64,000 bases of DNA from Pyrenula massariospora (lineage: Eukaryota; Ascomycota; Eurotiomycetes; Pyrenulales; Pyrenulaceae). Below the pieces are notes generated by a model, which saw only the letters and a list, made by a program, of their open reading frames with translations, was not told where the DNA came from and ran no database searches. The position numbers and the translations under genes are program-made. Positions within the stretch are counted from its first letter, which is position 1. The number at the start of each line of letters is the position of its first letter. Location: positions 62,001-126,000 of the forward strand of contig JAGFMI010000001.1 in assembly GCA_021030905.1 (NCBI GenBank). The letters are read 5' to 3'. Positions 1 to 64,000 of this stretch are shown here, piece by piece.

Positions 1-564
1 AGGCATCTCCAAGCCAACGTTGTGACACTGCTATCGCCTAGAATCATTAACACCTTTTGAGGCTTGCTCTGCCGCTCCAAACCCTCTCTATGCGGCAGCT
101 TCCTCAAGGCGTCCATCCGAATGTGCGTCACGTTGGAAGGTGACCATAGTGTTGCTCACCAAGCAGAAATCTTCGAGTCAGCATGACCATTTCAACTCGG
201 GGCGTGATGCTGGATCTTGGGGAGGGGGGTCGAATCCACACAAGGTTGATGGAGGATAGAGAGGGTGATGGATGGCTAACTCGGCCTTGGCGGCGGTTGG
301 TGGGGGGAGTCCACCCCCAAAGCAAATTCTCAACCCTTCCCCACCGAGTTCTTTGTTCCTGCAGCTTTTCGGGCAAAACAAATGTCATGCCAACGCTCAG
401 CCCTCATGTCGACAGGCTTTCTATGGTTCACCCACGTTCCTTGGTGTTTCCTTGACACATTTCTTGCTGCTAGTGTTTGACTTCATTTCCGGTTATTTCT
501 TTCTCCCAACAGATCAACAGCTGACCGCAGATTCTCACCCGGCGGCGTTTTGAACAGCCTGTCT
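1..564. other. Upstream region of arginase, no gene seen
   Basis: No convincing gene. The short open frames on both strands here have no recognisable domain and overlap each other. A pyrimidine-rich stretch followed by a CAG at about 490-515 could be the 3' end of a 5'UTR intron of the arginase gene, but no donor could be fixed. Confidence 0.5.
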
Positions 565-1603
565 ATGAACATGACCTCTCCCTCGACCATCGCGCAAAAG
601 TTTCTCTCAAAGCCAAGTGAGCTCGGCGTCGTTGCGGTGGGCTTTAGTGGTGGACAGGTGACTCCTTCTGACCATCTTCATCTATAGTGTCTTGCTAACA
701 ACATCTTCTCAGTGCAAGCCAGGCGTCGATGCCGCCCCAACAGCTCTGATCCAGGCTGGCCTGCTTGAGCAGCTTCACGATGACCTGGGCTACACTCTTC
801 ACGGTGACAAGGAGGTCAACTTTTACAGCGCTCTCTTGCCCAAGGATGATCCCGTCTTTCGAAAGATGAAGAATCCGCTGGCGGTGAGTACGGTAACGCA
901 GAGCTTATCGCGACAGGTCTACGCGCATGCAAGAGATGGACGTTTCGTGCTCACCTTGGGAGGTGATCATTCAATTGCCATCGGCACAATTTCTGGAACC
1001 TGCAAGGCCATACGAGAGCGGATGCCCACAAAAGAACTTGCGGTCATCTGGGTCGATGCACACGCAGACATCAACACCCCCGAGACTTCGGATAGCGGCA
1101 ACGTTCATGGCATGCCGGTAGCCTTCCTTACTGGTCTTGCATCTTCAGATCGAGAGGACATCTTTGGATGGCTTGAAAAGGATCAATTGATCAATGTCTC
1201 CAAGCTGGTGTATATTGGACTGCGTGATGTGGATGGGCTGGAGAAGAAAATTCTCCGGGACAACAAAATAAAAGCATTCTCAATGCATGACATTGACAAG
1301 CACGGCATTGGCCGCGTGGTGGAAATGGCTCTTGCCCACATTGGCTCTGACACTCCCATTCATCTCTCCTTCGATGTTGACGCACTTGATCCACAGTGGG
1401 CTCCTAGTACGGGCACGCCTGTAAGAGGCGGGTTGACTCTCAGAGAAGGTGACTTTATTGCTGAGAGCGTACATGAGACAGGGCAGCTAGTTGCGATGGA
1501 TTTGGTGGAGGTCAACCCCAGCTTGGAGGCAGTCGGTGCAAGTGAAACCATACGGGCAGGCTGCAGTCTGGTACGATGTGCTCTGGGCGATACCCTTCTC
1601 TGA
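565..1603 (+). CDS. CAR1: Arginase
   Basis: Hydrolyses L-arginine to ornithine and urea in the cytosol, the first step of arginine use as nitrogen source. Two exons: 565-657 and 713-1603, with a 55-nt intron (GTGACT...CTAAC...CAG) between codons; product about 327 residues, normal for fungal arginases. The binuclear manganese site is visible: GGDHSIAIG, then DAHADINTPETSDSGNVHGMP, and near the C-terminus DVDALDP. The start at 565 is followed by a second ATG at 571; either gives the same protein bar two residues. Without the first exon the N-terminal strand (VVAVGFSGGQ...KPGVD) would be lost, which supports the splice. Divergent/convergent neighbours are not functionally linked, but allantoinase and isourate hydrolase, 12-15 kb away, also feed urea and ammonium metabolism. 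Confidence 0.95.
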
Positions 1604-1755
1604 GATGGCGTGTGTTCCTTGAGTGTCGGGCTTCAGGCGTTTTGAATCTTGGCTAACGAAGCACGCACACGTTCTGCAAAGGCGTTTGACACCGTCGCCT
1701 CGTCCGTACTTCCGTCCCTAAAAGCAGAGTTTGAATCTTCCAGTTTGTCAATTTA

Positions 1756-3009
1756 TTAGCATTTGCCAGCGTCCTCCCCAGGAAAACCTTTCCTGAGATT
1801 CTCATATTTGCTGTCTGGATACTCCAGACAATTAGCCTTCCGCTCTAACGCGTTGATTCCACCTATACTCCTAACAAATGCCCCGATCAGGCTTTCATGG
1901 CCATCTTTATCCCCACTGCTCTCCCACCACATTCCACCGCCCAGACCCCACTCTCGCATACACTGCACTTTTCTCTCCACAATCTCGCAAGTGTCATAAG
2001 TGACCATGGTCTTGGCCTCAGGGTCGTAACACCAACTCGCTCCGCAAGCGGTATCATGATGAACCGTGCTACCAGGACGTGGAAGAGCCTTGTAGTCCCA
2101 GACCCCGTTCTCCCAGCTGCCTTCGCCAGTACCAGAGTAGCCATGTCCTGGGCCTTGGGTGTTGGTGAATGCACGGCCATAGAGGGGCATTCCAAGCACG
2201 ATCTTCGATGGATGGACACCCTGGGAGGTGTAGAATTGGACGGCCGCACTGGTGGAGAACGGCGTCGATGCTGGGTTGGAGGTGGACGGGAAGAGGTTCG
2301 CTTGGTGGCCAGCAGTTGCATCCCACGATCCGGCGTAGTCGTATGCCATCAAGTTCCAGAAATCTAGATACTGATCCATGGCACGGACGTCGAGTTTGGA
2401 AAAGTTCGAGGGACCTGCCGGACAAGCAATGGTAAGCAGGAAGTGGGATTTGTGTTGGTTAGAAAGGCGATGCAAGGCGTGACGGGTCTCCGATAGAAGA
2501 AGTACAAAGTCACGAGCCTCGGCGCTGTCTTTGGGATACTCCCAGTCGATGTCGATGCCATCTAGGCCAAGGTCTTGAACCTGCTGCGCTGCCGTTTCAG
2601 CGAAGCGTTTGCGGCCAGCATCAGTGCTTGCGGGCTGGGCAAAGTTGCTTGAGTAGGTCCATCCTCCGATCGAGAGAAGGATCTCAAGATTTCGATTACG
2701 CTTTTTCAGTAGAAAGAGTTGCTTAACGCAGCCGTAGACGTTAGTACCCGTGTCATTCCAGGAATCGCCAGGATAGTGTTTTTCAGTGTCAGACCAAGTG
2801 TCGGTCAGAAAGACCTCGCCATCGTTGCGAAGGTTTGCAAACGCGTACAGGACGTGTGTCAATCTCTCGGCGGGCAAGTCCTGGGGGTTGTGGTTGCGCC
2901 CGTAAATTGCCTGCCACTTTAGTCAGGAAGTCGATCCTGCTATCCAACTTTAAAGGCTCACCCAGTTAACGAAATACACAACCGACTTGAGACCGTCAGT
3001 ATCAGGCAT
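1756..3009 (-). CDS. Glycoside hydrolase family 18 chitinase, intracellular type
   Basis: Predicted endo-acting chitinase of GH18. Exons 3009-2962 and 2910-1756 (51-nt intron) give about 400 residues. The catalytic signature [10 protein letters not shown] (acid Glu near residue 140) and the upstream SIGGW strand of the TIM barrel are intact. The N-terminus ([16 protein letters not shown]) goes directly into the first barrel strand with no signal peptide, and there is no chitin-binding or Ser/Thr-rich tail, so this matches the ChiB-like cytosolic fungal/bacterial class thought to act in autolysis and wall recycling rather than the secreted Cts1-like class. The sequence ends a few bases before the 3' end of the arginase gene region, so the two genes are convergent. 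Confidence 0.92.
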
Positions 3010-3531
3010 AGTGTTATTATGAAGAAAGCTCAAATAGAAAGGGAGAGTGGCAAGCGCAAAGTAAATGTATCCATCCAGAGCATACTATAGTAGTTTAAAG
3101 TTTACTATTGTTTCAGGTTTCCAGGAATATTTTCCATGTTAATAGATTTTTCAAAACTAGCGACGCACCACAGCACGAAATCCAAGGGTCCAGACAACAG
3201 AATACGATAAATCGAAGTCCTACTTTTTCTGCTGTCTGAAGGACAGTCAACGAATATCTACATTTTGACAGAAGCAGGATTGATTGTGAGGCATAATTGC
3301 TGCATCGCCTGGCTAAGTCATCCGATCTCATCAGTTACTCAAACCGAACGCATTTGTGAGATTAGCTCACTACGCAATAGCCACGCATTTGAGCTCGGTA
3401 TGTATGGCAATCTACCTATAATACAAATATTGGGTAATGGTATATTTGATTTCCTTCTAAGTGGGCAGACCTTCCGAGTCTCAGAAAGAACTATTTAGAA
3501 GAAATCACAGCTTAATTAACCAAGCCATTCT
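3010..3531. other. AT-rich intergenic stretch between chitinase and SDR relic
   Basis: No gene seen. It is the likely promoter of the chitinase gene. I looked for the Ace2/Swi5 core ACCAGC/GCTGGT because an Ace2-like gene lies nearby and found none in this stretch. Confidence 0.5.
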
Positions 3532-4313
3532 TTAGGTTGCCTGTGCAGAAACCCCATGCGTAATATTTTTTCGAGCAGATTGCACTCTCCTGGTAGTTAG
3601 TGGGTTATTGATCTGTTCCCATTCCATGAAGAAGTCAGTTGTGTTCTGAGACCTTTTGGTAACACACTTGAAGCCATCTGTACCAAGCACGAGTCTCAGA
3701 GGCATCCTTCTACCCTCAGCTCGCCCACTCTTGGTCAAAACCTTCACACTGGCCTTTGTACCCTTGATTGGATCTCCTGGTTGACTGTTTCTTTGCTCGC
3801 CCAAAGCGTCTCTGGTGTCGCGGCATATGGTACTCTCGTAATCCTGGAAGCACTGTAAATTGTGATCGTAGGCAAGCTCTCTTAAGCTCGAATAGAAGAA
3901 ATATTGGTAATCACGCCAAATTTTTGAGTATGAAAGTGTGGAAGGAAGGCTCTCGTAATATTCGATAGGTCAAAGATATTGGTGTTGAATTGCTGAGCGG
4001 TCTCCTCTGGAGTAGATTCTTCCACAGTGCCTTCCAAGACATAGCCGGTATTATTGACAATGGTGTCGATGCGGCCGTAGATGGTGTGGGCTGAACTCGC
4101 TATTTCAATTAGTTGATCTAAAGCGTCGGTCACATCCAGAGCTAAAGTTTTTGCACCAACGGCCTTCACGTCGTCGGGCTTCAGTATGCTACGCGCGGTA
4201 GCAATAACATTATTCACTCGTTCCATAGCAGCTTTAGCAATCTCTCGCCCAAATGCTGTAGAAGAACCTGAGATGAAACATACCAATGGAGCCGTTCTTG
4301 CGAACCACATCAC
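3532..4313 (-). pseudogene. Broken short-chain dehydrogenase/reductase (SDR)
   Basis: Two pieces of one classical SDR lie head to tail. The upstream piece (4313-3882) has a nucleotide-binding loop (SGSSTAFGRE), the downstream LDVTD, the NNTGYVLEGTVEE equivalent of the NNAG motif, and the catalytic-serine strand NISSI. The downstream piece (3804-3532, continuing in frame to about 3850) has the C-terminal part typical of fungal SDRs (QPGDPIKGTKA...LPLRLVLGTDG-like). The expected Tyr-x3-Lys active-site helix and about 60-80 residues around it are absent: only some 15 codons separate the serine strand from the C-terminal part, with a stop between. The first Gly of the cofactor loop is also altered. 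Without Tyr and Lys it cannot be an active SDR, so I call it a decayed copy. Sequence error is unlikely to explain loss of a whole segment. Confidence 0.8.
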
Positions 4314-5055
4314 AGAAACAATTGCACAGTGTTCGAAGCTTGGGGGACGAAAAGGGAAAGGAATAGATAGTCAATGAGATATAGCACATAAAGCTAAATC
4401 GGAAAGCAACTGATACCATAATGGGTGGGCAAGGCCATTGTATATCACATTCTTCACCCGTGGACTCCGCGTTCTATTAGACAATATCCTAAGATTCTCT
4501 AGCTTCTAATCCAGGTGATAACCATGCGAAGACCACAGGAGCTGGTTAGCGCGGGCTATACGTTCTTTTCTATTGTTTCGAATGACCTCTCTATGGCTTG
4601 AAGAGCAAGGGGATGGCTCTATGTTGGGATCCGTCAGCAAAGCATAGGTTTTTCGTAATCATGATACCCTGGCACTAGCGGGTGGAGCGGCGGCTCGTGG
4701 TGTCTGCTTCGACTTAAAAAAGGCTTTCTTGGAGGCTCATATGGCTAAATGCATTCTAATTCATTAACCTGAAGAGAATATCTGACACCGCTATACCTGG
4801 CTTTTAGATCACGACAAGAGACAGCTTTAGCTCTTCTAGTCATGATGAAATGCAGGTCTCAAATCCCCGGCTAAATGAATGAAAGTCATGTCGCATCCTC
4901 CTTAGTACCATCCCTAAACCGTCCAACTGAACACTAATCGATCAAATTCAACGCCAAATGAAGGTGATTGAGACGCACAAAATCCTCCTTGGTTTATCTT
5001 AACATTCTGTAGGGCTCCCTCATGCCTTCACAAAAGAGTGAATTCCAACGCCAAC
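4314..5055. other. Intergenic, nothing recognised
   Basis: No open frame of note and no repeat seen. It lies upstream of the SDR relic and downstream of the Ace2-like gene. Confidence 0.5.
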
Positions 5056-7274
5056 TTAGCTAAGAAAGAAATCCTGTTCCGAAGATGCCATCCCGCCGTA
5101 ATCAAAAAAGTCATCGAAGTCGCTTCGACCGGCATCCTTTGGGAGCTCTGAAAGCACTGTCAATGGATCGTTGCCAAAATCGAATGCCACCGTTGTCTCT
5201 GGCATAGGGGACGATGAGGTATTGCAAAGACTTGGAGGGCTTTCGTGATTGACTGCTGCCTTGATTGGAGATGGTGAAGATGGCAACTCGATAATCTCTG
5301 CAAGTTCAGTCGGTGTGAATGAGCGATGGACTGGTGACGGCTTGTTGCCAGTGGAGTATCCTGGAGATGCTGGAGGTGTGAACGTGAACATGTCAGGCGG
5401 GAATCCAATATTTTCCTGATCAGGATTCGGGCCAAATAAGGCAATCTCGTCGAATGGAGATGACCCACGAATACTAAGGCTCTCCATGGTATCCGTGGGA
5501 GGTGACTGGAGACTCGAGACGGATGAGCCAGTCGACGAAGAAGCATAGTGATACTCGCTCTCGTTGGCTTTTTGTCGTGTGCGTGTTGCCTTGTCGATCC
5601 GCTCCTCCATATCTGGACGGTGCTTTCTCGGTCTCCCTCGTTTGATGACCTTCCTCTGAATACCTTCAAAAGCTCCAATGCACATGCCACGCTGTCGATG
5701 ACGTGTCAAAGCATCATGCCGAGCAAAAGAATTTCCGCAGTCGCATGGGTATGGTTTGGCACCGGTGTGAATTTTCGCATGCCGCTTCAAATCATGACCA
5801 CGAACAAAACATTTGTTGCAGTGATCACATCGGAATTGCCGATCTCCAAGGTGGGTCTGTACATGAGATTTGATGTTTTCTTTACGTCCAAAGCGTTTAT
5901 TGCAGTCTTCAAATCGACAGACCCACTTATTGTCCACCGAGTCTGGCCCTTCTATGAAGTTGGCAATATCGTCCAGCGTGATATGGGTCTCTTCGATAGA
6001 CGCGCTAATTCCAGGGTCAAGGTTGAGATCCGAAATGGACATTCTTCGAGGCGATAGTGACGCTCTCACAGGGCTGGTTCTTCTGCTTAGATTCGGCATG
6101 GTTTGGGAGGACGGCAAGACCGGTACCGGTGCACTTTCCAATCGTGGAAAATGTGATTTGTCGTTGTCACCGATCGGTATTGCTGCCTTTTCTGGCGATA
6201 ACTGGAAATGCGAAGCAGATGGTGACATCGTGGAGGTTGGCGAGGGATGTGACGATGAGAGTGATTGGTGACTTAGGGACTTAATCATTGGGAAACTTTC
6301 TGCTGTGCTCGATCTTGGCTCAGGCATTGGTGCCATGTCGAATTTCGTTCTGGAGAATTTGTGGATGGTCCCAGGTGGAGAAGGCAGCTCACCACCTCCT
6401 TGGCTGTGGAATAGACTCTGAGAGGATCGCCCGCGTTGCATTGGCGTATTGTCCATCGAGGTGATCAATCTTGCAGGTTGCCGTCTTGTTGGCGATGAGT
6501 GCGCAGTAGCAGGATATTGACGTTGGGCATCGTTGCTGAACTTTGGAAAAGAGCTGGTATTGGGGGTGAGCGGAAAACATGCTATTACAAATCAGCTATT
6601 ACGTTCTTCTCGTGGACATACAACTCACAAGGGGCAATGTGGTGCGTGGGTGTTGAAGGTTGCTGGTGGAACGAGTGGACGTCAGGCTGTGACTGCCGTC
6701 GAGGCTGGATCAATTCCTGATCCATTGTGTCGCTGACAGGCAGATGAGTTGGCTGAAAGTAATCTTGCCCAGGAAAACTGTCCATCTCGATATCCATGCT
6801 TTCAAATCCAGCTGATACTGGCACTCTCAGGTCGTTTGGGCATGCTCCAGGCGTGCCAACTTGGTCTGAAGGTGCTACGAAAACAGAAGGGTCGTCGAAA
6901 TAGGCACTGGGCGTGCCTGGGTTGCTGTTGGAGAGGGAAATGTATTGTTGGTTTTGAAAGAACGTCTCAAATAATGGTGATGGAACTTGTGGGTGGTGCT
7001 GACCCGGTCGTGCAATCTTGATTTGCTGCGCTTCTCGTAATGTGTGCTGTCCGTTAGTGGTGAATCCTGTGTTAGTATTACTTACCGTGTGATCCTCTTG
7101 TGGCATCCGATCATTTGTGTCGAGTGACTGGCCTCTTCGGTGGGAGTTACGTCGTCTGAGGTCTGGTGCTTGGATCATTGGAACCTTGATCGCTTCGAAC
7201 GCCACCGGGGTTGAATTTTGGCGTCGATGAAACTGCTGGCGGCGATGCAAGGCGCTTGGCGGATTGGACATCAT
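5056..7274 (-). CDS. ACE2: C2H2 zinc-finger transcription factor, Ace2/Swi5 family
   Basis: Two exons, 7274-6629 and 6581-5056, with a 47-nt intron (GTGAGT...TAG); about 723 residues. Three zinc fingers sit at roughly residues 430-505: CRFEDCNKRF...HVQTH, FRCDHCNKCF...HAKIH, and a short third finger (YPCDCGNSF...H) with the CxC spacing typical of Swi5/Ace2. They are followed directly by a basic KRGRPRK patch, which in yeast Swi5/Ace2 is the cell-cycle-controlled nuclear localisation signal. The N-terminal half is disordered and carries SP/TP sites (for example in LHRRQQFHRRQNSTPVAFEA) that would suit CDK phosphorylation. In filamentous fungi Ace2 relatives control septation, conidiation, pigmentation and wall genes. 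A 39-nt GTAAGT...CAG segment near 7085-7047 could be mistaken for an intron, but its translation reads on smoothly (TNTGFTTNGQH) and I kept it as coding. Confidence 0.88.
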
Positions 7275-7994
7275 CTTGTCGTGAGAAGATGAGTTCGAAA
7301 GGGGAGGTCTGAAGGCTGGCTCCTATCTTTGTGGCCTTCCTAGGTTCGAGACTGGGATATTGTTAGAGGTACTCTCTCTCTCTCTTCAAGAATGTGGTTG
7401 GCAGAGTCGGTCTTGATTCCATTCGCGTAATCGATCGAGGAACAAAAGGAGAGTCACTGACCTCACGCAGCGCAAGGCTGCTGACCGGGCAGCGCTGAGC
7501 GGACGTTGCTTGTGCTCAGTCAAGCACGAGTGCTAGATTCACCAATTGGATATATAGAATAGCCCTTTTCGGGCAGGGAGAAGGAGAAGAGGGTATGCGG
7601 AGGTAAGGTGCGCTCTAGTCAAGGGTTTGAAAACTCTCTCTCAAGACTTTAAGAGGGAGTTGTGGTGTTCGTAGGCTGTGGATCTTTTGAAGTGCAGGGT
7701 GTGGTGTATGAGAATCGTGAGCTAGTCGGAGGGTCAATCGGCTTATCTTGAAAGCTATGCGATGGAGGTAAACACGCGGTTGTTGTAGCGACCAGCCTTG
7801 CGCAGCCTTGCATAGCCTTGCCCGATCCCACTAATGCCGCATCTCCGGTTGCCAGTCTCTTTCCAGACTAGCTCAATACTAACCCATTAGCGCCCACATT
7901 GCGACACTTGAAATTCCTTTGCCTCGCACGCCCAAAATCTTCCACGCTTACCAACCCGTCCGCATCGAAAGTTGAGGAAGACAGATTTGTCGAG
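7275..7994. promoter_or_regulatory. Divergent promoter region ACE2-like / ubiquitin-S27a
   Basis: About 780 bp separates the two divergent start codons. It holds a CT-rich tract around 7370-7388 that could be core promoter or 5' leader of the Ace2-like gene. No gene was recognised in it. Confidence 0.5.
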
Positions 7995-8577
<583 letters not shown>

Positions 8578-8936
8578 GGTTAGGAATTAAAGGTGGCGCA
8601 TGAATGCAGAGGGTCCTAAACTCTGAAAGAACTTGAATCAGTCCACCAGAAGTTTTTGAGTCTACATTGTAGTCGCTAGGTAGCCAATGAAAGTATAATG
8701 CTCTACCGCCATCAAGTAACGATGCATGTGGCCGAAAGTTGTATGGATGAAACGAGTTTGTGCAACTCTTGAATTCATCTCCCGAAGTAACGCCGAAAGT
8801 ACCTAGCCCAGACGTTGTGTCACCCTGTCCAAGATATAACTTCCTTCTCCATGATCAACGACCACTTTCATGAGAGCTTTGAATCTGGGAGCATTAGCAT
8901 GAAAGGATTAGGTGTATTGACATCCCTTGATTGTTT
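8578..8936. other. Short intergenic region
   Basis: 3' region of the ubiquitin-S27a gene and promoter of the RNase T2 gene. No other feature seen. Confidence 0.5.
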
Positions 8937-10532
8937 ATGATGTTTGCAAATCTCGGACTTGCCGCCAAAGACTTGGTCTCCCGAGCCTTTCAACCATCCT
9001 CGCTTCTCCAGATACCATTGATTTCTTATTATTTTGGAGCGCTTTGGCCATCTTGTCCAAAAGATCTTCCTTTGAGTTGTCACAATAAAACAGCAGTGGG
9101 CGATCTTTGTTGTTTCAATGCCCCCGGAGGACAGTTTCTGCAGACCCAGTTCTGGGATTTTGCTCCAGCCAAAGGTCCTACCGACTCCTGGACAATACAT
9201 GGTCTCTGGTAAGGGTACTCGGTTCGGATCAATGACTATCAATAATAGATGAACCAGGCCTGACCACTGCGATGGCTCATTCGACCAGTATTGCGACAAG
9301 TCCCGACAATATAACAACATTTCTGATATCTTGACATCGGCCGGCCATACGACACTTTTGAAGTTTATGCGGAAATACTGGAAGGATTATCAAGGAGACG
9401 ATGAAAATCTCTGGCATCATGAATGGAACAAGCACGGAACCTGTAAGTGAAGCGTTTTAAGGACTGATGGTCGCATCAGCACTATTTGCACTGTAAATCA
9501 GTATTTGGAGACGAATCAAAGACTCTATGGACCTTTGTTTTTGCGAAATGTGACAGTTGTGCCGCTCGATGACTGTATGAACGAGCAAGTCATACAATTT
9601 AGTTCGCTGATGGCTCTTACCTAGGTGTCAGCACTCTTGAGTCAAGCTGCTACACCAACTATGTCCCGCAGCAAGAGGTCATTGATTACTTTTTGAGAAC
9701 AACGAAATTATTTAAACAACTCGATACATATAGAGCCTTGTCGTCACATGGAATTGAGCCAAGCAACAGCAAAAGATGGAGTCTTGAGGACATTCAAACG
9801 GCTCTGGAGGATTTCCACGGCGGTGGTGTGACCCTAAGATGCCGTGGGACTGCTCTGGATGAAGTGTGGTATCATTTCGACGTTAGAGGATCCCTCCAGT
9901 CCGGGACTTTCGTGCCAGCGAGGCAAGATGGCACGAAAAATTCTTGCCCTACTACTGGCATTCGGTATTTCCCAAAGCGTACCCTGCCCACAAGTAGTGT
10001 TTCTACCACCACAATTACTGAAACAGCATCTCCAACGGCTACCTCAGCTCCATTCACCGGAAGTGGATACCTTATGGTATTTGTCAATCATGAGCAGCAT
10101 AGCTTGTTGAACCAGAAGGCTAAGCCAAGTAGCGGTGCACCCATTGGAGCTGATATCCATCTTGGATGCCTTATTAGTTACGGGGACTGGTACACAAGCG
10201 GGACTTGTGCCACTTATCACGCCGAGACAGATGTGGTTAGTCAAGGTTTCCAGGCGCCTACGATGTCGACTGTGCCGCACACGAGTAGCCGAGGGCATAG
10301 CTTCACTTTGACGTCGTCCAAAGGGCCTTGTTCATTCATCGACGGAGTTTTTAGATGTGGAGCCAACAACAGCACCCAATCAATCTTCTCTGAAGTCAAC
10401 GGAAGCCTGGCTTTCCAGCAAAACACAGTCTTTTGGGCGGATGAAATACCCACGGGAAAGGCCAAAAGCAAGATTTGGTGTGAAAAGAATGACCATCGTA
10501 TAGAGATCGATATTCGCTGGGTTGAAAAATGA
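8937..10532 (+). CDS. RNY1: Ribonuclease T2, Rny1 type
   Basis: Secretory/vacuolar endoribonuclease that cleaves RNA to 3'-phosphates via cyclic intermediates; yeast Rny1 acts in vacuolar RNA salvage and tRNA cleavage under stress. Exons 8937-9208, 9258-9442 and 9625-10532 give about 454 residues in one frame. Catalytic segment I (WTIHGLWPDHCDG) is made by splicing exon 1 to exon 2, and segment II (HEWNKHGTC) spans the junction to exon 3, which strongly supports both introns. The Rny1-specific C-terminal domain is present after a Ser/Thr/Pro linker (TVSTTTITETASPTATS-like): GSGYLMVF...GCLISYGDWYTSGTC, to the end. The N-terminus is moderately hydrophobic and may act as signal or anchor. Intron 2 is 182 nt, three times the local norm. 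Confidence 0.93.
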
Positions 10533-11184
10533 CTCGGAGCCCCTCTTTGAATAATTAGGATCCTCTGAAGGGGCCGTGAAAGCGCAATTTTGCGACAAGC
10601 TTTAGAGCTTTCGGTTCGTCAACAGCACTTTATCCATTCAGACTATTGCAAATTCCAGATCAGCATGCTATAGTAGGAAACCAAGGATTAATCTCCACTG
10701 TGAAATGCAGCTCCACAGGGGATCATTTTCAAGGACGCAGCTTCATCTCGTTTTTCTCTTATCAACATTGGGCTGTGCTTTCGGCACGCACACTCAAGGA
10801 CGGCACCCGCCGATCGGGTCGTCCGTGGCGCCAGCAGCATGACACATGGCGAAGCAGGGTGACTGTGAGGAATTGCCACACAAACCTGGCTTACTGTGGC
10901 AGCTGATGCTGCTGATAGTCCGTTCGTCAAAATCAGCGCATGTGGACGATAACAACAGGGCAGGGTTTACTACTGCCGCACAAGATCATGCAGGGAAACT
11001 GAGCGAATGCTAGCTGGATCTTAGATCAATGAACCTACAGCAATGTGAAACTTGGACTTGGATCTGGATCGTGACACAATTACACTCTATGTCGGTATAT
11101 TGCAGACATCGTAATGGAACACCTACAGATCCCGTGGTATGACTGGGACAGAGGGGTTGGAGTTGGGAAAGAGAGTATGTAGGC
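10533..11184. other. Intergenic, nothing recognised
   Basis: No convincing gene or repeat seen. Confidence 0.5.
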
Positions 11185-11538
11185 TCAGCAAGAGAAGTCT
11201 TCTTGGACAAAGATAAGGTCATTTGGCACGCTTGTCTTTCCTATTTCAAACTTCTTCGCTAGAATCTTAGCCAGAGAAGGCTCGGCGATTATCGGCATCG
11301 ATACTCGAAGGATTTCCAGAGAGTCTCCCGTCAATGGACCGGTCTCTTCGACAACAGTCTTAGAAGCTGCAAGGGAGATGGTCGAATCATCTTCAATGCC
11401 TTGATACTTCAGATCCACACCGCCTTTTACATTTTCGGACTCCGAACTTGTTGTGGGTCTCGTTGCAGAGTAACCTGAATCCCATCTTCTAGGTCCGCGT
11501 GGCGGCGGCACCGACGAAGCTGAACGATCTTCGAAATC
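11185..11538 (-). CDS. Hypothetical protein, probable last exon
   Basis: An open stretch of 117 codons preceded by an AG acceptor (GATAG at 11539) and starting DFEDRSASSVPPPRG-PRRWDSGYSA, then an acidic, low-complexity part and a tail ...EIGKTSVPNDLIFVQEDFSC. There is no ATG at its beginning, so it reads as the 3' exon of a gene whose upstream exons I could not trace between 11540 and about 12200. The family is not recognised. It could be a remnant. Confidence 0.35.
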   Translation of the reverse strand, partial: DFEDRSASSVPPPRGPRRWDSGYSATRPTTSSESENVKGGVDLKYQGIEDDSTISLAASKTVVEETGPLTGDSLEILRVSMPIIAEPSLAKILAKKFEIGKTSVPNDLIFVQEDFSC

Positions 11539-12280
11539 CTATCATTGCCAACGTACAAATAGTTGGAAAACATTCTCGTCTGTTTCAGATTTCTACGAAG
11601 ATTTTGTAGGCCGGTATCGGTCCGACTCGAGCCAGGTGCGAGAACGTCTGCAGGCTAAAATGTCGTGGCTGTTGAAGCCGCGGATCCGGTTACAGGTCGC
11701 TAGTACTCAATATTTAATGTTCCAGCCCTCCTCCAGCATTAAATCGGCTCTTTTTCACATCTTGCATTTCAATAGATCATATATGAAGGGATAAGGCGCG
11801 GTAAAATGGCCGCCACGGCAGTGGCATGTTCTCGTGTCTCAATAGTTATGGTCTTATGCGGATCACTGAAAAGTGAGGCGGGCGCAAAAGCGAGGCGTCT
11901 AGGCCAACGGGACTCAACGGCAGCCTTGTACACCAGTGCGCTCCGCTAATGATCTCCCTCTAATGAATCTTCTCTCAAATACTTATGATACTTTGGGCGT
12001 CTCGTCTGCAGTAGAGAGAAAGCAATAATTTTGACGATGCGGGTTGAAAGGTACTAGCATTCTACCCTGCGTTGTGAGCCGTCTTCTCCTTTTCCTACCC
12101 CTAAATACGTCCGCTGCATACTTTTACCACATACGTTTCGTGCCTAGTCACAATGAATTCCTCTGCGCATGCCCAAGAATACTGGCTACCTGGATTTGGA
12201 TTGTCTAGACAGATCGTTCTGAGAAATATCCAGTATTTTCTTGGACCGTCATCCTATGTCCGACCATATACGTACCAGGC
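11539..12280. other. Intergenic or unresolved upstream exons
   Basis: If the minus-strand exon at 11185-11538 is real its upstream exons should be here; none could be supported. No repeat or RNA gene seen. Confidence 0.4.
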
Positions 12281-12605
12281 ATGTCAACGATGCAAGGACA
12301 ATCCACGCGACGGCAGCTGACTCGAACAGGGTCGAGAAGGGTATCTCATCAGAGGAATGCGATTGACGAGGGTCTGTCTCCCCACGGTCTAGTGGGAACT
12401 GTCTGTTCAACATTCGCAGGAACAAATCAACGACCTTCAAGAGATGTCCCGGGAATACGAGCTCGAAGCTGCTATGCGAATGTCTATCCGAAGTCGAGGC
12501 GGTAGTGAATCATCAGACGATTCCGAGCCATTCATCAACGAACTCATTTCTGTCAACATGAACCGAAGAAGCTCTCCAGATTACCATCATCGATCGATGC
12601 GCTAA
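12281..12605 (+). CDS. Candidate small two-exon gene, unknown function
   Basis: ATG at 12281; exon 1 12281-12340, intron 12341-12419 (GTATCT...TTCAAC...GCAG), exon 2 12420-12605. The joined frame gives 81 residues: a basic N-terminus, then a probable amphipathic helix (EQINDLQEMSREYELEAAMRM), then an acidic serine-rich tail. The intact helix across the exon start is the main support. No family recognised; chance is possible at this length. Confidence 0.3.
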
Positions 12606-13177
12606 AACGAGGCACACATTCTGGACCTGTTTTCTTGGTTCGCTCTGGCGTTGGAGGTTTCCTGTCTAGTAGCATAGGAGCAGGGATCAATCTCGAGCAC
12701 CATGGGACTTGGACAAGAAATGATAGCCCGTCCACGGAGTACACCCCGCTGAGGTGGGCTGTTCAACACAAATGGCTTGAAAATCGAGGGACAAAGTCAA
12801 AGGCGCATGCTAGGGGAGTGCATGATGGCTAGTTCAAGGCTCGCTGCTGGACGGCGTTATGACCGACAAGGAGCAGATGTAGGCGTTCTGGAATTAAGCA
12901 TGTCTGTAACTGTTTTAGATTTTTCTGTCTTGAGCATTTGGCATCTAGACCTTCCTGCAATTGCGTTTCATAGTCATCATAACACTTCAAAGAGATTGGG
13001 GATTTCAACATGTGGTCGCACCGCTGCACAAGATGATGATCATCGGACTGCCTTCTGTCCATTAGTTAGAAGTCAGGAAAATTGGACGTTGACAACGCTA
13101 ACCGCGAGTCTTGAGGATATAGGAACCGGCTTGGCTACAGTGCAAAGAAAGCAACCCCATGAGTCAAAGGCGTGCTA
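12606..13177. other. Intergenic, nothing firm
   Basis: A plus-strand open stretch at about 12560-12832 has some coding-like character but no start, domain or splice partner. Nothing else seen. Confidence 0.4.
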
Positions 13178-13564
13178 TCAAGATCCTCGATAAGTGGTGT
13201 AGGTCCATGGACCAACTAACAACGGAACATGATAATGTGGCACATCTTTATTGACCCAGAACTTGATCTCGATCTCCGGCCAGAAGCACTCAATCCCTTG
13301 GGCCTGATACCAGCTACCAACCTCGAACATAATGCTCCAAGCTATCTTATCGCCGGACTGAACCATGTTCATAGCTTCACTTAATGCTGGCGAGTCACCG
13401 ATCCGAAGCCAATCCTTGACCCGGCCGTCAGAATTGGTGGTTGCTTGGTAAGACGGTGCTTGAGATAGGTGAGTAGGTGACAGGAGAGTCATAGTGGCTT
13501 TGAGATTGTCGGCAGGCTTGCCACTTAACGTATTTAAAGCATGACATGTAATGGGAGAAGACAT
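13178..13564 (-). CDS. 5-hydroxyisourate hydrolase (transthyretin-like)
   Basis: Hydrolyses 5-hydroxyisourate, the product of urate oxidase, to OHCU on the way to allantoin. Single exon, 128 residues. The family marks are clear: N-terminal ITCHALNTLSGKPA (catalytic His), the central TNSDGRV loop, FEVGSWYQAQGIECFWPEIEI and the HYHVPLLVGPWTYTTYRGS ending, in which the terminal YRGS is diagnostic of hydrolases against true transthyretins. The C-terminus is exactly GS, not a PTS1, and no PTS2 is obvious, so cytosolic location is possible although the pathway is often peroxisomal. It is 600 bp from GET3 and 2 kb from allantoinase, the enzyme two steps downstream. Confidence 0.93.
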   Translation of the reverse strand: MSSPITCHALNTLSGKPADNLKATMTLLSPTHLSQAPSYQATTNSDGRVKDWLRIGDSPALSEAMNMVQSGDKIAWSIMFEVGSWYQAQGIECFWPEIEIKFWVNKDVPHYHVPLLVGPWTYTTYRGS

Positions 13565-14183
13565 AGTTTCAGTTAAAATCTAAAAATTAGAGAAGGGAGA
13601 TGTTCAGCAAGTCTCAATTAAACCACCCAAAGCTTGACCTCTCCGTCTTTCGGCGTAGTGGCTCTCCTGTCTAGACAGCTGCTCTCGGATGTCAATAGAT
13701 TGAGTAGAGCAGAGGTTCACTGTCAGGATTGATCTTCGGTGAATTTCAAAATGAAGCGATAAAGGAAGAAGATGTCCGGTTGCAAAAGGGGGGGAACAAC
13801 TCATGGGCTGTCTTTGGAAACCCCACGCCTTCCTTCCCCCACCATCGTGCGCCACAATTCCATCTTCCTTAGACCACAGCTGACGTCAAAACACCACTTT
13901 TGAAAGTCAAGAACACCATCCGAAGTATCTACCAAACCGGATATCTTCAAACTCACCCATTTCCTCGTCTTACAACGATCCCCCAATTTCTCGTCATTCG
14001 TCGCAGCGCCGGTTCTCCTACTGTACAGACTTCCTGTTGCTCTCACAAGGAACCTAGAAATACGCTTTAATCTACACCAACCAACGATTGTTTGCGCCTC
14101 TGGTAAAACGCTTAGGAGGGAAAAGATTTTTGATACAACACTTTCCTCTCACCGTCGCCTTTTGAAACCCCCTCTTATCCGCC
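13565..14183. promoter_or_regulatory. Divergent promoter, isourate hydrolase / GET3
   Basis: Some 620 bp between divergent starts. One HGATAR-type motif (CGATAA) lies at 13757-13762, about 195 bp upstream of the hydrolase ATG; a single copy of such a short motif is weak evidence. No gene seen. Confidence 0.45.
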
Positions 14184-15243
14184 ATGGCAGACGACCTAGA
14201 CACCATGGAGCCAACGCTCCAGTCCATCCTAGATCAAAATTCGCTTCGCTGGATCTTCGTAGGTGGAAAGGGCGGCGTTGGCAAAACGACGACATCATGC
14301 TCCCTTGCCATCCAAATGGCCAAAGTCCGTAAATCCGTCCTACTGATATCGACCGATCCCGCGCACAACCTCAGCGATGCCTTCAACCAAAAATTTGGAA
14401 AAGAGGCGCGACTGGTAGACGGCTTCACAAACCTGAGCGCGATGGAAATTGATCCGAATGGCAGCATCAATGACTTGATATCCATGGGCGGCGAGGATGC
14501 CCAAAATGCCATGGCCGACTTTGGCGGTATGGGAGGAATGATGCAAGATCTGGCTTTTAACATCCCTGGCGTCGACGAAGCCATGTCCTTCGCCGAAGGT
14601 AACTGCACCATTACCATTTCTACAACCGCCTCGCTAACAGGTTCCAGTACTAAAGCAAGTCAAATCCCTCTCCTACGAAGTCGTCATCTTCGACACCGCA
14701 CCAACTGGCCACACTCTCCGCTTCCTTCAATTCCCCACCATAATGGAAAAGGCGCTCGCCAAAATCTCCCAACTCTCCACCCAATTCGGACCGATGCTCA
14801 ACTCCGTGATCGGCGCGAGAGGCGGCCTCCCCGGCGGGCAGAGTCTCGACGATCTGCTCGTGAAGATGGAGACCCTTCGTGAAACCATCAGTGAAGTAAA
14901 TGCGCAGTTCAAAAATCCAGACATGACGACCTTTGTATGCGTGTGCATAGCCGAGTTTCTGAGTCTGTACGAGACAGAGCGAATGATCCAGGAGCTGGCC
15001 AATTATGCGATCGATACGCATGCCATTGTTGTCAACCAGCTACTCTTCCCCGAGAAGAGCAACGAGTGTAAACAGTGCAACGCCAGGAGGAAGATGCAGA
15101 AGAAGTACTTGGACCAGATAGAGGAGTTGTATGAAGAGTTCAACGTAGTGAGGATGCCGCTGTTGACAGAGGAAGTCAGAGGCAAGGAAAAACTGGAGAG
15201 CTTCTCGGAGATGCTGGTGAAGCCATATCAACCGCCTGTATAG
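14184..15243 (+). CDS. GET3: Get3/ArsA-family ATPase, tail-anchored protein targeting factor
   Basis: Cytosolic homodimeric ATPase that carries tail-anchored membrane proteins to the ER receptor Get1/Get2. Exons 14184-14598 and 14648-15243 (49-nt intron, phase 1) give 336 residues, the usual fungal length. Visible motifs are the deviant P-loop [10 protein letters not shown], switch [13 protein letters not shown], switch [14 protein letters not shown] (immediately after the splice), and the zinc-binding NECKQC pair that joins the dimer. The methionine-rich substrate-groove segment ([23 protein letters not shown]) is present. An in-frame read-through of the intron gives a shorter, wrong product, so splicing is needed. 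Confidence 0.96.
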
Positions 15244-15541
15244 CGTCAGCTTTCACATTCTTGAGACATACAGGGACCAGAAGCGGTAGGCGTTAGGGTT
15301 TCATTGTACAAGAGGTGTGGATTTGATATTCTAACTCACATTACCAGTTTCAGATGTTTATTAGAAGAGAAAATGAGAGTAGACGTAGAAAAACAAATCG
15401 CCATGATGAGAGGCCAACTCAATCTAATACTCATCTTCTACACTCGAGAAGTCTTGACTATGTCTATGGCGTAGCAAATGATATAAACAATGCCTGAGCC
15501 AACTGCAAGTCAATATATACTTTTCGTTTCTTCATGTTCAT
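15244..15541. other. Convergent intergenic region GET3 / allantoinase
   Basis: 3' ends of two convergent genes; nothing else seen. Confidence 0.5.
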
Positions 15542-17133
15542 TCATGTCTTTGCCACCTTGACCCTCTTCTCTAGCAGCAGTCTCCCGCCACACTTATTCC
15601 CGACAAACCCTCCGTTCTTTCCACCCCTCTCAAAAACCTTCTGGCCCCTAATCCACGTCTCTTTCACCATACCTCTCATTACCTTCCCTTGGTAGGGGCT
15701 GCACTTATTCCTGAACAACATCGTGCTCGGCTCCACGGTCCACTCTGCCGTGTCGTCAAACACGCATAGATCACCATCCAGCCCCACGGCGAGATCACCC
15801 TTCTGAGTCTCAAGACCAACCTGCTTGGCAGTGTTGTGGCAACACCATCTGACCAGGTCCGTGACGGCGGTGTCGGCGGCCGTAAGGCCGCGGCGGGACA
15901 TTTCGGTCCAGAGGATGGGCAGGCCGAGCCCGACGGATGAGATGCCGCCCCACGCGCTGAAGAAGTCTCCTTTGTTGGGTTCGGGAGATTTGGGGTGAAC
16001 GGCGTCGCAGGAGTCTGAAGTGTGGCCTGGAACGTGGGAAGGGAGGAGCTTCAAGTCTGGAGTGCAAGGTGAATGGTCGGACACGACGGTCTTGATGACA
16101 CCCTCCTTGGAGTGTTGCTGAAGTTCCCGCCAAAGAATGTCTTGGTTGGACTGGGAGCGGATAGGAGGGCAGCATTTGTGGCGCGTGTCGCCCAGGGCGA
16201 TCTGTTCAGCGGCAAGAGAAAGATAGTGCGGGCAAGTTTCGGCCGTGATCTTGACACCGTTAGCCCGAGCTTCTCGGAGAATGGGAATGGCTTCCATGGC
16301 GGAAAGGTGCACAATGTGTAAGGGCAGATTTGGCGCGAGATGGGCAAGCGACAAAATTTGATCAATTGCATAAGTCTCAAAGGAGGGTGGGCGTGAGGTA
16401 AGAAAGGTGCTGTAAGCGTTCAGTGGGCCATGAGGCGAAAGCGGGGGCAATGAAGTCTGCACATCGTCTCCAACAGAGTCAGATATGGGCGGGATCATTT
16501 CTGCGTGAAACATCAGAGTCGTAGGCTCATCAGCAAGAACCGTCATGGCTTTCTTAATATCATCAGACGATACAGCAGGGAACTCGTCAACCTAAGATGA
16601 GTCAGTCTAAGTACCCTTAAATGAGTGAGCCTCTAGCATACTCCACTGTCTATCAGAAACCCCTTGAACCCTCGAACGCCTTGTTCGACCAAAGCTGTCA
16701 GCTCGCCAGCATTGCCCGGAATAATGCCGCCATAGAACCCTACGTCGACCCAGCATTGACCCTCGGCAGCCTTTACTTTCTCCTTAAGCCCTGCGACAGT
16801 GGTTGTTGGTGGAATTGCATTTAAGGGCATGTCAATGACAGTGGTAACACCCCCAAAGGCGGCAGCCTGAGTACCTGTAAAGAAGCCTTCCCATTCTGTG
16901 CGACCTGGCTCATTGAGGTGAACATGGGCGTCCACAAGGCCAGGGAGAAGTAGGTGAGGCGAATGATCAGCATACAGCGTTCCAGGTGGGAAATCCGACG
17001 GCGGGAGGACGGAGTGGAAGATGGAGGTAATCTTCCCTGTTCTCTGCGAGATAACGATCGTGGCCGGAGTCAGACGCCCTGATACGACGGCACGGGACGA
17101 GGCGTGAACGGTTATCGCTGGGTGGGTGACCAT
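15542..17133 (-). CDS. DAL1: Allantoinase
   Basis: Opens the hydantoin ring of allantoin to allantoate. Exons 17133-16642 and 16591-15542 (50-nt intron between codons) give 513 residues. The amidohydrolase binuclear metal site is complete by motif: DAHVHLNEPGRTEWEGF, RGFKGFL (carboxylated Lys, just before the intron), MFHAE, LHIVHLS and VSDHSPC; the C-terminal half carries NKGDFFSAWGGISSVGLGLP. The RTEWEGF version of the first motif separates allantoinases from dihydroorotases and dihydropyrimidinases. Two GATA-type sites lie within 50 bp of the start codon (see separate entries), fitting nitrogen control by an AreA/NIT2-type factor. Confidence 0.95.
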
Positions 17134-17138
17134 GGCGC

Positions 17139-17145
17139 TTATCGA
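17139..17145 (-). promoter_or_regulatory. GATA-factor motif upstream of allantoinase
   Basis: On the minus strand CGATAAG, fitting HGATAR, 6 bp before the allantoinase ATG. Probably inside the 5' leader, which lowers confidence that it acts as a binding site. Confidence 0.35.
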
Positions 17146-17175
17146 CTGCCGACGCTGAAGATCAAGAGACGGGCG

Positions 17176-17182
17176 CTTATCA
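17176..17182 (-). promoter_or_regulatory. Second GATA-factor motif upstream of allantoinase
   Basis: On the minus strand TGATAAG, 43 bp before the ATG and 37 bp from the first site. Paired GATA sites are typical of AreA/NIT2 targets, but function here is inferred. Confidence 0.4.
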
Positions 17183-18370
17183 TAGGCAGCGCGTCTGTTA
17201 GGCGGAGCAGGATCGAAGGTTTATCCTACAAGAGTAGCGGAACAAGCGATCTAAGAACTTTGGATAGGCAGACGGATTGTTCGACGATCTACCTGCGCAA
17301 CGACAGGACCTGCTTGTCGTCCATAAAGTGCCAATCCAAACCTTGCTGGCAGATAGTCAATAGCGAATGTGGAACAATAGAGAGATAACGGAAGTCGGAA
17401 ACAAAGAGAAACTCAGAAATAGACTGGGAAGATGTTGACCCGATCGCAAGATCCACCCAGCGTTCACGGTGAACTCACCACGGGCAGACCGCTCCATCAG
17501 ACGAGAGGGCTGGGTTAGTCATTCGGGCCTTATCTGGACCGCCCGTTGGGGAATCATGCCCAACATGGAGGCATTGAAGGAGTAAGCGCCATCTCGATGG
17601 TTGCCGTTACTCGATAGGAAGATACGATAAGAGATCTCGGCACCAATAACAACGGTGAAGACTGCGTGGGTAGAGCCGGCGGATATAGTCGCCTCCCGGT
17701 GGTGGGCACAGTGGACCAGAGGAAGAGCATCGCTACCTAGGATTGCAGGTTATCATCAGGACTATCATACTCGACACTCTGCTATCATCCGACTACCACG
17801 GCACCGGCGAAGATCGCACAAAGGCAAAAGAAGACGCTGTTGTATAGACCTGCCTGCTTCCGGTTAGCTCCGATAAGACACCGGATGCACGGACCCTATC
17901 GCCGAACAGGGGAGGCCGGAGACGAGAGACCAGTGATTGTAAGGTATTTCGCGCATCTTGGATCCCTCTCGTTGACTGTTTTGACTGTCGTGAAAGATCA
18001 CGTATCCGAAGGACGTCCTGCTTGATGCATTGACATCTCGTTGAAAAGCTGACCCATCCGTGTCTTTCTCCAAAATCAACGGAGATCCACGCTAGCGAAA
18101 TGCTTACTCGATTCTTACTCGATTTTCTTACTCGATAGCAACTGCTCCTGGCCGGTCAACAGTGTCCACGATCGCGGTACAGAGTTTCTCGGAGAAAGGT
18201 TGGTGCCATTCGACACGTCATTGATCGAGATTGGATCCGCGGTGGTTATCACCCTAGGCAGCCTGCTGGTGGTGGAAAGGGACTCGCAAGAGTGCTGACC
18301 TAAAATTGGTGCAAGGCCCAAAACATCGCAGCCTAGCGTAACTCGTCCCAGGCCACGAAATTTGTAATAT
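17183..18370. other. 1.2-kb intergenic region with a small triple repeat
   Basis: No gene seen on either strand. Three near-adjacent copies of CTTACTCGAT lie at 18103, 18114 and 18127. The region is unusually long for this gene-dense part of the window and may hold promoter elements of allantoinase. Confidence 0.4.
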
Positions 18371-19192
18371 TCAAGCAACAGTATCGGTAATCGAGACCTC
18401 GCTCTTCTGAGCTGTTTGTTCTTTCATCCACCTCTCCTTGACCCTCCTCCGCGCACCGCCATTTGGTCCGCGACCCCAAATGAGCTCGGTTGCGTGATCC
18501 CCATCTGTTTTGCCGGTATCAATCCTTGCGCTGTCGGCAGGAACCGCGGTCTTCCTCTCCTTCTTTCTGACCTCCTTCTCTTTGGCAGATCTTGCTTTCC
18601 CGAGATATGCAGCGTACACCACACTCTCCGCTGTTCCCACTACGATTGCTGCCGCCAGAGCGACAAGCACCCTAACGCCTTGGTTTGACCAGAATCGAGT
18701 CGCCCAGTAAACCGCAAAGCCACTGAGTAGAATGCTCAATAGGATGTTGATGACCAGTGATGGAGAAAGGTCATCCTCTCCAGCGTCATCGCCGGCCTGA
18801 GTTGCATCCTCGGCCTTGGTGTGTAGCAGTTGATTGTATTCCCTCTGCTCCTGCTCCCGGAGAAGTCTGGCCTTGAGAGCAAGATATTCCGCGCTTGGTC
18901 GAGGCTTCTCCTTGGGAGGTGCAGCGTAAAGCCGCGTGCCTCGCAAGAGACGGTCAAGCGTGAATCGCGACGCATGGCGGCTTGACAAGGATAGGGCCTG
19001 CGCAAGGGCAATTAGCGCCGAATGAGAGATGGGATCCTCCAAGGAGTGTGGTAGCGTGGATAATGCCGATGGCGTTGAGGGGGTTGGGAGGTTGCCATCC
19101 CTGGGAATGGGGTTGGCCGATTCATGAGGATATGCCGGAGGGAGGTGAGATATGGCGTAGAGAATCTCGGGCGTAGTGGTGAGCAACACCAT
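18371..19192 (-). CDS. VMA12: ER-based V-ATPase assembly factor, Vma12/TMEM199-like
   Basis: Single exon, 273 residues. The arrangement matches the Vma12/Vph2 family: an N-terminal soluble part with a LDRLLRGTRLY-like motif, then ...EYLALKARLLREQEQREYNQLL, followed by two membrane spans (about residues 150-170 and 178-198) forming a hairpin, and a basic cytosolic tail. In yeast Vma12 with Vma22 and Vma21 helps assemble the Vo sector in the ER. The lysine-rich C-terminal tail could aid ER retention. Family assignment is by pattern and topology; paralogous functions are not known. Confidence 0.8.
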   Translation of the reverse strand: MVLLTTTPEILYAISHLPPAYPHESANPIPRDGNLPTPSTPSALSTLPHSLEDPISHSALIALAQALSLSSRHASRFTLDRLLRGTRLYAAPPKEKPRPSAEYLALKARLLREQEQREYNQLLHTKAEDATQAGDDAGEDDLSPSLVINILLSILLSGFAVYWATRFWSNQGVRVLVALAAAIVVGTAESVVYAAYLGKARSAKEKEVRKKERKTAVPADSARIDTGKTDGDHATELIWGRGPNGGARRRVKERWMKEQTAQKSEVSITDTVA

Positions 19193-19629
19193 CAGGCCTG
19201 GTGTTCAATCTGGAGAAGTTGCAGAAGTGGTTGAAAGTTGCTCTGTAGACCAGGTACGCGTTCGCCTCGAGGGCCAATCATCGCGATGCGCGCTTGCCTT
19301 CTCCGCACTGTGGGAAGAAGAAAAAATGACCCCACATGGACTCGGAGATTTTGATTCAGACTCTTCATGAGTGTTTCGAGATGACGGCGCGCAATTTCAA
19401 TCCTCGTACCCCAAAAGCTTCTCACTAAGAGTTTATTGTATCTACCGCAATGTGAATCTTGTCTCCGTGACATCGCAAATGTGACTCCCCTATTCAAACG
19501 CTAGTAACTGCGGCTAGATAGCCTACTGTAGCAGGTTTGTCGGCTGGGTGCCTTATATTTGCAACGCAGGGATGAAAAAATCTTTAGCCATTACATTCGT
19601 CTCGAGTTGTTACTAGAACCCATCTGCCC
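19193..19629. promoter_or_regulatory. Divergent promoter, VMA12-like / Myb gene
   Basis: About 440 bp between divergent starts, no gene or recognised motif. Confidence 0.45.
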
Positions 19630-22011
19630 ATGACCTATATATTACGGCGCTTTTGGTCGAACACTCAGAAAAAGGAAGAATGCCCAATCATGGCCCAGGC
19701 ACCATATGTGTCCGGCGAGCTTGCAGATGAACATGGGACCCCATCTCTGAATATGAGAGACACACACCGACCGAGCCAGGCCAAAGCTGGAAAATTCTTA
19801 TACAGTACAAGCACCTCCGATTCCGACGAAGGTGAAATACCAGCACGACCGTCACAGCCGCTTTTTGCATCCGTCTCAGTGGAGGAAGACGTCGAGGGTG
19901 ATGTATCTGACTTATTGACCGACGAAGGATCTGACGGTGAGGCGTCTGGCCTCAACCATGTGCCGTCGGGGGGGAATAATAGTGCACGGTTTTCGACCGC
20001 CTTGAGGAAGCCGGGTGTGGCAAAAAAGAGGTTTTCTCGATCAGCTTCAAACGATAGCGAAGATTACGAGGACCGAGGAATCGCGACGACTATTGCGACG
20101 AAATCGAGGGGCGAGGATTACCCAAAATCCGGGTCCGATGAGTCGCAGCAGTCGGAGTCCAACGATGAGTCCTCCAACAATGCGAATCGTCGCTCCCGAG
20201 GACATGCTCGGCCTTCAGAGAAAAAGAGCCCGCCAATTCGGGATGGAGTGCATCAACGAATATTTGGAAACAGGCCCAGAAACCTGAATAATGGCTCTCT
20301 TCAGCCGTCTCTAGGTCGCAGAGCGAAACATGCGATCTACAATGACAAGGACTTCATGTCCGAAGAGATCCCCGAGTCTAATGATACCGATGATGGTGAG
20401 CAGCGAGATGCTGTTGTAAAAAAGGCTTCGATCGTGATGTCTGAGAGTGAAACCACCAAATCATGCTTTGATGCTTCATCAGAATCAGAAGAAGACGCAG
20501 AACCACCTTCCCAAAAGAAACCTCTAACAATCGCCTCTAGGAAGCGAAAACGAAACAGTTCTCTTATTAGTGATTCAATACCGACGACGAAGAAGCCGAG
20601 GAAAAACCGATCAGCGACTTCTCCTGAAATGATATCGAACGGTAGCGGAAGACATACTGGCCAGTTTCGGGAAGACGAAATCGAAGAATTGGAGAAATTC
20701 AAGCGGGACTTCTGTGAGGAGTACGCTGTGTCTGAAAGTCAATTCAACGATTGCATGAACCTTACTCAGGGAACGGCGTGGCCGTCTGATCTTGGTTTCA
20801 CGAGAAAAGTGATGTTTAAGGAGTTTTTCCGCGTGCTCCCACTTCGCGCCAACAAATCCATGTTGCGATATAAAGACAGGAGATGGCGAAATCGACAGGA
20901 ACAGTCCGGTAGCTGGACAGCTGAGCAAGATGATGAGCTGCTTGAGATGGTTGACACAAAGGGCAAGAAATGGGCAACTATTGCCGAGCGTCTGGGCCGC
21001 TCATACGATGAGGTCTACCAAAGATGGAAGAATAAACTTCAAAACCGAGATACGATGAAACAAGGCGATTGGACTAGGAGAGAAGTCAACTTGCTCCGAG
21101 AAACTGTCTATGAAGCAATGGAAAAGCTTGGCCCAGATGCTGACACCGAAGACCTGTCATGGGAAGGAGTCAGCCGGGCCATGTCGTACAGCAGAAGTGC
21201 GCAACAGTGCTCAAACAAGTGGCGAAAATTGACCGCCGAAGACGCGAAATACAGATGGTTAGAAGAAGCAAATTTGAGAGTACCAGAAGGCTATCATGTA
21301 CAATTGATTCGAACACGAGGCGCCTCTGATAAACGCCCATCAAAGACATTCACGACTTCCGATGGACGGATGTCCACGTTCGCAAAAAAATTGGCGTCTA
21401 AGAAACAGTCGAACCCAGTATCATCCTCTCTAAAACCGCCTGTTTCGAATGAGCTAGTGAAGAGACACTCTAGCCGCAAACCGGAGTCAGTACCCGTAAG
21501 CAAGTATATGAACTTCTCATTTGATACCATCCCCAGATCAGCCAGCTCAGCCTCTGAGGAAAGACTGCTTGAGGAGAGAACGTTACCACCATCTGGTTCA
21601 TCCCGCAAACGAAAAAAAGCGCAGACACTGCCGCTGTCTCAAGCGTTTGTTGCCACATCGCCCCTCATGCGACCAACTCAACCCCGGCGGAATGAAAGGC
21701 CGTCCCCTCAGATTCTAGTACGCCAAATACCTGACAGGACGATAGAAGAGGACCACCAGTCACAGCAAAGCGCAGAGGATCGGTCAGACGGAGACTCGTT
21801 GTCACTAGATTCAGACACTGGTGATCCTGCTTCTAATACTACTTCAAGCGCAGCAGATGATAGTGAGGATGGTACCGAAACTTCTCAGCGTGTCTCAGAA
21901 AGTGAGGGCACAGGAACTAGCGAAGACGATGATAGATCTCGAGATGGGTGTGAAAGTATGGAGATCGAAGCTCTTCATACTACGGAGGATTCCTCCGATT
22001 CTGATGCGTAG
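19630..22011 (+). CDS. Myb/SANT DNA-binding protein, Reb1/TTF1-like
   Basis: Single exon, 793 residues from 19630; a second in-frame ATG at 19690 (MAQAPYVSGE) is an equally plausible start. The first 340 residues are acidic, Ser-rich and disordered. A conserved core at about 350-540 holds a helical lead-in (FREDEIEELEKFKRDFCEEY), a Myb repeat (GSWTAEQDDELLEMVDTKG...W) and a divergent second one (GDWTRREVNLLRETVYEAM...CSNKWRKL). This order is that of the Reb1/Nsi1/TTF-I group, which binds rDNA terminators or promoter sites and acts in RNA polymerase I termination and replication fork blocking. The C-terminus is again acidic and disordered. The group assignment is from domain order only. Confidence 0.75.
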   Translation: MTYILRRFWSNTQKKEECPIMAQAPYVSGELADEHGTPSLNMRDTHRPSQAKAGKFLYSTSTSDSDEGEIPARPSQPLFASVSVEEDVEGDVSDLLTDEGSDGEASGLNHVPSGGNNSARFSTALRKPGVAKKRFSRSASNDSEDYEDRGIATTIATKSRGEDYPKSGSDESQQSESNDESSNNANRRSRGHARPSEKKSPPIRDGVHQRIFGNRPRNLNNGSLQPSLGRRAKHAIYNDKDFMSEEIPESNDTDDGEQRDAVVKKASIVMSESETTKSCFDASSESEEDAEPPSQKKPLTIASRKRKRNSSLISDSIPTTKKPRKNRSATSPEMISNGSGRHTGQFREDEIEELEKFKRDFCEEYAVSESQFNDCMNLTQGTAWPSDLGFTRKVMFKEFFRVLPLRANKSMLRYKDRRWRNRQEQSGSWTAEQDDELLEMVDTKGKKWATIAERLGRSYDEVYQRWKNKLQNRDTMKQGDWTRREVNLLRETVYEAMEKLGPDADTEDLSWEGVSRAMSYSRSAQQCSNKWRKLTAEDAKYRWLEEANLRVPEGYHVQLIRTRGASDKRPSKTFTTSDGRMSTFAKKLASKKQSNPVSSSLKPPVSNELVKRHSSRKPESVPVSKYMNFSFDTIPRSASSASEERLLEERTLPPSGSSRKRKKAQTLPLSQAFVATSPLMRPTQPRRNERPSPQILVRQIPDRTIEEDHQSQQSAEDRSDGDSLSLDSDTGDPASNTTSSAADDSEDGTETSQRVSESEGTGTSEDDDRSRDGCESMEIEALHTTEDSSDSDA

Positions 22012-22838
22012 GTTTCAGCTCTGGGTAGCCCGAAGACGAGATTGGCAGAAATCAAGAGGGCGAAGAGACGCTCGAGCCGTCGCGAATAGACATGTACGGA
22101 ACAGATGTTACCAGAAGCTGATAATATAGTCTCGGGTATTGTGACTAGTAAAATACATTTTTAGAAGTGTTAATATCAACATTGATAGTAAATGCTCGGG
22201 TTTGTCAAGCTCCTGTATTCGGGGGACCATAGCGACTCTCTTGTAGCTATCACGTCTACAAGCTCGAACGTTTATGGGATCTGATTGCCCTAACAAAACC
22301 CTAACAAAATATACTCTTTGTCTATCAAAGATACGCCGAAGTTGTACAGGTCCAACTTTTACAGGTTATTGAAAGCCATCTCGGATAAAGTGGACAAGCA
22401 TTTCGTGTAAAGATGCTAGACATGCAATTCTAATATGTTATGTTAATGCGAGTAGAGATTTATGGTGCAAACCCAGAAAGTACCTTCAGAGGCGAACAAG
22501 AAACCATTAACAGATTCGGTTGAGCAGAGCCAGACATCCTCGACGCATTGTCATTGAGACCCTACACTTGAAATACCCGCTATTTCTGGTGCTCTTCTCG
22601 AAAAGCAAGTACCCAGATTAGATTATTCCGAGTGTATTGTTAGATCTTCGTTGATACTTTCCCTACTGAGTAGAAAGAGGTACTTGAAGTGCTCATACAT
22701 GCGGCATGATCCGCGGACAGGTTGCAGAAGAGGCTAGACATCATTCCACAGAAAGAAGGTTCATTGTGACATCTTCGTACGTCTTTCGGTCGGGGGTTCC
22801 TTGCCACAATAAATAGATCGATGTTCTCTCTGACCTAT
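22012..22838. other. Convergent intergenic region, telobox-like repeat
   Basis: 830 bp between convergent genes. At about 22288-22305 two CCCTAAC units occur in a row (CCCTAACAAAACCCTAAC), a short telobox-like sequence. No gene seen. Confidence 0.45.
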
Positions 22839-24095
22839 TCAGGTTGCCCAAATGTTACCAAACCGACCACCTTTCTCTATTTGTTTGTCAAGCTGCCTTC
22901 GAACACGTTGCATGTTTTGTGCAGAAAGGTTGAGCTCAAAATTAACAACCCTGTCGTTGCTTGTCCGTAAATCATGAATCAGGTGAAATAGTGCTCTTTC
23001 CTCCTGTGACCCTATGCGGCCCAACTTGAAGCACAGATCGACAACCTCCTCATCCGGTATGGAATTGCTCCCCCCCTGTCTTAAGAGCAGCCGGGCTTCT
23101 GTGAGAAGACGGGCATACTCTCCGTCGACTTTCAGTGCAAGTCCCATGTGAAAGGCGGCACTAAGTAGCCCAGGTACTACTAAAAATAAGCGGGATAAAA
23201 ATCGATCCCAGAAGGGAAGAAATGTCGCTTCCTGAAACAAGTCCTTGACAAACGAGGGCTTCTGTCCCTTCCGTAACAAAGTAGCCCTATCACTTGTATA
23301 TTTATCATATTGGATGATGCGCGTCAAGATGCGAGCCCGATCTTGAAATATCTGTCGAGGCAACTTACAGGCCATCGGAGTGATGGATGAGCCTAGTACA
23401 GCGACAACCAAAGGGGTAAATTCTCCGCAAATGAGTAGAATGAGTCCAAATGGTGCCAATTTCCGGGAGCTGGCACGGGCCCTGTTGATAAACTGCAATC
23501 TGTTCCATGTCCATATGTTCAGCGATTTCTTTCTTTCTTCATCAATGGCTGGATGTGTGATCAGAGTCGTGAGCCAATCAAACTCGTAAGAAGGAATGCT
23601 CGAATATTTCCGCCAAGCCTTGACACAGGTCCAGACTTGCTTCAACCCTGTCTTGTAGAATCGTGCATATGCCCTGCCTAGTTGGAAGTAGTATGTCAAA
23701 GTCTTGCCTGCAATATCCTTCTTGGGAAGATCCAATAATGGGGGTTGAGTTAATGTCAAATCTTCGTCATCGGCCTTTATTCGACGTAGCTTGTCGGTAA
23801 CCTCCCGAGCATTTTCTAATCTTTCCAACACCATCTTCCATTGCTCGTGACCGAGTTCAGGATCAATATCGAAAGCAAATGACCCAGGAAGACGGAAAGG
23901 TGGTCGGTTTGGTCGCGATTCTGGCTGGTGAAAATGGTGCCTCTTGGTCGACAGCTGTCTTGTACATGACGCGAGAGGAATGTATCTAGACTGAGGAGTC
24001 GAAGCTTTCGTCAGTATTTGTGGCACTCTCAGCCTTCCATTTTGCTTCCAAATTGTGGTGGGCATCCTGAAGGAACCGGAGCAGGTGGCTAACAA
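22839..24095 (-). CDS. LETM1-domain mitochondrial protein
   Basis: Single exon, 418 residues. A mitochondrial presequence is likely: an Arg/Lys-rich N-terminus with hardly any acidic residues up to about 60. The Letm1 ribosome-binding-like domain follows, with its hallmark membrane segment APFGLILLICGEFTPLVV at about 220-240 and the downstream region LPFWDRFLSRLFLVVPGLL. LETM1 proteins work in mitochondrial K+/H+ exchange and membrane-ribosome contact; this fungal-type member lacks the long C-terminal coiled coils of Mdm38/Ylh47, so its exact role is open. It is divergent from the UGGT gene with about 450 bp between. Confidence 0.82.
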   Translation of the reverse strand: MLATCSGSFRMPTTIWKQNGRLRVPQILTKASTPQSRYIPLASCTRQLSTKRHHFHQPESRPNRPPFRLPGSFAFDIDPELGHEQWKMVLERLENAREVTDKLRRIKADDEDLTLTQPPLLDLPKKDIAGKTLTYYFQLGRAYARFYKTGLKQVWTCVKAWRKYSSIPSYEFDWLTTLITHPAIDEERKKSLNIWTWNRLQFINRARASSRKLAPFGLILLICGEFTPLVVAVLGSSITPMACKLPRQIFQDRARILTRIIQYDKYTSDRATLLRKGQKPSFVKDLFQEATFLPFWDRFLSRLFLVVPGLLSAAFHMGLALKVDGEYARLLTEARLLLRQGGSNSIPDEEVVDLCFKLGRIGSQEERALFHLIHDLRTSNDRVVNFELNLSAQNMQRVRRQLDKQIEKGGRFGNIWAT

Positions 24096-24547
24096 TGCGG
24101 CGACGGCGATCTGAGCTCCAGGTGGGCATGATATAGCTCACAGCAGATGTCAGAGGGAGCCATGAGTAATAAAGCTTGATGCCAACATGCCGACTTGGTC
24201 TAGTGAAGGTATATCTTTTTCCAGACGAGAACCTGAGAGATGGTAGGAAGTACCTTAGACGGCCCATCCAATTGACCGTGCCGGAGGTGACAGGAAAATG
24301 CGGAATTGGCCGCGACGATCACCGTATTATTTCCCTGCAACAGAAGTGTGATGCAACTCTGGCCTCGATAGGATATTCGCGCCCGCCAGGCTGTGGACAA
24401 CAAAGAGAGCGGACCGCCATGCAGCTACGAAGCTTTCGATAAAGATTTATACATATATCCAATAACTTGAGCACGTGAACGTCTTGATCTAATGATGAGC
24501 TGACCAAACCGGGCCAGGGACCCGAGTGACTGTTGAGAACCGGCAAG
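24096..24547. promoter_or_regulatory. Divergent promoter, LETM1-like / UGGT
   Basis: About 450 bp between the two starts; small overlapping frames here are shadows. No motif recognised. Confidence 0.45.
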
Positions 24548-27500
24548 ATGCTAAGCTGGAGTGCATGGCGAGCCTTAGCTTGCCTCTCAATCACGACTGA
24601 ACTCCTCTTCCTTCGCCTTGTCTCAAGTTCTTCTGTCAATGTTGCCCTTCAGGCATCCTTCAACGCTGGGCCTTACCTTCTAGAACTTCTGTAAGTCAAG
24701 ATGTATTAACCCTTGACATGAGCTTATCTTCTCACAGGGAGACTGCCGCCGAGGAGAACTCGACATCATATTTCCCTCTATTAGATCGTATTGCTGAAGG
24801 TGTGTTCGCGCATCTTGACTCAGAAAGGGCTCTCTACGAGAAGTTCACCGCGATCTTGCAAGAAGATGGTCACGTTCAAGATGGAGAAGCCCTATCTTCG
24901 TTCAGATTTGCCCTGGCCATTCACTCGGCTGCACCAAGAATTGAGGCCCATTTCCAATACTACAATACCTCTGTTGAACCTCTGATGATGGTTGGACAAG
25001 ATGAAGCATGCCCTGTGTGGGTCCATTTCGAGGACAAGCAGTATTGTTCACCTACGCTCGAAAGGCTCCAGCAAAGCGTACCATTTGGCCAGTAGGTTGA
25101 TCGCTGAGTTCATAATCCTTACGCTTACCCATCCATCCCATTAGAACCGAGTTGGAGTTACCATTCGATCGTATTCTAGGTGATCCTTCCCACCCATCCT
25201 CCATCGTATACGCCGATATCACTTCGCCTTTGTTCTCTCAATTCCATCAGACAATAAGCAAGACAGCAAAAGACGGCCAGACCTCCTATCGACTGCGATA
25301 CCGACCCCCATCCACCACAAGGACATCTAAGCCACTTTTCCTCAATGGCTACGGCGTGGAGCTCTCGCTAAAGCGAACCGATTACATCGTCATTGATGAT
25401 CGGGAAGCTTCTCAGCATGAGGCAGATGAGCCAGGGGCAGACACAACCGTCTCTGAAAACGAAGACATTGCCGGAGACCTGCGCCCCCTTTCGACGTCAG
25501 AATTGTCGAAGCTTGGTCTAAAGACATCTAGCTACGTGATGGAAAGCAATGATCCTTTTGAAACTCTTCTCAAGGTTGTGCAGGACTTTCCGCGGTACTC
25601 CTCTCGTATCGCTGCTCATAATATCTCTCAGAATTTTCTTTCAGAATATGGAACTAATCGAGATACCTTTCTTCCAGCTGGATACAACATTGTTTGGGTA
25701 AACGGCGTTCAGCTAGATGCCCGACAGTTCAATGCTTTCAATTTACTAGAACATTTAAGGCGTGAAAGATCATTGATCAATAAATTCAAAGACATCGGTT
25801 TCTCAGCTGGAGAGTCTGTTAAAATACTTTCGCATCCTGACATTGCCCAAGCTCAGGTGGATAATGAACCACAAAGATACGATTTTCGAGATGAACTAGA
25901 GGGAGGGCATGTCATAATATGGCTCAATGATCTCGAAAAGGATAAACGCTATGCTTCATGGCCCTCGGAATTAGAAGGTTATCTTCAACGAGTATATCCT
26001 GGCCAACTACCCACTGTTCGGCGCGATCTTCATAATCTAGTGCTTCCCGTCGATTTATCGCTGAAAGAAGATTTGAAACTCGTCGTCGAGACTCTGCAAA
26101 ACTTTGTGAAGCGAAAAATTCCTGCGAGATTTGGCATTGTGCCAATCGTTGGTTCGGAGAAGGCGACTAAGCAAGCTAAGATAGCGTATCATCTTCATGA
26201 TGTCTACGGTCTTGGTGCCCTTTTTACGTACTTTGAAGAATCCCTCTTGTCCAAGAAATTTCTGTCTAATTGCGAGACAAGCTTTACGAAGGCGATAGAA
26301 GACCGCAAGCTGCGCCGAGATCAATCCCCTCTCGGTTACGACGCGATATTAGAGTCTCATGACTTCAATAGCCGTGTGGAGAGCACAACAAAGTATCTCA
26401 ACAGACTCTCCGCTGGCGATAAAAGTCGGCCATTGTTCGTAAATGGCATAGCAGTCCCTCGAGATGACAATTGGCTGGAAGCCATGAGTACTAGGGTCAC
26501 TATGGATCTCAGACAAATTCAGCGAGGTATTGTCGAAGGCACATTCGAAGAACATATGTGGCTACCAGACTTTTTCCTCTTCCAGAGCGCAAAACGCAGG
26601 AATTCTTTGATCAGTCCAGAAGACCCAAAGAACATCGACATAATTGAACTTAGCGGATCTGTTGGGACTTGTTTGGATGACAGTCAGAACTTGCCTGGGG
26701 TGTCAGCGACTAATGATCAGTCCAAGACCGACCAAGCTTATCTCTTAGTCGTGACCGATCTCTGTTCGGACGATGGCTCGAAGCTGTTAGCGGCTGCTTA
26801 CGACTTCAGAAGCTCTCATTCGGAGCTGGAGCTGCGTGTCTTACATAATCCTCCAGAAAGCTCAACTGATCAATCCTGCCTCGATCAAATATCAGCCTCA
26901 GAACGCCAGCACAAGTTCTCACAAGACGAATCTTCTCAACCTGACGTTCAGTCGACCGTGCCTCGAACAGCTTGTTCGTCTTTAGTTAATGAATTGCATC
27001 TCGAGCAAGGGAATTCTGCATTGCTTCTAAATGGTCGCTTAATCCGTGGCATTTCTGGAACTAATTGGTTTGAGGATGACTTCGATCAACTTATGAGATT
27101 TGAAACATCTCGACGCCTTGGTCCCTTAGCTTCCGCAATGGTCAATCTGAACTTGGCTGAAAAGCTCCGAAGCACACTCGACTGGGCAAAAGTGTCCAGC
27201 TTGGTAGCTCGCGCCTTTATTTCCGACGTTCCAGAGGGCATCTATGAAGCACCACCATTGATTCGTATCGACAAATTTGACCTCTGGAACGGCACGCATT
27301 CGTCGATCAGTACTTCAAACTCAAATGATCCATCCATTAGAATTGTCGCAGCCATCGACCCAACGTCTGAGCTGGCCCAGACCTGGCTTCCGACTCTTAG
27401 AATACTATCACAGCTTGAAGGCGTCAAAGTGGAGATTTTTTTCAATCCTCGAGAAAGATTGAAGGAGTTACCTATCAAGCGTTTCTACCGGCAAGTTCTT

Positions 27501-29060
27501 GAGTCAGCTCCATCCTTCAACAGTGATGGAGAGCAAATACGCCCTCAAGCAACGTTTACTCGAATTCCTCCAGACGCTTTGCTGAATCTTGGGATGATCG
27601 TACCACCGTCTTGGCTTGTTGCTCCGAAGTCCTCAATCTACGACCTTGACAATATCAAGCTGAGTTCTATTCCTCCGGGCGATGACGTTGATGCTTTGTA
27701 TGAGCTGGAGCACATACTCATTGAGGGTCACTCGCGTGACTCGACATCGGGCCAGCCCCCCCGTGGAGCCCAGCTACTGTTAGGAACAGAGAAAACTCCT
27801 CATCATGCCGATACCCTAATCATGGCAAATTTGGGCTACTTCCAATTTAAAGCAAACCCTGGATATTGGACTATTTCGCTCAAACCCGGTGCTTCGTCAA
27901 AGATCTTCACAATTGATTCTCTTGGTTCAACTGGGTGGTCTCCCCAGCCAGATGATGATTCAACCTCCATCGCACTCCTCTCCTTCCAAGGAAAGACGCT
28001 ATTTCCCCGTCTATCTCGTAAGTCAGGCATGGAGGAGGAGGACGTCCTGTCGTTTGGTCCGAAGGCTGGGTCCGCGATGGACTATATCTCTCGTGGAGCT
28101 TCCTTAGCATCAAACGCACTTGGGCTCAAGTCGTCAAAGCAAGCCGATATCAATATTTTCAGTGTTGCCTCGGGTCATCTGTACGAGCGCATGCTAAACA
28201 TCATGATCCTCTCCGTGTTACGTCATACCACGCACTCTGTGAAATTTTGGTTCATAGAGCAGTTTCTGTCTCCATCATTCAAATCTTTTCTACCTCACCT
28301 TTCGGCTCATTACAAGTTTGATTACGAGATGGTCACCTATAAATGGCCCCATTGGTTACGTGCTCAGAAGGAGAAGCAACGAGAAATCTGGGGCTATAAG
28401 ATTCTTTTCCTTGACGTGCTCTTCCCATTAGATCTGGACAAGGTCATTTTTGTTGACGCGGATCAAATCGTCAGAACAGACATGATGAACCTCAACAAGG
28501 TCAATCTTCATGGAGCGCCCTATGGCTTCACGCCAATGTGTGATTCACGCACTGAAATGGAAGGCTTCCGCTTCTGGAAGACCGGGTACTGGGCCAGCTA
28601 CCTCCAAGGCAAGCCATATCACATCTCGGCATTGTATGTCGTAGACCTACGACGTTTCCGGGAGCTCGCAGCTGGGGACCGCCTTCGCGGACAGTATCAA
28701 GCTTTGTCGGCCGATCCGGCAAGCCTGTCCAACCTCGACCAAGATCTACCAAATCACATGCAGCACCAATTACCCATCCATAGTCTCAAGCAAGAGTGGT
28801 TATGGTGCGAGACTTGGTGTAGCGATGAGACTTTGAAGGATGCACGCACTATTGATCTTTGCAACAACCCACAAACGAAAGAGCCAAAACTGGAACGAGC
28901 TCGACGACAGGTTCCTGAATGGAATGAGTACGACGCCGAAGTTGCAGAGCTTGCCAGAAGACTACGAGAGGACGACGTGAGTGGTGAAGGGATGGAAGGA
29001 ATTGGCGTTGGCAGCGGAGATATTCAGGAGCAGGAATTGAGGAAGAAAGATGAATTGTAA
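24548..29060 (+). CDS. UDP-glucose:glycoprotein glucosyltransferase (UGGT)
   Basis: ER folding sensor that re-glucosylates N-glycans of unfolded glycoproteins to keep them in the calnexin cycle. Exons 24548-24690, 24738-25091 and 25145-29060 give about 1,470 residues, the size of the family. Exon 1 supplies a start with a hydrophobic signal segment (LLFLRLVSSSS) followed by the family's VNVALQASFNAGPYLLELLE. The GT24 catalytic domain lies at about 1165-1440: INIFSVASGHLYERMLNIM, the metal-binding DAD in FVDADQIVRTD (about 1270), and the closing IDLCNNPQTKEPKL...EWNEYDAE. The middle part holds the thioredoxin-like folding-sensor repeats by analogy. The protein ends in KDEL, a proper ER retrieval signal. 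Confidence 0.95.
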
Positions 29061-29751
29061 TATTATGGCCGTAATTGCATTAGACAGGTTTTATCTGAGC
29101 GGACTACAACCTTGTATCATAGACTTTGGAAAGTGTTCAAAGAATAGATATCTGCACCAAGGCCTGATGCCAATCTTGGTATTGGTAGGGTTCTTATCAA
29201 ACCTTGGTTCATTGTACTTGCATAGATTATAGTGAGCCTCTTGCTTGCAAATATCTACCTCCAGAGACTTGCCGAGGATTACAAAGATCTACATAATATA
29301 TGCAGCCACTCGTCGGCAAGTCTACACGTGTGTACCTTGGACTCGCAAAACAGTGCCTCAGCCCTATCTAACACTTCGATACTCTCACCTATCTTAACCT
29401 TTATTCATGTGGCTTACATACAAGAATTGCTGCTGACAGCGGCTCCTCAAACTAGACGTAGGCCACCTCGCAATATACATCGCGAGCAGTGAGTTGGTTT
29501 GAGGACTAAACATCGCAAGTCAAAAGTGTATTGCCACATTCGCAGTTGAGAAGAATTTTGTGTTGCAAGAGGTTGCAATCTGATACTCACTGAGTGTCCC
29601 CAAAAATTTTGAACAACAAACCCCGAGAGAGTTGAGTATATGATAATGTCGGGAAAGAAGGCGACATTTGATACCCGAGATCTTGAGCTGGGATGTCTAC
29701 TTCCGTGACCCAGGATCTTACTTGCGCGAACTAGTGATGGTTGGAGGTCGA
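29061..29751. other. Convergent intergenic region
   Basis: 3' regions of the UGGT and RMND1-like genes. No gene or repeat seen. Confidence 0.5.
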
Positions 29752-31089
29752 TTATGCAGAGCTGGCTTCTGCAATACCATGGTTGCCAGCAATATTTTCT
29801 CGAGATTCAAGTTTTCTCTCCTTCCATAGTCTCAATATTTCAAACCCGACCTCGACCGCAATCAACGTAATGATTGTCCACTCCAAAACCAACCCGTGCT
29901 TTTCACTAAGCCTTTCTCTCAAAACACTTGCAATCTCCTGTGCATAGTCCATCTTCTGATTTAACGTGCGTATTCGGATGCCAACATCCAGAGCTTTCCC
30001 CACCTGATCGTAATAGTCCTCCAGTCCCAGTTCCTGTCGGCTATCCCAGAACAGATCTGGTAGCGAATCTGTGAGTTCAGAGTAGAGATTCAGTTGGGCG
30101 CGGAAGGACAAAAGCTGCCCAGTCTTTCGAAGAATGAAAGACCGAGTGAATGGCAGACGAGAACCTTTGGAAAGAAGAGTGGGAATACTACGGGTTGAGT
30201 CGATGTAATCAGCAAGTAAAGTTTCGAGAACTGCAAGCTTTGTGCTTCGGGCAAACCCCGACGAGAATGCTATCTTGGTAAGCACTGTGTTGAGGGTTCC
30301 GGGTTGGCCAGGGATAGGCGGGGACGAAGCAGTTGCCTTAGTACCAATGATGATAGTATCGTCCTTGATGCTACTGTAATCTCGAGCCGAGTCTTCGACA
30401 AAGTCCAGATTCTCTACCTCGATATCATTCACATGAGGATTTTCAGCTGCGGGTATCAAGGTCTGGGTTGCAAAGTAGGACATGAAGCTCTCCGGGACTG
30501 CCCACGATACCAGAGTACCAGAAGGAAAGACAAAAATGTCAGCAACCTCATGGGGTAACAGATCTTTTGCTGATGGATTGGATGCTCGCTGAAAAGAGCT
30601 CCGTGGTATCTGGATGTGGGTAACTTGGGGATACAGATTGGTTTGAAGAGGGTCCGGCTCGTATCCGCGAGCACGCAAAATATCGTTGACCTTTGCAAGG
30701 TCGAATCGTTCGGCCACCGAATAGGCTGTAACCAGCGCCGGCTCGGTTGCAAGGTCAGACCCTTTCGTTGCCCGGCGGTCTAGGTCTCGAGATCTTTCGG
30801 CTTCCATTGCGACGCGCTTGAGGGACGTTTTTGCAGCAGGAGATCTGGTATTCTTCCGCCTCTCTCCCGGTTTTGCCTCGCCCGACGGCTGTTTCGTCGA
30901 CGGCTCTTCAGCATTCTGCTGACTCAAAGCCGCGTTCGACGAAAAATAGTCGCGCTTCTTCCGCGAGAGAAGGACGGGAGATGCATGTAAGGGCCGATAT
31001 GAAGCTTGAGAGACGTGTAGGGATTTTCGGCAGGCGTGGCAGATGTATCTATCTGAAAGGAGCGCAAACGGTCGTAGTGTAGACGGCAT
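29752..31089 (-). CDS. MRX10: DUF155/RMND1-family mitochondrial protein, Mrx10-like
   Basis: Single exon, 445 residues from the ATG at 31089; upstream codons are open but lack ATG. N-terminus is a likely mitochondrial presequence (LRPFALLSDRYICHACRKSL...). The DUF155 core spans about 170-410, with VTAYSVAERFDLAKVN, the strand DIFVFPSGTLVSWAVPE and the helical part RSTKLAVLETLLADYIDSTRSIP. A single membrane span near the C-terminus (LEWTIITLIAVEVGFEILRLW) is typical of the family. Human RMND1 and yeast Mrx10 associate with mitochondrial translation. The sporulation paralogs Rmd1/Rmd8 lack a presequence, which favours the mitochondrial form. Confidence 0.82.
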   Translation of the reverse strand: MPSTLRPFALLSDRYICHACRKSLHVSQASYRPLHASPVLLSRKKRDYFSSNAALSQQNAEEPSTKQPSGEAKPGERRKNTRSPAAKTSLKRVAMEAERSRDLDRRATKGSDLATEPALVTAYSVAERFDLAKVNDILRARGYEPDPLQTNLYPQVTHIQIPRSSFQRASNPSAKDLLPHEVADIFVFPSGTLVSWAVPESFMSYFATQTLIPAAENPHVNDIEVENLDFVEDSARDYSSIKDDTIIIGTKATASSPPIPGQPGTLNTVLTKIAFSSGFARSTKLAVLETLLADYIDSTRSIPTLLSKGSRLPFTRSFILRKTGQLLSFRAQLNLYSELTDSLPDLFWDSRQELGLEDYYDQVGKALDVGIRIRTLNQKMDYAQEIASVLRERLSEKHGLVLEWTIITLIAVEVGFEILRLWKERKLESRENIAGNHGIAEASSA

Positions 31090-31288
31090 CGTGTAATCCA
31101 AATTCGAATTCAGATTATAAGGTTTGACCGCGGGCAAACCGCTCGCCGTTCTTATGGAAGCTTGACGGTTAATTCTCAAGGTATGGAATAGAATAATCCG
31201 GGGAAGCTCCCAGCTTCTTGGCACCCGTCAGAGCCCATCCCCCGTCTTGAAATGCGACCATCTCTCGACTGCCGGTTGTTGGACGCGC
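31090..31288. promoter_or_regulatory. Short bidirectional promoter, MRX10-like / VPS41
   Basis: Only about 200 bp separates divergent start codons, so the two genes probably share promoter elements. No motif assigned. Confidence 0.5.
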
Positions 31289-34200
31289 ATGGCCACCGAG
31301 GCGAGCTCTTCGGAGCCAGAGGGGGACGAGAAAGAGAAGACGCCCACTCAGAAGAATGGCGCCCAGCCTCAACAAGGTGCGTCATCTACCCAGGAGGAGG
31401 AGGAAGAAGAAGACGAGGAGGATGAGGAACCGCGCCTCAAATATGCTCCTTTGACGAAGAAACTATCCTCCCTTTATCGCAATGGAGACGCTTCGAGCTC
31501 CTTTTTGGTGGGAGGTGACAAGATGGTGCGTCTCTGTCTACATAGTTCGACGCATAGACGGAATACTGATCAGGTCTAGGTTGTCGGCACTCACAATGGC
31601 AATATTGTATGTGAACGGTCAAACCTCAAGGGATCACAAGCTGAATCATCCAGCATGTCGTATCACTACCTTCCTGCAAGCCTCTCCGAGTATACAATGC
31701 GCATACCGCTTCCGTGTCGTCCATCTCCATCTCTCCATTCCCGCCTCTACTTCCCATTGTCCGACCAGATGTTGCCCAAAAATTGGGCTCGGCCGTGTCT
31801 GAAAAATCGGAATCAGAGCCACAGAACCTTTCAGGCTCCAAACCAAACCAAAGACAGACCCCCGTGCCTCCACTGCCATCCAATCAAATATACATAGGAA
31901 CGTCGTCTATTGACGGCAATGTGTGTATACAGTCGCTTGTTGACCCGAAAGATGTCCTGCTGCGTAACTTCGGTCGGCCTGTTCAAACTGTGGCACTGTC
32001 TCCTGAATACAGGTCAGACAGAAATTACCTTTCGGCAGGGGTGGCTGGCAGTCTAATTCTCACATCCGGAGGCCAGGTTGGGAGAAGCGCAAATGCAAAT
32101 GTAGGATCTGCTGCGGCTGTTGCATCCGGCTGGCTGGGGGCTATCGGAGTTGGGTCGAACACCGGGACCGACAAGGTCTTGCACAGTGGGGAGGGTGCGA
32201 TCAGCACCATCAAATGGTCTCTCTCTGGAAAATACGTACTTTGGGTCAACGAGTACGGAATCAAGATCATGCGGTCAAATCTCCACCTGGATAGTGTCGA
32301 TTCTCACTTCGAGTGGAAGCGCATGAACCATATTGACCGGCCGTCTTCTACGGGATGGGAAGATATGGCAGCAGTGTGGAGAGCCCACGCGGAATGGGTT
32401 GATCGGGACAATGTGGAATTGGACGACGACCAGGTGTCCAAACAGACCCTTCCAAGCGAAACGAACGGCGATGCCCAGGCTTCTTTAAAGAAAGTGTCCG
32501 TCAAGAACAAGTTCGAAGAAGCGATCGTGGGCTGGGGTGGTACTATCTGGCTGATACGCGTACAACCTGGTGGCGCAGGCACCGGAAAGAACGCCGGGGA
32601 ACGGTCAATTGGACGAGTTGAAGTTGTGACAAGGTTTGAAGCCAATGAATAGTCAAGGCGCGTGGTGCTGACTCCCTTTCTAGGATGAAAGTTGACTGCA
32701 TCATATCTGGAATTTCGCTTTATACCCCAAATCTGCTTGTTGTTCTTGCTTATAATGAATCAGATGAGCCTACGCCAAAAAAGTCTAGTGCAGCAGATAC
32801 ACCAACTAAAAAGGGCCGCCAGCATAAACAGAATGCTTTGGAACCTGAGTTACGGCTAATTACCATTAATTCTCAGGAAGAAGTCAGCACTGATACCCTG
32901 ACCGTGAGTCGCTACGAGAGCCTCTCTGCATCAGATTACCATCTCGGAGTCTTACCTCCAGTGAAAGTCACAGCTGCTGTAACGCAAAGGAGCGCTTTGG
33001 AGGCTATTGAGAGAGGTCTCTTAGATGCTTCGATGTACCCAGCGAGAATGTTTAGCTCCGGAGCCAGCGTACGAAGTAGCAGCAACCTAGAAGAAAAGGC
33101 GAGCAGCTTAGCAGCTTCTGCATCTTATTCAAGCATCCCTCAGCCGAAAGGATTACAGGAGGTTGGCAGCACACAAGGATTAAAGATTTTCATTTTGAGT
33201 CCCTATGATTGCATTGTGGCCGTAAAGCGGGACTTGTCAGACCGTCTTGAATGGCTCACCAGTATGGATCGCTACCAACAGGCATGGGAGCTCTTAGACG
33301 AGCATCCAGAAGCAGTAGGGACGCTTTCAGAGGCATCTGGGACTTCGTCTCCGAAGACGTCTTCAAAGCAGGGCTCTGTCGCTCACGGGTTGCCTAGAGC
33401 GAATACTAGCCTTGCAGACTTCTTCGCAGATAACGCTTCAACCAAAAGTCCGCTGGATTCCAAGAATTTCCACTCTGCTGCCGAAAAGGAGAAAAGACGT
33501 ATTGGAGAGCTGTGGCTGCAGCAAGTCGTGTCAGCTGGAGAGTGGAAATTTGCGGGAGAGATAGCCGCCCGAGTTCTGCAGACCTCGTCACGGTGGGAGC
33601 ACTGGGTCTGGATTTTCATTCGAAACAATAAATTTGATGAAATTACGCCACATATTCCTACTTTTCAGATCACGCCACCATTACCTTCCCTCGTCTTCGA
33701 GGTCTCTCTCGGTCACTACATTGTTTCGGACATTGATCGGTTCACGGAACTCCTCGATCAATGGCCTTCAGATCTGTTCGATGTTAGTAGCATCATAACA
33801 GCCATAGAGGACAAGCTCAAGTCCAAGGACGTCCAAAATGGCTCTCGAGAGTGGCGATTATTGACAGAGTACCTTGCCAAGCTATACCTCGCAGGTGGCC
33901 GCTATGACGATGCATTGCGATGCTACATGCGTGTACAAGATGCCGAAACGGCACTAAGCATGCTTCGAGAACACCACTTACTTGATGAGGTGTCTGACGA
34001 TATTTCAGGCTTGGTACTTCTGCGGATTTCAAAGGAGCAGCTTAAAACTGCAACTACGAGTGAGCTCGAAGAAGCGTCCTCGGAGCCGATACAACTCCTT
34101 GTTGAGGCTGCAAGGAATGGCAATGTGCCTCCAGATGTTGTTGTAACGCAGCTTGAAGATTCCGATCTTCGATTGTTTTTGTTCTTTTATCTATGCGCGC

Positions 34201-35216
34201 TGTGGAGGGGTGACGGAACGCCAACCCCAACAGCAGCAAGGACGGCACGCTCGACCAGCCGCGCTCTAGCTCAAGATGAAGGCAAAGCGCTCGTAGAGCA
34301 ATTCGCAGATCTGGCAGTCGAACTTTTCGCCGAGTTTGATCGAGAGACGTTAATGGAGTTTCTCCAATCCTCAACGGCATATCGATTTGACTCCGCGGTC
34401 AAGGTCTGCGAGCGTAGACATTACACGACGGAGCTGGTTTTTCTTCTTTCGAAGACTGGCGAAATGAAGAAAGCCTTGTTTCTCATTATTGACGACTTAG
34501 ATGATGTTTCCCGCGCCATCTCTTTCGCCAAGGAGCAGGACGATCCCGACCTTTGGGACGACTTGCTCGAGTACTCCATGTCACGTCCAAGATTCATCGA
34601 AGGTCTCCTTGCCGAAGTAGGCACAGCGATTGATCCCATTACTCTGGTCAAGCGAATACCGAGCGGTCTCGAGATCGAGGGCCTCCGTGACGGGCTGAAG
34701 AAGATGATTCGCGAATATGATCTTCAAGACAGTATCAGTACAGGTGTTGCAAAAGTCCTACAGGGCGAGGTAGCCGTAGGGATGGAGGAATTGCGACAAG
34801 GCCAGCGGCGGGGGATCAAATTTGACCTCCTCGCTGGCTCGAAGCACGATCATTCGCAGTTGGCTAATGTTCCGCGGATCGAGGGGGTAACAAATGACGA
34901 TGAGCACGTTGAGACTATACCAAATTGGCCTGACCCGCATCACTGCGCTGGCTGCGGCAAAGCCTTTACCGAAGATGAAACTGAGATCCTGGTTGGGTTC
35001 GCATGCGGGCATGTCTACCACCTCTCCCATCTCTTGGATTCTCCGCCTCCAAACATGCAGCCCAATGATGAAGATGATGCGATTGTCGCGAGGTCCACGC
35101 TACCTCCGCGGAATGTCAGCCAGAAGGTTACAAACGCTCGTCTGCTGAAGGAGCGGATAGAGGCCGCAGGGGGCTGTAAGGTTTGCTCGCCTAAGCAAAA
35201 GGAGCTCGACCGGTGA
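31289..35216 (+). CDS. VPS41: HOPS complex subunit Vps41
   Basis: HOPS tether subunit that links Rab7/Ypt7 membranes and clips AP-3 vesicles to vacuoles. Four exons: 31289-31525, 31580-31606, 31654-32633 and 32684-35216; product about 1,258 residues. An acidic leader (EEEEEEDEEDEE) precedes LKYAPLTKKLSSLYRNGDASS. The propeller region (about 55-400) carries VVGTHNGNIHVVSLPS, built across exons 1-3, and GTSSIDGNVCIQSL. A CHCR/clathrin-type helical repeat follows (WLLTEYLAKLYLAGGRYDDALRCYMRVQ region), and a RING-like zinc site closes it (CAGCGKAF...CGHVYHLSHLL...CKVC). Exon 2 is a 27-nt microexon and the last intron uses a GTTTGA donor, both unusual; without them the frame is lost. Confidence 0.95.
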
Positions 35217-36144
35217 CAATGGTGGCCCTCTCCGGCCTCAAGGTTGGGGAGATGGCACCTTTGAGTTTAGCGATCTTGCATATATTATTGTGGGCAATCT
35301 TTGTTGTGCTTGGGGGACCTGTGAGACGACCAGGGAAAGTACTAGATTTAGCATTTCGCAAGGGACGGAGGTATATCTTTCTCTGCGTATTAGAAGCCTG
35401 CAGAGACTTGATCCATATATCCTCAATTCTTCTTCCAATCCGTGGCAGTTCCGTCTGGCAATACGAACTCCCTCAAGGATAGAATGAAGTTTTGAATGGG
35501 CGCCAAACAAAATCAACTCTATAGATGGACAGCGGTTCTACAGCCATACAAAGGCGGGCCAAAGTTTTCTAAGCATTTCCTCTCCACGACATGGAAATCT
35601 TTTGAGTTTGCACTTGTTTCTTGGCAGGACGGCTTATTTAATCCTACCGAGGGCAAGTGCTCTCAACAGAAACGTTTCTACGTCAGGAGATACAAAATTT
35701 CGAACTGGTGCGAGTAATTTAAGCAGAGGCGTCGCAAGCTCCCTACGCGTCATGGCTTAGAGACACCTGGGTGGATCTTGGCTACATGTAGACCGGTCAA
35801 CGATCAAGTGCATCAAAATAAACAATCTCCACAACAAACAAGATGCATGGGGTACGTCTATGACAATCAACTACCGATTAATGTTCTCTGATGCTAGCAC
35901 CACGTACTTTTCACCCGCAATGAAGAAGATTAATGGGTACAAAGCGCCCGACCGAGCGGCTATTAGAGACACTTCATGATGAAAGAAAGGAAACATGCCG
36001 AATATCCTGCAAAGAGAATAGCCAGCCAATCGAGGCTCCGGCCTAAGTATACACCCGTGCTGGCCTGTAGATTACCACATGCCTTGTAAGTGATTGATCC
36101 ACCTCATAATGCTGTGGAGGAAGGTTGCGGTAGTACATGATTGT
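35217..36144. other. Convergent intergenic region
   Basis: About 930 bp downstream of VPS41. No gene, RNA or repeat recognised. Confidence 0.5.
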
Positions 36145-36999
36145 TTACATCATAGCGAATGCGATGCAAAGTCCCAGCGCAAGACCAGAGTAAGAGGCGT
36201 CGTGCGTGAAAGATGCGCCAGAGGTTGGAGTGTGGCTTGGTGGTGGTGATGACGATGTTCCTGTAGACCCACTCGGCGGCGGAACCGCACTTGAACTACT
36301 CGTCGTGGTGGCAGACGTCGAGACTGATCCAGTGCTTGAAGAGGTAGGGGAAGAGGAACCCGGCGCCGGAGATGATGGAGGAGGTGCTGAGCCTGAGGAC
36401 GGAGAGGGCGAGCTACTCGGTGAAGTAGGAACTGGCACTGAAGACCCAGTCGTTGTGGTTGTCCCAACTGAGGAGCTACCAGGCGGAGGTCCAGTGGAGG
36501 GAGTGGGAGGGGTGTAAGAGGGAATGCTCTCGGTGCCTGTCGGACCAGGTGCAGGGACACTGGGGTTAACAGTGGTTGGCGACGGCGATGGCAAAGGTGT
36601 GCAAGTATCGACGGTGACTGTCACAGTTGTGACATCTTCTGTGCAGGCGTTCGATAAGCCGAGATCCTGTCGATGAGGATCTATGAGAGGAAAGAAAACT
36701 TACCGCGGCGACCGAGAGCCTTAATTCCTTGCACGAACCCGCCAAGCATGCCATCCCTGCGAACGACTACACGATCCAACATCAGAGCACATCGTGGGTC
36801 AAGCGATCGATCAACAAGACTCACCGTTGTCGACCTCTTCGCGAGCGACGTTGCCTTTTCCGGCGACCGAATAGCCTGCGTTGTATTTTAGTGCGCACGC
36901 CATTGATGGATTGCTGTGGTGAGCCCTACCTGAGGCGAAGTGACCGACGGTGGCAACAAGCAGGAGAATGAGATGTAATGTCGAGACCATCTTGAGCAT
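36145..36999 (-). CDS. Predicted GPI-anchored Ser/Pro/Thr-rich surface protein
   Basis: Signal peptide at the start (MLKMVSTLHLILLLVATVGHFAS), short conserved exons (GYSVAGKGNVAREEVDN; VVRRDGMLGGFVQGIKALG), then GLSNACTEDVTTVTVTVDTCTPLPSP and about 110 residues of S/P/T-rich, heavily O-glycosylatable stalk, ending in a small-residue site and a hydrophobic tail (SGLALGLCIAFAMM) that fits a GPI signal. Introns: one of 54 nt after the signal peptide (GTAGGG...CAG, in frame if retained), one of about 58 nt (GTGAGT...TAG) and one near 36700-36660. The last has a strong GTAAGT donor, but neither nearby acceptor keeps both flanking frames with an intron of normal size, so that junction is unsettled. 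Role at the wall is inferred; family not recognised. Confidence 0.7.
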
Positions 37000-38825
37000 G
37001 GCGATAGAATGGTAAGCTAGAAGATGCAGAATGCTTGAAAATCCAAGATGGCTGTAACGAGCGCTTGTCTGGATAACAGTGCAGGCTTGTAGATGTGGTT
37101 GGAAAGAGGAAAAGGTTGGAGCGGCGGGAGTGAAAGGGAGGCAGATATTTGTAGGCAGCCGGCAGGGACGCGAGCGCGCTAAGCCGGAGCGGGAACACAC
37201 GGGGGAGACACAGTCGGCGCTGGTGTTTGCAGTGTTTGGCGTGAGCGATCGGTGAAGGTCAGGTGGAAGCACGCAGTGGGGGAGAAGCTGGCAGCGAGAG
37301 ACTCGAGGCAAAAAATGAAGGGGCCACATCAATTCGAATATCCAGATGTCGCCATTGAATGTGTCCTTGAAGGTGTTTGCAGAAGATGAAAAGTTAAGTG
37401 ATTGGGGAGGATACGGGGACGGATCCATCCAATGTTGAGGTCTTGTAGCCAGAAGTCGCTGTTGACGGCGGGTTGCCCCTGCGCAATGCCAGGACCTGCA
37501 TACCTACCAGGTACCTACCTTACCTTGCGCTCTGGCAGGCGTGCAGCGCGCGGAGCGGAGATTGAGGGACGGGAGGCTGCAGCACCGCAACATTCTGTGC
37601 CACCGCCCATCTCCCGCCGTCTCACCTGGATCTCGTCTCATCCCGTCTCCCTTCGCTTCTCTCATCGCATCTCACCTCACCTCATCTTGCAGCTCGCTAG
37701 CTGTCCTCAGCAGGCTGTCCCAGCAGCCCGGCTCTGTTCCTTGATTCTAACGTCGGAGTCCACTATGATAGACTTCGGCACGGAGCTGAGACGAGCTTCG
37801 AACTCTACCCATAGCGTGCCACTTACAGTCTCGTCCTTCTTAGCTTTGTTCATCGTCGCAGCCCGTCTCCGTCTCCGTAGCCTACGCGCGGCTTCATGGC
37901 GTCATTCGGGTGTCGTGACCGTCGCATTGACGAGGACCATTGATGGAAGGCGCGATTCACGACGTTTGAATAGTCAGTTGGCTCAATGCCGTTAGCGCCC
38001 GCCCGGCCAATCTTCGGTTTGAAGAACTGGATCGCCTCGCGTAGACGTTTAGATCTCAAAATTTCCCCTGTGCTCTGACAAATACATTTCAGCGCAGCCT
38101 TAGTCAGATGTACTCTTTGTTCATGAGGAACTTGTCTCTACTTGTGTCCAAAGACCGATTATGGGAGGCGCAAGGCATGGATGACCGTGAATTACCACTG
38201 TTTAAACTCTGCCATGCCAATGCTAGAGCCTTTATGCGATCATGCTTGAGTGATTGTGATTTTCACCGCTGTTGACCTTGATATTCTCAGCCTAAAAGGA
38301 TCATCCTATGGCCAGAGTATCATGGCGCCCGTGCATCATGATCTCCGAATTCATTACTTTGCAGCTAGACTGCGCTTCCTTTTGTCTGCTCTTAGGCTCC
38401 GAAGGCGAGGGCGTTGGGGCTCAAAGGAGAAAGTCGATCAGAAAGTCGATCACAGGGGTTATTTTGGCGGATTAAAACGTTCTTTTCTTTGGCTATGGCG
38501 AGGTTTGTGTATTCAAATTGGTACAACAACGTATCAAAAGCGTTATTGGGCAAACTCGAGGGCTTATGCGAGTTTGTCGCGTTTCTTAGTTTTTTTAGAA
38601 TCAAAATCATTGTTTTGTGATGGAGTACTGAGTATCAAGTTGATTTTTGCAGTCATGCTATCACTCTTCAATTGGGTGAATTTGCTATGCTCACTGATAT
38701 CTACTGTTGTCCTGCGGCATCTGGCCGGCTTGTACATCTACATCTGTCCCACAAAACGCCATCCATGCCATTTTTCCCAAGATGATCAATGCAATAAATC
38801 TAGCAGGTCCATGCTAGCCCTCAAG
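37000..38825. other. 1.8-kb intergenic region, pyrimidine-rich
   Basis: Promoter side of the surface-protein gene. At about 37500-37520 and 37595-37695 there are CT/TCTCATC-rich stretches that look like core-promoter pyrimidine tracts. A repeat of AAGTCGATCA occurs at about 38430-38452. The long plus-strand frame 38250-38990 is not believed (see rejected). Confidence 0.45.
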
Positions 38826-39421
38826 TCAATCAAAATCGTCCCTGTACACCTGCCAACTCATGATCATCATCCAAATCAAAAATACCGCGGCCACAATCTC
38901 AAACGCAAACGCCGCCTTCCACACGTTGCAGATCGTCATCTGTGTCAGGTAGGCCAGCGTCTCCACCGTCACCCCCCGGTAGTGGGTTAAGTTGTTGCAA
39001 TTGGCGTTGACGTTGGCAGAGGAGCCGTAGAGCTGGATGGAGGTCTCGATCAGGCCGGTGAGCCAGAGCACGAAGAGGATGAAGGAGCCGATCAGGATGA
39101 GGCCGGGAATGAGGAGGCGACGCGAGGCGAGGAAGAGGAAGATGACCCAGAAGAAGAGGGTGAGGGAGGAGATGGTGACCATGTATGGGAAGAGCCTGGC
39201 GAAATGTGTTAGCCGTCTAGTTTGAAAAGGTAGAGGCAGAGATTGAGGGAGAGTCTTTACCATGGCGTTCCGAGACGCATTTGATGTTGCACCGCCATGA
39301 ACCAGGCGAAGATCCCCAGGCATGTTGCGGCCGCCGCAAGTATGATGATCAGCCATAGATTCAATTGCGCTTCCGGCCAGTGGTATCGCCGCCGCCGTTC
39401 CCGGTAGACAACTTCGGCCAT
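38826..39421 (-). CDS. Four-transmembrane protein, unknown function
   Basis: Exons 39421-39261 and 39195-38826 (65-nt intron, phase 2) give 176 residues. Four hydrophobic spans: LNLWLIIILAAAATCLGIFAW (exon 1), MVTISSLTLFFWVIFLFLA, LLIPGLILIGSFILFVLWLTG, and FAFEIVAAVFLIWMMIMSW near the end. Between spans 3 and 4 is a loop with NCNNLTHY and one Cys pair candidate. Topology is MARVEL-like (four TM, short tails), a group often found at plasma-membrane domains in fungi, but the sequence is too divergent for a firm call. The intron-retaining reading gives a broken first span. Confidence 0.75.
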
Positions 39422-41152
39422 TCTGCTAGAGGTTGAGAGAGGAGGTTGGGAGACGGAGGAGAGGAAGAGAAATTGAAGACACGGCCGTCAAGTGTAGAGT
39501 TTTTATCGAGACGATCTTCAGCGCCCACCGCTTCTTCTGCTTTGAGACGAATCCTCTCGTCGTCGACGCCGTTGACAGAGGGGCCAAAGTCCGGTTGGGC
39601 CGCTGTGCAGTGGTGCTTTGCGTAGTCAATTGTTATTTTCACACCGATTGAATAGCTTCTTGGCTGTGTCGGCTAGCAATGCAGCACTCTGGACAGCGCA
39701 CGCAGCGCGCTGCTGCTCAGGACAGAGTGCGCTCGTCGCCGAAAGACTTCGAGGTTCTTGACGTGGTACAGGCCCCTCGGACAGCCAAACACAGCAGCGC
39801 CGATTTTGGGGCGGAGACGCGACGAGGAAAGATTGCCGAGGTGGCTGCCGGCGCAGGAACAAAAGGTTGAAATGTTTTCAGGCGAACGAACGACACGAAT
39901 GAATCTTGCGAGAATTACAGAATGGTGCAGGATAAGCGATGATATGCACAATATGTTGTGTGAGAGGGATGCTTGACGTCGCTCGAGCCCGCCTGGTGCT
40001 TTTCTTGGATTTGAGGTGGTTGGGCCTGCAAAATCCAGGTGGCTGACCAGAATCCCATCGCTGGGCAACTCTCGACCTCGACCCCACGTTCACCCCGGTT
40101 TCGCTCAGATTAGATGCAAATCATTAAAAAACATTCTTTTACGCATGGAAGCACTCATCAACCCTCCGCGACATCTAGGGACCTTTTTGTGCGCGTGCGA
40201 TGCGCCGTCTTCGCCAGCCCAGCGCTCACAACCGTCCAGACATCACCGTTTCATGCGGCTCATAATGCCAAGCACTACTCTGTGCCTCCTCTGGCAACCT
40301 CCCAAGTCTTACGCTACCCCCAAAATCGCAATGCTCGCCGAATGACGTCCGCGTACACGACCTTCGCGGGAATGATTTGATGAATTCTAATGGTACGGAT
40401 GAGTAAGAACTTATTAACCGGCTACGTGTTCGATGCAGTAATGCTAGAGCAGTAGAACTAGCATAGGGCTGGTCGGGTGCAACGCGTGGGCAAATCAACG
40501 CAAATTCTCCAGGGTGCTGAAGGATGGACATGCTCGCGCCTTGCATCGCACCCAGCAAAGCTTTCTACAAGAAGAAGCTAGCCCACCGCGCTAGAGCACA
40601 TGATAGAACGTGCCATTAGATAATCTTTGCCCTCGGACAGGACGCTGAATAGTGAAGCCAGAAATCCGGAAGTACGTAAAAAGTTCGATGGCGAGGACAG
40701 TGGCAACAAGATCAACCACTTGGACCCAGAAGCGTAGATAAAATTGTATAGTATATAGGTAATCGATTGATTTTTAATAGATCTCTATACAGCGCCTTTG
40801 ATAATGTTCCGCGGCAGTTAGGCGTTGTCGGGTCAATAGAGCGCCCGCGCTCGGATACATCTGCGGCTCCTTTAGAAATCCAGGATGACATTCTGGGTTA
40901 ACGTCGTTGTTGATGCATGCAATCCGTCTCAGCAAAATTCCTTCCCCAGCACCCGCATTCGTCCGGTATTGTTAATAGCGGCCATCACCCACAGCCTGAT
41001 CGGTAGTTGGAGCCTGCTGTGTGTATGGCCCACAGAATGGCCAAATCAAAACAGAGGAACAAATCTCCTCGAAACTTCCATCGTACGTACAGGCCTAATT
41101 CTACCGCTACACGTCATAGTATTGCCCGAGTTTTTTCCTTTTCTATGCCTTG
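39422..41152. promoter_or_regulatory. Divergent intergenic region
   Basis: 1.7 kb between the four-TM gene and the dehydrogenase. No gene recognised. Confidence 0.45.
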
Positions 41153-41160
41153 TATAAATA
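41153..41160 (+). promoter_or_regulatory. TATA box of the dehydrogenase gene
   Basis: TATAAATA, about 98 bp before the ATG, followed by a pyrimidine-rich leader. Position and sequence fit a core promoter of an inducible gene. Confidence 0.6.
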
Positions 41161-41257
41161 TCCCCTGAGTATCCGTCTTCTGCGTCTGCACTCACATCAA
41201 ATCTTGTTTAATTCTACTCTATCTACTTCGCTCTATACAAGCAACAGACCTATCAAA

Positions 41258-42256
41258 ATGCCATCCTTCACTGTTTTCAAGGGATCCGAAGATGGTTCCA
41301 TCAAGAAAGCCCAGACCACCAAAGCAGACCTCCAAGGCGACCAAGTCTTCGTCCGAGTGACCGCCTCTGGCCTTTGCGGTACAGACTTGCATTACCGTAG
41401 CACGGATATGGGCCTCGGCCATGAAGGCGTGGGTGTTGTCGAATCCACTGGCCCTGCCGTCAAGAATCTTAAGAAGGGCGACCGAGTAGGATGGGGCTAT
41501 AACCACGATCAGTGTGGCACTTGTCAAGAATGTCTTGAAGGACGTGATACGTTTTGTGAAAGCCGCAAGTTCTACGGAGTCGACGATCTCGACCAAGGAT
41601 CCATGGCCTCACATGCAGTGTGGCGCGAAGCCTTCCTTTTCCGCATCCCCGATAATATCAGCGACGAAATGGCCGCTCCTCTCCTCTGTGGCGGTGCGAC
41701 GGTCTTTAATGCAATCTATGGGAACGGCGTCGAGCCAGAGGATACCGTTGGAGTAATAGGTGTTGGCGGACTTGGACATTTGGCCATCCAATTCGCCGCT
41801 CACATGGGCTGCAACGTCGTTGTCTTTAGCGGTACGGACTCGAAGAAGGAGGAGGCTCTGAAGCTCGGTGCGAAGAAGTTTCATGCTACCAAGGACGTCA
41901 AAGAGCTCAAGACCAATAAGAAGATTGACCATCTTATTGTCACAACAAGTTTTAACCCGGAATGGAGCCTTTACCTCCCCGTGCTAGCACCAAGGGCTAC
42001 AATCTACCCTCTCACAGTCTCAGATGGAAATTTCGAGATCCCTCAGATGCCGTTAATCTTGAACGGAACTCGAGTTCAGGGTACCGTTGTTGCTCCGAGA
42101 AGCGTTATGGTCAAGATGTTTGACTTCGCATCAAGGAATGATATCAAGCCAGTAATCAATAAGTTTCCGTTGACGGAGACGGGTATCTCGGATGCGATGG
42201 AAACGCTCGATTCTGGCAAGATGAGGTACAGGGGGGTGTTGGTTCCGGCCGCGTAG
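41258..42256 (+). CDS. Zinc-dependent alcohol dehydrogenase, cinnamyl/ADH6 type
   Basis: Medium-chain dehydrogenase that reduces aldehydes with NADPH, cytosolic by absence of targeting signals. Single exon, 332 residues, slightly short for the group (usually 345-360). Catalytic zinc ligands are in GLCGTDLHY and GHEGVGVVE, the structural-zinc Cys cluster in CGTCQECLEGRDTFC, and the dinucleotide fold in GVIGVGGLGHLAIQFA. The glycine-rich motif followed by FSGTDSKKEEA suggests NADP(H), since Ser/Thr replace the Asp used by NAD enzymes. An open frame extends upstream to 41150 but runs over the TATA box, so 41258 is the chosen start. Substrate cannot be told. Confidence 0.9.
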   Translation: MPSFTVFKGSEDGSIKKAQTTKADLQGDQVFVRVTASGLCGTDLHYRSTDMGLGHEGVGVVESTGPAVKNLKKGDRVGWGYNHDQCGTCQECLEGRDTFCESRKFYGVDDLDQGSMASHAVWREAFLFRIPDNISDEMAAPLLCGGATVFNAIYGNGVEPEDTVGVIGVGGLGHLAIQFAAHMGCNVVVFSGTDSKKEEALKLGAKKFHATKDVKELKTNKKIDHLIVTTSFNPEWSLYLPVLAPRATIYPLTVSDGNFEIPQMPLILNGTRVQGTVVAPRSVMVKMFDFASRNDIKPVINKFPLTETGISDAMETLDSGKMRYRGVLVPAA

Positions 42257-44800
42257 TGGAATGCGTCATCTGAAGTCGGCCGGCAAGCTGATAGCCATGT
42301 CTGCAAATTCACAAAGTTGAACCAAATGACGATGGCCTTGATAGAACATGACGTGCATACTCGTAAAGCCTGCAGTCCAATAGGCCTTGCAACATCTTTC
42401 GTGTCCATTCGCCCGTAGCAAATTGGGTATTCCCTTTCTCGACGTGAATGTTCGATGTTCATCACGCATATTTCTAGCGCTCAAACTCCTTAGGATCCTT
42501 CCTGAAACTTTACCTTGGGGCTAGCTTCGGGCCGGTGCTGTTAGCCTCCACAGATCGGCCCTGATGGATGATCAACATGCCAGTAAACATCTTTTCGTCG
42601 ATCCTTTTCGAAGCCCGATAGAGCCACCTTTAAGCCTTTGGGCATGGCTACTTCCAAACAGGGTCTTCCGCACGATCAACTTTATTCAAACGCGCAATTT
42701 GCCGCAACCGGCTTCGCTCACTCCGCAGAACTAATATCTAGCACCGCTCACCTACCGTGCCTCCTGCAGTGACAAGCCACCAGTAGAGCCATTAGTTGCA
42801 GGTGTCCTTAGACTGCATGACTGAAACCAAGCGGCGGAATGTCGAGGAGCTACCACGTCTTTCAAAATTGAAGCTCTAAACTAGTATTTCTCAGAGTAGG
42901 CTGCATTTTATCAGTTTGATGTCGTAACGGAGGTGGGAGGTTTAACGTTCTGGGGCATGCCGTGAAGAGGCCGGTTTTAGGAGAGGCGTAATTCTAGCCA
43001 TCCTGCTGCGATGTTATGAACTCATGCCCACATCATTGCTCATTGAATTTCTAATCCCACTGCACAGATAGGTTGTTCGGATTTCTGACGAGGCGTCTGC
43101 ACGGTTTTGAAAAAGATCTGTGTACTCCGAGCTAGCGAAACATCGTCACTCCTGGTACCGTGGTTTAAACTTGCTAAGCAGGGCATCCAGGTTCCGAGTC
43201 ATCCTCGAATTTGGTTAACTCACTCTTTTGACATCAAGTTCAAGCTAGTGATCAACCATGATCGAGAATACGGAGAAATCCCATCTTCGGGTTGTCCGTC
43301 CACTGCCGCTCACCGAGTGAGGATGGGAAAGTGCACTTCATCAACTTACGGCACAGCATCCTGATTCAGGGAGCTATTAGCTTCTGAGGACGGCGGACTT
43401 GCCATTCTTTCGATCTCTATTGTTCGGTCATGCCGGCGAACGATCAGACTTATCTTCTAGACCGTACAACGCTACCCAAGGAAGTTTCTCATATCATTCC
43501 ATCCATCATCGTTACGCCGAATGACCCAGCAAGCCATCTGATTACCGCGTCAGCAAAACCGGGACGGGAGCGGGAGCGATTCCCCGCCGCATATAGGTGA
43601 CATGGTTCAGGTCTAGATCTTGAGCGCTATGAAGGGTTCCTAGAGAAAAACTGCATTTTCTGGCGCAACGAATGTGCCGAGATTCATGCGGAAGAGGGGC
43701 CAAGGATTGGGATATCAGATTTGAGCGAAGTGAGCAAAGACACTCCGCCTCGATCAGGGCTGTGCTTTGATGAGCCTTTCTATCGGCCAGTACAGAATCC
43801 GGGAGTTGACCGGTAACATGTACATTTCTGGCATTTCGAGGCGATTTCTGCGCGGGACAGCCTCACGCTTTGATGGGGGCTGACGGATCAAGGCCAACAG
43901 TCTCTCGGAAGACGAATTAGACGTTGATCATGCACGGTCCTGGCGTAGGCCATGCATGACGATGGTACTTGGCATCGATTCAATTCGATGAGATGTTTGA
44001 ACGAGGCTGGCTGGCAGATGGTGACTAGATAGTAGCTCTGTTAATCATCGATAGTGGGTCTGGGGATAATGTTTGCTGAAAAGATATTCCACGGGCTTTC
44101 TAGAACGGTGTTGATCACGGAGATCACGCGCGAGGTGGAGGGTCGCTGTCGACTAAATTCGGCCTGTGTTGGTTGTAGAAACGCCATCTCAAAGTTCAAG
44201 GCGTCCGAGTTTTCTTCCTAACTCGGCGCGGACCTGCCAAAAAGGAGGTGGTGGCTTGCTGGCTATAGGCAGAAGCGGTTTGTGGTAAGGATAGCAAGGG
44301 ATCGAGTGTGCCATATATGCAAGCCACTTCAACATCCGTGCTCGGAGCCACCGCGATGGAGGGATGAGGACCGTTCTCTCGACCATCTACAGAAGGTGAA
44401 ACAATCCCACTCATCCCGCTGAAGGTGGGAGGGTGGGAATGATCTGCCGGCTGTCGTTTTGGATCTCGGTCACGGTCCGCGCGCTCGGTGCCGCTCGGGT
44501 GATCTTTCCCATCAACGATACTCCTTTCCGAATCTTATTACGGTACCAAAGTCGCACAGGGCGGGCTACAATCTGCTCGACTTTGGACCGGAATGCACTG
44601 ATTGATTTATTGTAGAGCATTTGGATGTTCAAGAGGCTTTGCGTGATGCCTTCACATGGCATTTTCTTCCATGGTTTCATGGCGTGCTTTATGTTCTACT
44701 TCAACCCATGCTGATTTTGGCTTTGCCTGTTCTTTCCTTTTCTCTTCTCCATGATAGAACTCACACCAGGTTCTCAAATTGGGCTTCTGTTGTCTTGACA
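42257..44800. other. Gene-poor region with degraded coding-like stretches
   Basis: No intact gene. An open stretch without ATG at about 43610-43817 (+) ends at a stop and reads coding-like (YEGFLEKNCIFWRNECAEI...), but there is no recognisable domain. Start of the accessory island. Confidence 0.35.
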
Positions 44801-45270
44801 ATGTTGTCTCCAGAAGCTATCATTAATATTGCATTTGGGGTTCCCATGTTCTTCATTGGCGTAACCGCTCTTTGGCTCGTTGTTTGGCAAACACGTCGGA
44901 TCGCAGGTATTTCTTATATTCGATCCATCCGCAACACCGCTTTAACTGGAAAACGCCATTAGGGGTCGACGAGGATCAAATTGCAGTTGATCCGAGCCAT
45001 TTTCAAGGTCCAAATTCACTATCGCCGTCGCCAGCGAGCTTATTCGTTGAAAGCCATCATAGCTCACCGACATCCGCAACGCCAGATCGTCTTCAAGCCG
45101 ATGAAGAGCATTTCTGTCCACGGTCATCCGAACAAGCGTGCAACAAAAGTGTCGCTCTCAATCCACCGGAAATCACCAAAGACGCGGTTGTGGTCATTGA
45201 TCATCAGCCCGACCTGTCTCGCGCGAGTACCCTTGTTCTCGAGCCCTCGGCCATGTGGGGAGCATGTTGA
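44801..45270 (+). CDS. Small single-pass membrane protein, island family copy A
   Basis: Exons 44801-44906 and 44963-45270, intron 56 nt (GTATTT...TTTAAC...TAG, phase 1); 137 residues. Exon 1 encodes MLSPEAIINIAFGVP then one membrane span ending LWLVVWQTRR; exon 2 encodes a disordered, Ser/Pro/Asp-rich tail of about 100 residues closing with LSRASTL. The charge pattern (Arg after the span) suggests N-terminus outside and tail in the cytosol. The start was chosen by alignment with copies B and C, although the frame is open further upstream. Function unknown; no family recognised. Same exon plan as 48890-49366 and 51982-51478. Confidence 0.65.
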
Positions 45271-46342
45271 CGGTCTTTTTCACTACATCGACGCCTCTAA
45301 GTCTCAACCAAAACTTTGAGAAATGCATTATTCTTGATAGATAAATGCACAATGTTGTGCGTGCGGTGATGGTACTCGCTTGCCGTTGTACCGTGGTACG
45401 GCAAAATATGGCACGGGTCTAGGTGTTTCAGTCTCTCACCCATTCTACATCTACTTAGTTGGCGAATCTACTTCAGGATGTAAGAGCAAGGAACACTGTA
45501 AGGGCAAACAAGGTCGGTCAGGATATACCCAGATATATGCGGGAGGAGCGCTTATAGGTTGGCAATGAAATCATTTATTTCTACAGAGAGCCTTTGCCAA
45601 GTGAAAGATTCATCTCGCCCTACTGACCTGTGCTCCATCAAGCCAGGGTTTCGCTGATACTTTCGCTACTGCTCAGATCTCAGCCTTGTACCGAGTGCAA
45701 GGCCAAAGGCACACGGTTGCAATGTCACTTGAGTTTTCCTTTTGCCTGTCTTTCCTATAGCTTTGTATGTCTGCTCTGACCCTCTGAGCTTCGATCTCGC
45801 TTAAGAATACATTTCATGAAGCAAAACCCGGCGTACAATCCTCAGGTATGGATGCCTCAGGTAAGACGCTTGAGAACCAGACCTATGTGAGGTTTTCAGC
45901 GCTAGAATATGGGACTCCATACACCATCTAGCTACCAATGTACAGAACTTACTTCCCTTTGCTACCTAGTCTCCCCGTATCTCTCCACGTATTTTAGTCT
46001 CGTTTGACGGGAACGGGTCGCTACATAGTCAAATACAACGTGTGTGAAATTAAGCGCCAAATCTCAAGAAAAGATCTTAGAATCAGTATGCGACCAATAC
46101 TGAGAACCCTTCTTCATTGGGGCACTTCTCATGACAAGCTGGAGCTCCACGCTACTAACAAGCTTTTCCCGCATCAACGGCGAGGCCACCTAACCCGGCA
46201 CTAGCAGAGCATGATGGACGAAAAATCATTTCGAGCTCTGTAATTCGATGAGTTGTAACCGAGCAAAAAGTTGAGACTGCGACCTAGGTACGTTGGTTGC
46301 AAGTGGAGCTTTGCTCCTTGGGGATACGTCTTCCCATTCACT
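45271..46342. other. Intergenic in accessory island
   Basis: No gene or repeat seen. Confidence 0.4.
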
Positions 46343-47045
46343 CAACGGATCATGGGAAGGCGCTGCTGGTCGATCATGTGCTTGTACATTGCGCAGATGG
46401 TGTGCTTGAGGATGTCGGTCGCTGAAAGGTGTGCTGAAACTAATAGATGAGGCACGAGACGGGTGAGAGACAAACTCTAGACCTGTGGTTCGTTAATATT
46501 AGCTTCTGTAGAGCTATCCATATTTTACAAATTTCAGCGCCCTAAGACTCCTCAAAACTACCAGCCTATCTTGACGGCATAGCAGCTCTCTAGTTTTGCC
46601 TTGGTGATTTCTTCAAATTTCTGATTATGTGTCGTCGATAATCTTGAATATTTGTCGTCGAGTTGCTGCGAGAATTCTAGCTTAGTCCCATTATGTACCT
46701 TATTTGTTCTTCAAGGACTCTGGATACTTGATAGTCCCGCAGGTCGATAATTCGGAGGCTTCAATGTCAGTCTTGAGACCAAGCCTACCACCTAAATGGC
46801 ATTTACTAAGCTCCGTTGTTGGGATCGCTAGCTTCTGTGGATGTTGACTGAATTCGAGGGTCTATCGAGTCGAGTTCTAGTATCCTGGGATAATATTGAG
46901 GATCAGCTTCTCAGAACGCAGCAAATCCGTTGATTAGTGGCAGGTCTCGCAATGGCTCGCTCAAATCCTTCTCTCGGAGCTCGCAAAGCTCGTAGAAAGC
47001 TTTGTTACATAGAAGCCATTCTGCGTCTGTATGGTATTTTTTACG
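46343..47045 (-). pseudogene. Decayed coding remnant, unknown family
   Basis: On the minus strand three short stretches with coding-like amino-acid use follow each other in changing frames: near 47045-46880 (KKYHTDAEWLLCNKAFYEL...), 46680-46558 (LEFSQQLDDKYSRLSTTHN...) and 46439-46343 (SATDILKHTICAMYKHMID..., ending at a stop after a possible acceptor). They suggest one former multi-exon gene, now interrupted. The protein family is not recognised. Chance cannot be ruled out. Confidence 0.3.
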
Positions 47046-48108
47046 GCGTTGCTTGCTTGCTATTTAGGCTGCTCCTGTGAGCATGTAGGTTCTGCTAAAC
47101 TAGCTGCGACTGCAAGCAAGAGGCTGAGACGCGCTCCGGTTTCCGCTCAGAGTATCATCGCCTAGGTTCCAGGGCGGTTTTTGGATCTTCATTGAAGCTC
47201 CAACATTTGTATACTATATAAGAAGGGCATCGACAGTCTTGGTGTGACTAAGTGGTTTAAGAAATAGAATGCAAAGCGTTTGAATGATGATCTTGAAACC
47301 GAGGATATTGAATTAGTTCAATGGCAGATTCAAAAGCTTCGTTGATGGTCTCCCATATCGTGTTGGTTCGCACCAAGACATTCTAATGCCTAATGCGGAG
47401 GAACTATCATTGGACAGCCAAAGGACCTTGCTCACAGAGTCCTCGAATTTGCCTTGCTCTTGACCAATGATATTGCCCATGACTCGTTGACCACGGCACA
47501 TAGTAGGGAAACAAGCTACGAACGCCACAGAGCAGGGAGATATGTCCATCTTTACTAGTTTCATGGTGCCATTCTCTGTTATTTAAGAACGAGATCAGGA
47601 AACGTTATTGGACACGTATCGCGATAGTGTCGCCAGGCGGACTCAATTGTTCACAGATACAGATTTTTACACGAATTCCTCCAATATGGCGCAATTGCCA
47701 ATATCTCAGTCAGCTTTCTAATAGCACGATGACTAACTGTGGTAGATTAGAAATTAGGGGCGTTGAGATCGACATTGTTGCAGAAGACCGAGAGCTTTCG
47801 ACCTGTCCTGGACTGCCGCTCGCAGTAGATCGCGGCGGGGTAAAGGGCAGACAGTCCATTTGTTCCATCTTCAGCCGCTTTGGTGTTCTTTGGTCATACC
47901 GAGACTCGAGAGGGAAGTAGGAGTAGAAGTAGACCAAGTAGCGGAGGCATCCAATGGAGTCTGCAGCACGCTTAATTTGGTTCAGACGAAGTGCCCGGCT
48001 GTGTGGCCGATTCTCACCGCCAATGGTGGCTGAAACCTGACACAAAAAAGTGGGGGAGGGGGCCTAAACTGGCGACGCGGATTTTGTCGTCTCCTATGAC
48101 TGGCTGAT
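47046..48108. other. Intergenic in accessory island
   Basis: Small frames on both strands without domain. At 48038-48053 a GACACAAAAAAGTGGG resembles the terminus of the MITE-like element that begins at 48210. Confidence 0.4.
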
Positions 48109-48206
48109 GTCTACAGCCAATAGCCGCAGTCGACGTCTACAGCCAATAGCCGCAATGAACGTCTACAGCCAATAGCCGCAATGAACGTCTACAGCCAATA
48201 GCCGTG
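48109..48206 (+). repeat. Tandem 26-bp repeat carrying CCAAT boxes
   Basis: Nearly four units of 26 bp starting at 48109, 48135, 48161 and 48187 (last one partial). Each holds CTACAGCCAATAGCCG, hence a CCAAT box, at exact 26-bp spacing. The units differ at very few positions, which points to a recent expansion. It lies about 690 bp upstream of copy B. Confidence 0.9.
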
Positions 48207-48209
48207 GTT

Positions 48210-48458
48210 GACAAAAAAGGTGGTACCGCGAAAATTTCTCAATATTCTTTCTTGATTACAGTAAGAATCTAGGCCAGAATATAAACCAATAAAGTCGGAA
48301 TCATATAACTCCGTTAATTTTGAATCAATTAAGCGTATTTTCAGAAAATTCTATGAAGTTTTGATAGAGATATTCAAGTTTTAACAAGGAGGGTTTGTAC
48401 GTGGAACCTTCCGCTGTCACCAAGAAGGCAGGTTTTGCGGTGCCACTTTTTTTTTGTC
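48210..48458. mobile_element. MITE-like element with inverted terminal repeats
   Basis: The left end GACAAAAAAGGTGGTACCGC (48210 on) is matched in inverse orientation by the right end, whose complement starts GACAAAAAAAAAGTGGCACC (48458 leftwards); the match runs for about 25 bases with a few mismatches and a poly-A length change. The 200-bp interior is AT-rich and non-coding. Size and structure fit a miniature inverted-repeat element of a DNA transposon. No clear target-site duplication was found. Confidence 0.5.
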
Positions 48459-48889
48459 GCCCGCGGACCAATTAGGGAATGAGCTTTCCTATTTGGTTTC
48501 TGTGAACGCATGGATGCTCTTCATGAATGCGTGTTCGGAGATTTTGCCGCGCTCCAGAGTCTCTTACAAGGTCATCTTCTGAAACCCTCCCCCCTCTGAC
48601 GTTCGGCAAGAACCTCATTCTCACCAATTGTGAGAAAAAGCCGCCCTCCGACAGATTTTAGTCTCGGCCTACATGTGAGTCGTCATTGGCAGCGACTGTG
48701 TCAATATCCCGTTAGCTTTTTAGAGCGCCCTCGCCCTGCAAGTATGGCTGATGCGAAGCTTGCATCTATTGTTTTAAAGCATGCTCAGAGCCTTCTCAAC
48801 TACTCCATGACCCTGATTCAGATTTTCAATGACTTCGTTATCTCATCTGTTCTAGCCATTTGTCTCAAGCCCTTCAACAACCCTGCATC
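48459..48889. other. Upstream region of copy B
   Basis: Probable promoter and leader of copy B; the plus-strand frame at 48748-48956 is out of phase with its exon 1 and considered a shadow. Confidence 0.4.
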
Positions 48890-49366
48890 ATGCATTCAGC
48901 AAAACTCTCCCCTGAAGCTATCATTAACATCGCTTTTGGTATCCCTATGTTTCTGATTGGCGTAGCTACGCTGTGGCTTGCGAGACGGCAAACGCGTCAC
49001 GTCTCAAGTACTATCATTCTCTCCACTTAGTATCTGACGGCGATGCTGATGAAGATATGCTCAGGGAAGGCCGACGAAGAGCAAGCCATTGCTGTCAACA
49101 ATGGAAGCCAGCATGCCCAGTCACCTCCGCTCTCCGAGGCTACGTCCTTATCGGGAAGCTGCCGCAGTCGAGAAACGCTCTCAGTCCCAGAAGAGCTGCA
49201 CAGCGTTCCGAAGAAGAAAACGGAAGTAAACCAAGTCACAGTCGCTCGCATTGAGCATGCTGCCGATCATGATCAAATGGCTACTGAGGAAGAGCCAAGC
49301 AGTTCGCAAGCTGTATCCCGCAGTCTATCTCGAGCGAGTACACTTATAGCCACGCCGTCGACCTGA
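48890..49366 (+). CDS. Small single-pass membrane protein, island family copy B
   Basis: Exons 48890-49007 and 49065-49366, intron 57 nt (GTACTA...CAG, phase 1); 139 residues. Exon 1: MHSAKLSPEAIINIAFGIP, span, then LWLARRQTR. Exon 2: disordered tail starting KADEEQAIAV, which lines up with VDEDQIAV of copy A, and ending LSRASTL plus six residues, also shared with A. Several GT/AG pairs are possible here; this one was chosen because it alone keeps the tail frame and the position and phase of the intron seen in copies A and C. Function unknown. Confidence 0.6.
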
Positions 49367-50429
49367 CCGCATTCATATCCACGCTAGTGGTTCTAACATA
49401 TGAATCGCTCTGGAGTCTCTTCGGCATTAGGATTGACACAACAAGGAGGTACTGTTGCGGGATCAAATTTGGTCGGCTCAAAGATATAGAACACGATTCG
49501 AAGAACCTATTAATTAGACCAACTCTTCGCCGAGTGTTCCTAGGAAGATTATCAGTTTTGACTTTGCTTAGTCTGTTGACCGGATAGTGCAAGGGACCAC
49601 ACCACTAGGTTTCCTTACAGTGTTCGCAGATAGGTATATAGAAAGACAGATCGAGGCAACGACCGGAAGCGTCTTTCTGGCACGTCTTGTAAAACAATCA
49701 TAATGATTAGTCAGGCCCTGAATCTATGCCCAGTCCTCCAGTCGGGGCCTCTGTTCCCATCCATAGGAAATGGCCTCGTCATGTCTCCATACCTTCTACT
49801 TCAGCCTTGATCATCGCTCCGCTCGAATTTTGACATGAGAATCGCCCTGCCTCCCATCTAACTGTCTTTCAAGCTTGCTCTCATCCTCTATATCAAAAAG
49901 CACCCCTTCCACCTGAACCTTTTATGCTATAATCTCCCCAGCCGTCTCTCCTGCATTAACGCTTCTATACTACAGAAGGAAGGACGTTTTCGAGCTGTAG
50001 CTCCGACCTCACCTCATAGCCACGAATGCCTCCGCCGTCTGGGCTCCTCTCCAGAGAAACGCCTTGCTTCCTAGCAGGAATCGGCTAATGCCGTGCTACC
50101 AACGTGCATCTGGCCGGTCGTGTCTACATTGCCGATGGCTCAAGAAAAGACAATCTCGCTTTAGATAGGTCCTAAATCATTTCACTGGTAGTGATGAGAT
50201 GTTGCGTCGAAGCATGGCTGAAAATGGTAGGGTGGGTAAGGCTGAAGGATGGGCCGCGCCTCTTAAGGCGGTGTCGGAGGATGAGAGCAGCGGATCATGG
50301 GTGGAGAGGCTCGTGCGGGTCTTGGGTGGGATGGATTGGACAGGTGGCACAAGGAGAAGAAATCAGAGAACGTTGCATATGTCAAGGAGTAAGGAAGGAT
50401 AGGATTCATGGTGAGCCAGTCACGAGCTT
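49367..50429. other. Intergenic in accessory island
   Basis: Nothing convincing. A TATATC-containing, pyrimidine-rich stretch near 49880-49960 looks promoter-like, but no gene follows it. Confidence 0.4.
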
Positions 50430-50531
50430 GAACTGGGCGCACTGGTGGAGACAGCCAATGCGAGCAAGATCCTCGAACCTGAACTGGGCGCACTGGTGGA
50501 GACAGCCAATGCGAGCAAGATCCTCGAACCT
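50430..50531 (+). repeat. Perfect 51-bp tandem duplication
   Basis: Two identical head-to-tail 51-bp units, 50430-50480 and 50481-50531, beginning GAACTGGGCGCACTGGTGGA. Being 17 codons long, it keeps the frame of a plus-strand open stretch. No sequence difference between the units, so it is young. Confidence 0.9.
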
Positions 50532-50539
50532 GGTCGACC

Positions 50540-50945
50540 GCGAACGGGGGCCAAAGATCACTAGTCGTCAAACGCAGCTTGATCTAGAAAGGTTGACTAT
50601 CGGAGGTATTTTTACAGGAGAAACGAACGTGGTCCTCTGTTGTGATGAGAAAACATACTATGTGATCAAGCGGTCAGAACCTTATCCAATAAAACAGGAC
50701 CAGTATTACTACGACTAATGCGGCAGGAGACCCCTAAATGTAATGGTCAATTTCTCTTTCAACCCCTCTTGGCAACGCAGCTGGAAGGATAAACGGCACT
50801 TTTCTCAGGCGTCGAGGCTCTATGATCCTAATTGTACTGGTCTTTGAGAGGCTTGGGCCGAAGACGCAGCCTGGTCCAAGTCGCCGAAGACGCAACCTGA
50901 TTTAGAGGGTTTGACTGCCGGTGATGTTCTTGCAGAAAAAAGCAG
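50540..50945 (+). repeat. Diverged direct duplication, about 315 bp apart
   Basis: The segments at about 50540-50640 and 50840-50945 are related: at the protein level TQLDLERLTIGGIFTGE corresponds to TQPDLEGLTAGDVLAE, with codon-style substitutions. Both are open in the same strand sense. This suggests two copies of a former coding unit of unknown family. Confidence 0.45.
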
Positions 50946-51477
50946 CGCGGTGATTTGGCCTTCTGAAAGTTCACCTTCAGTCTTTGACCTTGGCGCTCGG
51001 TGCCACGCCCGTAACATGTTCTCGTAAACTTCCAAAGGCGTCGATACTTCACGAGTCACAGGGTTCAACAGCAATCACAGATTTCAATGCTAACTTTTCA
51101 GGATATTCGGTAGGTATCTCCAAGAACTAGAAAGGAACTCGAAAGGCTGTGGTAAAAGCGATCTGTATCATAACAAGTCCAGAACATGGAAATTCTGGGA
51201 GAAGAGACCTCCTTATGATAAGCGCATCAATCTACCTTGAATCTCGCCTTACGATGTTCGTGCTATTGAGACCTTCCGAAAGTCATGATTCACGTTCTAA
51301 AATACTCTCTGTAATCTCCGGCGTCTTCGCCGTTTGCCCTCAAAGACTGCCCTTGACCTCTGGGTATCGCACCCAGCGGGGCCTCCCTTAGTAGAGATCT
51401 AGGGAGCTTATCCTCTGATTACCCATCAAGCATACCAGCCGCATTGCTGTTGTACTAGATCGATACCGACATGCAGG
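50946..51477. other. Intergenic, 3' of copy C
   Basis: No gene seen. Confidence 0.4.
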
Positions 51478-51982
51478 CTAGACCCTCTTGCTCGAAGACG
51501 CTTCTTCTGCCGGCGAAGGGGTTTGGTGAAGGTTATCCGCTAATGCCTTATTGACGATCGTAGTTACATCAGACAGGTCACTGAGTGACGACGAGCAGTT
51601 TTTTTGTTCAATCCCTGTGCCTCTTGAGAAATTGCGGTCCGTGCCAGTTTCCAGGTTGACCACCGCTCGGAGGTTTGAGGGATACGGTATGCCCTCGCTG
51701 TAGGAGCCTGAGGGGCTTACTATTGTTGTGGCAGGCTCCGAAGATAGATGAATATTCCTGTTGGTGTGGCTATTCATGTTGTCGGCTGGGTTTGAGAAGA
51801 CCGTATCCCTGCGTTCTGAAGCCCTTAGTACTTGCATTTCAGGTAACGATCTTTCCGAAAATACCTGAAAGGCTTCGCGTCTGCCATACAATCAGCCACA
51901 GCCCCGTGACTCCAATGACAAGGGAAGGAACACCGAGGGAAATATCGATCACTGCATCTGGCGGGAGCCCCAAAGGCGCCAT
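51478..51982 (-). CDS. Small single-pass membrane protein, island family copy C
   Basis: Minus strand. Exons 51982-51865 and 51785-51478, intron 79 nt (GTATTT...CAG, phase 1); 141 residues. Exon 1: MAPLGLPPDAVIDISLGVP, span, LWLIVWQTR; its length (118 bp) equals that of copy B exon 1. Exon 2 is a Ser/Thr/Asn-rich disordered tail (...SSSLSDLSDVTTIVNKALADN...) that no longer aligns with those of A and B. The strong exon 1 match with a freely varying tail suggests that the membrane segment is what selection keeps. Function unknown. Confidence 0.65.
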
Positions 51983-53410
51983 GGCTTATCAAGCATAAGA
52001 TTTACTACTTGTAGAAGGCACAGAGAGACAGATACATTCATGAGGAAAAGGGAGGAAAGGCACTCGAGGAATCAATCTAGGGTTATTGGAACGAGCGGAG
52101 CTTTATACATTGGTCGACCCTTTCCCAATCTGAAGAGGAATCCGCGGGCCCGAGTAGTAGGGAAGGCCAGCGGAGAGCCAAAGTTCAACCTTACGCATAT
52201 GCCTGGTTCATTTTGGCAATTGAAAAGAATGGTCATTGGAGAACGAAAGACCTGTCTGATACGATCACCGTTAGCGAGACCCCGGACACCAAAAAGGAGG
52301 CTGTCGCAACAACTTTGCTTCTGCCAAAACGGTGGCGCGAGCGGACCAATCTGCGCGGCATTGCACCGCCGCGACGACAGGAACCCAGGCTAGATGAGCC
52401 ATCCTCTGCCTTGATGAAATGATGATTGGTTTCTAAAATGGGATTTGAATTGCGGTATGTTGGTTGCCTTATCTGTTGTATGCGTCAGCTGTGTCTACCG
52501 CAGCGTAGCGGCTACCCAATTCATGATGTACGATCACATGAAATGCATGAGCCTTCCGGTAGGAATAATGCATCCGCCCTGCCTGATGACAATCCACAGT
52601 CGGGATGAGAAGGCTGAAATGGGGGCTTCATGCCAGATGCGTCCCACGTCGAATCGGGTCGAAGCGATTGACATCAGCGGGCGGCGTGGGAGGATCATGA
52701 TGCCCGTGCCGAACGCCAAAAAGCACGGACCGGTGTTAGAACCGCCTTGGTAAGTGTCCACACCATCGCGAGGTCGCGAGGTCGCGGTCCCGCTTCTGCA
52801 GATGCAACCTGTACAGTTATCCGCTTCTACAGGTATTGGGTGGAGTCAAGATGCTGTATCTGGCCTTGTTTCCTGAAACTAGGACTGGCTCAAACACGGA
52901 ACACTCCATTTTGGCTGACCAAATATTGAACGCCTCCATTATCATCGGCGGCTTTGAGCCTCAAGATCAGCTGAAAAGCCATCTGATCAGTTCTCTATCT
53001 GGTGGTCCGAAAGCTATGGTTACCGCTGCCTGCGCTCGCGGCCACCTGCATGATGAACGCTAATCTGATTTCTCCTACCTCTTGTCAACAAAGCGCGGCT
53101 GCTCCACCAAATCAGAGTCTCCGCCGATCAGATAGCTGTCATGTCAAATGTAGGTCACTCCTTCTCGGCGTCATCTTCGTGCGATTATAAGGAATACCTG
53201 CCGAGGCGGTACGATTTTTGGCTTACGGAAAACAGCTCGGCTAAAACTGTACAATTGGAACGGCTAAGTTATTGCTTTCCGGCATGTGGCTATGTCCTCT
53301 GTAACGGCCGTCGGGAGAACGATGCAGCGAAAAAGAAGCTTGACTGGGAGGACGACATCATTGGGCCGTCGGTGATGATTCGGGCAGACTTGGAAGGGCG
53401 AGGGACGGCA
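51983..53410. other. Intergenic in accessory island
   Basis: No supported gene. A plus-strand frame at 52445-52753 starts with a signal-peptide-like stretch and has a few Cys, but lacks any other support. Confidence 0.35.
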
Positions 53411-53515
53411 CTGACTTGGGAGTGGGCGTCGACTTGGGAGTGGGCGTCGACTTGGGAGTGGGCGCTGACTTGGGAGTGGGCGTCGACTTGGGAGTGGGCG
53501 CTGACTTGGGAGTGG
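53411..53515 (+). repeat. 18-bp minisatellite, six units
   Basis: Units of CTGACTTGGGAGTGGGCG or TCGACTTGGGAGTGGGCG start at 53411 and repeat every 18 bp, the sixth being cut at 15 bp. The two variants of the first two bases alternate irregularly. It translates as TWEWAS/TWEWAL repeats on the plus strand and as PTPKS repeats on the minus; neither frame is convincing as a gene. Confidence 0.92.
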
Positions 53516-54045
53516 CTGCCCTACGAGTCGGTAGTATATAGACCGAGGAGAAAGAGCAGCGAAAACTCCGCCAGGGTTGACGGCCTGTCATTCACCCTAG
53601 GACACACAAGGCCGCCTTGGCTTGCTCGACTTTCCAGAAAAATTTGCCACCCTACCCCAAAGGGGTGGTCCTGTAGGGACTCTTATTGAATGATCCTTCT
53701 TGTCCTTTCCACAGTGATATTAAACAACTCAAATTATTCAGGATCCACTAATCTATTACCCAAAAAGCTTACGGCTTCGTTCCGCTAGGTCACTATCAAA
53801 GCACGTTCCTTCACCACGTGAAGAGTTGGGTAGTCTGCAACAGACCCTGCTTAAAAGCAGATTCCGGACCACTATATCGCCCACGGCCTGACATTATCGG
53901 AAGCCATCACAACGAGGGGGGAAAAGATTCGAGTTGGGGATAAAGCGAGAGACCTTCATTCTTTAAAGTACGCATTGCTCGCCTGCTGTAGCAGAAAATG
54001 CCGGACGTTCCTTTACTAAAATGCCAGATTATTCAACAACATTAA
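53516..54045. other. Intergenic in accessory island
   Basis: No gene seen. Confidence 0.4.
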
Positions 54046-54264
54046 AAACACAAGCTTAAGGAGTGGGGCATCTACAAGTATGAGACTTTACAAATTTCCA
54101 AAAGAATAGTGTCCGAAGTTCGAGGATATAAACTGTTCATACACGACGTTCTCACAGACTCAAAACTGCTCCAACGTACTATCGGAACAGATTGGGAGAA
54201 AGATGGCCTAGAATTGGACCATGCCAAGCAGGAAGAAAATCTTCCGCAACTAATGCAAGTTTAA
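54046..54264 (+). pseudogene. Fragment with Clr5-like end, probably decayed
   Basis: An open stretch of 72 codons directly after a stop, beginning KHKLKEWGIYKYETLQISKRI and ending at a stop. The opening resembles the end of the fungal Clr5 domain (…YKxKLKEWGxxKY), a putative DNA-binding domain often found in heterochromatin-linked and rapidly evolving genes. The upstream half of the domain is not readable in this frame, and no start is present. Tentative. Confidence 0.35.
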
Positions 54265-54637
54265 AGAGTTTAGTGCAAGACGTCCCGAGGGCAGGGCGGT
54301 TCACAGGTGAATCCTGGCATAGATCGATCTTCTACTAGCGTCGCTAATCTTGACGACCATCGTTCGATGCAACCGTCCCAAATGTTGGGTTGCTCTTGGT
54401 GAATCCGTCGCAGGCGACGCGGGCTGGCGAGGAATTGGAAGATCCAGACCTGCTATTGAAAATGCTAGCGTACGTGGTGAAGGATCATCCGAAAAATACT
54501 CCCCACTATAAGGCCCCGTTTGGCTCAGAGATGGCAGACTTGCCCCCTACATTCACAAGAACCCCGCCTCTACCAAAGAAGCGGTATCGGGCTTACAGCG
54601 GGAATCACCTTTGGACTTGTGCAAAGACATAATCAAT
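54265..54637. other. Intergenic, short open frame
   Basis: A plus-strand frame of 80 codons at 54390-54632 has coding-like composition but no recognisable domain. It may be part of the same relic as the Clr5-like fragment. Confidence 0.35.
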
Positions 54638-55068
54638 TTACGCTCGCAGATAAATCTCAATTCCTGCGAGGGGTCTTCGGAGGCTAAGGTAAGGCTCTAT
54701 TACGCCTACGTCAATGAGTACTTCGCATGCAGGTTCCTTCACCATTGACCCTGTATAATAGCGGAATCTAGCACCTTGCACATCTGAATTTATATCCATT
54801 AGATAAATATCGGCTTGCGGCGCTGTTGACCAAATCCAGCCGCCAAAGTTTCCAAAGTATTTCCACGTCTTCAAATTGCGACGTGGATAATAATCAAACA
54901 GAAAGTCCAATATGGCGAGTGTGGTAGCTTGAGGCCAAGATTGAGTATCGGCCACAGAGAACGATCTCGTGGTGTCGCCCCCTGTTCAACCAGCGAAGCT
55001 TCAAAGAAAGTAAGGCTTTCCCTTGGCACGGAGTGCATCTTACTATCCTCGGACTCTACCGACTTCAT
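54638..55068 (-). CDS. Hypothetical protein or gene remnant
   Basis: Two overlapping minus-strand frames: one with an ATG at 55068 (MKSVESEDSKMHSVPRESL...), the other at 54955-54638 with Trp/Tyr-rich content (LKTWKYFGNFGGWIWSTAP...DIYLMDINSDVQGARFRYY) to a stop. The second has clear coding-like composition. An intron joining them could not be fixed. Family not recognised; may be a decayed gene. Confidence 0.35.
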
Positions 55069-55755
55069 CACAATGCGATAGCTAATCCAATGTGCGGGTG
55101 AGGCAAGTCTTTACCTAGAAATGCTAGAAGGAAGACGAAGCTAGCACATCGACCCATATTTATGATATAAGCATCCCACCTGCTCCGCGGCAGAGCGGCG
55201 GATCGGCTGCACCCGGCCATCGCCGAGATCGGCGGCGGCTGTCAACATCCAAGGCTGCGTCATCTCGCGATCCTGCTTAAGAAATCAAACCACAGCTAAC
55301 TTGTTTCATTTGAGTGTCTGCGTCTCGCGTCAATAGCAGCATGTCCCTCGCTGCACGTACCACGAGGCTGTATGCGGGAGAATACGAGTAGATCCTCATG
55401 GAAATCTTTGGATGCAATCACCATCCGCTCCTTCTTGATGAATCCTTCTTGATGAATCCTTCTTGATGAAGTCATTCTCCATCTGCTCCCTTCGTTGGCG
55501 AACTGTGTCCTTCTCCCGGTAGCAAATGCATCCCGTATAAACCGGGTCTGCCGAGCGCGGGTAATGGCTCTTTCCCCAATCCTTCTACCTTAGCAACTCG
55601 GAAAGGATGAGGCAGATCCGTGCATATAGAGCTTTGTCAGATGCATCGAAGCACTTGGAGAACTTAGATGCCACAGCGAGAATTGTCGAGGGCTTGGCTT
55701 GACGCTTGCACTCTTTTATCGCCAAGGATATTGCGTCAATCTTCAGCTAACGGCA
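55069..55755. other. Intergenic with 14-bp triple repeat
   Basis: Three perfect tandem units TCCTTCTTGATGAA at 55429-55470. Otherwise nothing seen. This is the right edge of the accessory island. Confidence 0.5.
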
Positions 55756-58392
55756 TCATTCTCCGTCATCGTCTTCCAAAGCCTGATCAGCTATGCGGCC
55801 GCCCTCTGCTTGAACCTTGACTTCTTGCTTTCGATATAAGCTAGCAAGAAAGTCTGATGTGCTTGCTTCGTCAATGCTCTTATCTTCCCGGACTTTGAGA
55901 AACCGCGGGAATCTCAAGCTCAAGCCTCGCTCCTCACTCACGAGACCTATCGCCGCGGTGTAAGTAGGACTTAAAGTAATGTCCGCGAATGCCATTTCCC
56001 AGACCTCTTGTGGCTCGAACCAGACATCGGGATGTCCGCCGTACTCGACATAGCTTGGATGATCGATGGTGTTGTCGCCTTCTTCTGAGTATTTCTCTTT
56101 ATTGGCTTTGTAAAAGGTGTCGGTGAAGCCTGAAATGCATTTTGTCACAACTTGCAGAGACCCAGTCTCTGGATTTCGACAAGCTAGTAAGATAGGAGAC
56201 CACCACTTTGCTTTGCGACCTTGACCATGCCAGGCCGCCACGGGGATTAAATCAATCGTATCTGCCGCGGTATTATAATCTTTCTTCACCTTAAGCCAAG
56301 AATCCAATCGTTTGTCAGGCTCGTAGGTGGATAACAAAGCTTTTCTTCTCGTTCCTTTCTCCTTCTCTTCTTCCTTCTCCGTCTGACTCTTCTTCGCGCC
56401 TTTCTTCGCCTTTGTTGGTGTCTTTGGTGCCGCTTCTGCCGATTTTCCATCGTGTTCCTCTCCGTTGGTGTCTACTAGAAGGTCTGGATTTGGCAGATTA
56501 TCAAGGACCTTAACCATAATACCCTCGCATTTCACGTCAATCGCACTCTTGAAAAATTCAAGTACCGTCTCAGAGTCAGCCGAAGTGGCGTCGATACTCT
56601 TGACCCACGTGAAATGGTTTCTTTTCTCAACGAACATGCTGCGAAGTAGACCTCTCCGTTCGCGAAACGGTCTGTCGAGCAGTTCTTCGCCATTTAGAAG
56701 CATGAGATCGAACGAAAATAGACAAACATCAACCTTTATACTACCGATATCAACATCCTTCCTTGCTCGATTCGTCAAAATCTGGAACGGCTTCAGCTCG
56801 CCGGACTCACGATCGACTGCCACGACTTCGCCTTCTAATATGAAGCTGGATACACCATCACCACGGATCTCTGGCACCAACGCGACAAGATCTGGATATT
56901 TATCCGTCATTACCTCCAGATGCCTTGAAAAGATCGAGACCTTCCCACGTTCATCGCAATGGACTTGAGCTCTCTGGCCATCATATTTAAACTCACAGCT
57001 GAAGTCTCGGCCTTGAAGCTTTGTAAGCATCTCACCAAGATCTCTTGTGATGCTCCCAAGCATAGGCCGCAACGGGATGTGAAGAGTAAGGCCGCATCTG
57101 ATAAGTAGCTCGTCGGAAACACCTACCTTTAGCAAAGTCGGGACCAGATCATTGTAGTTAGGACGCCTTGCGAAGCATGCCTTCACTGTCTCCTCGGCTT
57201 TTGAGTATCGCTCAGCTAAAGCCTCCTTTTTCAATGCCGCTAATTCATTTCTCCCCGGGACCGAGAAATCCGCGCCATCAGGTTTTGTAAATAGAAACGC
57301 GCGGGCTAGAGCAATGAGCATCGTGGTCTTGACAGCACCAATACGTAGGTGTTGCACCAGCGTTCGGACGATGTAGCGGCTCTCTTCGGCACCTCTAGCA
57401 TCTTGCACGAGCCTCTCAACGATTCGTTGTTTGCTCTCCACACTACCGTGGCCTTTGCTGTTTGCAATCTTCACTAGAGATTGATAGACCCCTCTAATTG
57501 ATAACGGCTTTGGCTTTCGCAGCGTGAAGCTTTGCTTCTTTTTCGCTTCAAAAGCCACATCACCCGCATCGCCATGTTTGTCATATAGAGTCTTCAACCC
57601 ACTGCTATCCAACCCACAGACTTTTTTCAAAGCTTTTGATATTGCCGATCCGCCCAAACCTAGTTCCAAGGAGATGTAAGGTGGCGAGATAGCATTCGTC
57701 GCTAACCAAACTGCCGGGAGAAGACTTTCTGGATCACCCTCGATGATCGTACGCAAGCAATTAACGAGAGTATCGACTATCTTGATGCGACTTTGAGTGC
57801 TGTTGACCAGGACGAAGCACCTTGTAAGCAGCGCGTACGACGCCTGGCCACCCTCCGAGGCCCAGTGCTTTTGTAGCTCTTCCACATATTTCTGAGGCTC
57901 AAAGGTCATCGGGCTCTCGTCGAAGGGCACGGTGAGCGAGATAGAGTCTTCAGCTGACGCCAGAGATTGAAGCGATAATACGTCTTGCTTAGGTTGACCA
58001 TTTGTCGCATCCGTTTGCACAGGTTGAGATACAAATGGATATCTTGACGTTGTGGATGAGACCGACCCACTCGGCTCTTCGCTTTTCTCGTGAACACTTT
58101 GCTGATCAATGGGCTCGCGGTCGCCATCCGGTAGCTGCTCGCGTTGGCCTTGGGCATCGGCCTGGTCAAACTCCTGTTGCAGTTTCCGTGCATACTCCTC
58201 ATCTGTCAACTGACTCTCCTTCGTCTTAGAGCCCGCTCCATTGCGAGTTTCAACGGACACTGCTTGTTTGGGAGCTTCTCTCGGACCTCCCGCTTTCAAG
58301 CTCTGCTTTCCAAAGAAGAAGTCCAAACTCTTGCTCGGGATTGGTGATGGTTTAGAATCGTTCTTCTTGCGCTTCTTCGCAGGGCTCTCCAT
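55756..58392 (-). CDS. CDC9: DNA ligase I
   Basis: ATP-dependent nuclear ligase that seals Okazaki fragments and repair nicks. Single exon; 878 residues from the ATG at 58392 (a further ATG at 58413 would add seven residues). A PCNA-binding-type motif SLDFFFGKQ lies at about 22-30, followed by a disordered region, the DNA-binding domain, and the adenylation domain with the active-site Lys in FKYDGQRAQVH (about 465). The conserved EGEVVAVD, EGIMVK, WLKVKKDY and the C-terminal FPRFLKVREDK motifs are all seen. An insertion rich in Lys (KTPTKAKKGAKKSQTEKEEEKEKG) sits between the EGIMVK and LKVKKDY motifs. It shares a promoter with COG4 that contains an MCB-like box. Confidence 0.96.
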   Translation of the reverse strand: MESPAKKRKKNDSKPSPIPSKSLDFFFGKQSLKAGGPREAPKQAVSVETRNGAGSKTKESQLTDEEYARKLQQEFDQADAQGQREQLPDGDREPIDQQSVHEKSEEPSGSVSSTTSRYPFVSQPVQTDATNGQPKQDVLSLQSLASAEDSISLTVPFDESPMTFEPQKYVEELQKHWASEGGQASYALLTRCFVLVNSTQSRIKIVDTLVNCLRTIIEGDPESLLPAVWLATNAISPPYISLELGLGGSAISKALKKVCGLDSSGLKTLYDKHGDAGDVAFEAKKKQSFTLRKPKPLSIRGVYQSLVKIANSKGHGSVESKQRIVERLVQDARGAEESRYIVRTLVQHLRIGAVKTTMLIALARAFLFTKPDGADFSVPGRNELAALKKEALAERYSKAEETVKACFARRPNYNDLVPTLLKVGVSDELLIRCGLTLHIPLRPMLGSITRDLGEMLTKLQGRDFSCEFKYDGQRAQVHCDERGKVSIFSRHLEVMTDKYPDLVALVPEIRGDGVSSFILEGEVVAVDRESGELKPFQILTNRARKDVDIGSIKVDVCLFSFDLMLLNGEELLDRPFRERRGLLRSMFVEKRNHFTWVKSIDATSADSETVLEFFKSAIDVKCEGIMVKVLDNLPNPDLLVDTNGEEHDGKSAEAAPKTPTKAKKGAKKSQTEKEEEKEKGTRRKALLSTYEPDKRLDSWLKVKKDYNTAADTIDLIPVAAWHGQGRKAKWWSPILLACRNPETGSLQVVTKCISGFTDTFYKANKEKYSEEGDNTIDHPSYVEYGGHPDVWFEPQEVWEMAFADITLSPTYTAAIGLVSEERGLSLRFPRFLKVREDKSIDEASTSDFLASLYRKQEVKVQAEGGRIADQALEDDDGE

Positions 58393-58712
58393 AGTGGCCG
58401 GGGAGATTTTCAAGAGGAGCTGGCAAGTAACCGCGGCCGTTCATACTCGACATAAGTGATGCAAAAGCATCAGTCATGGCGAGATTATGAAAACAGGGGC
58501 ATTATGCAGGTAAATGGTAGAAGCTGCTTGGAAGTTGGCGACGTCATTAACGGCGCGTCCCCCGGAGCTTGGACGCGTCTCGGCGCTCTCGGGCGATCTC
58601 CAAATATTTGGAGCCTCAGTCTACTCCAAGCTCCGTTGCCTATCCAAAAGCAAGCTGGCATTAACTTTCGCGAAATCTCCCAGTCTTCGCTTGGATATCC
58701 CAGCTACTAGAT
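58393..58712. promoter_or_regulatory. Divergent promoter CDC9 / COG4
   Basis: 320 bp between divergent starts, with the MCB-like box listed separately and a related GGCGCGTC at about 58552. Confidence 0.55.
58573..58578. promoter_or_regulatory. MCB-like box (ACGCGT)
   Basis: Palindromic ACGCGT about 180 bp upstream of the DNA ligase ATG. In yeast this MluI cell-cycle box, bound by MBF (Swi6-Mbp1), drives CDC9 and other replication genes at G1/S. Its conservation here is suggestive but a single 6-mer can arise by chance. Confidence 0.5.
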
Positions 58713-61364
58713 ATGGCTGTCGATATGTTGTCGGATATTGATATACGGGTACAAGATTACCTCAACGATAAGCTCCAGACAGAGAGCGATCTCGACAACA
58801 TCGACGCTCTTCTTGAGAACGTTCAGCGGCAACAAGAGCTTCTCAGGAAGCAGGTACATGAACACCCTGTTTTTGCTTCTTCTTGTCTTCTGACATGATG
58901 TCCAGCTTGAAGAAGCCAATGATGCTCTGCACGCTGCAACCACGGCTTCCGAGGAGCACTCTACTGCTCTTCAAGCAAAAACTGCAAAGTTTGAGGCTGA
59001 GCAGGACGACCTTGATCGGAGACTGATGGATTTGACCTATTCAACTACGAGCGATGAAGCCGTCAAGAAATTTGAAGCAAATATGGAGGAGTTGCAGAAA
59101 CTAGATGTCGCTACGGGTTACATGGAGATACTCCAAGAAGTCGACAACTTAAGTTTACAAGCCCATAGAAATGCAGGCCAAAACACCAAAAATGCAGTCG
59201 CACAATATGCACGTCTAAAGCAGCTTGCAACCGCATTGAAATTGGCCCAGCCTGCCGCCGAAGGAGCGGCCCCTCATCTTATTGATTTTGTGGAGCAACA
59301 GAGCGATGAAATGTTTAGAAAACTCAAAGGGGCGTTTGGCGGTGTCCTAACACAAACATTAGATGCAATGGCATGGCCAGAAAATGACCTCAAACTTGAT
59401 GATGGCCTTATTTCAAGCTTTGTGGATCAGGTGGAGTTGTTGCTCGACCTCCAGGAACCGTCAGTGGCTTTGATGATCTCTTTCAGGAAATCGTACTAAT
59501 TTTCTCCAGCGGCCTGGAAAGTTTGAATCCCGTAACAAAAGATCGTCCTTCAGCTTCAGAGCCTCCTGTTCTGCTTCCTTTGGAGGTGATGGTCCGTCCT
59601 CTGGTGCTACGATTCAAATATCATTTCAGCGGAAATCGTCCGACTAACCGGCTCGACAAACCGGAATATTTCCTGTCCAATGTACTCGACATACTGGAAA
59701 CTCACAATGACTTTCTTGTGGATCTCCTACAACCTATTCTGGACCAGAGGTCTCAAAACGCGGCTCAGGACCTTGACCTGTTGTACACTGACGCTACCTC
59801 TGCATTCATCACTTCTTTACTACCTATGGCTCGTGAGAAGATTCTAGGTCTCATGCCCCAGATTGTGGACAATCCGAATCTTCTCTCCCATTTGATGAAT
59901 GAGCTAATGAAGTTCGATGATACACTTCGTGATAGCTGGGCTTACACGCCGATACCGTCTGCCATTGAATCGTGGAAAGGTCTGACGTGGGAAGTTCTAG
60001 TAACTCATTCTTATTTTGAGGCGTGGCTGCAAGTTGAGAAGAACTTTGCACTATCTCGCTACGAAACAATTTTCAGGGCCGAAGATAGCGGCGAGATTGA
60101 CTATGACAGCTTGGATCCAGGTTCGACCAAGCCAACGAAAGGCGCCATCCGCGTAAATGACCTTCTAGAAACCATCACTGACCGCTATCGTCCGCTGTCT
60201 TCATTCAGTCAGAAATTGCGCTTCCTTATTGACATACAGCTAGAAATTTTTGATCAGTATCACAACCGTCTCAACGACTCTCTCGAATTTTATCTTGCGA
60301 TGACATCAACCTTAGGGCGGGCGACGATGACGACCGATCAAAATGCCCGGGCAGTTGACCTTTCCGGCATTGCAGGTCTTGAACGTCTTTGTCGAGTCTT
60401 CGGCTCAGCTACCTACCTCGAGGACAAAATGTCCGATTGGAGCGAAGATATATTCTTTCTCGAGCTCTGGGACGAGCTTCTTGACCGCACTAGACAAAAT
60501 TCAGGAACCAATCGCTCTGTAGCCCGAGACCTTAGCACTGCCCAGATCGCATCTAAAACCTCCGCTACAGTCGCTAACGGCACCGAAGACACAGATGTAT
60601 CGGAAAATGGTGCTCTTTTTGACGAGACGGCCTCAGCATACCGCGGCCTGCGCCTCCGCAGCGAAACGATTCTTTCCGAAACCCTCGCCTCAAACATACG
60701 ATCCACGCTTCGACCGTATTCCAAGCTTGCTTCTTGGTCCTCCTTATCCACACCGTCATCATCCCCGACACCCTCGCCCGAACTCGACCCGGCCCTCCAA
60801 ATTCTGACCACAGAGCTCTCCTTCCTCGCCACGATCATTTCCCGCATCCACCTCCGCCGTATCGCTCGACAAGTCTGTGGGACCTTGCAGGATTTTGTCT
60901 GGGATCGCATTCTAACCCGCAACAGCTTTAGCGCTGCGGGTGCGGCGCAGCTCTCAGCCGACATTGCAGCCTTATGTGCGGTAGTTGATCGATCAATCAA
61001 TATCGGTGAAGAAGCGGCAGGCATGATGCGAAAGTTGCTTGAAGGGGTGAAGCTCGTTAGCCTACCCATTCGGGCGAGTAGTCAAGCAAGGGAGGAGCAA
61101 ACCCAGAAAGCCGTTGAGAATGACGGGGAGGAAGATGCTTGGGATTTGGATAACGAGGAAGACAGAAGTGAAGAGAGTGATGATGAGGGGGAACGTGAGG
61201 TCGATGCAGATGGTGAAAGAGTGTGGGGATTGTGGGTGGTCGAGAAAAGGCTGTTCAAGAACAATGCGGAGGCCCGAGAGGTGCTAGCAGAGATGGCAAT
61301 CGAATTTCTGGATGTGAAAGAGGCGAGGGACTTGGTGAAGCGGAGGGTGGAGGTTGGAAGCTGA
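58713..61364 (+). CDS. COG4: Conserved oligomeric Golgi complex subunit 4
   Basis: COG lobe A subunit that tethers retrograde vesicles to the Golgi. Exons 58713-58853, 58906-59459 and 59510-61364 (introns of 52 and 50 nt) give 849 residues. The N-terminus is a long coiled coil (VQRQQELLRKQ-LEEANDALHAATTASEEHSTALQ..., crossing the first splice). Then come KLDVATGYMEILQEVDNL and the region spanning the second junction (LLLDLQEPGLESLNPVTKDRP), which neither frame gives alone. The middle part shows LRFKYHFSGNRPTNRLDKPEYFLSNVLD and FEAWLQVEKNFALSRYE, typical of Cog4. The acidic stretch DLDNEEDRSEESDDEGER near the C-terminus is low complexity. A later ATG at 58725 is an alternative start. Confidence 0.93.
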
Positions 61365-61433
61365 AAATAACATTGAAAAAATTCCATGATATTTTTTCAT
61401 GATTTGCCGCTCGATTGGCTCCTTGAGAACTAT

Positions 61434-63281
61434 CTAGCTTTTCTCGTTTTGCATGACCTTCTCACCAACCCTCTCCACCATTTCTACAAGTCTTTCTACC
61501 GTCTCCTTTCTCGTCCTCAAATTGACGACAACACGGAAGAAGCTGCCCCTCCAAGCCTCAGCCTCGCCTTCCATCATCGGAGCATAATCAACCATGAAAC
61601 CCTCCTCCTTCAACTTTCCCGCCATTCTCCCAGTGCGCTTATCCCTATGGCCCTGCTCTTCTATGTTCTCCCCTTCCACACCGTGTGCACCAGAGCCAAC
61701 ATACCAAAAACAAACCTGCAGACAATCCGGCTTCCGGCCCCGCTGCGCAGGCACAAGCAGCAACGAGGGGGAGCGCACGACTAAATTCGCGAGATGGCAC
61801 GCGACTTCATAAGCGCCTTCGACTTGCTTCCTCAGCCCGTCCGTGCCGTAGTATAGCCATGTCATGAACATCTTGAGACTGTCTCCTCGCCGCCCACACT
61901 GTAGCGTGAGCGAGGCTAGGTCTAGTGGAGGCTCCCAATTTGGCTCGCTGCTGCTACCCGCAGGTTTACGATTTGTGCTCGATGCGAGTTCGTCATTACC
62001 AGCAGTCAAGCCGCTCGTCGCGGTTTCGTCATCGGCCAGACCCAGAGCCCCAGCAGCTTGTGAAGTAGCGTCTTCGTGGAAGAGATAGCCCGCCTGTACC
62101 GCATTTGCCGCCTGGAAATGTCGCATGTCTCGACCCAGCAAGAACGAGCAGGTCAACGGGACCTGCAGCATCTTGTGTGGGTTGATTGCGATACTATCTG
62201 CTTTCTCGATCCCCTTTAGACGGGATTTCCGGAGCTGGGGAGAGAAGATAAAAGATCCGCCCCACGAGCCGTCAACATGCATCCAGATCCTCTCACGGCG
62301 GCAGATTTCCGAGATTTGCTCGAACGGATCGAAGGACCCGAGCACTGTAGTGCCAGCTGTGGCGTTAACGTAGAAGGGAAGCTGTCCTTGTTCCCTGGCG
62401 CGGGTAATAGCAGTCTGAAGTGCGGTAGCGTCCATCGCCCCGGTTGTGTCGTCAACAGGAACAGAAACAACAGCCGATGTACCAAGACCGAGGGCTTGGG
62501 CCGCCTTTTCAATGCTGTAATGTCCATGGGCGCTTGTAAAGAGGATAAGCTCTTTACAGCCCGCACCCTTCCAATTGCCTTCTGTCTTTGTGCGAGGAAA
62601 CAGTGTATTTCGCGCCACGACTATGCTAGTCAGATTGCTAGCACTCCCACCCTGAACGCTAATTCCGCCTGCCCTCGGCGCCTCATTTTCAGATGTGAGA
62701 CCGAAGAGTGCCGCAAGTTGGGCAGTGGTGGAGGACTCGATCAGAGAGAGGACGGGTGATACAGCGTAAACGTGGAGGTTTGTATTAAGAACGGAAAGGA
62801 TGAGCTCGGCCACAACTCCTGGAGGAGACGGTGCTGAGTAGAGTTTGTCGAGGAAGCCTGGAGAGGAGGTGTTGACACTGTGTTCTAATATGGGTGAAAG
62901 GGACGAAAGAAGACCATTCCGTCCAACACCGGCGGTTGGAAGTGTAAGAGGAAGCAACTTGGAGAGCGTTGAAGGTGAATCTGCAGTAGAAGAAGACAAT
63001 GGTGAAGGACTAGCCCAGCCGTCGTTGGCAACGTGAGATTCTTGCTCTGCGTCCGCAGCGCGTAGGAATGGGATCAGACGTTCGGCAGCGGAAACTAACA
63101 GCTAATGAAATCAACAACGTCAGTTCCTCAAACATCTTCTGGGTAAAGTCGTCGTTGCCTAGGGCCTCTAGGACAGGGGCCTGGTGTAGCGTACATCTTC
63201 AATTTCCTCGGACCTTCGGGATCCAATGCAATCAGCGGGAGGTCTTTGTCGTGTTGAAAGGGGTATTCCATTGGCGGGCAT
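61434..63281 (-). CDS. PLP-dependent group II decarboxylase (Glu/Tyr/aromatic amino acid type)
   Basis: Main exon 63101-61434 codes for about 555 residues: LLVSAAERLIPFLRAAD..., substrate-binding GGSASNLTSIVVARN, the PLP-stacking HGHYSIEKAA, HVDGSWGG and the cofactor lysine in INPHKMLQVPL. A family-wide fold-type I decarboxylase; the substrate (glutamate, cysteine sulfinate, aspartate or an aromatic amino acid) cannot be fixed. The 5' end is uncertain. One model joins an exon 63281-63195 (MPANGIPLSTRQRPP...SEEIED) by a 93-nt intron with a GTACGC donor. That intron itself holds a coding-like stretch (APVLEALGNDDFTQKMFEEL) whose frame does not connect to either side, so a missed exon or a frame error is possible. 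An insert of about 40 residues rich in Ser/Gly/Thr lies near 62000. Confidence 0.8.
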
Positions 63282-63534
63282 TATCAACATGAAGAAACGC
63301 GAGGAGCTTTGCGTCTCCGGTTCCAGAAAATTAATTCTGCCATGCCAGCAGAATGTACCGGACTTTTTCTTGCAATGACGCCCAGAATGACGCCATCGGC
63401 GGGTTCGGAAAATATGAAGCCCTGAGTCTGAGCCCTAATTTCCAATTGCGGACAGAGTAAAGCCGCCTGTCAATTCGCTGGCGCGGTTTTCGCGACTTAC
63501 AGCCCGAACGTGACTGTAGAGGCCAACTTGACCA
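63282..63534. other. Short intergenic region
   Basis: Promoter side of the decarboxylase and 3' end of NOP9; nothing else seen. Confidence 0.45.
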
Positions 63535-64000
63535 TCATTTGTGCTTTTGCATCTGCTTTGCGACATATCGCTCTCTAGCCAACACCAAGGGCGACTTCTT
63601 ACTATCTCCGTCCGGCAAAGTCATTGCAGGACCAAGCCCCTTTGCCTCGGCAATCCATTGCGTCTTCCTCGTACTGTAAACATCCATTCTCCAATTTCGC
63701 CAGACCGCACGACCAAATAGGCTATCCCGCAAGAGATTCCCCTGAGCAGCAAGCTCCTGCGATATCCGCTCTTTCATGAAGTGGAGGTCAGTTGTTGCGT
63801 GCCAGAGCGCATCGACCACATGCGAGCCGCTAGGGTTGACACTTAGCTCAGCAATGTGACCATAGAACGCTGGAACAAGCTGGCGTCTGAAATCCTTACT
63901 TGATTGGTCCGATATTAGTGCATCTTGAAAAATTCGTGACGCGATCGGATCTTTGCAGAGGAGAAGGATGAGAGACGGGGAGATTGCAGAAATGGCTGTT
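63535..64000 (-). CDS. NOP9: Pumilio-family nucleolar protein Nop9, C-terminal part
   Basis: Partial gene running off the right edge; the 5' part lies beyond the window. About 154 codons visible, all in one frame: ...SLILLLCKDPIASRIFQDAL, VPAFYGHIAELSVNPSGSHVVDALW, MKERISQELAAQGNLLRDSLFGRAVWRNWRMD and a basic tail ending KQMQKHK. The PUF-repeat pattern and the FGRAVWRNW segment match the end of Nop9, a nucleolar factor for 18S rRNA maturation that binds ITS1 sequence. Stop at 63535. Confidence 0.88.
   Translation of the reverse strand, partial: TAISAISPSLILLLCKDPIASRIFQDALISDQSSKDFRRQLVPAFYGHIAELSVNPSGSHVVDALWHATTDLHFMKERISQELAAQGNLLRDSLFGRAVWRNWRMDVYSTRKTQWIAEAKGLGPAMTLPDGDSKKSPLVLARERYVAKQMQKHK

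Follow-up and report, generated by a model that had tools for sequence, protein, structure and literature searches.

Within the 64,000-nucleotide stretch of Pyrenula massariospora DNA analyzed here (the window), we find three genes for small membrane proteins, A (44801-45270, plus strand), B (48890-49366, plus strand) and C (51982-51478, minus strand), each modeled as two exons whose frame remains open to a stop codon after joining and encodes 137, 139 and 141 residues, respectively. In gene A, exon 1 (44801..44906) encodes a short N terminus and a membrane span followed by QTRR, and exon 2 (44963..45270) encodes a hydrophilic tail containing DLSRASTLV. The paralogous first exons of B (48890..49007) and C (51865..51982, minus strand) likewise encode a short N terminus and a span, with ARRQTR in B and WQTR in C, and their second exons (49065..49366 in B and, on the minus strand, 51478..51785 in C) encode hydrophilic tails with SLSRASTLI and DLSDVTTIV.

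All three models contain a single phase-1 GT-AG intron, located three residues past the QTR. The intron of gene A (44907..44962, plus strand) is 56 nt long with the ends GTATTT..CATTAG, and a search within it for a CTRA branch-point-like site found none. That of gene B (49008..49064, plus strand; 57 nt, GTACTA..GCTCAG) holds a branch-like CTGAC, and that of gene C (51786..51864, minus strand; 79 nt, GTATTT..ACCCAG) holds CTAAG and CTGAA sites, with other acceptors possible. Just past the intron, A and B carry a matching DE[DE]Q / IAV. The shared position and phase of the intron, this match and the open frames suggest that the three genes are spliced. The coordinates, frames and GT-AG introns proposed in an earlier, sequence-only reading of this DNA all check out, and its two-exon plan with one phase-1 intron holds as a model.

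Each protein has a single hydrophobic span, as had been claimed: the best 19-residue segment has a mean hydropathy of 2.28 in A, 2.14 in B and 2.08 in C, against 0.75, 0.12 and 0.46 for the next best. The N-terminal flank of the span has a net charge of −1, 0 and −2 in A, B and C, and basic residues lie close to the span on its C-terminal side, which favors a C-in orientation. The case for this orientation leans on the residues nearest the span, because the net charge over the 15 residues C-terminal of it is only −1, +4 and 0, respectively. We infer, tentatively, that the three proteins are single-pass with an N-out/C-in topology.

The 34-residue cores of exon 1 are identical at 24 of 34 positions between A and B, 20 of 34 between A and C and 17 of 34 between B and C; 15 of the 34 are invariant across all three, many of them within the span. 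Local BLOSUM62 scores for exon 1 (125 for A-B, 117 for A-C and 88 for B-C) were reached in none of the 5000 full and 5000 class-preserving shuffles run for each pair, and the paralogy proposed earlier stands up to this comparison with shuffled sequence. Of 41 hydrophobic 19-mers in the six frames of the window, the 38 others score at most 47 against the exon 1 cores, and this result and the shuffle tests rule out a chance likeness of unrelated membrane segments. A profile built from the three cores recovers them at E values of 1.8e-25 to 8e-24, as it must by construction, and its next match among 2513 six-frame segments of at least 15 residues reaches only E 0.13.

Differences between the first exons fall at codon positions 1, 2 and 3 in counts of 9/3/19 for A-B, 13/2/24 for A-C and 16/5/21 for B-C. 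The corresponding dN values are 0.19, 0.27 and 0.41, against a dS of 1.92 for A-B, saturation for A-C and 1.61 for B-C. Exon 1 is held under protein-level constraint in all three pairs. Because its synonymous sites are near saturation while dN is low, the copies are judged to be old and a recent duplication is ruled out. The earlier description of the family as evolving fast fits the tails but neither the constrained exon 1, where dN is far below dS, nor the copies themselves.

The invariance of the core and its span seems to exceed what a mere anchor would need, and the duplicates have been retained for long enough to bring their synonymous sites near saturation. Both observations would suit regulatory micropeptides in which the span attaches laterally to a larger protein of the membrane, such as a pump, transporter or receptor, the tail sets turnover or location, and the paralogues each have their own partners or conditions. 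The single-span micropeptides that regulate membrane pumps are mostly shorter than A, B and C. Set side by side by description, the two groups are alike in their one span, small size and possible lateral binding (one review of the pump micropeptides is PMC10058886). Speaking against this explanation, the conservation lacks helix-face periodicity, with 90% of 5000 shuffles giving an equally large 100-degree moment, although a test on only three sequences has little power. As the invariant residues are not gathered on a single face of the helix, a lateral interface of the span is not demonstrated, and we regard a regulatory micropeptide role as possible but on the unlikely side.

The tails of A, B and C are hydrophilic and 100-102 residues long, with a combined serine and threonine content of 19-26%. 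Those of A and B are related over their whole length (score reached in 15 of 2000 shuffles) and share the LSRASTL end to which attention had already been drawn. The C tail, previously said to differ, does so over its whole length, where its likeness to A and B stays at shuffle level (score reached in 962 of 2000 and 266 of 2000 shuffles, respectively), but at the motif itself it probably holds a divergent copy, DLSDVTTIV, of the A and B sequence. The score of this copy was equaled in 165 of 20000 shuffled C tails (~0.8%) and by 0 of 7359 nine-mers from the translations of twelve neighboring ORFs. Among six-frame segments of at least 15 residues, the pattern LSx[AV][ST]T[LI][VI] matches in the three tails only, a uniqueness that is partly circular since the pattern was derived from A, B and C themselves. 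Between A and B, five of the nine motif codons differ, three of them synonymously (CTG/CTA, CGC/CGA and ACC/ACA). The arginine of LSRAST would make it a basophilic-kinase site. Its replacement by aspartate in C rules out a kinase site kept in all three tails, and the suggestion that the tails are probably phosphorylated is conjecture.

Codon use adds little for A, B and C and cannot stand alone. The score per codon is 0.005, 0.020 and 0.021 for the whole genes A, B and C and −0.023, −0.065 and 0.036 for their first exons, compared with a range of −0.029 to 0.086 for twelve neighboring ORFs; other open stretches in the region reach up to 0.115, some of them above A, B and C. In exon 2, the called frame ranks first of six by codon use in each gene, by a small margin in A and by 0.015 versus 0.012 in C. 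At 152 of 2173 places picked at random in the region, a join of at least 100 codons is also possible. That such joins are not very rare, that the codon-use signal is weak and that the C tail as a whole resembles those of A and B only at shuffle level would all agree with non-functional duplicates, in which exon 1 is left over from a gene that once coded and the tails are frames that merely happen to be open. This explanation is at odds with the third-position excess and low dN relative to dS that exon 1 shows in every pair, with the intact frames of all three genes, and with the relatedness of the A and B tails, whose motif changes are partly synonymous. We consider it very improbable.

As in the earlier reading, which recognized no named family, no match stands in Pfam, NCBIfam, PHROGs or the PDB. 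Scans of Pfam at E values up to 10, in which the HMMER filters discard most matches above about E 0.1, returned 0 families for each of A, B and C. NCBIfam gave no credible match (best E 0.044 for one member with a CoA ligase model, followed by E 0.17 for one member with a histidine kinase model), and neither did PHROGs (best E 0.24, one member). In the PDB, three sequences at E 2.3 to 2.7 aligned over 15 residues of the cytochrome c oxidase subunit 4 span, which we take as a hydrophobic chance match. Pattern searches gave 13 matches in viral contigs and 71 in prokaryote species genomes, of which tblastn at E 1e-3 confirmed 0 in either set. A literature search yielded no paper that we recognized as dealing with such a family and 0 papers printing its peptide strings, an absence that is no proof of the family being unpublished.

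The surroundings of the genes were scanned as well. Of nine adjoining or nearby ORFs, five match ordinary families above the cut-off (alcohol dehydrogenase, DNA ligase, RINT1/TIP1, PLP decarboxylase and VPS41), one matches MARVEL below threshold, and the remaining three match nothing. The window contains 0 Rfam matches at the gathering score and 0 tRNAs. Comparison of the 500 bases upstream and downstream between copies revealed nothing convincing, with the score reached in 8 of 200 shuffles for the A-B upstream pair and in 20-193 of 200 for the other five comparisons. Among the domains with Pfam models, which include HET, HeLo and NACHT, no known domain of the fungal recognition or regulated cell death class is seen in A, B or C. 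The tie to fungal recognition loci raised earlier is thus not upheld: each protein has 0 Pfam families, and the neighbors with a match above the cut-off belong to ordinary ones.

Two kinds of fungal protein bear comparison. Unlike the regulated cell death proteins (HeLo/HELL and gasdermin-like), A, B and C have no Pfam match; the point of likeness is that in HeLo/HELL proteins an N-terminal helix is important in membrane targeting (PMC12881547). SPK-1, a small spore-killer membrane protein of Neurospora sitophila, is described as a protein of 134 residues with two predicted spans around a central cytosolic part, without a recognized domain and with similar sequences reported within the genus only; rfk-1, grouped with it here, is mentioned in the same source (PMC8092558). 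Compared by these descriptions only, SPK-1 resembles A, B and C in its small size, its lack of a recognized domain and its predicted membrane segment, and differs in its two spans with a cytosolic center, where A, B and C have a single span followed by a long tail at the C terminus; the next-best hydropathy values given above reveal no second span in A, B or C. That a fungal membrane protein of similar size kills, and that exon 1 is the constrained part while the tails drift, would accord with a span that works alone, as a small membrane-active peptide or as an effector that acts in cell death or genome conflict, the tail being a regulatory or stabilizing appendage. The probable retention of the tail motif in all three proteins, the lack of a standing Pfam, NCBIfam or PHROGs family and the single span in place of the two predicted for SPK-1 weigh against such a role, which we judge improbable.

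We favor instead a reading in which A, B and C are small single-pass N-out/C-in proteins whose span sets membrane and topology and whose flexible tail carries a short motif for docking with a partner in the cytosol, and we give this about an even chance of being right. The N terminus would lie outside or in the lumen, and the tail, about 100 residues long, would extend into the cytosol. The span, in which G-x-P, IGV, LWL and QTR are fixed blocks, would set the membrane, the topology and perhaps lateral partners, and the tail, mostly free to vary, would act as a flexible tether displaying LSx[AV][ST]T[LI][VI] to the cytosolic partner; both the docking by this motif and any lateral partners of the span are putative. 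A broader proposal, decidedly tentative and unlikely to hold in full, is that a fungal family defined by the span P-x-A-x-I-x-I-x-x-G-x-P-x3-IGV-x2-LWL-x3-QTR together with the cytosolic motif forms a membrane signaling or scaffolding module whose paralogues diversify mainly in the linker.

The recognition of A, B and C as a trio of paralogues is well supported and is in itself a modest finding. Small spliced membrane-protein genes are readily overlooked in annotation. Should the signature of the span and the motif of the tail both be conserved in fungal relatives, they would make an uncharacterized family searchable and yield a testable hypothesis on the mode of action of its members.

On the evidence of their sequences, the candidate two-exon genes A (44801-45270, +), B (48890-49366, +) and C (51982-51478, -) are a real, old, local family of putative genes for small membrane proteins that share a signature span and, probably, a short tail motif. 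Over the 34-residue exon-1 core, which contains the membrane span and a QTR sequence, A and B are identical at 24 positions, A and C at 20, and B and C at 17, with local scores of 125, 117, and 88, respectively. For each pair, the core score was reached by 0/5000 full shuffles and by 0/5000 class-preserving shuffles, in which hydrophobic, polar, and charged residues keep their original arrangement by class, so that the exon-1 similarity described in the sequence-only reading lies beyond chance. The DNA sequences of A and B match over 103 nt at 71%. A profile of the three cores retrieves just A, B, and C among 2513 six-frame segments of at least 15 residues, the best non-member being a segment antisense to the A tail (E 0.13); since the profile was built from these genes, their own E-values arise by construction, and it is the pairwise shuffling that tests the similarity fairly. 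The six frames of the whole window hold 41 hydrophobic 19-mers, and the 38 others score at most 47 against the cores.

Joining the exons yields open frames of 137, 139, and 141 residues in A, B, and C. The introns (44907-44962, 49008-49064, and 51786-51864; 56, 57, and 79 nt) all start with GT and end with AG, and each falls after the first base of a codon, three residues past QTR. With open frames, these ends, and the same place in each gene, the two-exon plan with one phase-1 intron proposed earlier holds as a model. Read unspliced, each exon 1 runs to a stop within the intron. Residues just 3′ of the intron match between A and B, and this match, the common place and phase, and the open frames support splicing at the predicted introns. 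In a control of 4000 random draws, 2173 of them clear of the genes, joins of at least 100 codons were allowed at 152 of the 2173 (the real genes give 110, 104, and 115), so an open frame alone is expected at about 7% per gene. No CTRA site was found in the A intron, and the C intron could have an alternative acceptor. Codon use gives a weak signal. In all three genes the frame called for exon 2 has the best score of the six, but exon 1 scores below zero in A and B, and some other open stretches in the region score above any of the three. In A, an upstream in-frame ATG at 44708 would add 31 residues (44708-44800, +) that open with MLILALPVLSFSLL, and a longer form with this possible second hydrophobic or signal-like start is itself possible. 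B has no in-frame ATG between its upstream stop and its start. The 44801 start of A fits B better.

Core differences at codon positions 1/2/3 number 9/3/19 for A-B, 13/2/24 for A-C, and 16/5/21 for B-C. Nei-Gojobori dN is 0.19, 0.27, and 0.41 for the same pairs, and dS is 1.92, saturated, and 1.61, all rough estimates from 34 codons each. These values speak for a core protein maintained by selection and for duplications that would be old, so the description of the family as fast-evolving applies to the tails and fails for exon 1.

Each protein has one hydrophobic segment, with a best 19-residue mean of 2.28 in A, 2.14 in B, and 2.08 in C (next best 0.75, 0.12, and 0.46). The single span, the net charge of the short N terminus (-1, 0, and -2), and an arginine close to the C side of the span in all three favor a predicted N-out/C-in topology, despite net charges of -1, +4, and 0 over the 15 residues past the span. 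The invariant span positions display no 100-degree helix periodicity (moment equalled or exceeded by 90% of 5000 shuffles).

The hydrophilic exon-2 tails are 100-102 residues long with 19-26% serine plus threonine, a composition that suggests disorder. Those of A and B are related over their full length (score 52, reached by 15/2000 shuffles). The C tail had been described as different, and over its full length it is indeed indistinguishable from shuffles (962/2000 against A, 266/2000 against B), but it holds a probable motif copy: DLSDVTTIV aligns with DLSRASTLV in A and SLSRASTLI in B. This is the best nine residues of the C tail by A/B-motif score, a score reached by 165/20000 shuffles of that tail and by 0/7359 nine-residue windows from twelve neighboring ORF translations. 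A regular expression covering the three copies matches the six-frame segments at these places only; because the copies themselves supplied the expression, this test is in part circular. We thus regard the motif as probably common to all three tails and divergent in C. A shared basophilic-kinase site was rejected, because C has aspartate in place of the arginine that precedes the serine/threonine pair.

Nearby ORFs with Pfam matches encode an alcohol dehydrogenase, an ATP-dependent DNA ligase, a RINT1/TIP1 protein, a PLP decarboxylase, and a VPS41 protein; the dehydrogenase (ending at 42256) and the ligase ORF (low end 55756) flank the three genes. With these neighbors the window looks like part of a fungal chromosome, and its gene content and short introns suggest a filamentous ascomycete. 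G+C is 49.1% in this interval versus 49.9% elsewhere. Ten open stretches, a minority of the 77 of at least 60 codons there, were scanned against Pfam (two from a set of nine at E 0.001 and eight at E 0.1, one overlapping the dehydrogenase) and gave no family match at curated cut-offs, nine having no match and one a sub-threshold match. The stretch at 52081-52419 (+) has a sub-threshold match to PF18413, a Neuraminidase-like domain (E 0.00025; 21.2 bits against a cut-off of 25), possibly by chance. At 38826-39425 (-), an open frame contains several hydrophobic stretches and matches MARVEL below threshold (22 bits against a cut-off of 32.8). Tandem repeats lie at 48109-48204 (26-nt unit, 3.7 copies, 95% matches), ≈0.7 kb upstream of B; at 50429-50532, between B and C (51 nt, two copies, 100% matches), in an open frame with no Pfam match; at 53407-53515; and at 55429-55470. 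The third array, with 5.7 copies of an 18-nt unit at 53413-53515, lies in an open frame that translates as repeated TWEWAS or TWEWAL and has no Pfam family.

No match to A, B, or C stands in Pfam, NCBIfam, PHROGs, or the PDB, and no relatives were confirmed in viral or prokaryote collections; as the collections searched were viral and prokaryote rather than fungal, the absence of a name is no evidence of novelty. Among fungal hypothetical proteins, short ones that carry a comparable span pattern near the N terminus are common, which offers a lead rather than a test. No recognizable description of such a family appeared among the papers listed by the literature searches. Of the described proteins considered, the nearest analogue by size is SPK-1, which has two predicted spans rather than one (PMC8092558). 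The fungal recognition-locus role raised in the sequence-only reading is unsupported; most likely, the three proteins would act as membrane-tethered scaffolds or regulators.
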